DNA from: Arthrobacter zhaoxinii
Lineage (GTDB): Bacteria > Actinomycetota > Actinomycetes > Actinomycetales > Micrococcaceae
Assembly (NCBI RefSeq): GCF_024385505.1
Contig: NZ_JANFLT010000002.1
Location: forward strand, 558,001-622,000
Direction of reading: 5' to 3'
Length of the DNA stretch: 64,000 bases
Positions 1-64,000 of the stretch are shown piece after piece. The notes beneath the pieces are model-generated. The model saw nothing but the letters and a program-made list of their open reading frames with translations. It did not search any database and had not been told where the DNA came from. Position 1 is the first letter of the stretch, and each line of letters begins with the position of its first letter. A program made the translations under genes and the position numbers.

Positions 1-139
1 CATCCGCGTAGAGGTCCTCGTAGCTGCTCGCCCGGCCGGCAGCCACCACCCCCCGGGCCAGGTGGCCGATGATATCCCCTTTGTCCTTGCCCAAATTCTC
101 ATCCAACGTAACCAGATCGGGCGTAATGAGGTCCGACAT
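1..139 (-). CDS. fruA: PTS fructose transporter EII, N-terminal fragment (EIIA domain start)
   Basis: Only the first 46 codons lie in the window; the gene runs off the left edge. The translation starts MSDLITPDLVTLDENLG and continues with a helix typical of the start of fructose-type EIIA domains, which carry phosphate from HPr to the EIIB domain of the sugar permease. Its ATG overlaps the TGA of the upstream 1-phosphofructokinase by one base (TGATG), so the two are translationally coupled, the usual fruK-fruA arrangement. Whether the full protein is EIIABC or EIIA alone cannot be seen. EIIABC is the inference, from family habit. Confidence 0.8.
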   Translation of the reverse strand, partial: MSDLITPDLVTLDENLGKDKGDIIGHLARGVVAAGRASSYEDLYAD

Positions 140-1149
140 CAGCTTTCCTCCTTCGATGACGACGACGGCGTTCGGCCTGCGCCGTTAAGGGTGGTGATCG
201 TGACCGCTCCCGGATCTGTTGCTGACAGGGCGGGAACGGTGGTTCCGGGCAGTGACGCTGCAGCGGCCCCATGGGCCACGGCCTGCCGGAGGCAGTCCGG
301 CGGCGCTGCACCGGCAACCTCGGCCAGCAGGTATCCGGCCAGGGCCGAATCTCCGGCGCCGACCGTCGACCGGGCCCGCACCGGTGGGCGGGAGGCCAGC
401 CAGCTTCCGTTTTGGGTTACCAGGAGTGCGCCCTTGGCTCCGAGGGTGGCAAGCACGGCGCCGACGCCGCGTTCAATCAGCATTCCCGCTGCCCGCGCCG
501 CCAGCAGGGGATCTGCTTCGAGGGCCGCTTCGGAGGAGAACCCCGTGGCCTCGGCGAGTTCCTCGGCGTTGGGTTTGAGCAGGTCCGGTGCCGCTCCGTG
601 CAGCAGTGCCCCCATCAGGGGCGGGCCGGAGGAATCGATGGCGATGCGCGGCGATGCAGCCCCGAGCCGCTCCCGCACCGCATGCGCAACGGAGGCGTAA
701 AAGTCCGGCGGCACCTCAGGCGGCAGCGAGCCTGCCAGCACCAGCCAGGCCCCTGGTCCGGCGCCGCCTGCGGTGCAGGCCCCCACCAGCAGGGTGATGA
801 GGGCTTCCTGCTCCGCCGGCTTCAGCGGCGGGCCGGGCGCATTGATCTTGGTGGTGGTACCGTCCGGCTCCGTGAGCGTGATGTTGCTGCGCAGCGGTGC
901 CTCGATGGGCAGGTTCAGGTACTCAACCGAGGCGAGCCGCAGTCCGGCCATGACCGGATCGGAGTCGGCGCCGGGAAGCACGGCAATGGACCGGACGCCG
1001 GAGACTGTGAGTGCCCGGGACACATTCACGCCCTTGCCGCCGGGTTCTTCCCCGGCTGACACGGCACGCTGCACCGCGCCCCGCTCCAGCTCGCCGGGGA
1101 GCTGAACGGTTCGGTCCAGACTGGGGTTGGCAGTGAGGGTAAGGATCAT
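139..1149 (-). CDS. fruK: 1-phosphofructokinase (PfkB family)
   Basis: Phosphorylates fructose 1-phosphate to fructose 1,6-bisphosphate after PTS uptake. The 336-residue protein starts MILTLTANPSLDRTV, has the glycine-rich sugar-binding stretch GGKGVNVSRAL near residue 40, and the PfkB C-terminal signature TVGAGDSALAG, whose Asp is the catalytic base. The open frame extends further upstream, but that extension shows no family similarity, so the ATG at 1149 is preferred. It is coupled to the EII gene downstream. No DeoR-type fruR lies beside it here. A second, independent fructose-like PTS operon sits at 32-39 kb. Confidence 0.93.
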   Translation of the reverse strand: MILTLTANPSLDRTVQLPGELERGAVQRAVSAGEEPGGKGVNVSRALTVSGVRSIAVLPGADSDPVMAGLRLASVEYLNLPIEAPLRSNITLTEPDGTTTKINAPGPPLKPAEQEALITLLVGACTAGGAGPGAWLVLAGSLPPEVPPDFYASVAHAVRERLGAASPRIAIDSSGPPLMGALLHGAAPDLLKPNAEELAEATGFSSEAALEADPLLAARAAGMLIERGVGAVLATLGAKGALLVTQNGSWLASRPPVRARSTVGAGDSALAGYLLAEVAGAAPPDCLRQAVAHGAAAASLPGTTVPALSATDPGAVTITTLNGAGRTPSSSSKEES

Positions 1150-1383
1150 GAAGGGGATCCGTCCAGGCCGGGCCTGCCGGGTCCGGCCGGTGTTGGGGGG
1201 AGAACGGCTTGCCGGCGCGGTTTCCGGTTCTCTTGGTGGCTTCTGTTCGCATACATGCACACCCGCGATCTGTGGCGGCAGCCACTGTTTATGCGTTGAA
1301 GCGACTCTACTTTTGGTGCCGTGCCCGTGGCAATGGCCGCCGGGCGGGGCACCATCGGCCGCCTGCAAACGGCGGTGCACCGC

Positions 1384-1389
1384 TACGCT
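1384..1389 (+). promoter_or_regulatory. -10 box of a leaderless promoter
   Basis: TACGCT lies exactly 6 nt before the ATG at 1396, the geometry of actinobacterial leaderless transcripts. There is no Shine-Dalgarno before that ATG. The same spacing recurs before at least eight other genes in this window. Confidence 0.5.
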
Positions 1390-1395
1390 GAACCG

Positions 1396-2028
1396 ATGGA
1401 AAACGTGACGTGGTCAGAGCCCGCAGACCGGCGGCGGGGACGTGAACTGGTGGTCCTGCTGCACGGCTACGGATCAGGGGAGCAGGCAATGGAACGGCTC
1501 TTCACCGCGCTGCCGGCTTCTGCCGTGGGGGCTGCGGTGCGGGGACCGCTGGACGTGGGCGGAACCAGCGGATGGTTCCTGCTGGACCCGCTGCTGAACT
1601 CCGACACCAGCGAGGTCCTGGAATCGGCTCTCCGGCTGCTGGCCTGGCTGGACCGGATCCGGGCGGAGGAAGAATTCACCGGAATCTCCCTCGTCGGGTT
1701 CTCCCAGGGGATGGCCATGGCCGGCACGCTCCTGCGGCTGCGGCCGCGGGATTTCCGGGCCGTTGTAGGGCTGTCCGGCTGGATTGCCCGCAATGAGCTC
1801 CTGGCCGCCGCGGAACCTCTGCCGGCCCGGGTTCCGTTCTTTTGGGGACGTGACCGGCAGGACTGGGTCATCAATGCCGACGCGGTGGCTTACACCCGGG
1901 AATGGCTGGAGGAAAACGCAGCCCTCACCGCCCGGACCTATTCCGGAATGGGGCACACCATCGGTGCAGGGGAAGTCTCCGATGTCGCGGTGTTCCTTCG
2001 CCGGTACCTTGCTTTCGACACGCCGTAG
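1396..2028 (+). CDS. alpha/beta hydrolase, carboxylesterase/phospholipase type
   Basis: A 210-residue cytoplasmic serine hydrolase of the small carboxylesterase (YpfH/acyl-protein thioesterase-like) type. The oxyanion-loop motif LLHGYGS follows strand 1, the nucleophile elbow GFSQG places Ser at about residue 103, and the catalytic His is in MGHTIG near residue 187. An Asp near residue 160 (RQDWVINAD) is a candidate acid. Length and motif order fit the family. The substrate cannot be read from sequence. The start at 1396 is preferred over an upstream ATG at 1321 because of the -10 box 6 nt before it and because the homologous region begins there. It is divergent from fruK and otherwise isolated. 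Confidence 0.85.
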   Translation: MENVTWSEPADRRRGRELVVLLHGYGSGEQAMERLFTALPASAVGAAVRGPLDVGGTSGWFLLDPLLNSDTSEVLESALRLLAWLDRIRAEEEFTGISLVGFSQGMAMAGTLLRLRPRDFRAVVGLSGWIARNELLAAAEPLPARVPFFWGRDRQDWVINADAVAYTREWLEENAALTARTYSGMGHTIGAGEVSDVAVFLRRYLAFDTP

Positions 2029-2192
2029 GGACGGAATGGCCACGCGCGCCCGCGATATCTAACATAGGTACGGCCAGATGGAAACTCCCCGCAAACTACT
2101 AGCTAAGCATGCTGATCAAGTAAGCTGGAACAAAGCCCGGCCCACAAGGCCGTGCACTAAATCACTGTCACTCACATAGCAAGGAGAATCTC

Positions 2193-2468
2193 ATGGGTTT
2201 CATTGCGTTCCTTATTCTTGGTCTTATCGCAGGTGCAATTGCAAAGATGATCCTCCCGGGTCGTCAGGGCGGCGGCTGGATCGCCACTCTGGTTCTGGGT
2301 GTCATCGGCGCCCTCCTGGGTAGCTGGCTCGGTGGCCTCCTCTTCAACAACGGCGGCGAGCTCTTCAGCCTGACGAACCTGTGGACCTGGGTCCTGGCTA
2401 TCGTCGGCGCCCTCATCGTTCTGGTGATCTACGGCTTCGTAACCCGCAAGAGCGGCAACCGCGCCTAG
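2193..2468 (+). CDS. GlsB/YeaQ/YmgE family stress-response membrane protein
   Basis: A 91-residue integral membrane protein with three hydrophobic segments (about residues 2-22, 28-50 and 62-83) joined by Gly-rich turns. It has the family hallmark GAIAKMILPGRQGGG after the first segment and a short basic tail. Family members (transglycosylase-associated protein group) are induced by stress in many bacteria, but their biochemical role is not established. A good Shine-Dalgarno (AAGGAG) precedes the ATG, and a strong terminator follows the gene. It is probably transcribed alone. Confidence 0.9.
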   Translation: MGFIAFLILGLIAGAIAKMILPGRQGGGWIATLVLGVIGALLGSWLGGLLFNNGGELFSLTNLWTWVLAIVGALIVLVIYGFVTRKSGNRA

Positions 2469-2504
2469 TATGTTCAGACGCTGCTGACGCAGCGTTGATT
2501 CGAG

Positions 2505-2547
2505 GGGCGGGGCCCGGACGGAATATTCCGCCGGACCCCGCCCTTTG
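2505..2547 (+). terminator. Rho-independent terminator after the GlsB-family gene
   Basis: GGGCGGGG pairs with CCCCGCCC, enclosing an inner CCGG/CCGG stem around the palindrome CGGAATATTCCG; a short T-containing tail (TTTGCTTT) follows. Confidence 0.7.
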
Positions 2548-2606
2548 CTTTAAGCAAGCCCCCGTAGAGTTGAAGCCGGCATCGGATTTCCCCAAGGAGA
2601 GTTCTT

Positions 2607-3359
2607 GTGAAGCGACGTAAGTTCAATCCCGCAGCTCGACTGGCTGAACGCGCCACCTTCGGCGCGGACGGCAAGCCCAAGCCGCATGTAGTGCAAGCCA
2701 TCGAGCGTGCCGTGGAAGTCCAGCGGCCGCTGGTGCTGGCGAACATCCGCAGGATGCAGCGCAAGAACCCGTCCGCCAACGCTGCCGAACTGATCAGGAT
2801 CCTGGACCGGCACTACCTCAACGCGGTGACGGGAGGCGGTGCAGCCATCGGCGCCACCGCCGTGGTTCCGGGCGTGGGTACGGTCGCGGCACTTGGCCTG
2901 TCAGCGGCAGCAACGGTCGGGTTCCTTGAGGCCACTGCCCTGTACGCACAGTCGGTGGCTGAACTGCACGGGGTGCGCCTGGCTGATCCGGAGAAGTCCC
3001 GCACCATGGTCATGGCCGTCATGCTCGGCGAGGAGGGCACCTTGATGATGCAGTCCCTCTCCGGACGCGGGACCGCACAGGCATGGGGCAGCACCGTGGG
3101 CAGCATGCCCTCGGGCCTGATGGGCACCGTGGGCAGCAGTATCCGCAAGCAGTTCCTCAAGCGGTTCATGGCCCGCCAGGGTACCGCCATGCTGGGACGT
3201 GCCCTGCCGCTGGGCGTCGGCGCCGTCGTCGGCGGGGCCGGGAACCATGCCATGGGCAAGGGTGTCATCAAGGCAACGCGGGCCGCGTTCGGCGAGCCGC
3301 CGACGTCGATCCCCGGACAGCTGGCCGGAGAACTGGACCAGATGGAGAAATCCGCCTAG
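2607..3359 (+). CDS. conserved hypothetical protein with a central hydrophobic segment
   Basis: A 250-residue protein I cannot assign to a family of known function. It starts at GTG with a clear Shine-Dalgarno (AAGGAGA). The N-terminus is basic (MKRRKFNPAARLAER). A long Ala/Gly/Val-rich stretch near residues 73-105 could form one or two membrane segments or a glycine-zipper-like helix. A second small-residue stretch lies near residues 195-220 (ALPLGVGAVVGGAGNHAMG). There is no signal peptide and no catalytic motif. It is monocistronic, convergent with the DUF445 gene, and shares a bidirectional terminator with it. Confidence 0.75.
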   Translation: MKRRKFNPAARLAERATFGADGKPKPHVVQAIERAVEVQRPLVLANIRRMQRKNPSANAAELIRILDRHYLNAVTGGGAAIGATAVVPGVGTVAALGLSAAATVGFLEATALYAQSVAELHGVRLADPEKSRTMVMAVMLGEEGTLMMQSLSGRGTAQAWGSTVGSMPSGLMGTVGSSIRKQFLKRFMARQGTAMLGRALPLGVGAVVGGAGNHAMGKGVIKATRAAFGEPPTSIPGQLAGELDQMEKSA

Positions 3360-3377
3360 GAATCCGCACCTGATCCG

Positions 3378-3413
3378 AAAAGGCCCGCCGGCAGTGAAGC
3401 CGGCGGGCCTTTT
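3378..3413. terminator. bidirectional terminator between convergent genes
   Basis: A perfect 15-bp stem (AAAAGGCCCGCCGGC with its complement) around a 6-nt loop. The A-run on one side and T-run on the other let it serve both the hypothetical gene on the left and the DUF445 gene on the right. Confidence 0.85.
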
Positions 3414-3424
3414 GTCTAGCCTTC

Positions 3425-4684
3425 CTACCCGAAGATCGCCGTTGCGACGGTGAAGATCGCCAGCCCGGCCAGCGAACCGACCACCGTGCCGTTGATCCGG
3501 ATGAACTGCAGGTCCTTGCCGACCTGCAGCTCGATCTTCTCCGAGGTTTCCTTCGCGTCCCAGCGCTCCACCGTCTCCGTGATGACGGCGGCAATGTCGT
3601 TGCTGTAGGTGCGGACCAGATACCCCGCCGCGTCCGCCACGTAGCCGTTCACCTTGGCCGCGAGTTCCGGCTCGTTGATCAGGCGCGTGCCGAAGTCCTG
3701 CAGCGCGGACTTGAAGTTGCGGGTGAGTTCGCTGTCCGGATCATCCGCGGCCGTCATCAGGGCGTTCTTGATGGTGGTCCAGGTGGAGGTCATCAGCTCG
3801 CGCACACGCGGGTCATCCAGCACCTGCTCTTTCACTGCGTCGGCCTTGGCCATGGTCTTGGGATCCTCCTGCAGGTCCCGGGCCACTCCGGTGAGGTAGT
3901 TGTCCAACGCCACGCGCAGCTGGTGGTTGGGGTTTTCCTGCACATCGATCAGGAAACGTTCGGCCTGGATCTGCACGCGCTCGCCCACAATGTCGTCCAG
4001 GAAGGCGGGAACCCACGACGGCGATCGCTCGGTAACCAGCCGGCCGATGACTTCCGGGTTGGCCAGCACCCAGTCGGCCAGGCTGTCCACCACCAGGTTC
4101 ACCAGCTGGTGGTGGTGGCCCTCCTCGAAGATCCGCTGGGCCATTTTGCCGGCCGGCGGTCCCCACTGCGGGTCCACCACATGGCGGCGGAACATTGATT
4201 CCAGGACATCCCGGACGGCGTCGTCGTCAAGCACCCTCAGGGCCCCGCGGATGGCTGCGGCGCCCTCGGTGGCCACGCGTTCGGCCCCCTCGGGGCGGGC
4301 CAGCCAGGTGCCTGCCTTCGCAGCGACCTGCATGGAGTCGAGCTTGGTCCGGATGATGTCCTCGGCCAGGAAGTTCTCTTCCACGAACTGGCCCAGGGAC
4401 GCCCCGATCTGGTCCTTCTTTTCCGGGATGATGGCCGTGTGCGGGATTTTCACGCCCATCGGATGCTTGAACAGGGCGGTCACCGCGAACCAGTCGGCAA
4501 GGGCGCCGACCATACCGCCCTCCGCAGCGGCGCGGACGTACTCCAGCCACGGGTACCTGTCCTGCAGGGCGAAGGAGAAGAGGAAGATGACCGCCAGGAG
4601 GATCAGGAGGCCCGTGGCCAGCATCTTCATGCGCCGCAGGGCATAGGCGCGCTGCTCGTCGGTAGGCGGGGCAACCACGCTCAC
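3425..4684 (-). CDS. DUF445 family membrane-anchored protein
   Basis: A 419-residue protein of the DUF445 family (YjiN-like), whose biochemical role is unknown. A transmembrane helix lies near residues 20-40 (LLILLAVIFLFSFAL). It is followed by the family's conserved EGGMVGALADWFAVTALF segment, then KIPHTAIIPEKKDQI, and by a long helical region. A second hydrophobic helix closes the C-terminus (VVGSLAGLAIFTVATAIFG). The start is the GTG at 4684, chosen because a perfect AAGGAGG lies 7 nt upstream. Longer in-frame starts have no ribosome site. It is divergent from the GH15 gene. Confidence 0.88.
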   Translation of the reverse strand: MSVVAPPTDEQRAYALRRMKMLATGLLILLAVIFLFSFALQDRYPWLEYVRAAAEGGMVGALADWFAVTALFKHPMGVKIPHTAIIPEKKDQIGASLGQFVEENFLAEDIIRTKLDSMQVAAKAGTWLARPEGAERVATEGAAAIRGALRVLDDDAVRDVLESMFRRHVVDPQWGPPAGKMAQRIFEEGHHHQLVNLVVDSLADWVLANPEVIGRLVTERSPSWVPAFLDDIVGERVQIQAERFLIDVQENPNHQLRVALDNYLTGVARDLQEDPKTMAKADAVKEQVLDDPRVRELMTSTWTTIKNALMTAADDPDSELTRNFKSALQDFGTRLINEPELAAKVNGYVADAAGYLVRTYSNDIAAVITETVERWDAKETSEKIELQVGKDLQFIRINGTVVGSLAGLAIFTVATAIFG

Positions 4685-4869
4685 GCGTGCACCTCCTTCG
4701 CGGACATGGACATCTTCGAGGTTGACGCGTGTTTCAATACCGCTCCCTAATCCAGTTCGCATCCCGCTGCGGAAACTTCTGCGCGGGACCACCCCAATCT
4801 AATCAGTGATTGCCGCGGCTGCGCTATGAGCCCGGCATCCGGTGTGGTCCCGTGTGGTTGAGTAGTGCC

Positions 4870-6714
4870 ATGGCATCCCCCATTGAGGATTATGCGCTGG
4901 TTTCCGATCTGCACACAGGAGCCCTGATTTCGCGGAACGGCAGCATGGACTGGCTTTGCCTGCCGAGGTTCGATTCGCCGTCGGTGTTCGGCGCGCTGCT
5001 CGGGAGCAGCGACCACGGGCGGTGGCTGCTGGCCCCGGAAGACAGTGCTGCGAAGGTGACGCACCGCGGTTACGTGGAATCCACCTTTGTGCTGCGCACA
5101 CACTGGCAGACTCCCACCGGCGCGGTCCGGGTCACGGATTTCATGCCGGTAAAGGACCGGCGGGCGTCCCTTATCCGGCGGATCGAAGGCATGAGCGGCA
5201 GTGTGGTCATGCGGCAGGAACTGGAAATCCGCTTTGATTACGGCATGGTCATCCCCTGGGTTTTCCGGGGGCGGGACGACGACGGGGAACACCTTTCCGC
5301 CATTGCGGGCCCGGGTGCCCTGGTCCTGCGCGGGCCGAGCCTGCCGGTAGCGGAGAATCACCGGCACGTGGGGCGCTTCGACGTCCGGGCCGGGGAGTGC
5401 GTTGACCTGGAGCTCACGTGGTATCCCTCGCACCGGCCGGTACCGCCCCGGCAGAGCGTTGACGCCGCCTTGGAGAGGACCATTGCCTACTGGCAGGACT
5501 GGGGCCGGCAGTGCCCTCAAAACGTCCCCTATGAACACGCTGTGCGGCGCTCCCTGCTGGTCCTGCGTGCCCTGACCCATGAGGACACCGGCGGGATTGT
5601 CGCGGCCCCCACCACCTCACTGCCCGAAGCGGCCGGAGGGGACCGGAACTGGGACTATCGGTACTGCTGGCTGCGGGACGCTGCCCTGACGCTCGAAGCG
5701 ATGATGACCCACGGCTACGAGGAGGAGGCCCTGCAATGGCGCAGCTGGCTCCTGCGCGCCGTCGCCGGAGATCCGGAGGACCTGCAGATCATGTACGCCG
5801 TGGACGGCGGGCGGGAACTTCCCGAGCAGATCCTTCCGCAGTTTCCCGGCTACGGTTCAGCGGCGCCCGTGCGGATCGGCAACGGTGCGGTAGGGCAGTA
5901 TCAGGCGGACGTCGTGGGCGAAGTGATGGTGGCCCTGGACCGGCTGCGGGACCGGGGCGTGCCGGAGGACCACTTTTCCTGGCCCCTGCAGCGGGCTCTG
6001 CTGACCTTCCTGGAAAAGCACCTGGAGGAGCCTGACCGGGGCATCTGGGAGATGCGCGGGACGCCCCGGCACTTCACCCACTCGCGGGTGATGATGTGGG
6101 CCGCCTTCGACCGTGCAGCCAACGCCGCCAGGACCTACGGGCTCGATGGGCCGGTGGAGGTCTGGGAAGGCCTGCGGGACGGGCTGCGCGACGAGGTCAT
6201 GGAACGCGGCTGGGATCCCGCCCTGAACTCCTTCACCCAGTTCTACGGCAGCGGCACCGTTGATGCTTCCCTGCTCCAGCTGCCGCACGTGGGTTTTGTT
6301 GCCTACGACGACGAAAAAATGCTGGCTACGGTTTCCCGGATGGAGTCGGAGCTGCTCGACGGTTCCGAACTCCTGCTGCGCTATGACACCGATACCGGGG
6401 TGGATGGACTGGCGGCGGGGGAGAACCCCTTCCTGGCGTGCAGCTTCTGGCTGGTGGAACAGTACGCCCACACCGGCCGGCTGCCCGAGGCCCGGCAGCT
6501 GATGGACCAGCTGGTGGGGTACGCCAACGAGCTTGGCCTGCTCAGCGAGGAATATGATGCAGAAAACGGAACCATGGCCGGAAACTTCCCGCAGGCGTTT
6601 TCCCACCTGACTCTGGTCCGTGCAGCCGATGCGATCGCCGTCGCCGTCGCTGCGCAACGGCCGCCTCAGCCATCCCGGCAGGCGCCGGTCCCCACTACCG
6701 AAGGAACCCGATGA
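4870..6714 (+). CDS. glycoside hydrolase family 15 protein (glucoamylase/trehalase-like)
   Basis: A 614-residue cytoplasmic glycosidase of the GH15 (alpha/alpha)6-barrel type found in actinobacteria, where characterised relatives hydrolyse trehalose or alpha-glucans. The N-terminus has the family start PIEDYALVSDLHTGALIS and SMDWLCLPRFDSPSVF. The barrel carries NWDYRYCWLRDA near residue 260 and the PEQILPQFPGY and QYQADVVGE motifs. The ATG at 4870 begins the conserved region. The last four bases overlap the next gene (ATGA), indicating co-translation with the DoxX-like protein. Trehalose versus maltodextrin specificity cannot be decided here. Confidence 0.88.
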   Translation: MASPIEDYALVSDLHTGALISRNGSMDWLCLPRFDSPSVFGALLGSSDHGRWLLAPEDSAAKVTHRGYVESTFVLRTHWQTPTGAVRVTDFMPVKDRRASLIRRIEGMSGSVVMRQELEIRFDYGMVIPWVFRGRDDDGEHLSAIAGPGALVLRGPSLPVAENHRHVGRFDVRAGECVDLELTWYPSHRPVPPRQSVDAALERTIAYWQDWGRQCPQNVPYEHAVRRSLLVLRALTHEDTGGIVAAPTTSLPEAAGGDRNWDYRYCWLRDAALTLEAMMTHGYEEEALQWRSWLLRAVAGDPEDLQIMYAVDGGRELPEQILPQFPGYGSAAPVRIGNGAVGQYQADVVGEVMVALDRLRDRGVPEDHFSWPLQRALLTFLEKHLEEPDRGIWEMRGTPRHFTHSRVMMWAAFDRAANAARTYGLDGPVEVWEGLRDGLRDEVMERGWDPALNSFTQFYGSGTVDASLLQLPHVGFVAYDDEKMLATVSRMESELLDGSELLLRYDTDTGVDGLAAGENPFLACSFWLVEQYAHTGRLPEARQLMDQLVGYANELGLLSEEYDAENGTMAGNFPQAFSHLTLVRAADAIAVAVAAQRPPQPSRQAPVPTTEGTR

Positions 6715-7106
6715 ACCGACAGACGCTCTCAGCGGTGGCCATGGCGGCCCTGCTGGCCACCAGCGCCGTCAACCACTTCCGCAACCCGCGCTTTTACAAC
6801 GCGGTGGTTCCGCGCAGCATCAGCACTGATACCGAAGGGAAATACGGTGTGCTGACCCGGCGGCAGTGGACGCACGTCAGCGGAGTCATTGAGGTTGCGG
6901 CCGCGGCCGGACTGCTACTGCCGGCCACCCGCCGGCTGGCGGCAATGGGTACCGCGGCCATGTACGTGGCTTTCATCTCGGGGCACATTACTGCACTGCA
7001 GCGCGCCTTCGGTCCCCGCGGCGGGAACAAGGAGAAGCTGATCCACAGCCTGCGGCTGCCGCTTCAGCTGCCGCTGATCCTCTGGGCGTGGAACCTGCGG
7101 AAATAG
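6711..7106 (+). CDS. small DoxX-like membrane protein
   Basis: A 131-residue hydrophobic protein with four predicted membrane helices (roughly residues 5-20, 53-72, 76-95 and 112-128) resembling the DoxX-like family. Conserved-looking features are NHFRNPRFYNAVVP after the first helix and GVIEVAAAAGLLLP. The family has no firm single function; links to redox and quinone metabolism are reported for some members. It overlaps the GH15 gene by 4 bp and sits 3 bp upstream of the phosphoesterase, so the three genes look like one operon. Confidence 0.75.
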   Translation: MNRQTLSAVAMAALLATSAVNHFRNPRFYNAVVPRSISTDTEGKYGVLTRRQWTHVSGVIEVAAAAGLLLPATRRLAAMGTAAMYVAFISGHITALQRAFGPRGGNKEKLIHSLRLPLQLPLILWAWNLRK

Positions 7107-7109
7107 CGG

Positions 7110-7628
7110 ATGGCCACTCAGCTCCTGCTGCTCTCGGACACCCACCTGCCCAAGCGGGCCAAGGTGCTGCCCGAGGTCCTGTGGGCGGACATCGAAGCCG
7201 CCGACATTGTGGTGCATGCCGGCGACTGGGTGAATGAGGAACTGCTGGACGAGCTCCGGTCCCGCTCGCGGCAGCTGATTGCCTGTTACGGCAACAACGA
7301 CGGCGCGGCGCTGCGGTCCCGGCTGCCACTGGTGGCCCGGGCCGTGGTCGAGGAGGTGCGGCTCGCCGTCGTGCATGAGACCGGTTCGGCGCTGAAACGT
7401 GAAGCACGCATGGATGTCCAGTTCCCGGACACGGACCTGCTGGTCTTCGGGCACAGCCACATCCCCTGGGATTCCGTCACACCGGCCGGAATGCGGCTGC
7501 TGAACCCCGGGTCCCCCACGGACCGCCGGCGCCAGCCGTTCTGCACCTACCTGCGCCTGGAGATTGACGGGAAAACAGTAACGCCCGATCTCCGGCGGCT
7601 TCCACCGCGGGAGAACGGGCGTTCCTGA
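7110..7628 (+). CDS. metallophosphoesterase, YfcE/MJ0936 family
   Basis: A 172-residue phosphodiesterase-type protein with the five calcineurin-like metal motifs in order: SDTH (residues 9-12), HAGDW, YGNND, HE (VVHETGS) and GHSHIP near residue 110. This set binds two divalent metals, and small YfcE-type proteins hydrolyse phosphodiesters in vitro; the natural substrate is unknown. It is third in the GH15-DoxX operon. A hairpin (AACGCCCG with CGGGCGTT) lies inside its 3' coding end at 7580-7623 without a clear T-run. The next gene is convergent. Confidence 0.9.
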   Translation: MATQLLLLSDTHLPKRAKVLPEVLWADIEAADIVVHAGDWVNEELLDELRSRSRQLIACYGNNDGAALRSRLPLVARAVVEEVRLAVVHETGSALKREARMDVQFPDTDLLVFGHSHIPWDSVTPAGMRLLNPGSPTDRRRQPFCTYLRLEIDGKTVTPDLRRLPPRENGRS

Positions 7629-7667
7629 ACGTTCCTGGGCAGCACCGGTCCACCGGCGCTGGCCGGG

Positions 7668-9014
7668 TCAGGCCGGGACAGTGTCCCTGTGCAGAACCGT
7701 TCCGGCCGCCTTCCGGCGTTCATTGCCGCGCAGGCAGGCAATAGCTGCGCCGCCCACGAGCATCGGGACGATGAACAGGAAGTAGAGGTTGCCCGGTTCC
7801 CAGCCGCCGTCGATCAGCGAGCCGGCCACGATCGGGGAGATGATGGCACCCACCCGTCCCATGCCGGTGATGAACCCGACCGCCGTGGCGCGGACGTCGG
7901 AGGAGTAATACACGGGGCCGATGGAGAACATGCCGGCGATGCCTGCGTTCACCAGGAAGCCCAGCAGGGCCGCCGCGAACAGGGCCGTGGGCAGCGCGCC
8001 GGTGGAGACCGCGTACACGCCGAATCCGCCGGCCGCGAGGACGAAGAACGTCACCAGGACCCACTTGACGGCGAAGCGGGCGGCGATCAGGCCGAAGACG
8101 ATGGAACCGATGATCGCGCCCAGGCTGAAGAGCACACCGGCGTCGATGCCGTCCTGCGCCGTGAAGCCGCTGGCAGCGACGAGCTTGGGCGTCCAGGAAT
8201 TCGCGAAATAGAAGCTGGCCATCAGCATCATGAAGGCGATGGAAAGGAAGACGGTGGTCGACGCGTACCTGCCGGAGAACAGTGCCTTCCAGCGGGAGCC
8301 GACAGTCAGTGCCGTGCCTGTGGGAATGAGGGGCAGTTCGGTGATCTGCGGCTGGTCCAGCCGGGCCAGGATGCGGTTGGTCTTGTCCAGGGCGCCGGCC
8401 GGGCGCCGGGTCATGAGGTAGTCCAGGGATTCGGGCAGCAGCTTCAGGATGAACGGGATCATGGCCAGCGTGATGATGCCGCCGAAAATGAACGCCGCGT
8501 GCCAGCTGTACGCCGCGATGAGGATGCCCGCAATGATGCCGCCCAGCATGCCGCCGATGGGCTGCCCGGCGCTGTAGAAGCTGATTGCAGTGGAACGCCG
8601 TTTGGCCGAGGAGTACTCGGAGACGAAGACGTTGAGGCTTGCCTGCATGGTGCCGATGGCGAGCCCGGTGATGAAGCGCAGAACAAAGAGGACTGTATAG
8701 GTCGGAGCAAAAGCGGAGGCGAACATCCCCGCGGAAATGACGAGGGCACAGATCAGGATGGTCTTCTGCCGGCCGATGATGTCTGCCACCTGGGCCACCA
8801 GGATGGATCCCACTGCCATGCCGAAGAGGGCCGCCGACAGCAGCATGCCGAGCTGGGCACCGCTGAGGTCCCAGTACTCGCTGATCGAATTGGCGCTGAA
8901 AGCCATGACCAGGACGTCAAAACCGTCGATCATGTTCAAGGCGACGCAGATGGCGACAATGCCGACCTGCATGCGCTTCATGGGCGCCGCCTCGATGCGT
9001 TCCTTGATTTCCAT
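7668..9014 (-). CDS. MFS transporter, aromatic acid:H+ symporter type
   Basis: A 448-residue 12-helix major facilitator. N-terminal signs of the AAHS subfamily (PcaK/BenK-like) are NMIDGFDVLVMAFS in helix 1, with the Asp-Gly-Phe-Asp signature, and the loop 2-3 motif ADIIGRQKTIL. These carriers import benzoate- or hydroxybenzoate-type acids with protons. No aromatic-degradation gene is adjacent, so the substrate is inferred from the subfamily only. A dyad that could bind a regulator lies 57-70 nt upstream of the ATG. Confidence 0.88.
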   Translation of the reverse strand: MEIKERIEAAPMKRMQVGIVAICVALNMIDGFDVLVMAFSANSISEYWDLSGAQLGMLLSAALFGMAVGSILVAQVADIIGRQKTILICALVISAGMFASAFAPTYTVLFVLRFITGLAIGTMQASLNVFVSEYSSAKRRSTAISFYSAGQPIGGMLGGIIAGILIAAYSWHAAFIFGGIITLAMIPFILKLLPESLDYLMTRRPAGALDKTNRILARLDQPQITELPLIPTGTALTVGSRWKALFSGRYASTTVFLSIAFMMLMASFYFANSWTPKLVAASGFTAQDGIDAGVLFSLGAIIGSIVFGLIAARFAVKWVLVTFFVLAAGGFGVYAVSTGALPTALFAAALLGFLVNAGIAGMFSIGPVYYSSDVRATAVGFITGMGRVGAIISPIVAGSLIDGGWEPGNLYFLFIVPMLVGGAAIACLRGNERRKAAGTVLHRDTVPA

Positions 9015-9070
9015 GGCACTACCTAACTTGCTGCGGGATGGGGGGGGTGCCCGCCGCTGTGCGCATGGCG

Positions 9071-9084
9071 AACGAGTGTTCGTT
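9071..9084. promoter_or_regulatory. dyad upstream of the MFS gene, possible operator
   Basis: AACGA-GTGT-TCGTT is an inverted repeat; a shifted reading of the same bases gives CGAAC-GAGT-GTTCG. It sits in the 5' region of the aromatic-acid-type transporter. No regulator gene is adjacent, so a role as operator is inference. Confidence 0.3.
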
Positions 9085-9180
9085 GAAAGAACCTCAATGA
9101 GTCTAGGGCCACAGGGCGGTGTGGCGCTAATTACACCAGTCGGGTCTGGGTCTGGTCGGGAAGCGATGCGGTTAAAGCGA

Positions 9181-9220
9181 AAAAGCCAGGACCCGCACCT
9201 TGGGGCGGGTCCTGGCTTTT
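9181..9220. terminator. strong terminator downstream of the alcohol dehydrogenase
   Basis: A perfect 16-bp stem (AAAAGCCAGGACCCGC and its complement) with an 8-nt loop, T-runs on both strands. It lies just past the stop of the minus-strand dehydrogenase gene and separates it from the MFS gene. Confidence 0.85.
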
Positions 9221-9238
9221 GGGCAGTTCCGGTATCAG

Positions 9239-10426
9239 TTAGTTCTGGATGCCGGGCTGGAACACGACCTTGATGCAGCCGTCTTCCTTCTTCTGGAACT
9301 TCCGGTACAGCTCCGGTGCGTCCTCAAGGCCGGCCTGGTGGGTCACCAGGTTGGTCACGCCCAGCGGATCGGCGGAATCCTCGACCAGCGGCATCAGGTC
9401 ATCGGTCCAACGCTTGACGTTGCACTGGCCCATGCGCAGGTTCAGCTGCTTGTCGAACATGGCCATCAGGTTCATCGGGTCGGCCGTGCCGCCGTACACG
9501 CCGCTCAGGGACACGGTGCCGCCGCGGCGGACGGCGTCGAGTGCTCCGTGCAGGGCGGAAAGGCGGTCCGTGCCGGCGGTTTCCATGGCCTTCTGGGCCA
9601 GCTTGTCCGGGAGCAGGCCGACGACGGTCTGGGCGGCCTTGCCGGCGGGGGAGCCATGGGCTTCCATGCCGACGGCGTCCACGACCGAGTCCGGGCCGCG
9701 GCCGTCGGTCATTTCACGCAGCTCGTCCGCGACGTCCTTGTGCAGGTCCAGTACCTCGACGCCGTACTGCGCAGCGAGGGCCCGGCGCTCCGGAACCGGC
9801 TCCACGCCGATCACGCGGTAACCGAGGTGGGTGCCGATGCGGGCAGCGAACTGGCCCACCGGTCCCAGGCCGTAGACGGCGAGTGTGCCGCCGTCGGGCA
9901 CGTTGGCGTACTGCACGCCCTGCCAGGCGGTGGGCAGGATGTCGGAGAGGAACAGGTAGCGGTGATCCGGGAGTTCGGAGCCAACCTTGATGGGGTTGTA
10001 GTCGGCCAGCGGAACCCGCAGGTACTCGGCCTGGCCGCCGGGAACCGAGCCGTACAGCTCGGAGAAGCCGAAGAGCGCGGCGCCGGAGCCCTTTTCGCGG
10101 ACCTGGGTGACCTCGCACTGGGTCTGCAGGCCCTGGCGGCACATGTAGCAGCTGCCGCAGGCAATCTGGAAGGGAATGACCACGCGGTCACCCTTCTTCA
10201 GGCTGGTGACGGCCGAGCCGACCTCTTCGACGATGCCCATGGTCTCGTGGCCGAGGATGTCGCCTTCCTTCATGTACGGCATCAGGACGCCGTAAAGGTG
10301 AAGGTCCGAGCCGCAGACGGCCGTGGAGGTGACGCGGATGATGGCGTCGGTGGGTTCCTGGATGGTGGGATCAGGTACTTGCTCCACGCTTACGGAGTTT
10401 TTTCCCTGCCATGTAACTGCTTTCAC
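9239..10426 (-). CDS. zinc-dependent alcohol dehydrogenase (formaldehyde-dehydrogenase-like)
   Basis: A 395-residue medium-chain NAD(P)-dependent dehydrogenase. Catalytic-zinc residues are in TAVCGSDLHLYG and GHETMGIVEEVG. The structural zinc loop has four cysteines (CGSCYMCRQGLQTQC). The Rossmann motif is YGLGPVGQFAARI near residue 178. The long insert and overall order fit the glutathione-independent formaldehyde dehydrogenase/threonine-dehydrogenase-like branch, but substrate cannot be set from sequence. The start is the GTG at 10426, 6 nt after AGGAGG; the upstream in-frame ATG has no such site. It is a single-gene unit with its own terminator. Confidence 0.9.
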   Translation of the reverse strand: MKAVTWQGKNSVSVEQVPDPTIQEPTDAIIRVTSTAVCGSDLHLYGVLMPYMKEGDILGHETMGIVEEVGSAVTSLKKGDRVVIPFQIACGSCYMCRQGLQTQCEVTQVREKGSGAALFGFSELYGSVPGGQAEYLRVPLADYNPIKVGSELPDHRYLFLSDILPTAWQGVQYANVPDGGTLAVYGLGPVGQFAARIGTHLGYRVIGVEPVPERRALAAQYGVEVLDLHKDVADELREMTDGRGPDSVVDAVGMEAHGSPAGKAAQTVVGLLPDKLAQKAMETAGTDRLSALHGALDAVRRGGTVSLSGVYGGTADPMNLMAMFDKQLNLRMGQCNVKRWTDDLMPLVEDSADPLGVTNLVTHQAGLEDAPELYRKFQKKEDGCIKVVFQPGIQN

Positions 10427-10559
10427 GTGCGATCCTCCTGCTGGTTGCATTCTGAGTGCGTTGAAAGAACTACTACCCATAGTGTCAATTCATAAGCGTA
10501 CTGACAAAACGGTGCTTTCTGGTGAATGCGCGTCAGGAATAGCGGAGAGGTGCGGGTGG

Positions 10560-11054
10560 TCAGGAGGTCCGGCCCGGAAGGACGGGCCACGGCGGTGCGC
10601 TGCCGCCGGCCGCGGGGGTGTCCCGGGGGCCGGTTTTCCGGAGCCGGGCAAGGACGCGGCTGTCCCGGCGCAGGATCATGTCCAGTGCGGTCCGGTTATC
10701 CAGTGCCGTTGTGCCGTCCTGTGTTTCCTTGCTGCCGGTCCGGCCGGAGCCGGCCGGATTCCCGGACAGGGAACCCGGCATCGGGGGGAGCTGGATGTGC
10801 ACCCGCAGCGGCAGGCCCGCGGGTGCGGAGCGCTCGACGTCGTCCGCAACACCGGCGAGAACCTCCAGGGCGGTGGCCTCGATCCGGGCGGCACGCGAGA
10901 GGTTCACGCAGATGTCTGCGCCGAGGGTGGCGGTGTGATGGAGGATGTTCAGCAGGGCATCGCAGCTGGTGCCCGTGAGGGCTCCGCGGACTTCGATTGA
11001 GGCGGCTGCATTCCGCGTATCTACCTGGACCAGAACACGCAGCGGATTTTCCAT
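10560..11054 (-). CDS. hypothetical protein with a STAS-like N-terminal half
   Basis: A 164-residue protein. Residues 1-75 alternate beta and alpha as in STAS/anti-sigma-antagonist domains (SIEVRGALTGTSCDALLNIL, then DICVNLSRAARIEATALEVLAG), with a Ser/Ala-rich region where the phosphorylatable Ser of SpoIIAA would lie. The second half (Gly/Ser/Thr-rich, then ALDMILRRDSRVLARLR) is unrelated to that fold and looks disordered with one basic helix. The ATG follows GGAGAAG. No kinase or sigma partner is adjacent. The STAS assignment is a weak inference. Confidence 0.5.
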   Translation of the reverse strand: MENPLRVLVQVDTRNAAASIEVRGALTGTSCDALLNILHHTATLGADICVNLSRAARIEATALEVLAGVADDVERSAPAGLPLRVHIQLPPMPGSLSGNPAGSGRTGSKETQDGTTALDNRTALDMILRRDSRVLARLRKTGPRDTPAAGGSAPPWPVLPGRTS

Positions 11055-11175
11055 GTCTTCTCCACGCTGACAGGTATTCCCCGGCCGCTGCTTGACCGGG
11101 TATGCAACCGTATCAACGCGGATGTCCTGCTGTCTGCCGTTCTTTCCTTTTCCGGCCGTCTGCGGGTGCAGCCGG

Positions 11176-12321
11176 TCAGAGGCTTGCCGCGGATTCCTTG
11201 TTTCCAGCGACGACGGCGGCCGTCGCCTCCGCGATGGCTTCCTCCTCGTCAGTGGGCACCACCAGCACCGGAATGCTGGAATCCGCCGAACTGATCCGGC
11301 GGGCCTGCTTGCCGGGTGCCAGGTTGGCATCCGTGTCCAGCCGGATGCCGAGCGGACCGAGCTGGTCCACCACCAGCTGGCGGAACTTCCACCCGTTCTC
11401 GCCGATGCCTGCTGTGAAGACCACTGCCTGCGCACCGCCTACGGCCACGTGGTAGGCGCCGATGTACTTGGCCAGCCGGTAGGCGGCAACGGTCAGAGCC
11501 AGCCGGGCCTGCTCATTGCCGTGGTCGGCTGCTTCCTCGATGCCGCGCATGTCCGACTCGCCGGCCAGGGCACGCAGCCCCGACTCCCGGTTGAGCAGGT
11601 CATCGAGGGCATCGGCGTCGTACCCCTGCCGGGCCAGGAAAATGAGGATGGACGGATCAACGTCTCCGCTGCGGGTGCCCATCACCAGCCCCTCAAGGGG
11701 CGTGAACCCCATGGACGTGTCGATGCTCCTGCCGCCGCTGATGGCCGCCACCGAGGCGCCGTTGCCCAGATGCGCGATCACGGCGTTGAACTCCCCGGGG
11801 TCGATGCCCAGGAAACGCGCCGCCGCGGGAGCGACGTAGGCGTAGCTGGTGCCGTGGAAACCGTAGCGGCGGATGCCGTGCCGCCGGTACAGGCTGTCCG
11901 GCAGGGCATAGCGCCAGGCATGTTCGGGCAGGGTGCGGTGGAAGGCGGTGTCGAAGACGGCCACCTGTGGGATTTTCGGCCATTTGTCGTGCACGGCACG
12001 GATACCCATGGCGCTGGCCGGGTTGTGCAGGGGAGCCAGCGGGCTGAGCCGTTCAATCGAGCGGACAATCTCGTTGTTGACCAGCACCGGCTCGCTGAAG
12101 CGCTCGCCGCCGTGCACCACCCGGTGCCCGACGGCGTCGATGGAGCGTCCCTGCAGCTCGTCCCGCAGCCGGCTGCTGAGTTCTTCCAGTGCCGCGGCGT
12201 GGTCGGGGACCACATCGCCGATCCGGTCGATGATCCCCTTCGCCAGCAGCTCCTGGGTGTCCGTCTCGCGGACCTGGTACTTCAGCGACGACGAACCGGA
12301 ATTGATGACCAGAACCAGCAT
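11176..12321 (-). CDS. ackA: acetate kinase
   Basis: Converts acetyl phosphate and ADP to acetate and ATP, the second step of the acetate overflow pathway. The 381-residue protein starts with the ASKHA signature MLVLVINSGSSSLKYQV. It also has HRVVHGGERF, FDTAFHRTLP (signature 2), GFHGTSYAYV and HLGNGASVAAI, with the catalytic residues of the family. Its ATG follows the TAA of pta directly (TAAATG), so both enzymes come from one transcript. Confidence 0.97.
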   Translation of the reverse strand: MLVLVINSGSSSLKYQVRETDTQELLAKGIIDRIGDVVPDHAAALEELSSRLRDELQGRSIDAVGHRVVHGGERFSEPVLVNNEIVRSIERLSPLAPLHNPASAMGIRAVHDKWPKIPQVAVFDTAFHRTLPEHAWRYALPDSLYRRHGIRRYGFHGTSYAYVAPAAARFLGIDPGEFNAVIAHLGNGASVAAISGGRSIDTSMGFTPLEGLVMGTRSGDVDPSILIFLARQGYDADALDDLLNRESGLRALAGESDMRGIEEAADHGNEQARLALTVAAYRLAKYIGAYHVAVGGAQAVVFTAGIGENGWKFRQLVVDQLGPLGIRLDTDANLAPGKQARRISSADSSIPVLVVPTDEEEAIAEATAAVVAGNKESAASL

Positions 12322-14397
12322 TTAATCCTCCTGAGCCTGCACCGCGGTGATGGCCACGGTGTTCACGATGTCTTCAACGGTGCAGCCGCGGCTGAGATCG
12401 TTGACAGGTTTGCGCAGGCCTTGCAGGATCGGGCCCACGGCCACTGCTCCGGCGGACTGCTGCACGGCCTTGTAGGTGTTGTTGCCGGTATTCAGGTCCG
12501 GGAAGATGAACACCGTGGCCTGCCCCGCTACGGAGGAGCCGGGCGCCTTGGAGGCGGCCACGGAGGCGTCGACGGCGGCGTCGTACTGGATGGGTCCTTC
12601 CACCGGAAGATCCGGGCGGGCACGGCGGACCAGATCGGTGGCCTTCCGCACGCGCTCCACGGAACCGCCCGTCCCCGAGGAGCCCGTGGAGTAGGACAGC
12701 ATGGCGACCCGCGGCGTGACGCCGAACTGCTGCGCAGTGGCGGCGGAGGCCAGGGCAATGTCGGCGAGCTGCTCGGCGTCCGGGTCCGGGTTCACCGCGC
12801 AGTCGCCGTAGACCAGGACGCGGTCCTCCAGCAGCATCAGGAACACCGAGGAGACGATCTTGACGCCCTCCTTCGTCCGGATGAACTCCAGTGCGGGCCG
12901 GATGGTGTTCGCCGTGGTGTGGGCAGCCCCGGACACCATGCCGTCCATCCGGCCCAGCTTAACCATCATGGTGCCGAAGTATGCGCCGTGAAGCATACGT
13001 TCGTGGGCGTCCTCCAGGGACACGCCCTTGTGCTTACGCAGGGTGGCGTACTCGCGGGCGAACTCCTCCCGCAGCCCGCTGGTGGCCGGGTTGATGAGGT
13101 TGATGTTGGACAGGTCGATGCCTTCGCTGGCTGCCAGCTCACGGATCTGGCCCTCGGGTCCCAGTACCGTGAGGGCGCAGACATCGCGGCGGCTCAGGAT
13201 CTCCGCCGCCTGCAGCACCCGCAGGTCCAGTCCTTCCGGAAGCACAATCCGCTGCCGGCTGGCGCGGGCCCGCACAATGAGCTCGTTGAGGAACCGCAGC
13301 GGAGTGGTGGTGGCCGGGCGGGGGAGGACCAGACGTTCCAGCAGTTCGGCCTCGTCGACGTGCCGGGACCAGGTGCCCAGGGCAGCTGCCACCTTCCGCC
13401 GGTTGCCGCTGGAAATCTCGCCGCGGACCCGGCTGACCCGGCGCGCGGTGGTATAGGTGTCCGTCCCGACTTCGAAGACGGGAAAGGGCGCCGACGCCAG
13501 CAGTCCCAGGATGGCCGGTTCCACGTCAATACCGCCGGTGAGGATCATGCCGCTGGCGACGGGAAAGTCGGAGGAGAAGGAGGACGCCAGGGTGGCAACC
13601 ATAACGTCGGCGCGGTCGGCAGGGACGATCACCAGGGTTCCGTCCGAGAGCTGCGGGATGAAGTTTCCCACCGTCATGGCGGCCACCTTGACCTCGGCGA
13701 CATCGCGTTCCAGGGAGGAACTGCCCGCAATCTGCCGGGCCTGCAGGGCATTCTGCACCTCGGCGATGGACGGCTGGGAAATTTCGCTCTGCTCGGGAAT
13801 GACGTAGACGGGCCGCCCGCTGTGGCCGGGGCGGATGGCTGCGGTGACGGGCTCGACGTCGGCCGGTGCCGCACGGTTGACCATCACTGCCAGCAGGTCA
13901 CACTTGGCGTCGGCGAGCTGGCGGCGGGCCACGTCCACCGCGTCAGCGGTTTCCGCCGCGCTGCTTTCCTGGGCGTTCACGACTGCCAGCACCATGGTGC
14001 CGAGGTCATTGGCCAGCCGGGCGTTGAGATCGAACTCCAGGGCGACGTCGTGCCCGGACAGATCGGTGCCTTCGACAATGACGACGTCGCAGTTCGCGGC
14101 GATCTCGCTGTAGACGGCCAGACACCGGGCATCAACCTCCCCGCGCTCCCCGGCGACCAGCAGTGCCCGCAGCTGTGCACGGGTCAGGCCTCCCCGGCAT
14201 GTCGCAGGACCCAGATTGAAGCGGCGCTGCATCAGCTCCACCATGGGATCCTGTGCCGGATCCTCCCCCTCCACGATGGGCCGGAAGAAGCCCACACGGT
14301 CTGCGTGCCGGCCCAGCATGTCGGCCAGTCCAAGGCTGATCAGGGATTTGCCGGATCCGGGCGTCATGGCGCTTACATAGATTCCGCGGGCGGCCAT
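12322..14397 (-). CDS. pta: phosphate acetyltransferase (long form)
   Basis: Interconverts acetyl-CoA and acetyl phosphate. The protein of about 691 residues has the long three-part layout: an N-terminal P-loop domain (YVSAMTPGSGKSLISLGLADM), a central DRTGG-type domain, and the C-terminal catalytic PTA domain beginning near RIVLPEGLDLRVLQAAEIL. The catalytic domain contains NPDPDAEQLADIA and VAMLSYSTGSSGTGG. The ATG at 14397 matches the usual family start; an in-frame GTG at 14445 would add 16 residues and cannot be excluded. It is coupled to ackA downstream and divergent from the APC permease. Confidence 0.95.
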   Translation of the reverse strand: MAARGIYVSAMTPGSGKSLISLGLADMLGRHADRVGFFRPIVEGEDPAQDPMVELMQRRFNLGPATCRGGLTRAQLRALLVAGERGEVDARCLAVYSEIAANCDVVIVEGTDLSGHDVALEFDLNARLANDLGTMVLAVVNAQESSAAETADAVDVARRQLADAKCDLLAVMVNRAAPADVEPVTAAIRPGHSGRPVYVIPEQSEISQPSIAEVQNALQARQIAGSSSLERDVAEVKVAAMTVGNFIPQLSDGTLVIVPADRADVMVATLASSFSSDFPVASGMILTGGIDVEPAILGLLASAPFPVFEVGTDTYTTARRVSRVRGEISSGNRRKVAAALGTWSRHVDEAELLERLVLPRPATTTPLRFLNELIVRARASRQRIVLPEGLDLRVLQAAEILSRRDVCALTVLGPEGQIRELAASEGIDLSNINLINPATSGLREEFAREYATLRKHKGVSLEDAHERMLHGAYFGTMMVKLGRMDGMVSGAAHTTANTIRPALEFIRTKEGVKIVSSVFLMLLEDRVLVYGDCAVNPDPDAEQLADIALASAATAQQFGVTPRVAMLSYSTGSSGTGGSVERVRKATDLVRRARPDLPVEGPIQYDAAVDASVAASKAPGSSVAGQATVFIFPDLNTGNNTYKAVQQSAGAVAVGPILQGLRKPVNDLSRGCTVEDIVNTVAITAVQAQED

Positions 14398-14556
14398 AGC
14401 TGCTTGTCCGTTCGTAGCCGGGATGGAAAACCCGGGCTCCGCCACTAAAAGAGCCGCGAAGTGGCCCAGGTCATATTCATCTTCCCAAAAGGCTGCGGCA
14501 CTTGCCAGCAGGGACGCCGCGGCCGGTCCGGCAGGCGGCGCTTCGTCGATTCTCCT

Positions 14557-14573
14557 GTCTCAGCATGTGAGAC
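14557..14573. promoter_or_regulatory. perfect inverted repeat at the amino-acid permease promoter
   Basis: GTCTCA-GCATG-TGAGAC is a perfect 6-bp dyad directly followed by TAAAAT, a plausible -10 box for the permease gene about 70 nt downstream. The position between -35 and -10 suggests an operator. The cognate regulator is unknown, and pta lies on the other side. Confidence 0.4.
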
Positions 14574-14646
14574 TAAAATAAGTGGGGCCAAGCGCCAAGC
14601 CTAAGATTGATCGGTTAGATTTCCCTCAGATAAGGCGAGGATCCAC

Positions 14647-16161
14647 GTGAGTCTCTTCCGTACAAAACCCATCGAGAGTTCCCTTGCGGACGCCGACGAG
14701 CCCGGCCGCCGGCTAAAGCGCTCACTCACCACCTGGGACCTCATGATCATGGGCGTCGCGGTGGCCGTAGGCGCCGGTATCTTCTCGGTAGGCGCCCGGG
14801 CGGCGGGGCAGTTCTCCGGCCCGGCCGTAACCCTTTCGTTCGTGCTGGCGGCGATCACCTGCGCGCTCGCCATCATGTGTTACGCCGAGTTCGCCACGGC
14901 CATCCCGGTGGCAGGCTCCGCCTACGTGTTCACCTACGCCACGATGGGTGAGTTGGCGGCTTGGATTATCGGCTGGAACCTCATCCTGGAGCTGTTCACC
15001 GCAGCAGCGGTTATTGCGAAGTACTGGGGCATCTACCTCAGCGAAGTCTTTGCACTTATCGGCTGGGACGTGCCGGCAACGCTGGAACTTGGTGTGATTT
15101 CGCTGACCTGGGGGCCGTTCCTGATCGTTGCAGTCTTTACCTTCCTGCTGGTCATGGGTACAAAGCTTTCCGCCCAGGTGAGCAACGTTTTCACCATCAT
15201 CAAGGTGGGCGTGGTGCTCTTCGTGATCGTCGCCGGATTCTTCTACGTCAAGGCGGAGAACTACACGCCGTTTATTCCGGATCCGGTCCCCACTGCCACT
15301 GATGGAAGCTCGGGGGTCCTGCAGCAGTCCCTGTTCTCCTTCCTGACCGGTGCCGCCCCTGCGCAGTACGGCCTGTTCGGTGTCTTTGCCGGCGCCGCCA
15401 TCGTGTTCTTCGCCTTCATCGGATTCGACGTGGTGGCTACCTCTGCCGAAGAGGTCAAGGATCCGGGCAAGACGCTGCCGCGCGGCATCTTCGCCGGCCT
15501 GGCCGTGGTCACGCTGCTTTACATCGGCGTCTCCCTGGCCCTGACCGGCATGGTTCCGTACACCGCCCTGGCCGCAGCCGAAGATCCCAACCTCGCCACG
15601 GCCTTTGCCCTCGTGGGAAATACCGGAGCGGCATCGGTCATCGCCGTCGGATCCCTGATTGGCCTGACCACGGTGATCATGGTGCTGCTGATGGGCTTGG
15701 CCCGCGTGGTGCTGGCGATGTCCCGGGACGGCCTGCTGCCCCGATCGCTCTCACGGACCAGCGACAAGCACGCCACACCGGCCCGGCTGCAAATCCTCCT
15801 CGGTGTCCTGGTTGCCGTGGTGGCTGGGTTCACGAGGGTGGACGTGCTCGAGGAAATGATCAACATCGGCACTCTTTCCGCCTTCGTGGTGGTCAGCCTG
15901 GGCATTCTGGTGCTGCGGAAGAAGCGTCCGGACCTGCGCCCGGCCTTCCGGGTGCCCTTCGGCCCGGTGATCCCGGTCCTTTCCGCGGTGCTGTGCCTGT
16001 ACCTGATGACCAACCTGGCCGTTGAAACCTGGATCTACTTCGCAGGCTGGCTCCTCATTGGTTTCCTGCTGTACTTCGCCTACGGCCAGCGGCATTCGCG
16101 CTTGAACGAGAAGTTCCATGACGTCGCCGCCGCCGGCGCAGGCCGGGACACGGCAGTCTAA
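14647..16161 (+). CDS. APC-family amino acid permease
   Basis: A 504-residue, 12-helix amino acid/polyamine/organocation permease. After a hydrophilic N-terminus (LKRSLTTWDLMIMGVAVAVG) the first helix has the unwound Gly-rich motif GAGIFSVGARAAGQFSGPA. The pattern fits the cationic-amino-acid transporter (CAT/YfnA-like) subgroup. Helix 6 carries FFAFIGFDVVATSAEEVKDP, a strong subgroup marker. The start is GTG with AAGGCGAGG upstream. It is a single gene closed by a terminator, with a dyad overlapping its presumed promoter. The substrate is not determined. Confidence 0.92.
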   Translation: MSLFRTKPIESSLADADEPGRRLKRSLTTWDLMIMGVAVAVGAGIFSVGARAAGQFSGPAVTLSFVLAAITCALAIMCYAEFATAIPVAGSAYVFTYATMGELAAWIIGWNLILELFTAAAVIAKYWGIYLSEVFALIGWDVPATLELGVISLTWGPFLIVAVFTFLLVMGTKLSAQVSNVFTIIKVGVVLFVIVAGFFYVKAENYTPFIPDPVPTATDGSSGVLQQSLFSFLTGAAPAQYGLFGVFAGAAIVFFAFIGFDVVATSAEEVKDPGKTLPRGIFAGLAVVTLLYIGVSLALTGMVPYTALAAAEDPNLATAFALVGNTGAASVIAVGSLIGLTTVIMVLLMGLARVVLAMSRDGLLPRSLSRTSDKHATPARLQILLGVLVAVVAGFTRVDVLEEMINIGTLSAFVVVSLGILVLRKKRPDLRPAFRVPFGPVIPVLSAVLCLYLMTNLAVETWIYFAGWLLIGFLLYFAYGQRHSRLNEKFHDVAAAGAGRDTAV

Positions 16162-16179
16162 GCGCCGCAATTCACCGAC

Positions 16180-16222
16180 AAGGCCCGTGCACATTGCCCC
16201 GCAGCGTGCGCGGGCCTTTTCG
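16180..16222 (+). terminator. terminator after the APC permease
   Basis: AAGGCCCG pairs with CGGGCCTT, with GCAC/GTGC extending the stem inside, followed by TTTTCGT. Confidence 0.7.
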
Positions 16223-16246
16223 TGCCCGCAGTGGCACACTGGGCAG

Positions 16247-16588
16247 ATGCTTGCAGCCTTCTCTGTCGCCCCCTCCGGCACCGGGCCCGCCGGTGGACCG
16301 TCCGCCGAAGCCTCCGTGCATGACGCCGTGGCGGCCGCCGTTCGAATCGTCCGTGAATCCGGCCTGCCGAATTCCACCGATGCCATGTTCACCACCCTCG
16401 AGGGCGAGTGGGACGAGGTGATGGACGTGATCCGCCGGGCCACGGAGGCCGTCGGCCAGTACGGCAGCCGCGTTTCGCTGGTACTCAAGGCGGACATCCG
16501 GCCCGGGCACACCGGCGAGCTGACCGGCAAGGTGGAACGGCTGGAAAAGGCACTGGGCGACCTCGACGAGTACAGCGGGCACGCTTAG
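16247..16588 (+). CDS. thiamine-binding protein (MTH1187/YkoF-like)
   Basis: A 113-residue small ferredoxin-like-fold protein of the thiamine-binding (former DUF77) family: AAFSVAPSGTG at the start, then DAVAAAVRIVRESGLPN and TLEGEWDEVMDVIRRATEAV, and RVSLVLKADIRPGHTG. Relatives bind thiamine or hydroxymethylpyrimidine, but the in vivo role is unclear. The ATG at 16247 opens the conserved region; CACACT lies 6 nt upstream, a weak version of the leaderless box seen elsewhere in the window. It is followed 33 nt later by the O-methyltransferase gene. Confidence 0.85.
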   Translation: MLAAFSVAPSGTGPAGGPSAEASVHDAVAAAVRIVRESGLPNSTDAMFTTLEGEWDEVMDVIRRATEAVGQYGSRVSLVLKADIRPGHTGELTGKVERLEKALGDLDEYSGHA

Positions 16589-16621
16589 CAGCCGGACGCA
16601 CCGGCGGAACGGGAGCCGAAG

Positions 16622-17275
16622 ATGACGGCGCAGTGGGAACGGGTCGAAGAGTACCTGGGGAACCGGCTGGTGCAGCCGGATGACGACCTGAAAGCCATCG
16701 TGGCCGCGACCGTCGCCGCAGGCCTGCCGGCCATCGAAGTATCCGCGGCGCAGGGGAAGTTCCTGATGCTCCTTGCCCGCATCGCCGGTGCGCGGCGCAT
16801 CCTGGAGATCGGCACCCTGGGCGGATTCAGTACGGCCTGGCTGGCCCGGGCCCTGCCCGACGACGGCGAGCTGGTGACCTGCGAATACGAGCCGCGCCAT
16901 GCGGAGGTGGCCAGGGCCAACCTGGCTGCGGCCGGGCTCCTGGACCGCGTCAGCATCCGGGTGGGCGCGGCGCTGGACACCTTGCCGGACCTCATGGACG
17001 CGGAACCGTTCGACCTGTTTTTCATCGACGCGGATAAGGTCAACAACCCGGCCTACCTGGACTGGGCGGTGAAGCTCTCCCGGCCGGGGAGTGTGATTGT
17101 GGTGGACAACGTGGTCCGCGGCGGCAGCATCCTGGACCCGGACGGCGACGAGGCGGTGCAGGGCACCCGTGCCGCCGTGGATATCCTGGGCTCACATCCG
17201 CGCCTGGACGCCACGGCGCTCCAGACCGTGGGGGCCAAGGGATGGGACGGGTTCGCGCTCGCACTAGTGCTGTGA
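16622..17275 (+). CDS. class I SAM-dependent O-methyltransferase (CCoAOMT-like)
   Basis: A 217-residue soluble methyltransferase of the caffeoyl-CoA/catechol type. SAM motif I is RILEIGTLGGFSTAWLAR (about residues 59-76). The acidic residue after strand 2 is in TCEYEP, and the metal-binding Asp cluster is FFIDADKVNNPAYLDW followed by VVDNVVRGG. These enzymes need a divalent metal; the acceptor here is unknown. It may be cotranscribed with the thiamine-binding gene, 33 nt upstream. Confidence 0.9.
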   Translation: MTAQWERVEEYLGNRLVQPDDDLKAIVAATVAAGLPAIEVSAAQGKFLMLLARIAGARRILEIGTLGGFSTAWLARALPDDGELVTCEYEPRHAEVARANLAAAGLLDRVSIRVGAALDTLPDLMDAEPFDLFFIDADKVNNPAYLDWAVKLSRPGSVIVVDNVVRGGSILDPDGDEAVQGTRAAVDILGSHPRLDATALQTVGAKGWDGFALALVL

Positions 17276-17309
17276 CTGTCCGCTGTCCGGGCCGCAGCCG
17301 GCGCCGACT

Positions 17310-17315
17310 TAAGCT
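17310..17315 (+). promoter_or_regulatory. -10 box of a leaderless promoter (GNAT gene)
   Basis: TAAGCT ends 6 nt before the ATG at 17322. The intervening GGAGGT is too close to the ATG to act as a normal Shine-Dalgarno. Confidence 0.5.
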
Positions 17316-17321
17316 GGAGGT

Positions 17322-17834
17322 ATGAGCTTTAGCATCCGGCGCGCTTCCCCCGGCGACGCCGAGGATTTTGTGTCCGTCCACCTGCAGTCCTGGCGGGAGA
17401 GTTACGCCCACGTGCTGGGCGAGGACGTGTTCCAGCGCCGGGAAGCGGACCGCAGCGCCGCCGTCGAACACCGGCGGGCCGCCCTGGCCGAACAGGCAGC
17501 GGACCCGGCCATCCGGAACTGGCTGGCCCACTCAGAGGACGGCCGGCTTCTTGGGTTCGCCTCCGCCGGCCCGGCACGGGACAGCGACGTGGACGTGGCG
17601 CTGGAACTTTGGTCCATCTACATCCTGGCCGAAGCGTATGGGAAGGGAGTTGGCCAGGCGCTCCTGGAGCATGCCGTGGAGACGGAACCCGCGTACGTCT
17701 GGGTGCTGGAGGACAACGCCCGCGCCCAGTCCTTCTACCGCCGCAACGGTTTCGTTGCCGACGGGACGTCCAAGGACCTGCCGCAGGTCTGGGCCGGCAC
17801 CGGCATGGTCGAAATCCGGATGGTGAGGCACTGA
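17322..17834 (+). CDS. GNAT family N-acetyltransferase
   Basis: A 170-residue acetyltransferase. N-terminal strand FSIRRASPGDAEDFVSVHLQSWRESYAHV is typical of the family. The acetyl-CoA-binding motif A is IYILAEAYGKGVGQALLEHA near residue 100, and motif B is VLEDNARAQSFYRRNGF. The acceptor is unknown. The gene's TGA overlaps the ATG of the spermidine-synthase-like gene by one base, so the two are translationally coupled. Confidence 0.9.
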   Translation: MSFSIRRASPGDAEDFVSVHLQSWRESYAHVLGEDVFQRREADRSAAVEHRRAALAEQAADPAIRNWLAHSEDGRLLGFASAGPARDSDVDVALELWSIYILAEAYGKGVGQALLEHAVETEPAYVWVLEDNARAQSFYRRNGFVADGTSKDLPQVWAGTGMVEIRMVRH

Positions 17835-18727
17835 TGGGACGCAAGCGCCCCGGCAAGGACCCGGTGGAAGCGGTTGCCGGCACCGGCCCGGTGGCCGGCA
17901 CCTATCCCATTGACACGGGAACCTGCGAACTGGTTCCGGACTCGTTCAACCCGGACGGCTGGATCCTGATGATCAACGGGGTGCACAGCTCGCATATCGA
18001 TCTGGCCGACCCCCGCCATCTGGACTTTGAATACATGCGCTGGATCGCTGCCCTGGTGGAATCGCGCTGGCGTCCGGACGCGTCGCTGCGTGCCCTGCAC
18101 CTGGGGGCCGCAGCGTGTTCGCTGGCCCGTTACCTCGCGGCCGTCTATCCCGGTGCCCGCCAGGTGGCCGTCGAACTGGACGGCCGGCTCGCCGAACTGG
18201 TCCGCGGCTGGTTTGACCTGCCCCGGGCACCCCTGCTGCGGCTGCGGGTGGGGGAGGCGCGTGCCGTCACCGAAACCCTGCACGAGGACAGCCGCGATCT
18301 GGTGATCCGTGACGTCTTCGCCGGCGCCAAGACACCCGTCCCCCTGACGACGGCGGAATTCACCGCCCACGTGATCCGCGTGCTGGCACCGGGCGGCATT
18401 TACGTGGTCAACTGCGGTGACACTCCGGACCTGCGCGGTGCGCGGGCCGAAGCGGCAACCATCTGTGCGGCGTTCGAGTACACCGCCGCGATCGCCGATC
18501 CCGCGATGCTCAAGGGCCGCCGTTACGGCAACATCATCCTGGCCGGCAGTGACACCCCGTTCGCGGAGGATCCGTCCCTGCCCCGCACCTTGCTGGGGGG
18601 AGCGGTGCCTGCACACCTGTGGGCGGATGAAAAAGTCCGGAGCTTCGCCGCCGGCTCCCGTCCCCTGCATGACGACCCTGTCCAGGAAGTGCCCGCGGAA
18701 CAGGCGGTCCCTGCCCCCCGCGACTAG
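17834..18727 (+). CDS. spermidine synthase-like methyltransferase-fold protein
   Basis: A 297-residue protein with a Rossmann-type SAM/dcSAM-binding fold: LHLGAAACSLARYLAAVYPG (motif I), VAVELDGRLAELVRGWF with the acidic adenosine-ribose ligand, and DLVIRDVFAGAKTPVPLTTAEF followed by VLAPGGIYVVNC. It resembles the actinobacterial proteins annotated as spermidine synthases (SpeE). The canonical catalytic aspartate motif is altered, so true aminopropyl transfer is uncertain; it may be a methyltransferase-fold protein of other function. It is coupled to the upstream GNAT, which could act in the same pathway (polyamine acetylation), but that is only an inference. Confidence 0.75.
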   Translation: MGRKRPGKDPVEAVAGTGPVAGTYPIDTGTCELVPDSFNPDGWILMINGVHSSHIDLADPRHLDFEYMRWIAALVESRWRPDASLRALHLGAAACSLARYLAAVYPGARQVAVELDGRLAELVRGWFDLPRAPLLRLRVGEARAVTETLHEDSRDLVIRDVFAGAKTPVPLTTAEFTAHVIRVLAPGGIYVVNCGDTPDLRGARAEAATICAAFEYTAAIADPAMLKGRRYGNIILAGSDTPFAEDPSLPRTLLGGAVPAHLWADEKVRSFAAGSRPLHDDPVQEVPAEQAVPAPRD

Positions 18728-18856
18728 CGCGCCGGGGAATGCCTGCCCAAGTGGCCGTCCGGCAGCTTCGTTGACAGTCAGCATGCTTACTTCAGTAGGC
18801 TAGTGGGACGGCTGCCGCCTCCGGGCGGTGGCTGGACCAACCACGATGGAGGCTAC

Positions 18857-21070
18857 ATGTTCAGCAAGAGCACACCCGAAACCGACCCGCCCGTCCCCGG
18901 CGCCCCGGCGCCGCAGGCCCCGGAACTGGCCGAACCGACGCAGCCGCGCGAACCGCTGCCGCCCAAGCCGGACCAGGATGGACCGGAGACCGTTTCTGCC
19001 ACAGGTGTGGCCACCGGGGCGCCGAAGGCCTCCACCGCGCAGAGCGGACAATTCCTCACAACTGCCCAGGGTGCGCGGTTGCGGGACACTGATCACTCCC
19101 TCAAGGCCGGTCCCCGCGGCCCGGTGCTGCTGCAGGACCACCACCTGCGGGAAAAGATCACCCACTTCGACCATGAGCGCATTCCCGAGCGTGTGGTCCA
19201 CGCCCGCGGCGCTGCCGCGCACGGCGTGTTTACCGCCAACGGCACCGCTGAAGGTGTCACGCAGGCAGGCTTCCTCGCCAAGGGTGTGGAAACCCCCGTC
19301 TTTGTTCGGTTTTCCACCGTGCTTGGCTCCCGCGGCTCCGCGGACACCGTCCGGGACACCCGCGGTTTCAGCACCAAGTTCTACACGGCCGAGGGCAACT
19401 ATGACCTGGTCGGCAACAACATTCCGGTGTTCTTTATCCAGGACGCCATCAAATTCCCCGACGTTATCCATGCGGGCAAGCCACACCCGGACCGGGAAAT
19501 CCCGCAGGCCCAGAGCGCCCATGACACGTTCTGGGACTTCGTCTCGCTCCACACCGAAGCCCAGCATCACACCATGTGGAACATGTCGGACCGGGGCATC
19601 CCCCGCTCCTACCGCACCATGGAAGGCTTCGGAGTCCACACCTTCCGGCTGATCAACGCCGCCGGTCAAACCACGCTGGTGAAGTTCCACTGGAAGCCCC
19701 GCCAGGGCGTGCACTCCCTGGTCTGGGAAGAAGCGCAGATCATTAACGGCATGGATCCGGACTTCCACCGCCGCGACCTTGCCGACGCCATTGAGGCGGG
19801 CGCGTTCCCGCAGTGGGACCTGGGCATTCAGGTTTTCCCGGACACCGAGGACGAAATGTTCGAGGGCATCGACCTGCTGGATCCGACCAAGCTAGTCCCC
19901 GAGGAACTGGCGCCGGTGCAGATCATCGGCACCATGACCCTGAACGCCAACGTCACGAACTACTTCGCCGAAACCGAGCAGGTGGCCTTCCACCCCGGAC
20001 ACCTGGTGCCGGGCATCGACGTCACCAATGACCCGCTGCTGCAGGGCCGGCTGTTCTCCTACATCGATACGCAGCTGACCCGGCTGGGCGGCCCGAACTT
20101 CAGCCAGATTCCCATCAACCGCCCGCATGCACCCGTGAATGACATGCTCCGGGACGGGTTCCACCAGAGTGCGGACCATTCCGGTGTGGCTCCGTACCAG
20201 CCCAACTCCCTCGACGGCGGCTGCCCCTTTATGGCCGGAGCGGACATGGGTGCCTTCATCGACGTTCCCGTCGAGGTGCCCGCGGCCCGTAAAGTGCGCG
20301 AGAACCCGGCGACCTTTGATGACCACTACAGCCAGGCGCGGATGTTCTTCCGTTCCCTGACTCCGGTGGAGCAGGACCATGTGGTTCAGGCCTACACGTT
20401 TGAACTGGGCAAGTGCTACGAGGAGAACATCCGGCTGCGCCAGCTCCAGTCGCTTGCGAATATCGACAAGCGCCTTGCCGACGATGTGGCCGCCGGCCTG
20501 GGCCTTACGGCCCCGTCTCCCGACCTCGCCGTTGCCGACACCGCCCCCAGCCCTGCCCTCAGCCAGCTCGGCGGCTCCTGGCCGGTGGCAGGTCGGGTGG
20601 TCGGCGTTGTCGCCGATGAAGCATCCGACCTGGCCTCGGTTTCCGAGGTCCTGGCAGCACTCCATGCAGAGGGCATGGTCCCGCTGGTCATTGCCCCGCA
20701 CGGCGGCAAGCTGGGCGGTGCGATCACTGTCCAGCGGACCTATCTGACGGCCCGGTCCACCGAATTCGACGCCGTGATCGTGGCCGCCTCGGGGGCCGCG
20801 GCACCGGATGCGGCGGACAGCCTGGATGCCAAGGCGGGCAACCCGGGCGGGCACCCCTCGCTTGACCCGAGGGTCACCCTGCTCCTGGCCGAAGCCTTCC
20901 GCCACGCCAAGGCCCTTGGGGCCTGGGGCGACGGCGGTTCCGTCCTTGCGGCGGCCGGCATCCCCGCGGAAACGCCCGGCGTTATTGTGGGCGGAGCCGC
21001 CGAGGTTGCGTCCGGCGTTACCGCGCTCCTGGCGAACCACCGGGTGTGGGAGCGTTTCCCAACTGCCTAG
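18857..21070 (+). CDS. katE: large-subunit (HPII-type) catalase
   Basis: Decomposes hydrogen peroxide. The 737-residue protein is the clade 2 large-subunit form: a proline-rich N-terminal arm, the heme domain, and a C-terminal flavodoxin/class I amidotransferase-like domain from about residue 590. The heme domain has the distal His in [13 protein letters not shown], the distal Asn in [16 protein letters not shown], and the proximal heme Tyr in [14 protein letters not shown]. The ATG at 18857 follows GATGGAGG. It is monocistronic, with a bidirectional terminator shared with the convergent purine permease. Confidence 0.96.
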
Positions 21071-21101
21071 CTGACGCGGTTGCCGGTGCCGAAACCGGAT
21101 A

Positions 21102-21141
21102 AAACAAGAAGGGATCCGCGGCCGCGGATCCCTTCTTGTTT
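21102..21141. terminator. perfect 40-bp palindromic bidirectional terminator
   Basis: The 20-nt arm from AAACAAGAAGGGATCCGCGG is followed without any loop by its exact complement. It lies between the convergent catalase and purine permease genes and carries A- and T-rich ends for both directions. Confidence 0.8.
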
Positions 21142-21179
21142 AGCAGTCTTGTTGAGCAGTGCAGGGCGGAGCTCCCCGC

Positions 21180-22610
21180 CTAGATTCCCGCAATCTCCCT
21201 GATGGGACCGATGCCGAAGAACAGGGCGAATGCCGCTGCCACCGCGTACATCAGGGGATGGACCTCCCGGCCCCGGCCCTGGAAGACGCGGATGATGGTG
21301 AAGGAGATGAACCCGGCACCCAGACCGTCAGCAATCGAGTAGGTGAACGGCATCAGTGTGAAGGTGAGGAAGGACGGCAGCGCCAGCCCGATGTCGCTCC
21401 AGTCGATCTTGCCGACCTGGGAGACCATCAGGTAGCCCACGACCACCAGGGCAGGGGCCACGGCCTCGAACGGCACCAGGTAGATCAGCGGCGTCAGGAA
21501 CATGGCCACAATGAACAGCAGGCCGGTCACCACGGAGGCGAGCCCGGTGCGCGCTCCCTCGCCGATGCCGGCGCCGGACTCCACGAAAATCTGGTTGGCG
21601 GAAACGCCGGCGCCGCCGCCGGCCACCGCACCCGCGGCATCCACCAGGAGGACGCGCTCCACACGGGGGATGTTGCCGTCCTTGTCGATGCTGCCGGCCT
21701 CGGTGGCCAGGCCCACCATGGTTCCCATCGCATCGAAGAAGATGCTGAGCAGGATCACGAAGACCAGCAGCGAGGCGGCAACTCCGCCCAGGGTCTGGAA
21801 CGAGCCTAGGAGGCTGACATCGCCGATCAGGGAGAGGTCCGGAGCCGCCCATTGGGGCATACTCGGGGTCACCAGCGACCAGCCGGTAGCCACTCCGGCC
21901 CCCTGGCTGCCCGGATCGGCCAGCCATTCGACAATGACGGCGAAAACGGTAGAGGCGACAATGCCGATGAGGATCGCACCCCGGACCTTACGGGACATCA
22001 GCACAATGGTCAGCAGCAGGCCGAAGACAAACACCAGCGTGGGCCACCCCAGCAACTGGCCGCCGTTGCCCAGGCCCAGCGGCACAGTGGTGCCGGCCGC
22101 ATCCGGGTTACGCCGTACAAACCCGGCATTGACCAGTCCCACCAGCGCCACGAACAAGCCGATGCCGACCACGATTGCGGTCTTCAGGCTGGGCGGCACG
22201 GCGCGGAAGACCGCTGTGCGGAATCCGGTGAGGACCAGGATCACCATCGCCAGGCCTGCGATCACCACCAGGCCCATCACATCCGGCCAGGTCAATCCGT
22301 CATTTGAGGCAACAGTGACGGCCACGAAGGCGTTGACTCCCAAACCGGTGGCGATCGCGAACGGGTGCTTGGCCCAGATGCCCATGATGAGGGTCAGAAT
22401 GCCCGCCACCAGGGCGGTGCCCGCGGCGATTGCCGGGCCGGGCATGGTGTTGCCCATCGAATCCTCGCCGCCGAGAATCAGCGGGTTGAGGACCACGATG
22501 TAACTCATCGCGAAGAAAGTGGCCAGACCGCCGCGTATTTCAGCTGATACGGAGGAGCCACGCTTGGTGATCTCGAAGTAGCGGTCCAGCTTTGAACCTT
22601 GTTTGAGCAT
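21180..22610 (-). CDS. NCS2 family purine permease (AzgA-like)
   Basis: A 476-residue permease with about 13-14 membrane segments. Family features are the N-terminal RYFEITKRGSSVSAEIRGG, FFAMSYIVVLNPLIL in helix 1, TALVAGILTLIMG, and FAIATGLGVNAFVAV (the AzgA GLGxNA motif). Near residue 290 it has FFDAMGTMVGLATEAG. AzgA-type carriers import adenine, guanine or hypoxanthine by proton symport. The ATG follows AGGACGC. It is a single gene; no purine riboswitch is evident upstream. Confidence 0.9.
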   Translation of the reverse strand: MLKQGSKLDRYFEITKRGSSVSAEIRGGLATFFAMSYIVVLNPLILGGEDSMGNTMPGPAIAAGTALVAGILTLIMGIWAKHPFAIATGLGVNAFVAVTVASNDGLTWPDVMGLVVIAGLAMVILVLTGFRTAVFRAVPPSLKTAIVVGIGLFVALVGLVNAGFVRRNPDAAGTTVPLGLGNGGQLLGWPTLVFVFGLLLTIVLMSRKVRGAILIGIVASTVFAVIVEWLADPGSQGAGVATGWSLVTPSMPQWAAPDLSLIGDVSLLGSFQTLGGVAASLLVFVILLSIFFDAMGTMVGLATEAGSIDKDGNIPRVERVLLVDAAGAVAGGGAGVSANQIFVESGAGIGEGARTGLASVVTGLLFIVAMFLTPLIYLVPFEAVAPALVVVGYLMVSQVGKIDWSDIGLALPSFLTFTLMPFTYSIADGLGAGFISFTIIRVFQGRGREVHPLMYAVAAAFALFFGIGPIREIAGI

Positions 22611-22706
22611 GATGCGTCCTCTGAACTGACCTGCGGGGGATGGTGAGGGAATCCTGCTCTTAGATCTTATCGCGGAGCCGGGTCAGCGCCCCGGACCGTG
22701 GGCGGT

Positions 22707-22712
22707 TAGGCT
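22707..22712 (+). promoter_or_regulatory. -10 box of a leaderless promoter (CopC-like gene)
   Basis: TAGGCT lies 6 nt upstream of the GTG at 22719, with no Shine-Dalgarno. Confidence 0.5.
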
Positions 22713-22718
22713 GAAACG

Positions 22719-23351
22719 GTGATAAATTTCGTCCGCAATAACCGCACGGCATCGGGTTTCGCTGCCGCGGCCGCCGCGTTCCTGCTGGCGCTGTGCGCCG
22801 GACTGCTGGTCTGGGCCCCGCCTGCTGCCGCGCATGATGAACTAACCGGCAGCAGCCCGGCCGACGGTGCCGTGTTGGAGGCACCCCCGGAGTCCGTTGA
22901 GTTGGTCTTCTCAAATAATCCGGCCGCCATCGGCTCCCGGGTGCAGGTCCTGGATGCTGCCGGAACCGACTGGGCCGACGGGGATGTGCGGATCCTGGAT
23001 AACACCGCCACCCAGCCGCTGCGCTCTTCCATGCCGGCCGGAACGTACACGGTGAACTGGAGGGTGGTGTCCTCCGACGCCCACCCGATCGGGGATGGGG
23101 AGTCGTTCACGTTCACCGTCAGGGGCGGGACCTCCGCCGGAACCTCCGCTCCGGCCACTGCCGTCCCGTCCGCGGGAGCCTCAGCCCCGTCCACTGCTGC
23201 ACCGCTGCCCGACGCAACCCAAAGTCCGGTGCTGAACCGGTCCGACGACCCCGGGTCCCCGTGGCCGGTGATCGTTCCGGCCGCCGTGGTGCTGGCCGCC
23301 GTGGCAGTACTGATTGCCCTGAGCGTCCGCCGGCGGCTGCGCGAGGACTGA
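22719..23351 (+). CDS. CopC-domain copper resistance protein, membrane anchored
   Basis: A 210-residue exported protein. The signal peptide (GFAAAAAAFLLALCAGLLVWAPPAAA) leads to a mature start at or next to HDELTGSSPADGA, where His1 would be a copper ligand. The CopC beta-sandwich follows with VELVFS, YTVNWRVVSSDAHPIGDGESFTFTV, including the SDAHP copper motif near residue 122. A Ser/Pro/Ala linker leads to a C-terminal membrane helix and a basic tail (RRRLRED). CopC proteins bind Cu(II) outside the membrane. There is no fused CopD domain and no copper operon beside it. Confidence 0.9.
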   Translation: MINFVRNNRTASGFAAAAAAFLLALCAGLLVWAPPAAAHDELTGSSPADGAVLEAPPESVELVFSNNPAAIGSRVQVLDAAGTDWADGDVRILDNTATQPLRSSMPAGTYTVNWRVVSSDAHPIGDGESFTFTVRGGTSAGTSAPATAVPSAGASAPSTAAPLPDATQSPVLNRSDDPGSPWPVIVPAAVVLAAVAVLIALSVRRRLRED

Positions 23352-23354
23352 CGC

Positions 23355-23996
23355 TTACGTCCGTAGGAGGCACTGCGGGGCGGGAAGTCCGGCGTCTGCA
23401 ATAGCTTCACCGGCAGCCTTGGCCTGCCTGACCAGTCCCCGGAGGGACGGCAGCAGGTTTTCACCAACGCCCACAAGGTAGACGCCCGCGCTCCGCAGGG
23501 TGGCCGCCGCTTCGGGCCCTGAGCCCACCCCCACGGCGCGGGCCAGCCTGCGCAGATCCGATCTGGAACAGCTGGTGAGCACCACATAGTCGGCCAGCAG
23601 CAGTTCCCTGCCTGTGCGTACGGCCCATTTGCCGGAGCCCGCCACCGGCGAGGGCAGCAGGCCCGCGGAAACCGCGAGGGTCATCTCCTGCGCGGCGGAA
23701 TCCTCCCGGATGTCCAGCCGGTGGCTGGCAACGTAGGCGTGCAGCACGCGCAGCAGCTCCGCCCGCTCCGGGAGTACCTCCGGCTCCGCCGCTGCCTCCC
23801 TTATGGTGGCTGCTGCCGGGGCCGGACCTTGGACCACTATCGAGTCCACCCCCTGCCGGCAGAGCTCGGTGGCCACCGCCAAACCGCTGAGCCCGCAGCC
23901 AATGACGATGGCGCAGGTCAACTCCGTCGCCGTTTCCCCGTGTGTGGTTTCCGCATGCCCGGAGGCACCGGTGCGGGCGTCCCTACGAGAATCCAC
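23355..23996 (-). CDS. short Rossmann-fold (FAD/NAD-binding-like) protein
   Basis: A 213-residue protein with a dinucleotide-binding GxGxxG motif (CAIVIGCGLSGLAVATELCRQG near residue 32) and a C-terminal segment AGVYLVGVGENLLPSLRGLVRQAK that resembles the last FAD-contacting strand of flavin oxidoreductases. The substrate domain expected between the two is nearly missing, since relatives are usually 350 residues or more. The start is the GTG at 23996, 8 nt after GGAAGGA; a downstream TTG is possible. It could be a degenerate monooxygenase remnant or a compact sensor. It is convergent with copC. Confidence 0.5.
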   Translation of the reverse strand: MDSRRDARTGASGHAETTHGETATELTCAIVIGCGLSGLAVATELCRQGVDSIVVQGPAPAAATIREAAAEPEVLPERAELLRVLHAYVASHRLDIREDSAAQEMTLAVSAGLLPSPVAGSGKWAVRTGRELLLADYVVLTSCSRSDLRRLARAVGVGSGPEAAATLRSAGVYLVGVGENLLPSLRGLVRQAKAAGEAIADAGLPAPQCLLRT

Positions 23997-24081
23997 GCAG
24001 GTGTTCCTTCCGACGGTTTTGGACACCTCCCCACAGGCTTCGGTTCTGGGGCGGAACCATATAGGCACTTGGGCTGGGACG

Positions 24082-24115
24082 GTAGCGTAGCCGGGCACCC
24101 GGCGGGGTACGCTAC
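24082..24115. promoter_or_regulatory. long dyad upstream of the universal stress gene
   Basis: GTAGCGTA and TACGCTAC are perfect complements 18 nt apart, and the spacer itself contains CCGGG-CA-CCCGG. TACGCT inside the right arm looks like a -10 box, so the dyad may be an operator over the promoter of the stress protein gene 54 nt downstream. Confidence 0.35.
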
Positions 24116-24168
24116 TGCCAAGGACAGCCGGAAGGTGAAGCGCCGGTTGGGGACCGGAAGGAACGGAC

Positions 24169-25170
24169 ATGACTGATTCGACCTGGGGTGCAGGCAGCGC
24201 GGACGGGCCTGCGGGCATCGTCGTGGGCGTGGACGGATCGGACCAGAGCATCTGCGCCCTGTTCTGGGCCGCCCGGGAGGCGCAGCGGCGGCGCTGCCCC
24301 CTTCACGTTGTGACGGCGTACACGGTACCCATATTCGCTGCCTCCTCAATGGATGCCGGGTACACCACTGTGGATGACGCAATCATCCGGGACGGCGCCC
24401 GGCAGGTGCTGGATGAGGCAGTGGAGCGGATCAGCCATTACGGGCTCGAAGTGGTTCCCCGCGTGGAGAGCGGAGATGCGGCAGCCGTCCTGCTGGAGCT
24501 CTCTGAAGATGCCGACCTCATGGTGGTGGGATCGCGCGGCCGCGGCGGATTTGTCGGGCGCCTGCTGGGGTCCGTTTCCAGCGCCCTGCCGGCACACGCC
24601 AAGTGCCCCACGGTCGTGGTGCCGCTGCGGACCGCCGGCCGGCTGCCCGACTCGGGCGTGCGGCCACCGGCGAACTCTCCGGACCCGGACGCGGTGCACC
24701 GCGCCGTCGTCGTTGGCGTGGACGGTTCGGAACAGGGCCGGGCCGCGTCGCTGGTTGCGGCCGAACAGGCGCAGAGCATGAACCTTCCGCTGCGCATCCT
24801 CTGTGCATTGCCGCCGTTCACCGGCTCACTCGCCTGGGTGCCCGCACCGCTGGATATCGAGGCGCTGCATTCGGAGCTGCAGGAACAGCTCGACGCCGGC
24901 CGCGACTGGCTGCAGAGCCACTTCCCGGGACTGGAAATGACCGTGGAACTGGTGGACGGCAGCCCGGGGGAGATCCTGATCCAACGCACCGCGAAGGTCG
25001 AGCTGCTGGTGATGGGCACCCGCGGCCGGGGCGGCTTCGCCGGCATGCTGATGGGATCCACCAGCCAGAGCGTGCTGCACCACGCCAAGGGCCCGCTGAT
25101 GGTGGTGCCGGACCACGACGATCCCCGGCTGCTGGACCGGCCGAACTTCGGCCCGATGATTGCTGAATAG
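24169..25170 (+). CDS. universal stress protein with two Usp domains
   Basis: A 333-residue cytoplasmic protein of two tandem UspA domains. Domain 1 spans about residues 13-152 (IVVGVDGSDQS, then GSRGRGGFVGRLLGSVS and TVVVP). Domain 2 spans about 180-320 (AVVVGVDGSEQG, then MGTRGRGGFAGMLMGSTSQ and LMVVP). Both keep the G-2x-G-9x-G(S/T) ATP-binding pattern. Tandem Usps in actinobacteria are often controlled by oxygen limitation or stationary phase, but that is family knowledge only. The start follows GGAAGGA. Confidence 0.93.
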   Translation: MTDSTWGAGSADGPAGIVVGVDGSDQSICALFWAAREAQRRRCPLHVVTAYTVPIFAASSMDAGYTTVDDAIIRDGARQVLDEAVERISHYGLEVVPRVESGDAAAVLLELSEDADLMVVGSRGRGGFVGRLLGSVSSALPAHAKCPTVVVPLRTAGRLPDSGVRPPANSPDPDAVHRAVVVGVDGSEQGRAASLVAAEQAQSMNLPLRILCALPPFTGSLAWVPAPLDIEALHSELQEQLDAGRDWLQSHFPGLEMTVELVDGSPGEILIQRTAKVELLVMGTRGRGGFAGMLMGSTSQSVLHHAKGPLMVVPDHDDPRLLDRPNFGPMIAE

Positions 25171-25182
25171 CCCGCCGGGCAC

Positions 25183-26112
25183 TTAGGCGTGCTGCTGGCC
25201 CTCATGGACGGCGTGGCTGGCCGGCTCCAGCTGGAAGGTGCAGTGTTCGGTGTCGAAGTGGCTGCTGAGGCACCGGGTCAGTCGGTCCAGCACCCGGTCC
25301 AGGCCGTCCGGGGTGAGGTGCTCTTCCTCCACCACCACGTGGGCGGAGAACACCGGCACCCCTGAGGTGATGGTCCAGATGTGGATGTCGTGTGCGTCTG
25401 ACACTCCGTCCACGGAGACAATGTGGTCACGGATCATGCCCACGTCCACACCCTGCGGGGTGGCTTCAAGCAGCACGTCGATGACCTCCCGCAGCAGCGA
25501 CCATGCCCGCGGGGCGATCATCAGGGCAATCAGGAACGAGGCCCAGGTATCCGCCTGCTGGTATCCGGTGGTCATGATGACGACGGCGGAAACCACCACT
25601 GCAGCCGAGCCCAGCAGGTCGCCCAGCACCTCCAGGTAGGCGCCGCGGACATTCAGGGACTCTTTCCGGCCTGCGTGGAGCACCAGCAGGGAGATCAGGT
25701 TCGCGAGGCCGCCCACAATGGCGAACGGCAGCATCAGCGATGTGTCGACGTCGGGTTCGCTGCCCAGCCTGCCGACGGCCTCGACGAAGATCACCACGGC
25801 AATAACAATCAGCAGCACGGCGTTGGCCAGGGCGGCCAGTACTTCGGCGCGCTGGTAGCCGTAGGTCCGCCGCGACGTCGCCGGGCGGGCGGCAATCCAG
25901 GCCGCGACCAGGGCAATCGAGACTCCGGCTGCGTCCGAGAGCATGTGGCCGGCGTCGGCCAGCAGGGCCAGCGACCCTGAGAGCAGGGCACCGGCAACCT
26001 GGATGATGACCACCGAAAGGGTGATGAGGAAAACGATGAGCAGCCGCCGCCGGTGCTTCCCGGTGGCGGTGACTGTGCCCAGCCCGTGGCTGTGGCCGTG
26101 ATTCCCACTCAT
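25183..26112 (-). CDS. cation diffusion facilitator (CDF) metal exporter
   Basis: A 309-residue exporter of Zn2+/Co2+-type ions driven by protons. A His-rich cytoplasmic N-terminus (SGNHGHSHGLG) precedes six membrane helices. The binding-site motif in helix 2 is ALLADAGHMLSDAAGV (HxxxD) and in helix 5 EVLGDLLGSAAVV. A C-terminal cytoplasmic domain with HDIHIWTITSGVPVFSAHVV closes the protein. The HxxxD/HxxxD-like pair fits the zinc-preferring group. A TAGCCT box lies 6 nt before its ATG, indicating a leaderless message. Confidence 0.92.
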   Translation of the reverse strand: MSGNHGHSHGLGTVTATGKHRRRLLIVFLITLSVVIIQVAGALLSGSLALLADAGHMLSDAAGVSIALVAAWIAARPATSRRTYGYQRAEVLAALANAVLLIVIAVVIFVEAVGRLGSEPDVDTSLMLPFAIVGGLANLISLLVLHAGRKESLNVRGAYLEVLGDLLGSAAVVVSAVVIMTTGYQQADTWASFLIALMIAPRAWSLLREVIDVLLEATPQGVDVGMIRDHIVSVDGVSDAHDIHIWTITSGVPVFSAHVVVEEEHLTPDGLDRVLDRLTRCLSSHFDTEHCTFQLEPASHAVHEGQQHA

Positions 26113-26118
26113 GCTTAA

Positions 26119-26124
26119 AGGCTA
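26119..26124 (-). promoter_or_regulatory. -10 box of a leaderless promoter (CDF gene)
   Basis: On the minus strand TAGCCT ends 6 nt before the ATG at 26112. The box overlaps the end of the upstream metallopeptidase gene region. Confidence 0.45.
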
Positions 26125-26481
26125 GCCCCAGCCCAGTTCGTGCAGCCGTTCGTCGTTGATGCCGAAGTGATGGGCCACCTCATGGATGACGGTGATACGG
26201 ACCTCGTCCACCACTTCCTCCCGGCTGGAGCACATCCGCAGCAGCGGTCCGCGGAACACCACAATCCGGTCCGGCAGTGAACCGGCGTCCCACCAGGAAT
26301 CCCGTTCGGTCAGCGGGGTGCCCTCGTAGACCCCCAGCAGCTCGGTGTCCGGATCTTCGTGCGGACCCGGCACATACTCATCCTCGATGAAGACCGCCAC
26401 GTTGTTCATGGCACGGGACAGATCCGCCGGAATGGAGTCGAGGGCTGCTTCCACGCAGGCGTCGAACTCGTCCGGACTCAT
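26122..26481 (-). CDS. metallopeptidase family protein (minimal zincin)
   Basis: A 119-residue protein of the small zincin-like family (former DUF1025) common in actinobacteria. The zinc motif is HEVAHHFG near residue 101 (HExxH with a third His-containing helix end), preceded by DRIVVFRGPLLRMC and followed by ELGWG. Structures show a minimal metallopeptidase fold; substrates are unknown. The ATG at 26481 is chosen; a GTG 12 nt upstream lies too close to its GGAGG. It ends a few bases before the CDF gene on the same strand. Confidence 0.88.
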   Translation of the reverse strand: MSPDEFDACVEAALDSIPADLSRAMNNVAVFIEDEYVPGPHEDPDTELLGVYEGTPLTERDSWWDAGSLPDRIVVFRGPLLRMCSSREEVVDEVRITVIHEVAHHFGINDERLHELGWG

Positions 26482-26531
26482 CTCAATTGGCACCCCTCCA
26501 CTGTAGTGGCGCAGCCCTCACCGAAGGCGTT

Positions 26532-26560
26532 TTGGATATTCCGGAAATAAGCCCTATAGT
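26532..26560 (+). promoter_or_regulatory. sigma-A type promoter of the tRNA cluster
   Basis: TTGGAT, a 17-nt spacer, then TATAGT, about 66 nt upstream of tRNA-Glu. It is one of the best consensus promoters in the window and fits strong stable-RNA transcription. Confidence 0.7.
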
Positions 26561-26626
26561 TTTAGAGTCCACAACGGAGCGAAACGACTGGTTCACCAGC
26601 CGCTTCAATCCATGTGTGTTCTGTTG

Positions 26627-26699
26627 GCCCCCATCGTCTAGCGGCCTAGGACACCGCCCTTTCACGGCGGCGGCACGGGTTCGAATCCCGTTGGGGGTA
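26627..26699 (+). tRNA. tRNA-Glu (anticodon TTC)
   Basis: 73-nt cloverleaf: acceptor GGCCCCC-type 5' strand paired with the TGGGGGT 3' strand, anticodon TTC in CCTTTCACGG, and T-loop GTTCGAATC with a 5-bp stem. The CCA end is not encoded. First gene of a Glu-Asp-Phe cluster. Confidence 0.95.
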
Positions 26700-26758
26700 C
26701 TCAGGAGTGGTAAATGAGCCGGTGAGAATCTGGTAGAGTTTACACTCGTGAAATGCAA

Positions 26759-26832
26759 GGCCCTGTAGCGCAGCTGGTTAGCGCGCCGCCCTGTCACGGC
26801 GGAGGTCGCGGGTTCAAGTCCCGTCAGGGTCG
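26759..26832 (+). tRNA. tRNA-Asp (anticodon GTC)
   Basis: 74-nt cloverleaf: acceptor GGCCCTG pairs with CAGGGTC, anticodon GTC in CCTGTCACGG, T-loop GTTCAAGTC. The CCA end is not encoded. TACACT and TAGAGT just upstream could be a secondary -10 box. Confidence 0.95.
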
Positions 26833-26888
26833 CTCAGATTTTCTGAAGCGATTTGGAAGATCTCGGTGATCATCGGTTGATGATGCCA

Positions 26889-26964
26889 GGCTCTGTAGCT
26901 CAGTTGGTAGAGCGTTCGACTGAAAATCGAAAGGTCACCGGATCGACGCCGGTCGGAGCCACCA
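26889..26964 (+). tRNA. tRNA-Phe (anticodon GAA)
   Basis: 76-nt gene: acceptor GGCTCTG pairs with CGGAGCC, anticodon GAA in GACTGAAAATC, discriminator A followed by an encoded CCA. It is the only one of the three tRNAs here with a genomic CCA. A terminator follows directly. Confidence 0.96.
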
Positions 26965-26967
26965 GCT

Positions 26968-27013
26968 AAAACCCCGTAGCTGTCTCGCAGGAGACAGGAC
27001 GGGGTTTTTCTTT
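26968..27013 (+). terminator. terminator of the tRNA cluster
   Basis: AAAACCCCGT pairs with ACGGGGTTTT, enclosing an inner CTGTCTC/GAGACAG hairpin, followed by a T-rich tail (TTTTTCTTTTT). Confidence 0.9.
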
Positions 27014-27062
27014 TTGCCCGGACAGCCTTAACGGGAGGCTCCGCAACATGCCGCCCCCGGGA

Positions 27063-27068
27063 TACGCT
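27063..27068 (+). promoter_or_regulatory. -10 box of a leaderless promoter (Asp23 operon)
   Basis: TACGCT ends 6 nt before the ATG at 27075. This geometry, repeated elsewhere in the window, decides that start over an upstream in-frame ATG at 27048 preceded by GGGAGG. Confidence 0.45.
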
Positions 27069-27074
27069 GAACCC

Positions 27075-27575
27075 ATGGATGAGCTCCGGAACACATCAGC
27101 GGCAACCGCAGCCGCCACTACCGCTCCAGTTACCCCCGCCCCCGCATCTCCGCCGCATGCCGGAGCCGGGTCCGGCGTCCCGGCGACCGTCGGCGGCCGC
27201 ACGTCCATCAGCGAGCAGGCCGTGGCGAAGGTCGCCGCGATTGCCGTCCGGGCAGTTCCCGGTGTCTTCAACCTGGGCAACACCCCCGGACGGGCCCTTG
27301 GCGCGGTGCGCGACGCCGTCGGCGGAACAACCAACGCCACCTCCGGCGTGCACGTGGAAGTCGGTGAACGCGAGGTAGCCGTCGATGTCAGCCTTGTAGC
27401 CGTCTACGGCAATGCCCTGACCGTGGTTGCGAACAATGTCCGCGCCGCCGTTTACGGTGCGGTGGAGGAATTGGTTGGCCTCAGCGTCGTCGAGGTCAAC
27501 GTGGAGATCACCGATGTACACCTTCCCGCGGAACCGGCCGGTGCCGCACCGGTCGGCGGCGCCAAAGCGGTATAG
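27075..27575 (+). CDS. Asp23/Gls24 family envelope stress response protein
   Basis: A 166-residue protein. A Thr/Ala/Pro-rich N-terminal 45 residues precede the Asp23 domain: RTSISEQAVAKVAAIAVRAVPGV, then HVEVGEREVAVDVSLVAVYG and VRAAVYGAVEELVGLSVVEVNVEITDVHL. Asp23 proteins lie under the cell membrane, held by AmaP, and help cope with envelope or alkaline stress. First of five closely spaced genes ending with an AmaP-like protein. An alternative start at 27048 would add nine residues. Confidence 0.9.
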   Translation: MDELRNTSAATAAATTAPVTPAPASPPHAGAGSGVPATVGGRTSISEQAVAKVAAIAVRAVPGVFNLGNTPGRALGAVRDAVGGTTNATSGVHVEVGEREVAVDVSLVAVYGNALTVVANNVRAAVYGAVEELVGLSVVEVNVEITDVHLPAEPAGAAPVGGAKAV

Positions 27576-27651
27576 GCTTCGAGACACGTTCCCCGCGGGA
27601 CGCACAGGTTACGGGCAGGGAAGCTACGGGGCAGGGAATAAGGCAGGGGAA

Positions 27652-27843
27652 ATGAAACCAACAGTGGTGGGAATGGCAATCGGAGCCGTACTGGCTTTCG
27701 CCGCACTGATATTCGACTTCTGGGGCTTTCTGCTGACCGCCCTGTTCATTGCAGTTGGAGCGCTGCTGGGCCGCGCTGCGGAGGGCAAGATCGACTTCCG
27801 CACCGTTTCCGATGCGCTGACCGGCCGCCGCTCCTCTTCGTGA
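27652..27843 (+). CDS. small membrane protein (DUF2273-like)
   Basis: A 63-residue protein with two adjacent hydrophobic helices (VVGMAIGAVLAFAALIF and FWGFLLTALFIAVGALLG), then the polar tail KIDFRTVSDALTGRRSSS. Size, hydropathy and position beside Asp23 match DUF2273 proteins of Asp23 operons. It has GCAGGGGA upstream. Its TGA overlaps the GTG of the next gene by 4 bp (GTGA). Confidence 0.8.
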   Translation: MKPTVVGMAIGAVLAFAALIFDFWGFLLTALFIAVGALLGRAAEGKIDFRTVSDALTGRRSSS

Positions 27844-28223
27844 GCACCGCTTCAATGGCCAAGGCGGCGGTGGTCCGTGCGGACCTGGCCGGACACAACC
27901 GGATCAGCACCCAGGCGCTGACCAGCACCGCCAAGGCCGCCGCGTCCGAATACTTCGGTGTCCCCGCCGCCCAGGTGCGCGTCCAATGGACCGATGACCA
28001 CGGGCTGCTGGCACTCTCGGTATCCCTGCCCATCGCCCTGCCGCCGCTGCAGGCACTCACCGAGGCCATGCTGCACCGCGCCGGGGGCAGTGTCTGGGAC
28101 CGGGCGCATGCGGCCAAACCGGTGCTGCTCGAGCGGGTCGCCGAGCTTACCGGCTCCCGGCTGTCCCGCGTGGATATCCGCATTACCGGCGCCCTGCCGG
28201 CCGAGGGCAGGCGGGTGCAGTGA
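27840..28223 (+). CDS. Asp23-operon protein of unknown function, Asp23-like
   Basis: A 127-residue soluble protein. Its order of helix and strand (TKAAASEYFGVPAAQVRVQWTDD, LLALSVSLPIALPP, then RVDIRITGALP) resembles half of an Asp23 domain, with the terminal VDIRITG strand like the NVEITDV strand of Asp23. It has no signal peptide or membrane helix. The GTG start overlaps the preceding stop, and its own TGA overlaps the next GTG, so production is coupled on both sides. Function is unknown; the Asp23 relation is an inference. Confidence 0.6.
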   Translation: MSTASMAKAAVVRADLAGHNRISTQALTSTAKAAASEYFGVPAAQVRVQWTDDHGLLALSVSLPIALPPLQALTEAMLHRAGGSVWDRAHAAKPVLLERVAELTGSRLSRVDIRITGALPAEGRRVQ

Positions 28224-28807
28224 AGCAGGCGGACCAGGAGGTAACCGGCAGGATTGTCCGACGCGAAACCCATTCGGCCCGCACTGCCGCCGCGGCCGTC
28301 GCCGCCGTTTTCGGTATCCTCTTTTTTGCCTACGTCCTGCTGGAATCCGTGCTGCAGGCGCTGGGGGAGAAGCCGTGGCTGATTGATCCGCCGACCTTCG
28401 GCCGGTGGCTTGCCGATCTGCCGGCGGACGTGGATCCCGTGATTCTGGGGCTGTCCGGGACGCTGATCTTCCTCGCCGGGCTGCTGTTCTTCCTGCCCGC
28501 AGTGCTGCCGGGCCGCCGCGCCCGCTACTCGCTGCCCAACCCGCGTGCCGCCGTCGTTGTGGACGGCGAGGTGCTCGCGGCGTCGCTGGCCCGGTGCGCC
28601 CGGATGCGGGCCGGCGTCACACCGCAGCAGGTGCTGGTGACAGTGGGGCGAACCGTGGTGGAGGTGCAGATCCGCCCGACGTCGGGCACTCCGGTGGACG
28701 CCGAGGCCGTACGGTCCGCTGTGGAGGACGAGCTGCTGCTGACCAGCCTGGACCCGCAGCCGGCCGTCCGGGTGCGGGTTGCCGAAGCCGGGGTGATTGG
28801 ACAGTGA
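28220..28807 (+). CDS. DUF6286-type membrane protein of the Asp23 operon
   Basis: A 195-residue protein with two membrane helices (AAAAVAAVFGILFFAYVLLES near residues 23-43 and VILGLSGTLIFLAGLLFFLPAVL near 73-95). A C-terminal cytoplasmic domain of beta-alpha-beta type follows (CARMRAGVTPQQVLVTVGRTVVEVQI). This layout matches the DUF6286 proteins that accompany Asp23 in actinobacteria. GTG start, 4-bp overlaps at both ends. Confidence 0.75.
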   Translation: MKQADQEVTGRIVRRETHSARTAAAAVAAVFGILFFAYVLLESVLQALGEKPWLIDPPTFGRWLADLPADVDPVILGLSGTLIFLAGLLFFLPAVLPGRRARYSLPNPRAAVVVDGEVLAASLARCARMRAGVTPQQVLVTVGRTVVEVQIRPTSGTPVDAEAVRSAVEDELLLTSLDPQPAVRVRVAEAGVIGQ

Positions 28808-29415
28808 ATGCCACCCCGCGGGCACTGAACCGCTTCCTGCTGGGCCTGCTCGGGCTGGTGCTGATGTGCATCGGCGCCGGGCTGGCGCTCATTTCCGCCT
28901 GGCCCGCTGCCGCGCGGACCTGGAACGGGATCGCCGCCGACGCCGGGAGCGGCGTCGCCTCTGCCCTGTCCGCCTCGGCACTGCCCGGCGGCAGCGGCAG
29001 CTGGATCTGGGTGGGGCTTGCCCTGCTCAGTTTCCTGGGCATTGTGCTGATGGCAGTGTGGATGGCGGGCCAGGGCGGTGGCCGGACGGGAACACTTGTC
29101 TCCGAATACGACGACGACGGCGCTCCCGGCCGGGTGGCGATCAGCGGAACCGTGGCCGAGCAGGCCCTGCGCAATGCCCTCCGCGAGAACCCGGATGTGG
29201 CGGCCTCTGCCGTGAGCACCTACTCCGTGAAGGGGCGCAGCGCCCTGCGGGTGCGGATCACCCCGCGCCAGGGTGCTGCTCCGCATCTGGTTGCCGCCGA
29301 CGCCACCGCCCTGGTGGAAACCCTGGACGCCGTGCTCGGGCACCAGATCCCGGTGCTGCTGAGCCTGGAGGCCGGACGGCGGCTGCGCTTCAACCGGGAG
29401 GACCGGGTCCGCTAG
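28804..29415 (+). CDS. AmaP-like alkaline-shock membrane anchor protein
   Basis: A 203-residue protein with two membrane helices (residues 9-32, LLGLLGLVLMCIGAGLALIS, and about 62-84, WIWVGLALLSFLGIVLMAVW) separated by an extracytoplasmic loop. A C-terminal Asp23-like domain follows (GRVAISGTVAEQALRNALRENPDVAASAVSTYSV and LRVRITPRQ). AmaP tethers Asp23 to the membrane in Firmicutes; position and topology suggest the same here. It is the last gene of the operon, with a 4-bp overlap upstream and a convergent gene downstream. Confidence 0.75.
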   Translation: MNATPRALNRFLLGLLGLVLMCIGAGLALISAWPAAARTWNGIAADAGSGVASALSASALPGGSGSWIWVGLALLSFLGIVLMAVWMAGQGGGRTGTLVSEYDDDGAPGRVAISGTVAEQALRNALRENPDVAASAVSTYSVKGRSALRVRITPRQGAAPHLVAADATALVETLDAVLGHQIPVLLSLEAGRRLRFNREDRVR

Positions 29416-29421
29416 CTCTGC

Positions 29422-30276
29422 CTAGGAGGCCCGGGCCAGCTGCCGGATCGGAATCCAGCGCGAGGCCAGCCGCCGGTACGCGGCGGCAGCGCCGGTCATG
29501 TCGCCGTCGGCCAGCGACTCGATGCCCAGCCGCACATCGGAGGGGGAGTCGTCCGGGAACACCAGGTCCGCCACCGGGCCGTAGTCCAGTTCCAGCACGG
29601 CATCCGGATCGAAAACTTCCAGCCAGGCGGTCAGTTCGGCCAGCTCATCCAGCAGGTCCAGCTCGGGGGCGGCCATCGCCAGGGCAGCCGAGGCGGCACG
29701 GGCGCGGTCGATGCACTGCAGCACCGGGGCGGACAGCCGCACGGTCTGGACATGGCCGTCGTCCTCCACCACCTCGGTATGGTCCTCCTCATGCAGCAGG
29801 ACGAACCAGCCGAAGGGCACGCCCCAGGTGGCGGAGCGGGTGTGCAGCTTCGCCAGCGAATCCGCAAAGGAATCCGGATCCAGCCGTGCGGCGTGCGCTT
29901 CGCGGGCTACTTCCGGAACCAGCACGTCCACCAGCGGACCGCGGATGGACTCGCCCAGGGATTCCGCCGCCAGGGAGGTGCGCACCGCCAGCTGGTTCGG
30001 GCAGTACAGCCGGTTGGTGACCCCTTCCTGCGCGGGGTAATGCAGCACGCGGACCAGGTCCGTGGCATTGTGCGGGAACGGGTCCGACACCACCCGGACC
30101 AGCCGGCGGACGGCGTCGGTGCGTTCCAGGACCTCGGTTTCGTGGCGTCCGCGGGCGCGCTGCTCCATGATGGCCAGCTGCTGGTGATCATCAAAGGCGT
30201 CCAGCGGCTCGTAGACGCGCAGGTAGGAGACAAACGGAAAGGTGCGGTACAGCGACTGCTGCGGATGCCGCGCCAC
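29422..30276 (-). CDS. conserved hypothetical protein next to exonuclease III
   Basis: A 284-residue soluble, acidic protein I do not recognise. It is all-alpha/beta without signal peptide or membrane helix; visible segments include PFVSYLRVYEPLDAF near the start, VPFGWFVLLHEEDHTEVVEDDGHVQTVRLSAPV in the middle, and ending AAYRRLASRWIPIRQLARAS. The GTG start lies 2 nt after the TAG of xth, so it is cotranscribed with the exonuclease. A DNA-related role can be suspected only from that context. Confidence 0.65.
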   Translation of the reverse strand: MARHPQQSLYRTFPFVSYLRVYEPLDAFDDHQQLAIMEQRARGRHETEVLERTDAVRRLVRVVSDPFPHNATDLVRVLHYPAQEGVTNRLYCPNQLAVRTSLAAESLGESIRGPLVDVLVPEVAREAHAARLDPDSFADSLAKLHTRSATWGVPFGWFVLLHEEDHTEVVEDDGHVQTVRLSAPVLQCIDRARAASAALAMAAPELDLLDELAELTAWLEVFDPDAVLELDYGPVADLVFPDDSPSDVRLGIESLADGDMTGAAAAYRRLASRWIPIRQLARAS

Positions 30277-30278
30277 GG

Positions 30279-31082
30279 CTAGTCCAGTTCCACAATCACG
30301 GGGGCATGGTCCGAAGCGCCCTTGCCCTTGCGCTCTTCCCGGTCGATCACGGCGCCGGTGACCCGCTGGGCCAGGGCGGGGGAGCCCAGGACAAAGTCGA
30401 TGCGCATGCCCTGGCGCTTCGGGAACCGCAGCTGCGTGTAGTCCCAGTACGTGTAGACGCCGGGGCCGGGATGGAACGGGCGGACGACGTCGACGAATCC
30501 GGCGTCGAGGAATTCCGAGAATGCCTGGCGCTCGGGATCGGTGACATGCGTGGCGTTCTGGGCGCGGAACCAGTCGATGTCCCACACATCGTCATCCTGC
30601 GGGGCGATGTTCCAGTCACCCATCAGGGCCAGTTCCAGGGACGGGTTCTCGGTGATCCACTCGGCGGCGTGGTTCTTGAGCGTCTTGAGCCACTGCAGCT
30701 TGTACGGCATGTGCGGATCATCCACGGCACGGCCGTTGGGCACGTACAGGCTCCACACGCGGACGCCGCCGCAGGTGGCACCGATGGCACGGGCCTCGGC
30801 CACGGTGGTGTCCTCGGTCTTGCCGAACATCGGCTGGTCCGGGAAGGTGCGTTCGACGTCGTCGAGCCCCACGCGGGAGGCAATCGCCACGCCGTTCCAC
30901 TGGCTCAGCCCGAAGTGCGCCACCTCGTAGCCGTTCTTCTCGAACAGTTCCCAAGGGAAATTGTCGTCCTTCGCCTTGGTTTCCTGAATGGCCAGGACGT
31001 CGACGTCGGAGCGCTGCAGCCAGGCCTCAATGCGGTCGGCTCGGGCGCGGATGGAGTTCACGTTCCAGGTAGCTATCTTCAC
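30279..31082 (-). CDS. xth: exodeoxyribonuclease III
   Basis: A 267-residue AP endonuclease/3'-exonuclease of base-excision repair. Motifs of the EEP fold are in order: KIATWNVNSIRAR, QETKAKDDNFPW with the metal-binding Glu, SLYVPNGR, LMGDWNIAPQDDDVWD, DAGFVDVVRPFHPG, and the terminal catalytic GASDHAPVIVELD. The start is GTG with TAACGT exactly 6 nt upstream and no Shine-Dalgarno, so the message is probably leaderless. It is followed 2 nt later by the hypothetical gene. Confidence 0.95.
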   Translation of the reverse strand: MKIATWNVNSIRARADRIEAWLQRSDVDVLAIQETKAKDDNFPWELFEKNGYEVAHFGLSQWNGVAIASRVGLDDVERTFPDQPMFGKTEDTTVAEARAIGATCGGVRVWSLYVPNGRAVDDPHMPYKLQWLKTLKNHAAEWITENPSLELALMGDWNIAPQDDDVWDIDWFRAQNATHVTDPERQAFSEFLDAGFVDVVRPFHPGPGVYTYWDYTQLRFPKRQGMRIDFVLGSPALAQRVTGAVIDREERKGKGASDHAPVIVELD

Positions 31083-31088
31083 ACTGCT

Positions 31089-31094
31089 ACGTTA
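31089..31094 (-). promoter_or_regulatory. -10 box of a leaderless promoter (xth)
   Basis: Minus-strand TAACGT ends 6 nt before the GTG at 31082. Confidence 0.4.
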
Positions 31095-31192
31095 CCGAAT
31101 CCGGTCCGCCTCCACACTGCGCACTGCCGCGGCGGCGCTGCGGACGGTCACGGCGGGCCGTCCGCAGCGGGGCAGCCGATCAGCGACCGGCG

Positions 31193-32014
31193 CTATTTCC
31201 ACCAGGTGTCGGAAACAGTGACCGGTATGGTGCGCTTGTGCCGGGTCATCACAAAGCGGGCCTCGATCTTTTCGGCGTCTTCGGCGGGGGTGTCCTCGCC
31301 TTCCAGATAGCCGTCGATGGTGTCGTAGCTCAGGCCCAGCTCGGTTTCGTCGGTCTGGCCGGGCCTGTCATCGAGCAGATCGGCGGTGGGGGCCTTGGCG
31401 ATGAGCTTTTCGGGGGCGCCGAGTTCGGCCAGCAGTGCCCGGTTCTGGCGTTTGTCCAGACCGGAGAGGGGCAGGAGGTCCGCGCCGCCGTCGCCGAACT
31501 TCGTAAAGAAACCCGTGACGGATTCCGCGGCGTGATCGGTGCCGATCACCAGCAGGTTGTGCTGGCCGGCCACCGCGTACTGTGCGGTCATGCGCACCCG
31601 GGCCTTGATGTTGCCCTTGTTGAAGTCGGTGATCTTCTCGCCGGTCATCTTTACGTATTCGGCCTCGAAGCCGTCCACTGCCGGGCCGACGTTGTAGACC
31701 AGGGACTCGGACGGGGCAATGAACTCGAGGGCGGCCTGGGCGTCCGCTTCGTCGTGCTGGACGTTGTAGGGCAGCCGCAGGGCAATGAACTGCGCCTGGG
31801 TACCTTCGGCCTTCAGCTCGTCCACGGCGAGCTGGGCAAGCTTGCCCGCGAGCGTGGAATCCACTCCGCCGCTGATGCCCAGAACATAACCCCCGGCATG
31901 CGAAGCGTGCAGATAGTCCTTGAGGAAGTCCACCCGGCGGCGGATTTCCGCTGCCGCATCAATAGTGGGCTGAACTCCCAGTTCGGCAATGATTTCCTCT
32001 TGTAGTTTCCGCAT
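31193..32014 (-). CDS. nadE: ammonia-dependent NAD+ synthetase
   Basis: Amidates nicotinic acid adenine dinucleotide to NAD+, the last step of NAD synthesis. The 273-residue protein is the short ammonia-using form without a glutaminase domain. The ATP-pyrophosphatase P-loop is [19 protein letters not shown] near residue 45. Other motifs are [35 protein letters not shown] and KAPTADL. Minus-strand TAGGCT lies 7 nt before the ATG, again suggesting a leaderless or near-leaderless message. Confidence 0.96.
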
Positions 32015-32155
32015 GGACCACAGCCTATATCCGTCTGCTGCGCCGTGCCTGGCATGCTATACAAGACGAAGGGCAGGTAATTCCCGGGAAAGGCGGCCGC
32101 CGGAGCCGTGGATGACCGTCCGGCAGTAGCACGTCCGGTATGAAGGAGTACGAAA

Positions 32156-32953
32156 ATGGCCACGGCCTCTGATGAAGATGCGGTGGCACGCGCAGCTTAC
32201 GCCGTTCAGCGGCACCAGCAGATCCTGCTCAAGCTGCGTGCCGAACAGCGCGTCGATACCGCGGAGCTTGCCGCAGCCTTTGGTGTCAGCGGCGAAAGTA
32301 TCCGCAAGGATCTGATTCACCTTGAGCGTCACGGACAGCTCAAGCGGGTCCACGGCGGAGCCATTCCAGCCGACACCCTGTCTTTCGAGCCTGCCGTTTC
32401 GGCACGCACGGAGTATTCAACCGAGAAGGGCAGAATTGCCCGGGCGGCCCTGGAGTACCTTCCGCATCAAGGGGCGGTGCTTATTGAAGCGGGATCCACG
32501 ACCGAAAAACTGGCCGAGACCTTTCCCGGCGACCGGGAACTGACGGTTTTCACCAATGCCCTGCCCATTGCCTTGGCTCTCGTGAACCGGCCGCTGCTGA
32601 CGGTGTTCACCCTCGGGGGCAGGCTGCGGAGCCGGACGCTCGCCGAAGTTGACGAATGGGCGCTGCGGTCGCTGGCCGAGATGAACGCCGATGTGGCCTT
32701 CCTGGGGACCAACGGCATCAGTATCGAGCGCGGACTCACGACGCCGGACGCTGCCGAGGCCCATATCAAGCGGGCCATGCTCTCAAGCGCCCGCCGCCGC
32801 ATCTTCCTGTCCGACCACAGCAAAATCAATGTCGTTAGTACGGTCCAGCATGCAACCTTGTCCAGCATCGACGTGCTCATCACCGACACCGGCATTGCCA
32901 ACAAGGATCTCAAGGCCCTGCGGGCCGCAGGCGTGCAGGTCGAGTGCGTGTAA
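32156..32953 (+). CDS. DeoR/GlpR family transcriptional regulator of the PTS island
   Basis: A 265-residue repressor-type protein. The N-terminal winged helix (residues 15-70) has ILLKLRAEQRVDTAELAAAFGVSGESIRKDLIHLE followed by the DeoR hallmark LKRVHGGAIP. The sugar-phosphate-binding DeoRC domain follows, with GSTTEKLAETF, TVFTNALPIALAL, GGRLRSRTL and LGTNGIS. Relatives sense phosphorylated sugars. It is convergent with the EIIA gene and most likely controls this island, whose divergent promoter at about 36.05 kb carries an inverted repeat. AAGGAG precedes its ATG. Confidence 0.92.
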   Translation: MATASDEDAVARAAYAVQRHQQILLKLRAEQRVDTAELAAAFGVSGESIRKDLIHLERHGQLKRVHGGAIPADTLSFEPAVSARTEYSTEKGRIARAALEYLPHQGAVLIEAGSTTEKLAETFPGDRELTVFTNALPIALALVNRPLLTVFTLGGRLRSRTLAEVDEWALRSLAEMNADVAFLGTNGISIERGLTTPDAAEAHIKRAMLSSARRRIFLSDHSKINVVSTVQHATLSSIDVLITDTGIANKDLKALRAAGVQVECV

Positions 32954-32967
32954 CGCCTGATAACACG

Positions 32968-33010
32968 CAGAAGGGGCGCCCCGCTGGTTGCGGAGCGCCC
33001 CTTCTGTGTT
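32968..33010. terminator. bidirectional terminator between the regulator and EIIA genes
   Basis: A 12-bp stem (CAGAAGGGGCGC and complement) enclosing CCGC-TGGTT-GCGG; it lies between convergent genes. Confidence 0.8.
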
Positions 33011-33028
33011 CAGCTGTCCGTGCCGGAT

Positions 33029-33490
33029 TTAGCTTCCGGCCAGGACATGCTGGCTGAGCAGGTCGATCACGGCATCCGGGGTGGCGGCGGCCAGGAGCTC
33101 AGCCCGAACCGCGGGTTTGATGAGCGTGCGGGCAACCTGTGAGAGGAGCGTCAGGTGGGTGGTGCCGGCCTCGCCCTCCGGAATGAGGAGCGCAATTGCC
33201 ATAATGATGGGCTTTTCGTCCAGGCTTTCCCATTCGACGCTGTCGCGCAGACGCACCACAATCAAAGCTGCATTATCGATGGCTGAAGACTTGGCGTGGG
33301 GGATGGCGATGCCGTCCATCAGTCCGGTGGTGCCCTGCTGTTCGCGGGCCTCCAGGCCGGCCACCACGGCCGCGGCGTCGGCCGTCACGCCGAGTTCCAC
33401 TGCCTTCGCCGCGATGAGGCTGAACACCTCCGCCCGGGAGGCTGCTGCGGCGTCGAGGGTGACGTTTTCGGGAGCGAGAATGGTGCTCAT
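33029..33490 (-). CDS. PTS sugar transporter EIIA (fructose/mannitol type)
   Basis: A 153-residue cytoplasmic EIIA. The phosphorylated His is in GIAIPHAKSSAI near residue 65, preceded by VVAGLEAREQQGTTGLMDG. The protein passes phosphate from HPr to the EIIB domain of the neighbour. The ATG overlaps the TGA of the EIIBC gene (4 bp), so the pair is coupled. The same open frame extends upstream but only inside EIIBC, so the start is firm. Confidence 0.93.
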   Translation of the reverse strand: MSTILAPENVTLDAAAASRAEVFSLIAAKAVELGVTADAAAVVAGLEAREQQGTTGLMDGIAIPHAKSSAIDNAALIVVRLRDSVEWESLDEKPIIMAIALLIPEGEAGTTHLTLLSQVARTLIKPAVRAELLAAATPDAVIDLLSQHVLAGS

Positions 33491-34965
33491 ACAAGAACTT
33501 CCTTTTCGTTTTCTACAGAGGGCTGCAGTTGCTGTTTTTCGGTCCGGCGCTGCATCGCGTACCCGTAGGCGAGTCCGCCCAGGACGGAGCCGACCAGGAT
33601 GGCCCCGACCCACTGCAGGCCGTTGGTCACCACCGGAAGCACGAGGAATCCGCCGTGCGGTGCCGGGACCTGGACCTGGAACAGGAACGTCAGGATGGCG
33701 GATACCGCGGAGGAGGCCATCAGGATCGGGATGACGAGCAGCGGGTTGCGTGCCGCGAACGGAATGGCGCCTTCGGTGATGTGGGTGGCGCCGAGGGCGA
33801 AGTTCACATAGGCAGCGTCGCGGGTTTTCGGGTCAAAGGCCTTGCGGAAGAAGAGTGCTGCGAAGCCGGTGACCAGCGGAGGGGTGATGCAGGCAGCGGA
33901 GACGGCGGCCATAAAGAAGAAGTTGCCGTCGCCGAGGAGTGCGACGCCGGTGACGTAGGCGGCTTTGTTGACGGGACCGCCCATGTCGAAGGCGCACATG
34001 GCACCGATGATCAGGCCCAGAAGGATCGGGTTCGAGTCCTGGAAGCCGGAAAGGAAATCCTGGAGGGAAGTGTTGATGCCCTTCATCGGCGACGCGATCA
34101 GGTAGGTAATGGACCCGAAGATGAACGTCCCCAGTACGGGGAAGATGAAGATGGCCTTCAGTCCGGCCAGCGCCCGCGGAAGCCTGTCGAGCAGTTTTGC
34201 CAGCAGCAGCATGCCGTAACCGGAGAGGAAGCCGGTGACAATGCCGCCGAGGAAGCCGGTGCCGCCGTTTGAGGCAATCAGGCCGGTGATCAGGCCCACC
34301 ACCAGGGCAGGGCGCTTGCCGATGGAATCAGCGATGAAGGCGGAGAGGACCGGCACCATCAGGCCCATGGCGGTTCCGCCGATGGTCTTGAGCATGGCGG
34401 CAAATTCGTTGTACTGCTCGGGGTGCTCGGGATCTGCCGAGTAGATTCCCCAGAGGAAGGAAAGCGCTACCAGTACGCCGCCGCCGACGACAAACGGCAG
34501 CATGTAGGAAACACCGTTCATCAGGTGCTTGTAGAGATCCCGGGCCTGGAACTTCCCGCCGCTCGCCACACGGGTGTCGCCGAAGAGGCCGTTGTCCTCG
34601 GTTTCTTCGGGCTCCACGGGAGTGGCGGGTGCGGCCTGCTTCCCGCGGACGGGAGCGGTGCCGTTGATGATTTCCTGGATCAGCGCGTCCGGCCTGCTGA
34701 TGCCGGCCTTGACGCCGACGTCGACCACGCGTTTCCCGTCAAAACGTGAGGGGTTCACGTCCTTGTCGGCTGCGATGATCACGCCGTCTGCGGCTGCAAT
34801 TTCCGCTGCGGTCAGGGCATTTTCAATTCCCACCTGACCGTGGGTCTCAACTTTGATGCTGACCCCGAGGCGTTCGGCGGCCTGCATGAGGGCCTCTTGG
34901 GCCATGAACGTGTGCGCGATACCAGTGGGGCAACCGGTGGCGGCAACGATGGAGATGGGTGCCAT
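33487..34965 (-). CDS. PTS fructose-like transporter EIIBC
   Basis: A 492-residue sugar permease. The N-terminal EIIB domain (residues 1-100) has the phosphocysteine in VAATGCPTGIAHTFMAQEAL. A linker with Glu-rich residues leads to an EIIC domain of about nine membrane helices from residue 140 (YKHLMNGVSYMLPFVVGGGVLVAL, then GKRPALVVGLITGLIASNGG and MGGPVNKAAY). The family transports fructose and related hexoses or hexitols. It is transcribed with EIIA downstream and the PfkB kinase upstream. Confidence 0.94.
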   Translation of the reverse strand: MAPISIVAATGCPTGIAHTFMAQEALMQAAERLGVSIKVETHGQVGIENALTAAEIAAADGVIIAADKDVNPSRFDGKRVVDVGVKAGISRPDALIQEIINGTAPVRGKQAAPATPVEPEETEDNGLFGDTRVASGGKFQARDLYKHLMNGVSYMLPFVVGGGVLVALSFLWGIYSADPEHPEQYNEFAAMLKTIGGTAMGLMVPVLSAFIADSIGKRPALVVGLITGLIASNGGTGFLGGIVTGFLSGYGMLLLAKLLDRLPRALAGLKAIFIFPVLGTFIFGSITYLIASPMKGINTSLQDFLSGFQDSNPILLGLIIGAMCAFDMGGPVNKAAYVTGVALLGDGNFFFMAAVSAACITPPLVTGFAALFFRKAFDPKTRDAAYVNFALGATHITEGAIPFAARNPLLVIPILMASSAVSAILTFLFQVQVPAPHGGFLVLPVVTNGLQWVGAILVGSVLGGLAYGYAMQRRTEKQQLQPSVENEKEVLV

Positions 34966-34973
34966 GTCTTTCC

Positions 34974-35999
34974 TTAAATGTTGGCCGCGACGGTGCGGTG
35001 GGTCGGTTGGATAGGTGAAGTGTCTGTGCCCAGGGAAGGTTCCGTGAGCCGGGTAGCGGAGTCGAAATCTGCACTGACGGTGATTTTTCCAGCAATGGAA
35101 GGATCTACTTCGAAAAGTGTCGTTTCATGTCCGACGGCGGAGGAGGAATAGACGAGCGCGCTGCGCAGGCAGGCTTCACGGTCGCCGCCGGCTGCCCGGC
35201 CGGCGAGGTATCCGGCCAGTGCCGCATCCCCCGCCCCCACGGTGTTGACTGCAGTGATGCCATCGGCTCGGCCGTAAAGGGCGCCGTCGCGGTCAACCAG
35301 CATCATCCCGTCGGCTCCAAGACTTGCGAGGACCGTAGGGAGCCCCCGTTCCCGCAGATCCTGCGCCGCGGCAGCAACGTCGCCCAGGGTTACGATGCTG
35401 CGGCCCGCTTCATGGGCCAGTTCATGCACATTGGGTTTGATGAGGTCGGGATGTTCGGTGATGGCCGCGCTGAGGACCGCGCCGGAGGCGTCCACGATGG
35501 TGGGCACCCCCAGCTCCCGTCCCAGCCGGATCAAGTCCCGGTGGAAGTGGTCCGGGGTGCCCGGTGGAAGGCTGCCGCAAATGGCCATCATGACGGTCCC
35601 GCCCTCACTCAGTGCCTGTTCCAGGGTGGTCCTGCAGGTGGAGAGGACCTGGTCAAGGATGTTGCCGGGAAGCTCAATGCCGGTTTCGTTGATCTTGGTT
35701 CCGGAATGTCCCGGCACGAGCAGGGTGATATTCGTCCGGACGTCGCGGCCCGAATCCACGCTGGCAATCCGGATATCCTGCGCCTGGAGTTCGGCCACCA
35801 TGAAGCGGCCGGTTTCCTTTCCTGCCGGAAACACCGCCACGGTGTCCACCCCGTTCCGGTGAAGGGCAACGGAGACATTGATTCCCTTGCCGCTGGCCTC
35901 CCGGGTTTTGGACGCCACTATGTTGACCGCGGCGAATTCAAACGAATTCACGTTGACGGTCCAGTCAATCGAGGGGCTGGGGGTAACCGTTACTATCAC
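34974..35999 (-). CDS. PfkB family hexose-phosphate kinase (1-phosphofructokinase/tagatose-6-phosphate kinase type)
   Basis: A 341-residue kinase. The start MIVTVTPSPSIDWTVNV, the sugar-binding GKGINVSVALHRNGV, the SLPPGTPDHFHRDLIRLGRE region and the catalytic TVGAGDAALAGYL are all present. The group phosphorylates fructose 1-phosphate or tagatose 6-phosphate to the bisphosphate, which the divergently encoded aldolase could then cleave. The ending VGHETTLFEVDP is less typical than in FruK. It is the first gene of the minus-strand kinase-EIIBC-EIIA operon. Which sugar is used cannot be told. Confidence 0.88.
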   Translation of the reverse strand: MIVTVTPSPSIDWTVNVNSFEFAAVNIVASKTREASGKGINVSVALHRNGVDTVAVFPAGKETGRFMVAELQAQDIRIASVDSGRDVRTNITLLVPGHSGTKINETGIELPGNILDQVLSTCRTTLEQALSEGGTVMMAICGSLPPGTPDHFHRDLIRLGRELGVPTIVDASGAVLSAAITEHPDLIKPNVHELAHEAGRSIVTLGDVAAAAQDLRERGLPTVLASLGADGMMLVDRDGALYGRADGITAVNTVGAGDAALAGYLAGRAAGGDREACLRSALVYSSSAVGHETTLFEVDPSIAGKITVSADFDSATRLTEPSLGTDTSPIQPTHRTVAANI

Positions 36000-36035
36000 G
36001 CTGGCTCCACTTCAATTGGTCGGAGTCCTGAAGGA

Positions 36036-36092
36036 AAGATGTTGGCATTGCATGGACATACTTGCGCTTTCTTGGATTTGTGTCAACATCTT
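36036..36092. promoter_or_regulatory. divergent promoter region with a perfect 9-bp inverted repeat
   Basis: AAGATGTTG (36036-36044) and CAACATCTT (36084-36092) are exact complements 39 nt apart. They lie between the divergent kinase and aldolase starts. The DeoR regulator encoded at the left of the island is the natural candidate ligand, and a loop between the two half-sites could repress both directions. Binding is inferred. Confidence 0.5.
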
Positions 36093-36128
36093 AGGTGAGT
36101 TGGATCACCGCTTGCCTAGGAGGCCGCA

Positions 36129-36980
36129 ATGCCGCTTGTCCCCACCGGAGACCTCGTCGAACAGGCGCGGCTCGCCGGCCGCGCGGTCGCCGCATTTAAC
36201 GTCATTACGCTCGAGCACGCCGAAGGCATCGCTCTGGGAGCGGAGCGTGCCGGGCTGCCGGTCATCCTGCAGCTGAGCGAGAACGCGGTGCGGTTCCACG
36301 GTTCCCCCCATGCCATCGCGGCGGCGAGCGCTGCCGTGGCCCGGAATTCCACGTCGGACATTTCGCTGCACCTGGACCACATCACGGACATGTCGCTTCT
36401 GCAGATGGCTCCGGAGCTGGACGTCAGTTCCGTGATGTATGACGGCTCCGACTTCGGCTATGCCGAGAACGTCCGCCACACACGCGAGGCTGCCGACTGG
36501 GGACGGGCGCGGGGCATCTGGATTGAGGCGGAACTGGGCAAGGTGGGGGGAAAGGACGGTGCGCATGCCCCCGGCGTCCGGACGGACCCCGAGGAAGCCC
36601 TGCAGTTCGTCGACGCCACGGGAGTAGCCGCCCTGGCGGTGGCCGTAGGTTCGAGCCACGCCATGACTTCCAAATCCGCGTCCCTGGACCATGCCCTGAT
36701 CCGGGAGCTGAGCTCTACGCTGCCCGTACCCCTGGTCCTTCACGGCTCCTCAGGCGTGCCGGACGGAGAACTGACCCTGGCTGCCCAGGCGGGCATGGTC
36801 AAGATCAATGTCGGCACTGCGCTGAATATCGCCTATACCTCAGCCACCCGCCGGTTCCTGGACGAAAACCCCTCCATCGTCGATCCCCGGAAATACATCG
36901 CCCCTTCCCGCGACGCCGTGGCCGACACCGTGGAACGCACCCTGCAGATCCTTGCCGGCGCGGCAGCCATCACTCTCTAG
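36129..36980 (+). CDS. class II ketose-bisphosphate aldolase (GatY/KbaY-like)
   Basis: A 283-residue zinc aldolase that splits fructose 1,6- or tagatose 1,6-bisphosphate into two trioses. Zinc and catalytic motifs are SLHLDHITD near residue 82, the acidic loop EAELGKVGGKDG, VAVGSSHAM and LVLHGSSGVPDGEL, with phosphate-binding KINVGTALN. It is shorter than the glycolytic enzyme at 42.5 kb and nearer to GatY/KbaY, which supports a dedicated role with the neighbouring kinase. TAGGAGG lies before the ATG. It is followed by the EI gene in the same direction. Confidence 0.9.
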   Translation: MPLVPTGDLVEQARLAGRAVAAFNVITLEHAEGIALGAERAGLPVILQLSENAVRFHGSPHAIAAASAAVARNSTSDISLHLDHITDMSLLQMAPELDVSSVMYDGSDFGYAENVRHTREAADWGRARGIWIEAELGKVGGKDGAHAPGVRTDPEEALQFVDATGVAALAVAVGSSHAMTSKSASLDHALIRELSSTLPVPLVLHGSSGVPDGELTLAAQAGMVKINVGTALNIAYTSATRRFLDENPSIVDPRKYIAPSRDAVADTVERTLQILAGAAAITL

Positions 36981-37018
36981 ACCTCCGCCCGGCGTGGCAC
37001 CTCACCAAAGGACATCCT

Positions 37019-38779
37019 GTGCTTGAAACCAGTTCGTACCCCACCGTCCCGGCCGACACTTCGCGGGAACCAACCTATGCGGGGGTCGGCGTCGTCCCCG
37101 GGCGCATCCTTGGGCGCGTCCGCAAGATGCCGAAAGCGGTGCAGGAACCGGCCGCCGACGGGCAGTCACCTGCCGGGGAAACCCTGGAATCACAGGGGCA
37201 GCGCATCAAGGACGCAACGAAGGCCGTTCAGGCCCAACTGCGCGCCCGGGCCGCAGCTGCCAGCGGTGAAGCGAAGGAAATCCTGGAAGCAACCGCACTG
37301 ATGGCCACCGATCCCATGCTGGTCAAATCGGCCATCAAGCTGCTTTCCCCCGCGGCTCAGGGCGGCGCGCGCACGCCTGAGCGTGCCGTCTGGGAAGCCG
37401 GCACCGGGGTTGCGCAGACACTTGAGGCACTGGGCGGTTATATGGCTGAACGCGTCTCCGACATCCTGGACGTGCGCGCCCGGATCGTCTGTGAACTGCG
37501 CGGCCTGCCGGCCCCGGGGATACCGCACTCGGAGGAGCCGTTCATCCTGGTCGCCGAGGATCTGGCGCCGGCCGATACCGCCACGCTGGACCCGGAGAAG
37601 GTCATTGCGCTCGTGACCTCGAGCGGCGGCCCCCAGTCGCACACCGCAATCCTGGCGCGCGCCCTCGGCCTTCCGGCCGTCGTGGCGGCTTCCGGCGTCC
37701 ACAACATTGCCGACGGCACGGAGATCTACGTCGACGGCGCTGCCGGTACGGTCACCATTGCTCCCGGTGACGAACTCAGGAACGCGGCAAAAGCCTGGGC
37801 CGCCTCAGCCACTTCGCTGGCGGTATTCAGCGGAAACAACACCATGGCCGACGGCTTCCATCTTCCACTGCTGGCCAATGTGGGCACCGCTGCCGATGCG
37901 GTCCAGGCAGCCGCGGCGGGGGCGGAAGGGGTGGGCCTGCTCCGTACCGAGTTCTGTTTCCTGAACCGGGACACCGAACCCACGGTCGAGGAGCAGATAG
38001 AGGCATACGGCGGAGTATTTGCCGCCTTCCCCGGCAGGAAAGTCGTGGTCCGCACGCTGGATGCGGGCGCAGATAAGCCGTTGCCGTTCCTGACCAACCT
38101 GGAGGAACCCAACCCTGCACTGGGCGTCCGCGGCTACCGCACCAATTCGGCTTCACCGGGGGTTCTGGAGCGCCAGCTGCAGGCCATTGCCTCGGCCGCG
38201 GCAGTTCACAGCAGCGACGTCTGGGTGATGGCGCCCATGGTTTCAACGGCGGAAGAAGCGGCGGTCTTCGCTTCCCTCTGTTCCGCTGCCGGACTCCGGA
38301 CGCCGGGCATCATGGTGGAGGTCCCGTCGGCTGCACTGATGGCCTCTACGGTCCTGCGCGAGGTGGACTTTGCCTCCATCGGCACCAACGACCTCACCCA
38401 ATACGCCATGGCGGCGGACCGGCAGCTTGGTCCCCTCGCTCTGCTCAACGATCCGTGGCAGCCGGCAGTGCTGCAGCTCGTCCGCCTCACCGTCGAAGGA
38501 GCGGCAGCGGCCGGAGGTGCCGCCGGAACACCTAAAAGCGTGGGAGTCTGCGGCGAGGCCGCCGCGGACCCCGCCCTCGCCGTCGTACTGGTCGGGCTGG
38601 GTGTCACCAGCCTTTCCATGAGCCCGCGGGCACTGGGACCCGTCGGCGCCGTGCTGGGCAGTGTGTCCATGGCCCGGACCCGGGAACTGGCGGCAGCGGC
38701 GCTGGCGGCACCCAGCGCTGCGGCTGCCCGGGAGGCGGTCCGTGCCGCCCTGCCGCTCCTGGCTGAGCTAGGTTTGTAG
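37019..38779 (+). CDS. ptsI: PTS enzyme I (phosphoenolpyruvate-protein phosphotransferase)
   Basis: Takes phosphate from PEP and gives it to HPr. The 586-residue protein has the N-terminal HPr-binding region with the active His in SGGPQSHTAILARALG near residue 207. The PEP-binding barrel has GLLRTEFCFL, VVVRTLDAGADKPLPFL and SIGTNDLTQY, and the C-terminal catalytic Cys is in VGVCGEAA. GTG start. It sits between the aldolase and HPr genes. Its N-terminus (LETSSYPTVPADT) is longer than usual. It may serve the whole cell, including the other fructose PTS at the left edge. Confidence 0.94.
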   Translation: MLETSSYPTVPADTSREPTYAGVGVVPGRILGRVRKMPKAVQEPAADGQSPAGETLESQGQRIKDATKAVQAQLRARAAAASGEAKEILEATALMATDPMLVKSAIKLLSPAAQGGARTPERAVWEAGTGVAQTLEALGGYMAERVSDILDVRARIVCELRGLPAPGIPHSEEPFILVAEDLAPADTATLDPEKVIALVTSSGGPQSHTAILARALGLPAVVAASGVHNIADGTEIYVDGAAGTVTIAPGDELRNAAKAWAASATSLAVFSGNNTMADGFHLPLLANVGTAADAVQAAAAGAEGVGLLRTEFCFLNRDTEPTVEEQIEAYGGVFAAFPGRKVVVRTLDAGADKPLPFLTNLEEPNPALGVRGYRTNSASPGVLERQLQAIASAAAVHSSDVWVMAPMVSTAEEAAVFASLCSAAGLRTPGIMVEVPSAALMASTVLREVDFASIGTNDLTQYAMAADRQLGPLALLNDPWQPAVLQLVRLTVEGAAAAGGAAGTPKSVGVCGEAAADPALAVVLVGLGVTSLSMSPRALGPVGAVLGSVSMARTRELAAAALAAPSAAAAREAVRAALPLLAELGL

Positions 38780-38807
38780 ATTCAGCTTTACCGATTCAAG
38801 GAGAACC

Positions 38808-39086
38808 ATGTCTGAACGTATTGTCACCGTTGCCAGCCGTGCAGGCCTGCACGCCCGCCCCGCAGCCATTTTCACCGAGGCCGCGCAGAACACCGGAATC
38901 GAGGTCACGGTGGGGCGGCAGGGCGAGCCGGCGGAGGAGGCCATGGACGCGTCGAGCATCCTGTCCCTCATGGCCTTGGGTGCAGCCCACGGCGAGGTGC
39001 TCGTACTACGTGCCGAGGGCGTAGGCGCCGACGAAGCCCTGGACCTGCTGGCCAAGATCGTCGAAACCGATCACGACGCCGGATAG
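38808..39086 (+). CDS. ptsH: HPr family phosphocarrier protein
   Basis: A 92-residue phosphocarrier. The active His is in RAGLHARPAAIF (residue 16) and the regulatory-site Ser region is SSILSLMALG. It receives phosphate from the adjacent EI and passes it to EIIA proteins. AAGGAG precedes the ATG, 28 nt after the EI stop, so both come from one transcript. Confidence 0.95.
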   Translation: MSERIVTVASRAGLHARPAAIFTEAAQNTGIEVTVGRQGEPAEEAMDASSILSLMALGAAHGEVLVLRAEGVGADEALDLLAKIVETDHDAG

Positions 39087-39139
39087 CCGCCCCGGCGTCG
39101 CAAACGGTCCCAAAGAGCTGTCCGTCATGGCTCCGTCGC

Positions 39140-39145
39140 TAGGAT
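39140..39145 (+). promoter_or_regulatory. -10 box of a leaderless promoter (pyrE)
   Basis: TAGGAT ends 6 nt before the ATG at 39152; no Shine-Dalgarno is present. Confidence 0.5.
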
Positions 39146-39151
39146 TGAGCC

Positions 39152-39721
39152 ATGACATCGCCCGCGATTGCCCCGTCCCGCGCCCGGCTGCTCGAACTGA
39201 TCATGGAGCTGGCGGTGGTGCGCGGCAACGTGGTGCTTTCCTCCGGCGCCGAGGCGGACTACTACATTGACCTGCGCCGCGTCACGCTGCAGCACGAAGC
39301 GTCGGTGCTGGTCGGCGACGTGATGCTGGACCTGCTGGACGGTGCGGGCATTGAGTTCACCAACGCGGGCGGACTGACCATGGGTGCGGACCCGGTGGGC
39401 ACTGCCGTGATGCATGCGGCCACCCGTACCGACCGCGCCGTGGACGCCTTTGTGGTGCGCAAGGCGCAGAAGTCCTACGGCATGGGCCGGCAGGTGGAAG
39501 GCCCCGACGTTGCCGGGCGCAACGTAGTGGTCCTGGAAGACACCTCCACCACCGGCGGATCGGCGCTGGCCGCCGTCGAGGGTGTGCGCCAAGCGGGAGG
39601 CAACGTGGTGGCCGTGGCAGTGATTGTGGACCGGGACACCGGCGCCAAGGAGCGGATCGAGGCCGAGGCCGGCGTTCCCTACCTGTTCGCGTTTGGCAAG
39701 GATGAACTCGGCCTCGAATAG
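39152..39721 (+). CDS. pyrE: orotate phosphoribosyltransferase
   Basis: Couples orotate to PRPP giving orotidine 5'-phosphate in pyrimidine synthesis. The 189-residue protein has SSGAEADYYIDLRRVTL, the flexible-loop region VRKAQKSYGMGRQVEG, and the PRPP-binding motif NVVVLEDTSTTGGSAL near residue 130. It is transcribed as a probable leaderless message. Its end overlaps the start of the next reading frame by 20 bp. Confidence 0.96.
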   Translation: MTSPAIAPSRARLLELIMELAVVRGNVVLSSGAEADYYIDLRRVTLQHEASVLVGDVMLDLLDGAGIEFTNAGGLTMGADPVGTAVMHAATRTDRAVDAFVVRKAQKSYGMGRQVEGPDVAGRNVVVLEDTSTTGGSALAAVEGVRQAGGNVVAVAVIVDRDTGAKERIEAEAGVPYLFAFGKDELGLE

Positions 39722-40757
39722 CCGTAGCTACGGCGGCACCGGCCCGGCGGGACCGGAAGCACCTGATCCGCGGGAACTCCTTCGGACCGTGTCAGACCTG
39801 CGCCGGGTATCCCGGCGCCGCTTCCTGGCCGGCTCACTCGCCGGAATCGTGCTCAGCACCGACCTGGTGGCAACCGACCGGATCCAGCGCTACCGGGAGG
39901 AGCTGGAGGTCCTCCAAGTGCCGGACGACGACGCCGACCGCCGGTTCCCGCATGCCATGTGGTTCCTGTTCCCCGGTTACAAAACCAGCTGGGAGGAAAC
40001 CCGCTGGCTGCTGCGCTCCCTGCGCCCGGCACTGGCCACGCGGGGGCGGCTGGCCGGAATCGGATATTCGAACCGAGGCCTGAACGTTCCGGAAATTCTC
40101 GATGCGGTGCACGCAGCCATCCGGGAACACTCCCTGAAGCGCGTCTACTTTTACGGGCACAGCTTTGGCGGGATGCTGGCGGTACAGGTGGCCGCCGGAT
40201 TGGCCAGCCGGGGCGTCGCCGTCGACCTGATTGTCCTGGACTCCAGCCCGTCCGGGCGGAAGGCTGTACGCGACCAGGCCATGTTCAAGGGTGCGGTGTT
40301 CCTGTTCGACAACGGCTACCGGATCACCACCGGGCTGCGCGGCGGCTACGAACTGGGCGAACGCGTGCTGCATAAGAACGAACGGTCCTGGCGGACGGTC
40401 GCGGAACAGACCCTGGAACAGCTGTCCCCCCTGGCCCCGTCCAGCCGGCTCATCCAGTCCCAGGCGTCCTACATCTATCACTTCACGGCACCGCGCTTTT
40501 CGGGAACGCTGGGCCGGACAAAGATGGCGTTCATCGGGAACCCTGCGGACACAACGGTGGACTATGCCACCGCCCGGGCCGGCTGGGAAGCGGCGTTCGG
40601 GGACATCCTGCTGACGAGTTCACTGGTCACCGAGGGTGCCCTTCCGGCCCACGCCAGCCCGCAGTGGAACCCGGCCGTCTATGAGGACGTGGTGCTGGAG
40701 GTGCTGCGGCTCTTCGACCCGCCCGGATCCGCAGGCGGACTCCGGCCGGAGGAATGA
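39702..40757 (+). CDS. alpha/beta hydrolase with a possible Tat signal
   Basis: A 351-residue protein. After a hydrophilic stretch, RVSRRRFLAGSLAGIVLSTDLVA (about residues 35-57) looks like a twin-arginine signal with a short hydrophobic core. The hydrolase domain has WFLFPGYKTSWEET for the oxyanion loop and the nucleophile elbow FYGHSFGGMLAV near residue 152. The Asp and His partners are less clear. The ATG at 39702 overlaps pyrE by 20 bp; a GTG at 39789, just before the twin arginines, is an alternative. An exported or membrane-tethered lipase/esterase is the best guess. Confidence 0.7.
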   Translation: MNSASNSRSYGGTGPAGPEAPDPRELLRTVSDLRRVSRRRFLAGSLAGIVLSTDLVATDRIQRYREELEVLQVPDDDADRRFPHAMWFLFPGYKTSWEETRWLLRSLRPALATRGRLAGIGYSNRGLNVPEILDAVHAAIREHSLKRVYFYGHSFGGMLAVQVAAGLASRGVAVDLIVLDSSPSGRKAVRDQAMFKGAVFLFDNGYRITTGLRGGYELGERVLHKNERSWRTVAEQTLEQLSPLAPSSRLIQSQASYIYHFTAPRFSGTLGRTKMAFIGNPADTTVDYATARAGWEAAFGDILLTSSLVTEGALPAHASPQWNPAVYEDVVLEVLRLFDPPGSAGGLRPEE

Positions 40758-40784
40758 CCCTTCCGGCCGGGACGCCGCGAGGGA

Positions 40785-41576
40785 TCAGATGGTGTTGATC
40801 AGGTCCGCCACCGAGTTCATGATCTGCGTGGGCCGGAAGGGATACCGGTTGATGTCCTCCCGCTGGGTGATCCCGCTGAGGACCAGCACGGTATGCAGTC
40901 CCGCCTCAATGCCGGCCACAATGTCGGTGTCCATCCGGTCACCGATCATGGCGGTGGTTTCCGAGTGGGCGTCGATCTTGCGCATGGCGGAGCGGAACAT
41001 CATCGGGTTCGGCTTGCCCACGATGTAGGGCTCCATTTTGGTGGCCGCGGTGATCAGTGCCGCAATGGCGCCGGTGGCCGGGAGCGGGCCCTCCTGCGAG
41101 GGACCCGTGACGTCCGGGTTGGTGGCGATGAAGCGGGCGCCGTCCAGGATCAGGCGGATGGCCTTGGTGATGGTGCCGAAGGAATAGGTGCGGGTTTCGC
41201 CCAGCACCACGTAGTCCGGCGTGGTGTCGGTGAGGATCATGCCGGCCTCGTGCAGCGCCGTCGTCAGGCCGGCCTCGCCCACGACGAAACAGCGGCCGGG
41301 GGTGCCGGAGTTCTTTACCTGGTCCTTGAGGAACTCGGCCGTAGCCAGCGCCGAGGTCCACAGGTTTTCCTCCGGCACTTCCAGTCCCGAGGCGCGCAGC
41401 CGCGCGGCCAGGTCCCGCGGGGTGTAAATGGAATTGTTGGTCAGCACCAGGAAGCGCTTGGACGTGGACACCCAGCGGTCAATAAGCTCCGCCGCACCGG
41501 GGATGGGATGGTTTTCGTGGACCAGCACCCCGTCCATGTCCGTCAGCCAGCATTCAATGTTTTCGTTTTCGCCCAC
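40785..41576 (-). CDS. HAD-IIA family phosphatase (NagD-like)
   Basis: A 263-residue haloacid-dehalogenase-fold phosphatase. Motif I is WLTDMDGVLVHE (nucleophile and acid-base Asp near residues 13 and 15), motif II LVLTNNSIYTPRDLAARL, motif III Lys in VGKPNPMMFRSAM, and motif IV MIGDRMDTDIVAGIEAG. NagD-like enzymes hydrolyse nucleotide or sugar phosphates in the cytosol. GTG start. It is convergent with the hydrolase gene and divergent from the TrmH-type gene. Confidence 0.9.
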   Translation of the reverse strand: MGENENIECWLTDMDGVLVHENHPIPGAAELIDRWVSTSKRFLVLTNNSIYTPRDLAARLRASGLEVPEENLWTSALATAEFLKDQVKNSGTPGRCFVVGEAGLTTALHEAGMILTDTTPDYVVLGETRTYSFGTITKAIRLILDGARFIATNPDVTGPSQEGPLPATGAIAALITAATKMEPYIVGKPNPMMFRSAMRKIDAHSETTAMIGDRMDTDIVAGIEAGLHTVLVLSGITQREDINRYPFRPTQIMNSVADLINTI

Positions 41577-41681
41577 GGTCTCTCATCTCTCGCGTACTTT
41601 GCTGCCCTGACGGTCGGTGCCCCGCCGCGGCCCGGACCCGGGCCGGAGGGGCCCGAAGCGGGCGCTGCCAGTCTTTCACCT

Positions 41682-41687
41682 TAGGCT
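41682..41687 (+). promoter_or_regulatory. -10 box of a leaderless promoter (TrmH-type gene)
   Basis: TAGGCT ends 6 nt before the GTG at 41694. Confidence 0.5.
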
Positions 41688-41693
41688 GGAAGG

Positions 41694-42365
41694 GTGATAG
41701 ACAGCCCCTCAGAACTCAGTGATGACACCGCCGATGAAACCACCGCCCCGACGCACCAGGTAGGCGTGGGCCCCTGGGAGGGGCCGCTGCCGGAAGGGGA
41801 TCACTGGGACCCGGAACTGCTGGCCAACGGCGATGCCCGCAACGTAGTGGATGAGTACCGGTACTGGAAGCATGACGCGATTGTGGCGGACCTGGACACC
41901 CGCCGGCATCCGTTCCACGTGGCCATCGAGAACTGGCAGCACGATTTCAACATCGGCACCGTGGTGCGCACCGCCAATGCCTTCATGGCGAAGGAAGTGC
42001 ACATCATCGGACGACGACGGTGGAACCGCCGCGGCGCCATGGTCACCGACCGCTACCAGCACGTACGCCACCACCCCACGGTGGAGGACTTCGTTCAGTG
42101 GGCGCGCAGCGAGGAGCTGCACATCATCGGAATCGACAACTTCCCCGACTCGGTGCCGCTGGAAACCTACGAGCTGCCGGAAAACTGCGTGCTGGTCTTC
42201 GGGCAGGAGGGCCCCGGCCTGAGCCCTGAGGTCCACGCCGCCGCGGACGCCACCCTGTCCATTGCCCAGTTCGGTTCCACCCGGTCCATCAATGCCGGTT
42301 CCGCTGCGGCCATCGCGATGCACGGCTGGATCCGCCGGCACGTGTTCGGCCAGAAGGTGACCTGA
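41694..42365 (+). CDS. TrmH/SpoU family RNA 2'-O-methyltransferase
   Basis: A 223-residue SPOUT-fold methyltransferase acting on tRNA or rRNA ribose. The three knot motifs are in order: NIGTVVRTANAF (motif 1, residues 86-97), LVFGQEGPGLSPEV (motif 2), and FGSTRSINAGSAAAIAMHGW (motif 3). The first 60 residues are acidic and variable. The target nucleotide is unknown. The gene starts at GTG with a leaderless-type -10 box. Confidence 0.92.
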   Translation: MIDSPSELSDDTADETTAPTHQVGVGPWEGPLPEGDHWDPELLANGDARNVVDEYRYWKHDAIVADLDTRRHPFHVAIENWQHDFNIGTVVRTANAFMAKEVHIIGRRRWNRRGAMVTDRYQHVRHHPTVEDFVQWARSEELHIIGIDNFPDSVPLETYELPENCVLVFGQEGPGLSPEVHAAADATLSIAQFGSTRSINAGSAAAIAMHGWIRRHVFGQKVT

Positions 42366-42491
42366 AAAGCGGCTGCCGGAAGCCGCCGTCGTAATCCAGC
42401 GGAACCACCTGATGCGGCAGGGACACTTGTGGCTAGGATGTAAGGAGCCAACGAGGGCTGAAGGCCCTGCCGTAACGACCTTGGAGTCAGC

Positions 42492-43510
<1,019 letters not shown>

Positions 43511-43511
<1 letters not shown>

Positions 43512-43933
43512 TGTCAGACGAATTCCGCAAGAACCTCCTCGGCCCCGACGCCACCTACCTGCCGGAGGAGACCGACGTCGTCGCCCGCCTGGAGGCAGGC
43601 GACGAACCGGTGGATCTCGCCGCGCAGTTCCCCACCTCCTCGCAGGTGTGGGCGGCGCTCGCGGACGAAGCGTTCGAGGAGGGCCGGAACGTCGAGTCCT
43701 ACGCCTACGCCCGGGTGGGCTACCACCGCGGACTGGATTCCCTGCGCCGTGCCGGCTGGCGCGGCATCGGCCCCATCCCGTGGTCGCACGTGCCCAACCG
43801 CGGCTTCCTGCGCTCGCTGTACGCCCTCGGCCGGGCCGCAGCGGCGATCGGCGAGACCGAGGAAGTGGACCGGATCCGCAAATTCCTCGACGATTCCGAT
43901 CCCCAGGCCAAGGCAGCCATCGAAGGCCTGTAG
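43511..43933 (+). CDS. DUF3151 domain protein
   Basis: A 140-residue soluble protein of the actinobacterial DUF3151 family, whose function is unknown. Family features visible are LLGPDATYLPEE, AHYARVGYHRGLDSLRRAGWRG-like helix (here YAYARVGYHRGLDSLR), and IPWSHVPNRGFLRSLYALGRAA. The gene is regularly found beside fba in this phylum, and here it is coupled to it by a one-base overlap, so a link to aldolase or central carbon metabolism is likely but unproven. A terminator follows. Confidence 0.9.
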
Positions 43934-43951
43934 GGTCGCAGGTTTACTGAC

Positions 43952-43995
43952 GACGACGGCGGTCCCCGGTTTTGCGGGGGCCGCCGTCGTCTTTT
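43952..43995 (+). terminator. terminator after fbaA-DUF3151
   Basis: GACGACGGCGG pairs perfectly with CCGCCGTCGTC, with CCCC/GGGG inside, followed by TTTT. Confidence 0.85.
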
Positions 43996-44103
43996 GGCTA
44001 CCAGGGTTCTTTTCGCTCTTTCGGGCCGTCCGGCGGGACCACACCTCCCCTGGCAGCCCGCCGGCGCCTACGCTGGAAAGCCGGTTGGAAGGGTAGACAG
44101 CGC

Positions 44104-44727
44104 ATGGAAAAGTTCGACCTTCAGCGGTCCTATCCGGAACTGTATTCGCCCCGCACCGGCGACTTCACCCTGGTGGATGTGCCGATCATGCATTACCTGG
44201 CCGTCGACGGGCACGGCGACCCGAACACTTCTGCCGAATACGGCCATGCTCTCGAGTGCCTGTATCCGGTCGCGTATTCCGTGAAGTTTGCTTCCAAACG
44301 CGGGCTGGATGCGGACTTCAAGGTCGGCCCGCTGGAAGGTTTGTGGCGGGCCGAGGACCCGGACGCTTTTATCAGCGGCGACAAAAGCACCTGGGACTGG
44401 ACCCTGCTCATCGCCCAGCCGGAATGGATCACCTCGGACATGGTGGACACGGCCGTGGCTTCCGTTGCGGCAAAGAAGGAGCTTCCCGGCGTGGAACGGG
44501 TGCGGCTGCAGACACTCACGGAGGGTCTTGCGGCGCAGATCCTCTTTGTGGGCCCCTACGACGACGAGGGTCCGGTCCTGGCCCGCCTTCACTCCACGTG
44601 GATGCCTGAGCGGCGGCTGACCTTCAACGGCGACCACCACGAGGTGTACCTCAGCGACCCGCGGCGGACGGCTCCGGAGAAACTGCGGACGGTGCTGCGG
44701 CAGCCGGTCCGTCCCGAGATTGGTTAA
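44104..44727 (+). CDS. GyrI-like domain protein
   Basis: A 207-residue soluble protein with the GyrI-like (SOUL/AraC effector-binding) fold pattern seen in YdeI/CmlR-type proteins: FTLVDVPIMHYLAVDGHGDPN, then YPVAYSVKFASKRGLDADFKVGPLEGLW, WTLLIAQPEWI and QILFVGPYDDEGPVLARLH. Such domains bind small hydrophobic ligands; some are attached to regulators, but no DNA-binding domain is present here. ATG at 44104 opens the conserved region. It is a single gene. Confidence 0.8.
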   Translation: MEKFDLQRSYPELYSPRTGDFTLVDVPIMHYLAVDGHGDPNTSAEYGHALECLYPVAYSVKFASKRGLDADFKVGPLEGLWRAEDPDAFISGDKSTWDWTLLIAQPEWITSDMVDTAVASVAAKKELPGVERVRLQTLTEGLAAQILFVGPYDDEGPVLARLHSTWMPERRLTFNGDHHEVYLSDPRRTAPEKLRTVLRQPVRPEIG

Positions 44728-44763
44728 GCGTCATCCCGTGTGCGCAGGGGAAGACCTCGTGAT

Positions 44764-45483
44764 TTACGCCCCGCCGTCCGGAACGAGCTCGGCGTAGACC
44801 ACGTAATTGTCATCAAAGTGCCCGGTCTTCGGGTCGTAGCCGTCGCAGGTAATCAGGCGCAGTTCCGGGCCGGCGGTATTTCCATACACCTTCTGGGTGG
44901 GAAATTCGTCCTTGGGATACTGCTCGCCTCGCAGCACCGCAAAGACCGCTGTGCTGCCGTCCTTCCGGTCAACTTCGATCCGGTCGCCGGGGGAGAGGCG
45001 GCGCAGGTCGGCAAAGATCCCCGGGCCGCCGCCTTCGGCATTGACATGGCCCAGCAGCACGGCAGGACCCGTCTCGCCCGGGGTCGGCGAGTGCTCATAC
45101 CAGCCGGCCGGCGACCCCGGAGCACCGGACGGAACCGTCAAGGCCCCCTGCTCGTCCAGACCCAGCCGGACCAGCTTCGATTGCGCCCCTACGGAGGGGA
45201 TGTGTAAGGTCTCCGGCACGGATTCCGGCATTCCCGCGGGCTGGTCGTTCGGTGCCGCGGAACCCGCGGCCGGCAGCGAGGACGACGGCGACGGGGCGGG
45301 TACCGGCGCGGCGGTTTCGGGGCCGGTTAGTGCGGCGGAATCCGGAACCGAGACGGAGGGGACAGGGGCCGGGGTCAGCGTTGTTGCTGCCGGCCCAATG
45401 CTGCTGCCGCCGGCGAGCAGGAGAAATGCGGCCGCCGCAGCCGCACCGAGGCGTCTACGGCGGCCGCTGGGAGTGTTCTTCAC
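44764..45483 (-). CDS. class F sortase
   Basis: A 239-residue membrane-bound transpeptidase that joins proteins to the envelope. An N-terminal signal anchor (LGAAAAAAFLLLAGGSS) precedes an 80-residue Pro/Ala/Ser linker. The catalytic domain starts near ETLHIPSVGAQSKL; the active His is in LLGHVNAEGG, the active Cys in RLITCDGYDPKTGHF, and the domain ends with DNYVVYAEL. GTG start, 15 nt after the stop of the excalibur-protein gene, so the two form an operon. Confidence 0.9.
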   Translation of the reverse strand: MKNTPSGRRRRLGAAAAAAFLLLAGGSSIGPAATTLTPAPVPSVSVPDSAALTGPETAAPVPAPSPSSSLPAAGSAAPNDQPAGMPESVPETLHIPSVGAQSKLVRLGLDEQGALTVPSGAPGSPAGWYEHSPTPGETGPAVLLGHVNAEGGGPGIFADLRRLSPGDRIEVDRKDGSTAVFAVLRGEQYPKDEFPTQKVYGNTAGPELRLITCDGYDPKTGHFDDNYVVYAELVPDGGA

Positions 45484-45498
45484 GCGGATCCGTATCTG

Positions 45499-45978
45499 TT
45501 ATTCCTGGCTGGCCAGGCGGCGCCGCACCACGAACGTTCCACCGGCAGCGGCTGCCAGCACCAGACCGCCGCCGAGGGCCAGGACTCCCGCATTGGACTC
45601 CTCCGGCTCCTGGGCGATGCCCGTGTTGGCTCCGCCGGACGGCATCCGGTCCACTTGCCCGCCACCGCCTCCGGCTGGAGGCGCCATGGTTTCACTAGGA
45701 CTCGGGCTGGGAGTGGGCGGTGTGGTGGGGTCAACCATGGTCATATCGTTGTCGGCATCGCAGCCGAAGCCGTCTTTGTCCCGGTCCAGTGCCGAGGTGT
45801 ATTCCGGGTCACCGGCAGGAATATTGGTCCTGCCGGCGGCCCTCGCCTCGGCACAGGTGGCGTACCCGGGAACGGATACGGATGGTGCGGCCGGTTCCGC
45901 GGCCAGAGCCGGCGTCGCCGCGAAGAGTCCGAAACCGGTGATGGCCGTCAGAGTGAGGCCGGCTGTTGTCTTCTTCAT
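45499..45978 (-). CDS. excalibur calcium-binding domain protein, probable sortase substrate
   Basis: A 159-residue exported protein. Signal peptide (MKKTTAGLTLTAITGFGLFAATPALA), excalibur domain with CAEARAAGRTNIPAG and the EF-like loop DRDKDGFGCD, a Pro/Thr/Ser linker, a Gly-rich stretch, then GANTG, a hydrophobic helix (VLALGGGLVLAAAAGG) and a basic RRR tail. That ending has the layout of a cell-wall sorting signal with an unusual motif. It is encoded directly upstream of the class F sortase, which suggests it is the substrate. The ATG at 45978 has AGGAAGCAGGG upstream. Confidence 0.82.
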   Translation of the reverse strand: MKKTTAGLTLTAITGFGLFAATPALAAEPAAPSVSVPGYATCAEARAAGRTNIPAGDPEYTSALDRDKDGFGCDADNDMTMVDPTTPPTPSPSPSETMAPPAGGGGGQVDRMPSGGANTGIAQEPEESNAGVLALGGGLVLAAAAGGTFVVRRRLASQE

Positions 45979-46141
45979 GTGATTCCCTGCTTCCTGAGTA
46001 AAGGAGAGCATCCGGGTGTTGGATGACTCTGAAAGCGTAGGGATCCAGGTAATTGGTGCGCTCCCCCTAAGTACGAAATTGGGTCCGGGAGCACCGAAAT
46101 AGTTCAGCAAGGCAAAGGTTGCCCCCGCGCAACGGCTTGCT

Positions 46142-46735
46142 TCAGGGCAGGATCGTGGTGGTGACGGCGACAATCTGCGGGGCGGCCGGAACGGAGCTGA
46201 ACCCGAACTTCACCGGCGGTTCGACCGGACGCAGCCCGCCCAGGTCCCTGCCGTCCCACGTGGCCGTTGCACCCGCCAGCGTGCGGATGGACCGGACACC
46301 GTAGAACTCGCGCCGCCCGCCACCGGCAGATCCAGCGGTCTGCACGCCCGGAACCAGCAGCCCGGCCACGGGATTAACCAGCTTCGACCACCACGGTGCA
46401 ACGGCGAGAGGCGCCGGCACACGTTCCAGGACCCGGCCCAGGAGGGTCACCGGACCCAACAGTGCTTCCAGCCGCAGCGGCCCCGCGGCCACCCGGAGCG
46501 CTTCCGGGGAAAGGACCGCGTCCACCGGGGCCACCACGGTCCGGTCGAACCGGTAGGTTTCGCCGACATACTGCGCTGCGGCGTCGGACGGGGCCAGCAG
46601 TGTCCGCACACCGGCGTCGTCCTCCGCCATCACATCCGTGAACGCGCCCAGCGGAGACTCGAGCCAGTGCCCAACCACCAGCCTCGTGCCGGAGGAGGTG
46701 CCAAGACCTGCAATGTAGCCGCGGAACCGGTCCAT
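46142..46735 (-). CDS. conserved hypothetical protein divergent from purA
   Basis: A 197-residue soluble protein that I cannot assign. The start MDRFRGYIAGLGTSSGTRLVVGHWLESPLG suggests a small-molecule binding beta sheet. The middle is rich in Leu/Val/Pro (PLRLEALLGPVTLLGRVLERVPAPLAV), and the C-terminus is beta-rich (REFYGVRSIRTLAGATATWDG). It has no signal peptide, membrane helix or metal motif. TAGCGT lies 7 nt before the ATG, consistent with a leaderless message. Confidence 0.6.
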   Translation of the reverse strand: MDRFRGYIAGLGTSSGTRLVVGHWLESPLGAFTDVMAEDDAGVRTLLAPSDAAAQYVGETYRFDRTVVAPVDAVLSPEALRVAAGPLRLEALLGPVTLLGRVLERVPAPLAVAPWWSKLVNPVAGLLVPGVQTAGSAGGGRREFYGVRSIRTLAGATATWDGRDLGGLRPVEPPVKFGFSSVPAAPQIVAVTTTILP

Positions 46736-46813
46736 GCGCCTTACGCTACCTGCGAAGCACAGCAGATAGTTCCCTCGACAGCGGATTACCGAGTGAGCAA
46801 CGGCATGATCGGC

Positions 46814-46952
46814 TAAACTTGGCAGGTAAGAGCCCCGCAAACTTGCGCCGAGGTACGCCGTGAGGCAGGAGGCGCAGGTTCAGGGGCGTTCTCATGCACG
46901 GAAGCGGATCTGCAACAGCAGCTCCGGCCCGTATCTAATGGGGGAGGATCCC
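46814..46952 (+). promoter_or_regulatory. purA promoter and structured 5' leader
   Basis: TAAACT (46814-46819) is a plausible -10. The leader of about 125 nt folds into a long hairpin: GCCCC (46832-46836) pairs with GGGGC (46883-46887), and AACTTGCGCC (46840-46849) pairs with GGCGCAGGTT (46871-46880, one G-U pair). At the tip GCC-GTGA-GGC forms a GNRA-type tetraloop. The Shine-Dalgarno GGGGGAGG precedes the ATG. The element does not match a riboswitch class I can name. Confidence 0.45.
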
Positions 46953-48242
46953 ATGCCCGCTATTGTCATCGTCGGCGCCCAGTGGGGCGACGAAGGTAAA
47001 GGTAAGGCCACCGACCTGCTCGGCGGCCGCGTCGATTACGTCGTCAAACCCAACGGCGGAAACAATGCCGGCCACACCGTCGTCGTCGGCGGTGAAAAAT
47101 ACGAACTCAAGCTGCTGCCCGCCGGCATCCTCAGCCCCAACGCGATTCCGGTGATCGGCAACGGCTGCGTAGTGAACCTTGAGGCTCTCTTCGCCGAGAT
47201 CGACGGCCTCGAATCCCGCGGCGCGGACACCTCGAAGCTGCGGATTTCCGCCAACGCGCACCTGGTGGCCCCGTTCCACCAGGTGATGGACAAGGTCACC
47301 GAACGCTTCCTGGGCAAGCGTGCCATCGGCACCACCGGCCGCGGCATCGGCCCGGCGTACATGGACAAGGTCGCCCGGCTGGGCATCCGTGTACAGGACA
47401 TCTTCGACGAGTCCATCCTGCGCCAGAAGGTCGAAGGCTCCCTGAAGCAGAAGAACCAGCTGCTGCTGAAGGTCTACAACCGCCGCGACATCGACGCCGA
47501 AGAGGTCGTGCAGTACTTCCTCTCCTACGCGGACCGGCTGCGGCCCATGGTCATCGATTCCACCTACGAGCTGAACTCCGCGCTGGACGAGGGCAAGGTC
47601 ATCCTCATGGAGGGCGGCCAGGCCACCTTCCTGGACGTGGACCACGGCACCTACCCGTTTGTCACCTCCTCCAACCCGACCGCCGGCGGCGCATCCGTGG
47701 GCTCGGGCATCGGCCCCACCCGGATCACTCGCTCCGTGGGCATCATCAAGGCGTACACCACCCGCGTCGGTGCCGGTCCGTTCCCCACCGAACTGTTCGA
47801 CGACATGGGCCTGTACCTGCAGAAGACCGGCGGCGAGTTCGGTGTGAACACCGGCCGGCCGCGCCGCTGCGGCTGGTACGACGCCGTCCTGGCCCGCCAC
47901 GCTTCCCGCGTCAACGGCTTCACGGACTACTTCGTGACGAAGCTGGACGTACTCACCGGCATCGAAAAGATTCCGGTGTGCGTGGCATACGACGTCGACG
48001 GCGTGCGGTTCGACGAGATGCCGATGACGCAGACCGATTTCCACCACGCCAAGCCGATCTTCGAGTACTTCGACGGCTGGACCGAGGACATCACCGGCGC
48101 CAAGACCCTTGAGGATCTGCCGGACAATGCCCGGAACTACGTGCTGGCGCTGGAGAAGATGTCCGGCACCCGGTTCTCCGCTATCGGCGTCGGCCCGGAC
48201 CGGGACCAGACCATCGTGGTGCGGGACCTCATCAACGAGTAA
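46953..48242 (+). CDS. purA: adenylosuccinate synthase
   Basis: Joins IMP and aspartate with GTP hydrolysis, the first step from IMP to AMP. The 429-residue protein has the start [22 protein letters not shown] with the GTP P-loop and catalytic Asp, [49 protein letters not shown] and [16 protein letters not shown]. The ATG follows a strong GGGGGAGG. A structured leader precedes it, and a terminator closes the unit. Confidence 0.97.
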
Positions 48243-48256
48243 ATCCACAACGTACG

Positions 48257-48290
48257 GAAGGCCCGCAGCCCTTGAGGCTGGGGGCCTTCT
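48257..48290 (+). terminator. terminator after purA
   Basis: GAAGGCCC pairs with GGGCCTTC and the inner CAGCC with GGCTG around a CTTGA loop. The stem may also serve the convergent VOC gene. Confidence 0.7.
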
Positions 48291-48296
48291 GCGCGT

Positions 48297-48692
48297 TTAC
48301 CGGACGGCCTGCCTATCCGGGGCCGCTTCGGAGCGGCTCAGCACGCAGAACTCGTTGCCCTCCGGATCGGCCAGCACCACCCAGTCCACCTCGGTGCCCT
48401 GCCCGACGTCGGCCCGGACCGCGCCCAGCGCGAGCAGCCGTTCCACTTCCTGATGCTGAGTACTGCCGTGCGCTGCCCGCAGGTCCAGGTGCAGCCGGTT
48501 CTTGAGGGTCTTACTCTCGGGTACGGGGATGATGTCGATGTCCGGACCTGCCCTGCCGTCAGCCCGAACCAGCGAAATGACGTCGGCGTCGTTGGTTTCC
48601 GCAATCCGGTAGCCCAGCGCCTGGGTCCAGAATTCCGCCAGCCGCGGCGGATCTGCCGCATCGAGGGCAATGGATGAGATGACAAGGGTCAT
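48297..48692 (-). CDS. VOC family (glyoxalase-like) protein
   Basis: A 131-residue vicinal-oxygen-chelate fold protein: VISSIALDAADPPRLAEFWTQALGYRIAE at the start, NRLHLDLRA in the middle and WVVLADPEGNEFCVLSR at the end, the common pattern of the glyoxalase/bleomycin-resistance-like group in actinobacteria. Metal ligands are partly conserved (His and Glu). Function cannot be given. AGGAGAGTTCC precedes the ATG. Confidence 0.9.
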   Translation of the reverse strand: MTLVISSIALDAADPPRLAEFWTQALGYRIAETNDADVISLVRADGRAGPDIDIIPVPESKTLKNRLHLDLRAAHGSTQHQEVERLLALGAVRADVGQGTEVDWVVLADPEGNEFCVLSRSEAAPDRQAVR

Positions 48693-48799
48693 GGAACTCT
48701 CCTGTCCGGCGGGGGAAATGATTCCCGAAGCTAACAGGGGCCGGGACGCCGGTCAACGGGCGGGTTCCGCTCCCGGAACCGGTGCCGTCGGCGCCCGGC

Positions 48800-49795
48800 T
48801 CACCAGCGGTTCCGGGCCTCCTCGATCCAGCCGCCCAGACCGTCCAGGGAGTACCCGGTGCCGTCCGGGGTGCGCGCCGTTCCGGTCCAGGTGCCGAACG
48901 CCTGCCAGGTCCGGGCGCTGATCACGACGGCGTTCGTCGCCGCCACCCGCCGGTGGAACGGGGTGAGCACGGCATCGATCCAGGGTCCATGCACGCGCCA
49001 GGTCGACGCCGGATCGGCGAGGTCGTACTCGAACTCCAGTTCGCCGTCGTAATGGTGCAGCTGGCCGTCCACGATCAAGGCGTTTTCCGTGGCCGGTGTT
49101 CCGGCGGTCCACTTGCCGCCGATCTGCAGCCCGAGCCGGGTGCCGTCCACCGTGCCCGAGCCGACGCCCCAATTCCAGCGCTGCGAATACGGCCAGCGGC
49201 CGCGGCCACGGTCCAGCACCGCGAAGGATTCCTGCCCGCCCACCGCATACTCGCGCCCGTCCACGGTCACCGTGCCCGACACCCGGCGGGCCACATCCTT
49301 GAGCGTGTACTGGTAACGGCTAGCTGACCACGGCACCACCACCCCGAGGACATCTCCGTCCGCTTCAGCGAACAGGTCCGCCGAGATCCGGGAAGATGAC
49401 GCCTGCAGGCGGGTGCCGCCGTCGGCGTCGTGGAAGCGCAGGCTCGCCCCGCCGAAGGCGCCGAACGCCGTCAACGGCGGCAGCGCATCCGGCAGGGAGA
49501 CATCCGCGTAGGAGGGCAGGATCTTCAGCGGCTCCAGGCTGGTCTCCTTCCCGGTGCTGCGTTCGAACACGTACAGCTGCAGGGTGGAGGCGTAGTCCAG
49601 ATGGGCAATGGTCAGGCCGACGGCAAGCTCGGGGGTGAGGATGCCCCAGTACTCCCAGCGCTTGGTCCGCCAGCCGCCCTTGGCGCCCGAGGGAACCACG
49701 GGACGGTGCAGTGCGCTGCGGGCAAATCCGACGGCAGCCGGATTCAGCACGCCGGCGACAGAGCCAAGGTCAACGGGGGCAGTGATTTCATCCAT
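48800..49795 (-). CDS. DUF2804 domain protein
   Basis: A 331-residue soluble protein of the DUF2804 family: GWRTKRWEYWGILTPELAVGLTIAHLDYAS near the start, then WPYSQRWNWGVGSGTVDGTRLGLQIGGKWT and HHYDGELEFEYDLADPASTWRV. The fold is predicted to be beta-rich and lipocalin/AttH-like. Function is unknown. TAGACT lies 8 nt before the ATG. The preceding in-frame start, three codons upstream, is possible but has no ribosome site. Confidence 0.85.
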   Translation of the reverse strand: MDEITAPVDLGSVAGVLNPAAVGFARSALHRPVVPSGAKGGWRTKRWEYWGILTPELAVGLTIAHLDYASTLQLYVFERSTGKETSLEPLKILPSYADVSLPDALPPLTAFGAFGGASLRFHDADGGTRLQASSSRISADLFAEADGDVLGVVVPWSASRYQYTLKDVARRVSGTVTVDGREYAVGGQESFAVLDRGRGRWPYSQRWNWGVGSGTVDGTRLGLQIGGKWTAGTPATENALIVDGQLHHYDGELEFEYDLADPASTWRVHGPWIDAVLTPFHRRVAATNAVVISARTWQAFGTWTGTARTPDGTGYSLDGLGGWIEEARNRW

Positions 49796-49849
49796 GCGGC
49801 CCAAGTCTAAGGGAGCGCGAGGGATGGAACTTGCCGCCTCCGCCTCGGT

Positions 49850-50335
49850 CTATCCGTTGCCGGTGGGCCGCCGAGTTGCCTCCAGAATGTTCTGGAGGGT
49901 CCACATTGCTGCTTCGAAGTGTTGCTCTCCCGCGTATGTTCCCCACAGTTGTTCCAGTTCACGAACCTTCTCCGAGGCGTCCCGGAGCATCTGCAGACCC
50001 CGCGGGGTTGGCAGGATCAGTTTTGCCCGGGCGTCAGCGGGGTCGGGAACGCGCATCAGGTATCCCAGAGTCTGCAGCTCATTCACCAGTTCCGATGTGG
50101 CGGCGAGGCTGAGCTGTGCCCTTGCGGCGAGGGCCGTCAGACGGATGCCCTTCGTGCCGATATTGCCGGTGATCTGCAGGTGGGCGGGGCGGAGATCCCC
50201 GTATCCGCGCAGGTCTGCCTCTTCCAGCAGTTCACGCCGGAATTCGGCCAGGAGCCGGACCAGGAGCTGACCGACGGGGAGCCGCCTCCGATCGGAATTT
50301 TCGGTAGCGGAATCTCTTGACGGCGGCAGTGACAT
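49850..50335 (-). CDS. MarR family transcriptional regulator
   Basis: A 161-residue winged-helix regulator. Residues 25-130 give the MarR fold with GQLLVRLLAEFRRELLEEADLR, LTALAARAQLSLAATSELVNELQTLGYLMRVPDPADARAKLILPTPRGLQML, the latter being helix-turn-helix plus wing (DPADARAK). It is divergent from an alpha/beta hydrolase gene 67 nt away and probably regulates it and itself. MarR proteins release DNA on binding phenolic or lipophilic ligands. Confidence 0.9.
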   Translation of the reverse strand: MSLPPSRDSATENSDRRRLPVGQLLVRLLAEFRRELLEEADLRGYGDLRPAHLQITGNIGTKGIRLTALAARAQLSLAATSELVNELQTLGYLMRVPDPADARAKLILPTPRGLQMLRDASEKVRELEQLWGTYAGEQHFEAAMWTLQNILEATRRPTGNG

Positions 50336-50402
50336 GGTGGAGAGTCTATGCCATAGCTTCGGAATCCGAAGCATTCCAAGCATCCGTTCTTAGGAGGCGG
50401 GC

Positions 50403-51224
50403 GTGGATACGAAAACAACGTCGACGGTGGTCCCCACAGCCGTCGGACCCCTCAGAATCCGCCGGATCGGCGCGGGTCCACCGACGTTCCTTTGGCACAG
50501 CATGTTCGTTGATTCGGAGACTTTTGCCTCCGTCACGCAGGAGCTCGGACGCGGGCGTGAGCTCTTCCTGGTGGACGGTCCAGGGCACGGAGACAGTCCA
50601 GGCCCCCGGCGGCTCTATTCATTGCAGGACTGCGCGGCGGCAGCGGTGCAGGTGATGGATGCCCTTCAGGTTGCCGCCCCGGTCGATTGGGTGGGTAACG
50701 CGTGGGGCGGACACGTGGGCATACTCCTGGCGGATAGCTCTCCGGCCCGCATCAGGACCTTGGTGACCATCGGAACGCCGGCCTATCCGTTGTCCGGGGC
50801 GGATCGCCGAAAGACCGCACTCCTGGTCCCGCTGTACCGTATTCTGGGCCCGCGGCCACTCAGCAAAGTTGTGGTGGACGCGCTGGTAGGGCAAGGAGCC
50901 GCCAAGAGCGCACCTTCGGCTGCCTCCGTTGTTGCCGCCGCCTTCCAACGCGGCGACCGGCGGGGAAAATACTGGGCCATGCGCTCGTTGATGCTCCGCC
51001 GTCCGGACCTCCGCCCGGTCCTGCCGCGGCTGCAGGTGCCAACACTTATGATGGCCGGCCGGGATGATCCCATGAACGACGTCGGTGAGGCGGAACGGGC
51101 GGCCCGTTCAATGCCTGCCGGTCAATTCGTTCCTGTGGAAGGTGGTGGACACGTCGCGCCGCTGCTCGTGGCTCCGGATGAGGTCACCCGGACCATTCTG
51201 GAGTTCTGGACCGCCCACGGATAG
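50403..51224 (+). CDS. alpha/beta hydrolase fold protein with Ala at the nucleophile position
   Basis: A 273-residue hydrolase-fold protein. It has FLWHSMFVDSETFASV for the oxyanion region, VDGPGHGDSPGP, and the elbow VGNAWGGHVG, where Ala100 (codon GCG, 50700-50702) replaces the nucleophile Ser. The acid region MMAGRDDPM and the final GGGHVAPL with the His are kept. Without a nucleophile it is unlikely to be an ester hydrolase; a binding protein or a non-covalent catalyst is possible. GTG start. It is divergent from the MarR gene, which probably controls it. Confidence 0.85.
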   Translation: MDTKTTSTVVPTAVGPLRIRRIGAGPPTFLWHSMFVDSETFASVTQELGRGRELFLVDGPGHGDSPGPRRLYSLQDCAAAAVQVMDALQVAAPVDWVGNAWGGHVGILLADSSPARIRTLVTIGTPAYPLSGADRRKTALLVPLYRILGPRPLSKVVVDALVGQGAAKSAPSAASVVAAAFQRGDRRGKYWAMRSLMLRRPDLRPVLPRLQVPTLMMAGRDDPMNDVGEAERAARSMPAGQFVPVEGGGHVAPLLVAPDEVTRTILEFWTAHG

Positions 51225-51371
51225 CGCCGCCAGGGTCGGCGCTGCTGCGGCACTGGCTCGTTCACCGATCTACCGCTTTCACGGAGGATCCTGCGAAAAA
51301 CGAATCCTGCAGAACAACGCCTGCCTGCTCTAGGCTGGAAGAAATTCCGGTCCGGTCGAAGGTGGTCGAAA

Positions 51372-52178
51372 GTGTTAGTCAGCGTAGGTCAGTTCAGCCC
51401 GTCCGGTGAGGTCCGGCAGAATCTCGCCACCATGCGGTCCCTCGCCGGCAAGGCCAGGGCCGAGGGGTCCGAGCTGATCATCTTCCCCGAAGAGTCCATG
51501 TTCAGCATCGGCAAGGTGGAAGGATCCCTGGCCGCCGCCGTCGATGCCTCCTGGACCACTTTTGTCTCCCAGCTGTCCCTGCTGGCCGCCGAACTGGAGA
51601 TCGCGGTCATTGCCGGCGGCTACGAGTCCAGCGGTGAGGACCGGCCCTTCAACACCCTGGTCCTGATAGACGCCACCGGACGGATCGTGGACACCTACCG
51701 CAAACTGCACCTGTATGACGCCTTCAGCTATGCGGAATCCACCCGGATCAAACCGGGCGACGGCGGCGTGAAGGTTCTGCAGGTGGGCGACCTCCGGGTA
51801 GGGGTCATGACCTGCTATGACCTGCGCTTCCCGGAACTGGCCCGGGCGCTCGCCGATCTCGACGCCGACCTACTGGCGGTCCCGGCGGCCTGGTTCAAGG
51901 GTGAGCACAAGATTGACCACTGGGAAACCCTGCTCAAGGCCCGCGCCATCGAGAACACTGTGTGGGTGGCGGCTGCGGGAACGTCCAGCTCGCACACCGT
52001 GGGCCACTCCGCCATCCTGGACCCGATGGGGGTGCCGCAGGCTGCACTGGAGGATGAACGCGAGGCCGTGGTGACGGCGGACGTCACCCGCCGGCGGATC
52101 GACGACGTACGCCAGTTCCTTCCGGTGCTCAAGAACCGCCGCTTCGCGGAAAACACGCAGATCGTGGAGGCGCACTAG
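51372..52178 (+). CDS. carbon-nitrogen hydrolase (nitrilase superfamily)
   Basis: A 268-residue amidase-type enzyme. The Glu-Lys-Cys triad is complete: Glu in LIIFPEESMFS (about residue 40), Lys in YRKLHLYDAF (about 115) and Cys in MTCYDLRFPELAR (about 146). It also has WVAAAGTSSSHTVGHSAILDPMG. Close relatives act on omega-amides (Nit2-like) or similar small amides. GTG start; TAGGCT about 34 nt upstream could be the -10 box. Confidence 0.92.
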   Translation: MLVSVGQFSPSGEVRQNLATMRSLAGKARAEGSELIIFPEESMFSIGKVEGSLAAAVDASWTTFVSQLSLLAAELEIAVIAGGYESSGEDRPFNTLVLIDATGRIVDTYRKLHLYDAFSYAESTRIKPGDGGVKVLQVGDLRVGVMTCYDLRFPELARALADLDADLLAVPAAWFKGEHKIDHWETLLKARAIENTVWVAAAGTSSSHTVGHSAILDPMGVPQAALEDEREAVVTADVTRRRIDDVRQFLPVLKNRRFAENTQIVEAH

Positions 52179-52372
52179 GGTCGGAAAATCCGGCTCCGAA
52201 AAACTTGGCGGCGGCGTAACCTTTCCGCACCCGCCGTCGATTACCTGTGTGTAACGGCCGCGCCGAGGCTCATCCCCCCAACGAGCATCGGTGCGGCCGT
52301 TGCGCGCATGACTGTGGCGGCGGACACGGTAGCATTTGGACCACTCCCGCATCCTAGGAAAGTGAATCCGCC

Positions 52373-52933
52373 GTGCCTGCACCGCTTACTGAGCAGACGC
52401 TCCGTGATGCGCGTGCCCGAAAGCCCGCGGCGCTGCGGGAGATCTACGACGACTTCGCGCCGGGGATCCTCGGTTACCTCCGCTCCAAGGGGTGTGACGA
52501 CCCTGAAGCACTCACGCAGGAAGTCTTCCTGACGCTGTTCGCCAAAATGGACACGCTCAAGGGCGGACTCAGAGGTGCCCGCACCTTCGCCTTCTCCGTT
52601 GCACACGCCCGCATGGTGGATGACGTCCGACGGCGCGAGCGCGAGCCGGCGACCGCCGTGTTCGATCCGGAGCTGGACCGCCGTGCCACGGAATCCGCCG
52701 AGGAAAGCGTGCTGGGTGCCGGTGCCGGAGTTGCCGCCCTCCTGGCGGGTCTGGCACCCCAGCAGCAGGAAGTCCTGCTGCTGCGCGTGGTGGCCGATCT
52801 TTCCGTTGACGAATCGGCGAAGATCATGGGACGCAGCGCCGGAGCCGTGAAGCAGCTCCAGCGCCGCGCCCTCGGGGTACTGAGAAAACAACTGGAACGG
52901 AAGGAGGCACCGGACAATGAGCGAGCATCCTGA
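52373..52933 (+). CDS. RNA polymerase sigma factor, ECF-like
   Basis: A 186-residue sigma-70-family factor of the ECF size. Region 2 (residues 23-85) has AALREIYDDFAPGILGYLRSKGCDDPEALTQEVFLTLFAKMDTLKGG, with the region 2.2 core-binding helix. Region 4 (about 125-175) has LAPQQQEVLLLRVVADLSVDESAKIMGRSAGAVKQLQRRAL. GTG start with AGGAAAG upstream. Its 3' end overlaps the next gene by 17 bp, the usual coupling of a sigma factor with its anti-sigma partner. Confidence 0.92.
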   Translation: MPAPLTEQTLRDARARKPAALREIYDDFAPGILGYLRSKGCDDPEALTQEVFLTLFAKMDTLKGGLRGARTFAFSVAHARMVDDVRRREREPATAVFDPELDRRATESAEESVLGAGAGVAALLAGLAPQQQEVLLLRVVADLSVDESAKIMGRSAGAVKQLQRRALGVLRKQLERKEAPDNERAS

Positions 52934-53690
52934 TGCGCAGGACCGACTCTATGTCCGCAGCCTCCTGGCGGAAGCAGGCGTCGAGGAAACCCCGGAGCTG
53001 GTAGAGGCGCTGTTGGCTTTGCGCAGTGAGTCCCGTGTCCCCGTACCGGAGCCCGAAGGGGAGCTGGCTGCCCTGTTTGAAGGCGCCCCCATGCCCCTTC
53101 GCCCCCGGCGCAAGGGCGGCCGCGGCATCATCCTCGGTACAGCCCTGATCGGGGCGATGGCGGTCGGCGCCGGCGGCGTGGCGGCCAACCCGGATTTCCT
53201 GGTTCGGGCGGATCCGACTCCCATAGTCAGCTTTACGCCGGAGGTGCCCACAGCGGAGGTGCCTCCGCTGGAACGGGTCGAACCCGCTGAACCGGCCGAA
53301 CCCGAGGTGGCCGCAGATCCGGTGGCCCCTGCCGCGGTCACCGAGCCCGAGCCGAATGCGGTGGTAGAAGACAGCCCCGCCCTCGAGCCGGAGCCCAAAC
53401 CGGACATAGTCGTTGTTCCTGCTCCGGTGGTGGAGCCGGGCGGCAGTCCGCTGCCGGGAGCCGGTGACCGGGACGGTAACGGACCCGTCCCGGACCCGCA
53501 GCCGGGCCGGAACCGGCACGACGGCGGGCACCCCGGGCATTCCGGGGACCGCGGGCAGAATTCCGGGCATGCCGGTGCCGGTATGCCCGATAGGCATGGA
53601 TCCGCACACGAGGACTCCGGGCGGGGTAACGGCCGGGGCAACGACGGCGCACACCCCCACGGCCGCGGGCCGTCCGGCCCCGGCCGGTAG
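52917..53690 (+). CDS. membrane protein coupled to the sigma factor, candidate anti-sigma
   Basis: A 257-residue protein. The cytoplasmic N-terminal 65 residues are helical and acidic (DRLYVRSLLAEAGVEETPELVEALLALRSE). A single membrane helix follows near residues 69-90 (GIILGTALIGAMAVGAGGVAA). The outer part is Pro/Glu-rich (EPAEPEVAADPVAPAAV) and ends in an 80-residue Gly/His/Asp-rich tail (HDGGHPGHSGDRGQNSGH). It has no zinc anti-sigma HxxxCxxC motif. Overlap with the sigma gene and topology suggest anti-sigma function; the tail could bind metal. Both are inferences. Confidence 0.6.
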   Translation: MSEHPDAQDRLYVRSLLAEAGVEETPELVEALLALRSESRVPVPEPEGELAALFEGAPMPLRPRRKGGRGIILGTALIGAMAVGAGGVAANPDFLVRADPTPIVSFTPEVPTAEVPPLERVEPAEPAEPEVAADPVAPAAVTEPEPNAVVEDSPALEPEPKPDIVVVPAPVVEPGGSPLPGAGDRDGNGPVPDPQPGRNRHDGGHPGHSGDRGQNSGHAGAGMPDRHGSAHEDSGRGNGRGNDGAHPHGRGPSGPGR

Positions 53691-53824
53691 ACCCCGTCGG
53701 CGTCCCGGGCTCCTTCCTCGGGTGAAGCCGGGTGGATCGGGGAGCTTCCCGTTGTGGTTTGGTGCGGGTGTGGGCTTAGGTAGCAGGTAGGGACGCGTGC
53801 GCCGCGGGCAGCCAGGAGGCCGGA

Positions 53825-54085
53825 GTGGACGAATACGTGATTGTTGTCGAGACGGGCTACAAGATGGCTTCGGCTGCCCACCGGGTGACGTTCACCGAGC
53901 CGATGGGCCGGCGGGAGGCCACCCAGATATTCCTCGACCTGATGGACGGCCAGCGGGAGGACCTGCTGCCGTCCCGGACGAACAGTTTGATCCTGGAGGT
54001 CTCGCCCATTGAATTCCTGCAGGTCCACCGGGCCATGGGCGGTTCCATGGTGCTGGACCGGGTGACGCTGACGCGCCGGCATTAG
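53825..54085 (+). CDS. small hypothetical protein
   Basis: An 86-residue soluble protein of unknown function: DEYVIVVETGYKMASAAHRVTFTEPMGRREATQIFLDLMDGQ, a beta-beta-alpha-like start, then LILEVSPIEFLQVHRAMGGSMVLDRVTLTRRH. It starts at GTG with an excellent AGGAGG, so it is expressed. The gap before it (53691-53824) holds no other clear element. It is convergent with the ABC operon. Confidence 0.6.
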   Translation: MDEYVIVVETGYKMASAAHRVTFTEPMGRREATQIFLDLMDGQREDLLPSRTNSLILEVSPIEFLQVHRAMGGSMVLDRVTLTRRH

Positions 54086-54109
54086 CCGTCGCCCCGGGAC
54101 GCGATGCCG

Positions 54110-54943
54110 TCAGGTCCATTTCCTCACCGCCCGTTTCTCCGCGATGCCCAGCAGGGCATCCGTGGCCTTACCGATGACGGCCAGGGTGATGATGGCCAGG
54201 AACATCCGGTCCGTCCGTCCATTGTTCTGCGAATCCGTCAACAGGAACCCCAGTCCCATGGAGGAGGCGATCAGTTCGGCCGCGACCAGGAACAGCCAGG
54301 ACTGGGCCAGGGCGAGCCGGAGCCCGGAGAAGACGGCCGGCACCACGGCCGGCAGCTGCACGGTGGTCAGCAGCTTCATCCCGCGCAGACCGAAGGCCCG
54401 GGCAGCCTCCACCAGATTGCGGTCCACATGCCGCAGGGCCAGGGCCACCGTGGTGAAGACGGGGAAGAACGCACCGATGGCGATCAGCGTGATTTTGGAG
54501 TCTTCACCGATCTTCATCCACAGGATCAGCAGCGGCACCCAGGCCAGGGACGGAACCGCCCGCAGCGCTCCGATGGCCGGTCCCAGCAAGGCATCGGCCA
54601 GCCGGGACAGGCCCAGCAGGGCGCCCAGGACCAGGCCCAGCGCGGAGCCGATGACGAAACCGGCCAGTACCCGCTGGGTGGAGATGGCAATGTGGGTGCC
54701 CAGTTGGCCGCGCTGCGCCAGGTCCGCCGCGGCGTCGTAAACCGCACCGGGAGGCGGGAGCTGGATGGCGCTGAAGATCCCGGCGGCGGCGGCGAGCTGC
54801 CAGGCCCCAAGCAGTGTGAGGGGAACCAGAAGACCCAGGCCGAGCCGGAAAAACCGGTTGTTCACGCTGAAGCCGGCCTTCGGGGCAGGATGTGCGAGAA
54901 CCGAGGCGTCCTGCTCAGAAGTATGGAGGGAGGGAGTGCTCAT
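54110..54943 (-). CDS. ssuC: ABC transporter permease, sulfonate/taurine type
   Basis: A 277-residue membrane protein with six helices. It carries the ABC-permease EAA-like loop (ARAFGLRGMKLLTTVQLPAVVPAVFSGLRLALAQSW) that docks with the ATPase, and belongs to the BPD inner-membrane group SsuC/TauC. The cytosolic N-terminus lies ahead of LGLLVPLTLLGAWQLAAAAG. Its ATG overlaps the TGA of the binding-protein gene (4 bp). It is the last gene of the ssuB-ssuA-ssuC unit, which starts behind a SAM-type leader. The ssu name is based on family and order, not on proved substrate. Confidence 0.85.
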   Translation of the reverse strand: MSTPSLHTSEQDASVLAHPAPKAGFSVNNRFFRLGLGLLVPLTLLGAWQLAAAAGIFSAIQLPPPGAVYDAAADLAQRGQLGTHIAISTQRVLAGFVIGSALGLVLGALLGLSRLADALLGPAIGALRAVPSLAWVPLLILWMKIGEDSKITLIAIGAFFPVFTTVALALRHVDRNLVEAARAFGLRGMKLLTTVQLPAVVPAVFSGLRLALAQSWLFLVAAELIASSMGLGFLLTDSQNNGRTDRMFLAIITLAVIGKATDALLGIAEKRAVRKWT

Positions 54944-55989
54944 GCTCCCGCGTCCTCTGCATTCCTGACGTAGGAGTCGTCCAGCAGGCTGTCGAGGGCC
55001 TCGTCAATCTGCTCCTGGCTGGCCACGTCTCCGGTCTCCACCAGGGTGGGACCGATCTTCGCCAGGACGCTGCGCTGCGCCTCGCCGGGGGCGGGGTCCA
55101 CGTCCAGGTTGCTGCGCTCCGCGATCACTGTCTTGGCGACGGCGGGGTCCAGTCCGGCGACGTCGGCGAGGATCTGGGCGGTGTCGTCCGGATTGGCTGC
55201 AGCCCAGGCGCGGGCCTTTTCGTACGCATTGACTACTGCCTGCGCCTGCTCGGGATCTTCTGACAGGAAGGATTCGTTGGCGGCCAGGAGGCCGTAGGTG
55301 TTGAAGTCCAGGTTGCGGTAGGCCAGCCGGGCACCGTACTGTTCGGCGTCGGCCATGATCGGGTCCAGCCCGGCCCAGGCATCCACGGAACCGTTCTCGA
55401 GGGCGGTCCGGCCGTCCGCGTGCTGCAGCTGTTCCACGGTGACATCGGAAAGGCTCAGTCCGGCTTCATCCAGGGCCTGGACCAGGAAGAAGTACGGATC
55501 CGTGCCCTTGGTTGCGGCCACCGACTTGCCCGCAAGATCTGCCACCGATTCGATCCCGGAATCGGCGCCGACCACCAGGGCCGACCATTCGGGCTGGGAG
55601 AACACATCGATGGCCTTGATCGGTGAGCCGTTGGCCCGGTTGAGCAGTGCGGCGGAACCCGCGGTGGAGCCGACGTCGATGGCGCCGGACCGCAGGTTTT
55701 CATTGGCCTTGTTGGAGCCGGCGGACTGGACCCATTCCACTGTGACGCCGTCAGCGGCCAGCTCTTCCTCCAGCCAGCCCTGGTCCTTGATGATGAGGCT
55801 CAACGGGTTATAGGTGGCGAAGTCGAGCGTCAGGGTTCCGCCGTCGGCCTCCTGGACCGCGGAGGCCTCGGTGGGATCCTCCCCGGCAACGCAGCCGGCG
55901 AGGGCTAGGCCGGCCACAGCGGCGACGGCGGCAAAAGTGCTGCGGGGCTTGCGGGGCTGGGAATGAGGCTGGAACGAACGGCTGTTCAT
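54940..55989 (-). CDS. ssuA: ABC transporter substrate-binding lipoprotein, sulfonate type
   Basis: A 349-residue extracytoplasmic lipoprotein. The lipobox is LALAGC near residue 32 after a basic N-terminus. The binding domain resembles SsuA/TauA (NMT1-like): TLDFATYNPLSLIIKDQGWLEEELAADGVTVEWVQSAGSN, VGSTAGSAALLNRANGSPIKAIDVF, and LAGKSVAATKGTDPYFFLVQALDEAGLSLSDVTVEQLQHADGRTALENGSVDAWAGLDP. It binds alkanesulfonates or taurine in relatives. It is separated from ssuB by 110 bp without clear structure. Confidence 0.88.
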   Translation of the reverse strand: MNSRSFQPHSQPRKPRSTFAAVAAVAGLALAGCVAGEDPTEASAVQEADGGTLTLDFATYNPLSLIIKDQGWLEEELAADGVTVEWVQSAGSNKANENLRSGAIDVGSTAGSAALLNRANGSPIKAIDVFSQPEWSALVVGADSGIESVADLAGKSVAATKGTDPYFFLVQALDEAGLSLSDVTVEQLQHADGRTALENGSVDAWAGLDPIMADAEQYGARLAYRNLDFNTYGLLAANESFLSEDPEQAQAVVNAYEKARAWAAANPDDTAQILADVAGLDPAVAKTVIAERSNLDVDPAPGEAQRSVLAKIGPTLVETGDVASQEQIDEALDSLLDDSYVRNAEDAGA

Positions 55990-56099
55990 GAGGTGTCCTT
56001 AGGGAAACAGGGCGCGTAAGGGCGCAGGCTGATGGCGGTAAGTCGGAGGCAGCACGGCGCTGCTGAGGGGAGCGCAGTGCCGGGAGGTAAGGGGAGGAG

Positions 56100-56924
56100 C
56101 TAGTGGCGCTCGACGCCGAGCAGGGCGAGGAGGTCGCCGCGCATTCGGGCCAGCTCCGCCGAGGCGCGGTCCCGCGGGCGGCGGCCTGGAACGGTGACGA
56201 CCTCGGTGATGGTGGCACCGGGGGTGCCGTCCTCCCCGCCGAGGACAATGATGCGGTCCGCCAGCTGCAGGGCCTCATCCACGTCATGGGTGACCAGCAG
56301 AACGGTGGCGGGCGCCGCCCGGTGCAGGGAAAGCAATAGGTCCTGCATCTTGAGCCGCGTCAGCGCATCCAGGGCGCCGAAGGGTTCATCCAGCAGCAGG
56401 ACACCCGGTTCCCGCGCGAGTGCCCGGGCAAGGGAGGTCCGCTGGGCCATGCCTCCGGACACGGCCCGCGGCCGGTGCTTGGCAAAGGCTGCGAGCCCCA
56501 CCAGATCCAGGAGCTCGGCAACCTTGGCCTTTCCCCGGCTGGCGCTCGCGGACTTCGGCAACCCGATGGCTATGTTGGCCTGCAGGGTCTGCCACGGCAG
56601 CAGCCGGGGTTCCTGGAAGGCAACGGCACAGCGGTCATCGATGCCGGACACCGGTTTGCCGTCAATCAGGATGTTTCCGGCGGTGGGAAGGTCCAATCCG
56701 GCAGCGGCCCGCAGCAAGGTGGATTTGCCGCAGCCGCTCGCACCCAGGATGGCCAGCACCTCGCCTGGACGGATGTCGAAGGTGATGTCCCGAAGGACTA
56801 CGTGTTCGTCCGGACCGGAACCGAAACTCCGGCCGAGCCCGGCGAATTGAACAGGCAGGGCAGCACCCGGGCGTGCCGTGCCGGAACCGGGTGAGGACGT
56901 GGAAGAAGGCAGGACTGCAGTCAT
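56100..56924 (-). CDS. ssuB: ABC transporter ATP-binding protein, sulfonate type
   Basis: A 274-residue ATPase. Walker A is LGASGCGKSTLLRAAAGLD (about residues 65-83), the Q-loop CAVAFQEPRLLPW, the signature MAQRTSLARALA (an ABC-signature variant GGMAQR) and Walker B VLLLDEPFGALDALTR with TVLLVTHDVDEALQ. It powers import with SsuC and SsuA. It is the first gene of the unit. Its ATG is 10 nt from the last base pair of a SAM-I-type RNA fold whose P1 strand runs into the Shine-Dalgarno GGAGAG. Confidence 0.9.
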   Translation of the reverse strand: MTAVLPSSTSSPGSGTARPGAALPVQFAGLGRSFGSGPDEHVVLRDITFDIRPGEVLAILGASGCGKSTLLRAAAGLDLPTAGNILIDGKPVSGIDDRCAVAFQEPRLLPWQTLQANIAIGLPKSASASRGKAKVAELLDLVGLAAFAKHRPRAVSGGMAQRTSLARALAREPGVLLLDEPFGALDALTRLKMQDLLLSLHRAAPATVLLVTHDVDEALQLADRIIVLGGEDGTPGATITEVVTVPGRRPRDRASAELARMRGDLLALLGVERH

Positions 56925-56930
56925 AGAAAA

Positions 56931-57093
56931 CTCTCCATCGATCCTGGCAGTAGCACCCTACGGAAGGTGTCCTGAGCCGGGGTAACGGCTTCCTGCGACA
57001 CCAGCCTCGTTATTGCCGCACCTCAAGGAGGAAATGCGGCAACCAGGGTTGCTGCGGCTTCATCGATCCAGGTCTCTCAGCCGCTCGGGATGG
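56931..57093 (-). promoter_or_regulatory. SAM-I-superfamily riboswitch (S-box-like) in the ssu leader, no P4 seen
   Basis: Minus-strand fold: P1 CCATC (57089-57093) with GATGG (56935-56939). P2 is GCGGC with GCCGC, enclosing GAGAGACCTGG. Its loop CCTGG (57068-57072) is complementary to CCAGG in J3/4 (56943-56947), the S-box pseudoknot. After AGCAACC, P3 ACCCT pairs with AGGGT, next to the conserved GGTGCTA. P3 carries two extra hairpins (TTGCCGCA/TGCGGCAA and GGTGTC/GACACC). The last P1 bases join the Shine-Dalgarno GGAGAG (56931-56936), so ligand binding would block translation. The canonical P4 hairpin is missing, as in SAM-IV-like members. Subclass is uncertain. Confidence 0.75.
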
Positions 57094-57102
57094 TCAGGCA
57101 CT

Positions 57103-57131
57103 ACTAAACCCCGGAAGAGCAGCTCCAACAA
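57103..57131 (-). promoter_or_regulatory. promoter of the ssu operon
   Basis: Minus-strand TTGTTG, 17-nt spacer, TTTAGT. Expected transcription start near 57096 puts the first base pair of the riboswitch at the 5' end of the message. Confidence 0.55.
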
Positions 57132-57208
57132 GGCCTTCACGTAATATTTCGACGCCGGACCGTTCGCCGTCCGGTTAGCTCCGGAGCCTCTGCATTCGGG
57201 GATGTCCG

Positions 57209-57238
57209 TTGACCCCCGCGGCGGGGCACTTCTAACCT
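57209..57238 (+). promoter_or_regulatory. promoter of the short hydrolase-fold gene
   Basis: TTGACC, 18-nt spacer, TAACCT, about 66 nt before the ATG at 57305. The 57132-57208 stretch between the divergent promoters holds only a small CCGGAC/GTCCGG hairpin. Confidence 0.45.
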
Positions 57239-57304
57239 GCCTTAAGGGCCTTGTGATGTCGGGTCCGGCCGGTTTCATCGATCACACCGATTTGAGGGGT
57301 TGCT

Positions 57305-57919
57305 ATGGCCGCCATGTCCGCATCAGGGAAGGCGATATCCGCCGATGGAACACCCATCGCGTGGTCCCGGCAGGGCAGCGGCCCGCCGCTGGCAATCGTG
57401 GGCCCGCTGCTGGCGCACCGCAGCAGCCCTGCGACGGTGGTGCTCGCGGACGCCCTGGCGCAGAACCACACCGTCTACACCTATGACCGGAGAGGGATCG
57501 GTGAAAGCGGGATGGGCGAGGAATATACGGCGGAATCCGATGTGGATGACCTGCTGGCGGTCCTTCAGGTCGTCGGCGGATCGACGGACCTTTACGGCTT
57601 CGACGAAGGGGCGTTCCTGGCGCTGAGGGCAGCGGAGGAATCCACGGTGGTCAGCCGGGTGGTGGCCCTGGAACCCACCCTTTCCCTCGCCGACGGCGAG
57701 GACGAACTGATGGTCCTGCAGAGCGAGATCGAGGGCTTGGCCGGGGTTCGCATTCCGGTGCTGGTCATGGCGGGGAGCAGCAGCGGTGACGACACTCAAG
57801 ACCTGGCGCGGCAGACCGCCGACGCCCTGGAAACCGGTGAGTTCCTGCTGGTGGAATCGGATACCCGCGGCATTCCGGATGCGGCGCTGACGGATGCCAT
57901 CGAGTCTTTCCTGGCCTAG
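57305..57919 (+). CDS. short alpha/beta hydrolase-fold protein with Asp in the nucleophile elbow
   Basis: A 204-residue protein of the hydrolase fold without a lid domain. It has LAIVGPLLAHRSSP in place of the usual HG oxyanion motif, YTYDRRGIGESGMG, and the elbow LYGFDEGAFLAL, with Asp (residue ~99) instead of Ser. It then has PVLVMAGSSSGDDTQ and LLVESDTRGIPDAAL, where the usual catalytic His motif would end the fold. An Asp nucleophile occurs in dehalogenases and epoxide hydrolases, but the missing His speaks against that. GAGGGG precedes the ATG. It is divergent from the ssu operon. Confidence 0.8.
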   Translation: MAAMSASGKAISADGTPIAWSRQGSGPPLAIVGPLLAHRSSPATVVLADALAQNHTVYTYDRRGIGESGMGEEYTAESDVDDLLAVLQVVGGSTDLYGFDEGAFLALRAAEESTVVSRVVALEPTLSLADGEDELMVLQSEIEGLAGVRIPVLVMAGSSSGDDTQDLARQTADALETGEFLLVESDTRGIPDAALTDAIESFLA

Positions 57920-58016
57920 GCACCCGTTCCGGGTGCCGTCGGCAGCAGTCCTGCCGGCGTGCCGGGACGGGCGCGTAAGCTGGATTCCAATCACCGGCTC
58001 AGGCAAAGGAAAAACT

Positions 58017-58436
58017 GTGGTACACGTCAATGACCCTGCAGTAATCGAACGGCTGCTCCGGAACAAAGCGGCACGGTGGGCGGTAGTGGGCCTGTCGAAC
58101 AACCCGCTGCGCCCCGCCGTCGGCGTCTCACGCTTTGTCCAGGACCATCTGGGCATGGAGATCATCCCGGTAAGCCTGAAGGGCGACGACGTCCACGGCA
58201 ACAAGGGTTACCGGAAGCTGGGTGACATTCCGGGAAGCATCGATGTGGTGGACTGCTTCGTGAACTCCGCCCGCGTGGGTGACATTGTGGACCAGGCCAT
58301 CGATGCGGGGGCCAAGGCCGTTTGGCTGCAGCTCGGCGTGGTGGACGAAGCCGCCGCTGCCCGCGCCGCGGCGGCAGGGCTCGACGTCGTGATGGACGCC
58401 TGCCCGGTGATCGAAGCTCCGCGCTTCGGTCTCTAA
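58017..58436 (+). CDS. CoA-binding protein (YccU family)
   Basis: A 139-residue single CoA-binding Rossmann domain: WAVVGLSNNPLRPAVGVSRFVQ near residue 21, IIPVSLKGDDVHGNKGYRKLGDIPGSIDVVDCFVNSARVGDIV, and KAVWLQLGVVDEAAAARAAAAGLDVVMDACPVIE. These proteins resemble the CoA-binding part of succinyl-CoA synthetase; their role is unknown. GTG start with AAAGGA 6 nt upstream; TAAGCT further up may be the -10 box. Its TAA overlaps the stop of the convergent gene. Confidence 0.9.
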   Translation: MVHVNDPAVIERLLRNKAARWAVVGLSNNPLRPAVGVSRFVQDHLGMEIIPVSLKGDDVHGNKGYRKLGDIPGSIDVVDCFVNSARVGDIVDQAIDAGAKAVWLQLGVVDEAAAARAAAAGLDVVMDACPVIEAPRFGL

Positions 58437-59266
58437 AGCTTGGCGAACCGGGCGCGGATAATCCCTATGTAGAGCCCGTAGAGCATCAGACCCACTCCCA
58501 CCGCGGCCAGCGCCACCACGCCGTAGGGCTGGTCGCGCAGAGTGTGCAGCGCGCCGTCGAGGCCGGTGGACTCCTCCGGGTCCGCCTGCACCGCGGCCAC
58601 TGTGAGCAGCACCCCCAGGATGACAAGCGACACTCCCTTGGCAATAAAGCCGGCCACGCCGGTGATGTCCACGGCCTTTGACCATAGCCCGCCGGGGACG
58701 CCGGTGAGGTTCCGGCGGAAGCGGCGGGTGGCTCCCTTGAAGATGAAGTAGCCGCCGATCCCCACCACAACCAGCCCGGCGAGGCCCAGAATCCATTGGC
58801 CCGCCGGTACCGCCAGCAGGCGGGCGGTCCAGCTGACCGAGGAAGAGCTGCCGTCGTTGCTGCCGCGGCCCAGGGCGAACGAAGCGAAAATGGTTCCGAT
58901 ACCCCCGTAAACGAGCACCTGTCCGGCATTGCTGGCCCGGTCCTTCCAGAGCTCCTTGTCCTTCAGCCGCTGTCCGGCAAGGAAGATGCGGCTGAGTTGG
59001 AACAGCGCCAGGGCGTAACAGCCGAGGAAGCAGAACCAGAGGAGTACGTACCCGGCGGGCTGTTTGGCCACAGCGGCTACGGCTCCGCTGGTGTCCGCGT
59101 TGCCGGATCCTCCGGCGTTGATCTGCAGGGCGATCGCGCCGATGACAATGTGCACGATCCCGCTCGCCATGTAGCCCACCCGGGCGAACCGCTCAAAGGC
59201 CGTGGAATCGGCGGCGCGCTCGGCGGCCTGGCTGACGGGGCCGGTACTGCGGTTGTTCTGCTTCAA
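58433..59266 (-). CDS. DUF1206 membrane protein
   Basis: A 277-residue integral membrane protein with six helices arranged as three repeats of two, typical of DUF1206: ARVGYMASGIVHIVIGAIAL (repeat 1), NAGQVLVYGGIGTIFASFALG (repeat 2) and VAGFIAKGVSLVILGVLLTVAAVQ (repeat 3). Each repeat starts with a GY/GF-type motif. Function is unknown. The TTG at 59266, 8 nt after AAGGA, is the preferred start; longer frames lack a ribosome site. Its stop overlaps that of the CoA-binding gene (CTAA). Confidence 0.85.
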   Translation of the reverse strand: MKQNNRSTGPVSQAAERAADSTAFERFARVGYMASGIVHIVIGAIALQINAGGSGNADTSGAVAAVAKQPAGYVLLWFCFLGCYALALFQLSRIFLAGQRLKDKELWKDRASNAGQVLVYGGIGTIFASFALGRGSNDGSSSSVSWTARLLAVPAGQWILGLAGLVVVGIGGYFIFKGATRRFRRNLTGVPGGLWSKAVDITGVAGFIAKGVSLVILGVLLTVAAVQADPEESTGLDGALHTLRDQPYGVVALAAVGVGLMLYGLYIGIIRARFAKL

Positions 59267-59374
59267 ACCGTTTTGTCCTTCGCTCCGCTGCCGGCATGCC
59301 CGCAGCTTTCCTACCTGTTCCTCCCATCCTGCCACCCATGGGCTGCGTCAGTGCCACCGCACGGACGGCAGCGT

Positions 59375-59380
59375 TAGGCT
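59375..59380 (+). promoter_or_regulatory. -10 box of a leaderless promoter (MmcQ/YjbR gene)
   Basis: TAGGCT ends 6 nt before the ATG at 59387; no Shine-Dalgarno. Confidence 0.5.
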
Positions 59381-59386
59381 TTCCCC

Positions 59387-59773
59387 ATGGATGCGGGTGA
59401 GCTTAAGCGATTGTGCCTGTCCCTGCCCGGAGCGTTTGAAGATTTCCCCTTTGGACCGGAGTCCTCGGTCTTCAAGGTGCGGGCCGCCGGCGGCAAAGCG
59501 AAAATGTTCGCGCTGGCGGCGCTTGAAGGCGAGCCCCTGATGACCAGCCTGAAGTGCGAACCGGAGCTGGCGCTCCAGCTGCGCGCCGCGCATCCGGAGA
59601 TCACCGGCGCCTGGCACATGAACAAAACGCACTGGAACCAGGTGGAAGTTGCCTCCGGCCTGCCGCACGGCATGATCCGGGACCTGGTGGAGGACTCCTA
59701 TGACCTAGTGGTGGCCTCGCTGCCGCGCAAGGACCGGGAATCACTCGAGTGGAAGGGCCTGGCGGGCGGATGA
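59387..59773 (+). CDS. MmcQ/YjbR family protein
   Basis: A 128-residue CyaY-like-fold protein of the MmcQ/YjbR group: LSLPGAFEDFPFGPESSVFKV, KAKMFALAALEGEPLMTSLKCEPELA and GAWHMNKTHWNQVEV, ending VEDSYDLVVASLPRK. Often called DNA-binding on the basis of a structure, but function is unproven. It overlaps the DUF1990 gene by 4 bp (ATGA), so both are cotranslated from a probable leaderless message. Confidence 0.92.
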   Translation: MDAGELKRLCLSLPGAFEDFPFGPESSVFKVRAAGGKAKMFALAALEGEPLMTSLKCEPELALQLRAAHPEITGAWHMNKTHWNQVEVASGLPHGMIRDLVEDSYDLVVASLPRKDRESLEWKGLAGG

Positions 59774-60345
59774 GGGGGCGCGCTGACTTTACCTATGCGG
59801 AGCAGGGGAAGACCGAGCGGCCCTATCCGGCGCCGATGACAGACCGTTGGCCGGACGGCTACCGGCTGGTGCTGCGCAAGGAAGAACTCAAGGTGGACGA
59901 TACCCGGGCCGGGTTCCTCCGCCTGACCAACGGGCTGCTGAACTGGGACCTGCACCGCCGGGCGGGGCTGTCCGTGGCCCCCGGCACTCCGCGCGCCGCC
60001 CCCGGTGCCGACATGGCGTCCGGCGTCGGGTTTTGGCGGGTGCGCTACTACGCGCCGTGCCGGGTCATCTGGGTCTCGGACGCAGTGCTGGACGACGACG
60101 GCGCTGCGGTCCGCGGGCAGCGCAGCGGTTTTGGCTACGGCACCCTCCCCGGACACCCGGAGCGCGGCGAAGAAGGCTTTTATGCCGAACTGGACGAGGA
60201 CGGCCGGCTCTACTTCCGGATCGCCGCGTACAGCCGCCCGGCCAACCGGGTGGTCGCTGCTGTGAACCCGGTCAACGTGCGCGTCCAGCAGTTCTACACC
60301 AACCGGTACTTCGCGGCAGCCTACCGGCTGGCCTCCGGAAGCTGA
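59770..60345 (+). CDS. DUF1990 family protein
   Basis: A 191-residue protein of the DUF1990 family, function unknown: FTYAEQGKTERPYP, YRLVLRKEELKVDDTRAGFLRLTNGLLNWDLHRRAGLSV, then FWRVRYYAPCRVIWV and GFGYGTLPGHPERGEEGFYAELDEDGRLYFRIAAYSRPAN. The fold is beta-rich with no membrane helix. The start ATG overlaps the previous stop. Its last 25 bp overlap the 3' end of a convergent GNAT gene. Confidence 0.88.
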   Translation: MRGRADFTYAEQGKTERPYPAPMTDRWPDGYRLVLRKEELKVDDTRAGFLRLTNGLLNWDLHRRAGLSVAPGTPRAAPGADMASGVGFWRVRYYAPCRVIWVSDAVLDDDGAAVRGQRSGFGYGTLPGHPERGEEGFYAELDEDGRLYFRIAAYSRPANRVVAAVNPVNVRVQQFYTNRYFAAAYRLASGS

Positions 60346-60857
60346 TCCCGCCGCAGGCTGAACCGCAGCACGATTGTGCTTTCCTCCACCGGCAGGAATC
60401 CTGCAGTGAGCAGCACGGACTGGGACGCCTCGTTGGCGGGTTCGGTGTACGCCGTGACCTCGTCCACCCCGGGCTGGTCCAGGATGAAGCGTGTCAGGGC
60501 AATGAGCGCCTCGGTGGCGTAGCCCTGCCCCCGGCGGGACGGGACAACGTTATAGGTGACCTCCACGGCGTTCTCCAGCGGGACCCCGTCAAAACCAATG
60601 GTCCCCACCACCAGGGAGGTGGAGCTCTCACGGATCAGCCGCATGCCGAAGGCGGCCGCCGCCGGGGTCAGGAGGCCCGCTTCAAAAGCCCGCCGGGCGG
60701 CGTCGTGATCCGCCGGCTGGGGGAAATCCTCGCTCCAGTCCGGTCCCCGCGTCTTGATGATGAGGGCGTCCACCTCGGCGACCGTCATCAGCTCCAGGGA
60801 CAGGCGCTGGGTGGGGATGCCTGCGTCCGCTGCCAGGCTCTCGGGGATTATGCTCAC
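60321..60857 (-). CDS. GNAT family N-acetyltransferase
   Basis: A 178-residue acetyltransferase of the RimJ/RimL-like group: PTQRLSLELMTVAEVDALI, VVGTIGFDGVPLENAVEVTYNVVPSRRGQGYATEALIALTRFIL (motif A with RRGQGYA), and VTAYTEPANEASQSVLLTAGF. The substrate is unknown. GTG start. It ends inside the DUF1990 gene on the other strand. Confidence 0.92.
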   Translation of the reverse strand: MSIIPESLAADAGIPTQRLSLELMTVAEVDALIIKTRGPDWSEDFPQPADHDAARRAFEAGLLTPAAAAFGMRLIRESSTSLVVGTIGFDGVPLENAVEVTYNVVPSRRGQGYATEALIALTRFILDQPGVDEVTAYTEPANEASQSVLLTAGFLPVEESTIVLRFSLRRDQLPEASR

Positions 60858-60952
60858 GAGCTAATTTTGCACGTACTTTCGGGTTTCGCTTCATTCCGCG
60901 CTCCGGACGCGCAGGCACTACCGGTTCCCGTCGTCTTCGCCGGCGAAAAGCC

Positions 60953-60985
60953 GCACGGACCCGGCAGGCGATGCCGGGCCCGTGC
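60953..60985 (-). terminator. terminator after purL
   Basis: GCACGGACCCGGCA and TGCCGGGCCCGTGC pair with a single mismatch around a 5-nt loop, 13 nt past the purL stop. No long T-run follows. Confidence 0.6.
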
Positions 60986-60997
60986 AGACAGGTATTG

Positions 60998-63301
60998 CTA
61001 GCCGAAGTGCTTCGGCAGGGTCCCTTCGTGGGCCGCCTTCAGCTCATCCAGCGGCAGGACGAAGTTGCTCTGGAAGTCCAGGGCGCCGATCTCGGTGTCC
61101 ACCACGCCGATCCGGGCATGGGCGAAACCGCGCGCCGAGCACATGTCCTTGAACCGGACTTCCTCGCTGCGGGCGACCGCGACGACGGCGCGGGCCTGGG
61201 ACTCGGAGAACAGCAGGGTGAACAGGTCCACACCGTCGCGTTCACACACCTCGCCGAGGCCGATCCGCGCACCGACCCCGAAGCGCAGGGCCATCTCGGA
61301 CAGTGCGGCGGCGAGGCCGCCCTCGGAGAGGTCGTGCGCGGCGTCGATCATGCCGTCGCGGGAGGCATTGACCAGCAGTTCGCCGAGCAGCTTCTCGGCC
61401 TGCAGGTCCACCTTCGGCGGCTGCCCGCCCAGGTGTCCGCGCAGGTTCGCATATTCTGAGCCGTCCAGCTCGTCCTGCGTGGTGCCCATCAGGTAAATGG
61501 CCTGCCCGTCCTGCCGCCAGCCCGACGGCGTGCGGCGGGCGACGTCGTCGAACACGCCCAGCACACCCACCACGGGGGTGGGATGGATGGCGACGCCGCC
61601 GGTCTGGTTGTAGAGCGAGACGTTGCCGCCGGTGACGGGCACACCGAGTTCGCGGCAGCCGTCGGCCAGCCCGCGGACGGACTCGGCGAACTGCCACATG
61701 ACCTCGGGGTCCTCGGGGGAGCCGAAGTTCAGGCAGTCGGTGACTGCCAGCGGCTTCGCTCCGGCGGTGGAGACGTTGCGGTAGGACTCGGCCAGGGCCA
61801 GTTTCGCGCCCTCGTACGGGTTGAGGTAGGAGTACCGGCCGTTGGCATCGGTGGAGATGGCCACGCCCAGTCCGGTGGTTTCATCCACCCGGACCACACC
61901 GGCGTCGTCCGGCATGGCCAGGGCGGTGTTGCCCTGTACATAGCGGTCGAACTGGTTGGTGACCCAGGACTTGTCGCACATGTTCGGCGAGGCCATCAGT
62001 TCCAGGATGGCGTCCTTGACCGCGGCGCTGCCGAAGGGCCGTTCCGCGCTGAAGGAGTCGGCGGAGATGCTGTCCTGCGCGGCCGGGCGGGTCATGGGGC
62101 GCTGGTACACCGGGCCCTCGTGGGCCACGGTGCGCGGATCCACGTCCACAATGGTTTCGCCGGCCCAGTCGATGATCAGCCGGCCGGTGCCGGTGACCTC
62201 GCCGAGCCAGGAGTACTCCACGTTCCACTTGTCCATGATCGCCTCGAACGCTTCCACGTTCTCCGGCGTGACCACTGCCATCATGCGTTCCTGGGACTCG
62301 GACATCAGGATCTCGCCGGGGGTCAGGGTGGGATCGCGCAGCAGCACATTGGTCAGTTCCACGTGCATGCCGCCGTCGCCGTTGGAGGCGAGTTCCGACG
62401 TCGCGCAGGAAATGCCGGCGGCGCCCAGGTCCTGGATGCCCTCCACCACGGAGGACTTGAACAGTTCCAGGCAGCACTCAATGAGCACCTTCTCCGCGAA
62501 CGGATCACCCACCTGGACAGCAGGGCGCTTGGACGGTTTGCTGTCGTCGAAGGATTCGGAGGCCAGCACGGAGGCGCCGCCGATGCCGTCGCCGCCGGTG
62601 CGGGCGCCGAACAGCACCACCTTGTTGCCGGCTCCGGAGGCGTTGGCCAGCCGGATGTCCTCGTGGCGCATTACGCCCACGGCCAGCGCGTTGACCAGCG
62701 GGTTGCCCTGATACACGGAGTCGAAGACCAGTTCCCCGCCGATGTTCGGCAGTCCGAGGGAGTTGCCGTAGCCGCCGATGCCGGAGACGATGCCGTGCAC
62801 CAGCCGGGCGGTGTCCGGGTGGTCGATGGCGCCGAAGCGCAGCGGGTCCATCACTGCCACCGGTCGGGCGCCCATGGAGATGATGTCACGGACAATGCCG
62901 CCGACTCCCGTAGCGGCGCCCTGGTAGGGCTCCACGAAGGAGGGGTGGTTGTGGGATTCGACCTTGAAGGTCACGGCCCAGCCCTCGCCGATATCCACGA
63001 CGCCGGCGTTCTCACCGATGCCCACCAGCAGGTGTTCCTTCATTTTGTCGGTGACCTTGTCACCGAACTGCTTCAGATGCACCTTGGAGGACTTGTAGGA
63101 GCAGTGTTCGGACCACATGACCGAGTACATCGCCAGCTCGGCCGCGGTGGGGCGGCGGCCCAGGATCTCCACGACGCGTTGGAATTCGTCTTCCTTCAGC
63201 CCGAGCTCGGCCCAGGGCAGCTCAGTGTCCGGGGTGGCGGCGGCATGCTCCACAGTGTCGATGCGGAACTTCTTCTGTGCAGCGTCAGTGGAAACGGTCA
63301 T
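60998..63301 (-). CDS. purL: phosphoribosylformylglycinamidine synthase subunit PurL
   Basis: Makes FGAM from FGAR, ATP and the ammonia delivered by PurQ, a step of purine synthesis. The 767-residue protein is the small PurL type: [67 protein letters not shown]-like [16 protein letters not shown], and the two AIRS repeats with [18 protein letters not shown]. The ATG overlaps the purQ TGA by 4 bp. PurS is not within the window. Confidence 0.97.
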
Positions 63302-64000
63302 GACTTGCCTCCGGCAACGAGCGAGTTGAGGACTGAGCTGAAGATGCGGAGCCCGTCGGTGCCGTATCCCAGCCCGACCTCCCCGTAGGCGGAGGAATCC
63401 GGACCGAAGCCGGGTTCGACGGCGTGTTCGGGGTGGGGCATCAGCCCGACGACGTTTCCGGCGGCATTGGAAATGCCGGCGATGCCACGGCGGGATCCGT
63501 TGGGGTTTGCGCCGTCGTACCGGAAGACCACCCGGCCTTCGCCTTCGAGCTCGTCGAGCGTTTTTTCATCCGCGACGTACTGGCCGTCCTGGTTTTTCAG
63601 CGGAACAACCATGCCGGCTCCGGCCTCGTAGGCGTTGGTCCAGGCCGTGGTGTTGTTTTCCACGCGCAGCAGCTGGTCCGCGCAGGAGAATTTCAGGTGG
63701 TTGTTCTTGATCATGGATCCGGGCAGAAGGTGCGCCTCGGTGAGGATCTGGAAGCCGTTGCAGATGCCCAGCACGGGCATGCCGCCGGCTGCGGCGTCCA
63801 CTACCTTTTCCATGAGCGGGGCGAAGCGGGCAATGGCGCCGGCGCGCAGGTAGTCCCCGTAGGAGAACCCGCCGGGAATGATCACGGCGTCCACGGACTG
63901 CAGGTTCGCTTCGGCATGCCAGAGCCCGACGGCGGTGCCGCCGGCGATGGTTACGGCACGGGCGGCGTCGCGGTCATCGAGGGTGCCGGGGAAGGTGATG
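63298..64000 (-). CDS. purQ: phosphoribosylformylglycinamidine synthase subunit PurQ, 5' end missing
   Basis: The glutamine amidotransferase partner of PurL. About 233 codons are visible and the start lies beyond the right edge. [16 protein letters not shown] is the usual N-terminal region. The oxyanion-region [21 protein letters not shown] and the catalytic Cys in [14 protein letters not shown] are present, with the His and Glu near the end in [10 protein letters not shown]. The end overlaps purL by 4 bp. Confidence 0.96.

Follow-up and report, generated by a model that had tools for sequence, protein, structure and literature searches.

On the minus strand of the window (the whole 64,000-nucleotide stretch of Arthrobacter zhaoxinii DNA analysed here), a leader sits between a divergent ORF at 57305 and the start codon of an ssuB-like gene, directly upstream of an operon with the order ssuB-ssuA-ssuC. 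The predicted products, an ATPase, a sulfonate-binding protein and a permease, agree with the first-pass annotation, which had described a sulfur-scavenging ABC operon. The genes are called ssuB and ssuC on the strength of the operon, because the sulfonate- or nitrate-type matches of the ATPase and the permease fall below the model cut-offs.

56100-56924, minus strand: ssuB-like ABC transporter ATPase (ATG 56922-56924; best NCBIfam matches to nitrate and aliphatic-sulfonate ATPases, under cut-offs)
54940-55989, minus strand: ssuA-like sulfonate-binding protein (TIGR01728, 213.2 bits, cut-off 163.5)
54110-54943, minus strand: ssuC-like permease (SsuC model 182.5 bits, under cut-off; PF00528 over cut-off)

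The leader itself divides into the following parts, given with the basis of each assignment.

57126-57131, minus strand: -35-like hexamer TTGTTG (direct sequence; TTG recurs in the 28-leader alignment)
57103-57108, minus strand: -10-like hexamer TTTAGT, 17 nt after the -35-like hexamer (direct sequence)
57089-57093, minus strand: P1 5' strand CCATC, partner 56935-56939
57054-57084, minus strand: P2 arm with P2a, kink-turn G.A positions, P2b and P2 loop (Rfam model alignment)
57080-57084 with 57054-57058, minus strand: P2a (compensatory changes over 111 elements)
57068-57072, minus strand: P2-loop pseudoknot strand CCTGG, partner 56943-56947
57046-57053, minus strand: P3 5' strand AGCAACCC (RF00162 alignment and covariation)
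57047-57053, minus strand: AGCAACC motif (direct sequence)
57013-57042, minus strand: P3a hairpin, stem 57032-57042 with 57013-57023, apical loop 57024-57031 (covariation)
57025-57030, minus strand: P3a-loop CTCCTT, candidate kissing partner of the P3b internal loop (complementarity)
56962-57006, minus strand: P3b arm, 57005-57006 with 56962-56963 and 56997-57002 with 56966-56971 (covariation)
56991-56996, minus strand: P3b internal-loop strand GCAGGA, candidate kissing partner of the P3a loop (complementarity)
56987-56990 with 56975-56978, minus strand: distal stem P3c, in the P3b arm (one two-sided pair, genus)
56952-56958, minus strand: P3 3' strand GGGTGCT (RF00162 alignment and covariation)
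56951-56957, minus strand: GGTGCTA motif (direct sequence)
56943-56947, minus strand: J3/4 pseudoknot strand CCAGG, followed by P1 without P4
56935-56939, minus strand: P1 3' strand GATGG, overlapping the Shine-Dalgarno (direct sequence)
56931-56936, minus strand: Shine-Dalgarno GGAGAG (direct sequence)
57061-57069 and 56936-56944, minus strand: copies of GGATCGATG (direct sequence)

Class membership of the leader element

A search of positions 56700-57400 (701 bases) with all Rfam families returned a single meaningful match, the SAM-I model RF00162 at 56932-57096 on the minus strand (42.9 bits, E 2.1e-8), and the alignment runs from 57096 to 56932 over model positions 1-108, the full model length. 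The gathering cut-off of this model is 44.4 bits, which the element misses by 1.5 bits, and a gathering-threshold Rfam scan of the window lists three tRNAs only, without the leader element. RF00162 matches nothing else in its genome up to E 1. The relatives also score mostly under the cut-off: all 20 Arthrobacter leaders scored, out of 28 and with our own included, lie below 44.4 bits (38.9-43.8), and the forked elements of other genera span 33.7-44.4 bits (n=13; 2 at 44.4, 11 lower).

The full-length alignment contains the SAM-I core, with P1, P2 and P3, the conserved GCAAC-C and GGUGC-A nucleotides, and a P2-loop/J3-4 pseudoknot of five pairs. The tandem G.A kink-turn of P2 is represented by one GA in columns 19-20 and another in columns 36-37 of the alignment, both unchanged across the 28 leaders; the motif positions come from PMC3764141 and were mapped by eye on the sequence alone. 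In the P4 region of the alignment, 1 base faces 17 model positions, and in P3, 77 bases stand opposite 5. There is no space for a P4 hairpin between J3/4 and P1, since CCAGG continues straight into ATCGATGG. CCTGG, CCAGG, AGCAACC, GGTGCTA and GGAGAG all lie on the minus strand in the S-box arrangement first annotated, with the end of P1 inside GGAGAG as had been claimed.

Judged by sequence and covariation, the leader is a real, conserved SAM-I-type riboswitch variant, in line with the superfamily assignment made at first pass. The E value against RF00162, the occurrence of the leader in 28 of 29 Arthrobacter genomes (DNA search, with our own and one same-species genome included) and the covariation of its extra stems are more than chance would give. 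We consider it very probable that the element is a SAM-I (S-box) variant that has kept the core, lacks P4, carries a forked P3 and would act as a translational OFF switch responding to SAM. It resembles RF00162 in the core helices, the kink-turn positions, the pseudoknot, the conserved P3 nucleotides and the sulfur-metabolism gene downstream, and differs from it in the absent P4, the three-way junction in P3, an insert of 85-99 nt and a score just under the cut-off. The fold energy of the single leader sequence is modestly better than that of shuffles (z -1.87; 6 of 200 equally good). A functionless sequence resembling SAM-I through decay or coincidence would fit the sub-threshold score, but is scarcely credible in view of the conserved core, the covarying arms and the steady gene context over 64 distinct sequences.

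Members of the SAM clan share a common binding core and vary in their outer helices. The leader might be a SAM-IV or SAM-I/IV riboswitch, classes that also differ from SAM-I in peripheral helices. SAM-IV shares the binding core and the lack of P4 (PMC6890682), and three SAM-IV elements over the cut-off occur elsewhere in the genome. However, SAM-IV has a P5 and a PK-2 formed with sequence 3' of P1 (PMC6890682), and in the leader P1 abuts the Shine-Dalgarno, leaving no space for either ahead of the start codon. RF00634 (SAM-IV) found nothing at the leader up to E 10 in a search of the genome in which 150 of 1305 first-look candidates were scored. RF01725 (SAM-I/IV), a class of the same superfamily, had no match anywhere in the genome up to E 10 (83 of 83 candidates scored); a SAM-I/IV variant is described in PMC2864571 as lacking the P2 internal loop. 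With RF00162 as the best clan match at the leader and the SAM-I kink-turn positions in place, assignment to either of the other classes is highly improbable; the comparison of the three models proposed at first pass thus favours SAM-I, below its cut-off.

Elsewhere in the genome, RF00634 gives nine matches up to E 10, and the three over the cut-off (L062, L063 and L064) score 121.4, 65.3 and 46.2 bits. By eye, the ORFs beside L062 and L063 resemble O-acetylhomoserine sulfhydrylase and MetE, respectively. In locus L054, positions 1734-1827 gave a sub-threshold score to a microRNA precursor model on both strands, and this is probably a mere long inverted repeat near the leader of that locus.

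Absence of P4 and distribution of the forked elements

The missing P4 was presented at first pass as a departure from canonical SAM-I. The absence is confirmed, but it is no mark of this leader. SAM-I elements occur in 162 of 197 Micrococcaceae genomes at E <=0.01, and in 29 of the 30 best-scoring loci of the family there is no room for P4 between the J3/4 strand and P1; the exception, L020, has a hairpin at the P4 position. In an Actinomycetota-wide search, a P4-length interval was present in 27 of 27 loci inspected by eye (27 of the 30 best matches), a set that, consisting of the highest-scoring matches, is biased to the full RF00162 model. The absence of P4 is therefore common in the family. 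The novelty lies in a forked P3 whose stems covary, in its presence among related soil bacteria of Arthrobacter-like genera, in its association with ssuB and in scores that mostly fall under the threshold.

The distribution of the fork was followed with a model of the P3 insert (R1), which matched 42 of 395 Micrococcaceae genomes in five genera: 28 in Arthrobacter, 13 true matches in three other genera, and one (L113) that was dropped as it has no SAM-I core. A pattern scan of a genome-contig collection gave 59 stretches, 53 of them with a SAM-I core, and all 53 are titled Arthrobacter or Pseudarthrobacter, some being MAGs. The full forked-element pattern is present in 93 of 101 loci examined, corresponding to 64 distinct sequences as some genomes were fetched twice. 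A second model (R2), applied with strict filters through which weak matches are lost, gave 9 matches within the family and 3 weak ones outside it (E 0.002-0.009) over 396 Actinomycetales genomes, and only our own genome over 296 Actinomycetes genomes. The three R2 matches outside the family were rejected for want of a SAM-I core. Six contigs from the pattern scan (L126, L129, L150, L163, L165 and L171), all from Nitrospira or Nitrospiraceae, share one conserved sequence that fits the pattern without a SAM-I core.

The family also has compact P4-less elements (29 of the loci L002-L031, together with L060 and L061). They share with the forked elements the core, the lack of P4 and, mostly, GATGGAG at the P1 3' strand, and differ from them in the P3 insert. 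Among 111 distinct P4-less SAM-I elements (L106, outside the 93-locus pattern set, is counted here), the insert measures either 12-39 nt (45 elements) or 85-99 nt (66). These size classes come from loci found by searches favouring a short P3 (best RF00162 matches) or a set length (pattern maximum 110 nt), and the gap between them may be a sampling effect.

An SsuB homologue lies directly downstream of 63 of the 66 distinct forked elements (70-100% identity), and four compact P4-less elements (L005, L007, L016 and L021) also precede ssuB homologues (60-67% identity). The fork may thus have arisen at the ssuB locus from a compact form. The three forked elements without a following SsuB homologue are L153 (3991-4161), L158 (4797-4962) and the second element of L169 (1377-1464). 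By eye, an ORF near them resembles an MFS transporter, ORFs after L153 and L158 resemble LLM-type flavin monooxygenases, and one after the L169 element resembles a substrate-binding protein. Four loci (L121, L146, L164 and L169) carry a second P4-less SAM-I element with a P3 insert of 36-39 nt, ~1.6-3.6 kb before the ssuB homologue; in L121 the gene downstream of it appears MetE-like by eye.

The forked P3 arm and its covariation

P3 forms a three-way junction with two arms, P3a and P3b, so that the two additional P3 hairpins annotated at first pass are present, and they covary. In the alignment of the 28 Arthrobacter leaders the insert holding them measures 85-90 nt. Within the genus, covariation was assessed with a hand-written structure over 23 distinct rows, and standard pairing occurs in 97.4% of cells. 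Two-sided changes affect 11 pairs and 74 cells (24.1 in shuffles, no more than 15 with slid partners); further pair types stay below the shuffles (20 vs 24.0). All 11 pairs fall within P3a (5), P3b (5) and P3c (1), and the core helices are invariant. Over the 64 distinct sequences, two-sided changes occur in each of P3a pairs 2-8 and P3b pairs 2, 4, 5 and 6, all of which beat 500 of 500 shuffles; P3b pair 3 equals the shuffle maximum and P3b position 7 pairs no more often than in shuffles, in a comparison that ignores relatedness and reads the strands from their ends, not from alignment columns. The first pair of each arm varies little or not at all, P3a pair 8 is formed in just 36 of 64 sequences, and several nucleotides of the fork junction are invariant or nearly so.

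The first-pass annotation had expected its listed stems to covary across ssuB leaders; this holds for the extra stems, while the core stems are invariant there and covary once compact relatives are added. Core covariation depends on these relatives because P1 and the pseudoknot show zero variation among the 64 forked sequences, an invariance that is partly due to selection, as the 93-locus and 111-element patterns fix conserved letters, including most of P1. In P1, P2a, the pseudoknot and P3, every position is paired in 107-111 of the 111 P4-less elements, and each helix has compensatory changes, though few. P1 can pair in all 64 forked and all 111 P4-less elements, with one compensatory change. 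For the pseudoknot, annotated from the start as CCTGG/CCAGG, compensatory changes were found in the compact relatives (e.g., CTTGG/CCAAG).

The two arms could also touch each other. Of the 23 genus inserts, 22 have UCCU in the P3a loop, and 38 of the 40 others have CCC there (the loop of L154 was set by hand); the P3b internal loop contains AGGA in the genus and mostly GGG outside it. At least three contiguous Watson-Crick pairs between the loops are available in 61 of 63 distinct inserts, with only two in L042 and L102 under the loop definition applied. With their own partners the inserts average 3.89 pairs, compared with 3.27 when partners are shuffled without regard to relatedness (0 of 5000 shuffles as high), and for the 40 non-genus inserts alone the values are 3.55 and 3.40 (269 of 5000 as high); most of the signal stems from a single change separating the genus from the other inserts. 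These figures are suggestive of a candidate kissing contact of the two loops.

The same loop admits another reading, in which the forked P3 is a second regulatory domain. Its P3a loop CUCCUU could, for instance, make it an anti-Shine-Dalgarno arm, or the fork could offer a binding site to a protein or a further ligand. Within the genus, the CUCC of the P3a loop is complementary to the GGAG of the Shine-Dalgarno, and a junction nearly invariant at several nucleotides over 64 sequences would suit such a site. Outside the genus, however, the CCC of 38 of 40 loops misfits GGAG but matches the GGG in the internal loop of P3b, and we regard this reading as improbable. Most likely the fork extends the structure and would stabilize or tune the aptamer. 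That the forked P3 and its kissing contact form a distinct SAM-clan periphery, taking over the structural role of P4 or PK-2 and perhaps sensing a second signal at sulfonate-uptake operons, is conceivable but on the unlikely side.

Either way, the forked P3 adds peripheral architecture to the SAM clan, and the elements make up a coherent riboswitch set at sulfonate-uptake operons, mostly just under the Rfam cut-off. Since compact P4-less and forked elements both occur before ssuB, they offer a natural series in which the contributions of P4 and of the P3 extension can be compared. Among the matches listed in the open-licence literature, we found no publication that describes a forked P3 and none that treats SAM riboswitches at ssu operons of Arthrobacter.

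Translational control and the promoter region

The overlap between the P1 3' strand and the Shine-Dalgarno makes direct translational repression by SAM the simplest mechanism, and probably the one at work; there is a precedent for it in PMC2258182. A start-like codon follows GATGGAG by 5-8 nt in 92 of 93 loci (L042 and L157 being counted by a second ATG), GATGGAG itself being in all 93 because it was part of the selection pattern. No terminator-like site was found in 56850-57310. The met-operon riboswitch of Xanthomonas likewise combines a SAM-I aptamer with mainly translational control, but there a separate expression-platform hairpin hides the Shine-Dalgarno and the AUG, according to PMC7270179, whereas in the leader P1 itself would do so.

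Under the proposed mechanism, the transcript would begin close to the 5' edge of P1. In the absence of SAM, the 5-bp P1 would stay largely unpaired, leaving the Shine-Dalgarno at least partly accessible and allowing the transporter to be made. With SAM, the core would close and P1 would form, its 3' strand capturing the GG of the Shine-Dalgarno and blocking translation, and the P3 fork would brace the aptamer, perhaps through the kissing of the P3a loop with the P3b internal loop. In ligand-free, pseudoknot-free folding of the 64 sequences, the median probability of P1 is 0.002, and forcing P1 and P3 costs a median of 4.8 kcal/mol over the ensemble, which SAM binding could pay. The apo state is perhaps below full ON, because the predicted openness of the four Shine-Dalgarno bases has a median of just 33% over the 64 sequences, with 13% for the leader in the window, and holding the P1 3' strand open is predicted to cost a median of 3.3 kcal/mol.

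What the ligand-free RNA folds into bears on a further alternative, in which SAM would refold P3. In the apo state, CCUGG at 57043-57047 would pair with CCAGG at 56943-56947 and the P3 3' strand would make its own GUAG/CUAC hairpin; the SAM-bound state would have P3 and the pseudoknot. Both RNAalifold (28 leaders) and the minimum-energy fold give this pairing, excluding P3 and the pseudoknot, and the second CCUGG copy is kept in 27 of 28 genus leaders. However, nested folding programs cannot form the competing pseudoknot, the bases concerned are nearly all invariant and so allow no covariation support, and in L042 the alternative CCUGG pairing is broken and the remainder kept. The CCUGG/CCAGG fold may be what the RNA adopts without SAM, or pseudoknot-blind programs may produce it as an artefact, and we hold refolding of P3 to be possible, though doubtful; P1 capture of the Shine-Dalgarno is the preferred explanation. 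A different alternative pairing, offered at first pass through the repeated GGATCGATG, was rejected. Both copies exist, the 3' one at 56936-56944 and not at 56937-56945, but the 9-mers are identical in just 18 of 93 loci (11 of 64 distinct sequences) and so are not conserved.

The promoter annotated at first pass (TTGTTG-17-TTTAGT) is present as a sequence, and TTG with a TTTAGT-like hexamer recurs in the relatives, but a strict promoter scan listed no promoter, this pair included. In 41 of the 64 distinct leaders TTTAGT is no more than 24 nt from P1, and a -10-like hexamer, from a list compiled after the sequences were seen, occurs in 62 of 64. We infer a transcription start ~7 nt past TTTAGT, at the 5' edge of P1. 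Further upstream, the motif WTRTTACR (ATATTACG here, 57140-57147, minus strand) lies 51-75 nt before P1 in the relatives, with positions clustering at ~52, 61 and 64 nt. It occurs in 52 of 64 distinct leaders compared with 0.38 expected from single-base shuffles, the motif having been defined after seeing the sequences, and is possibly the site of a regulator.
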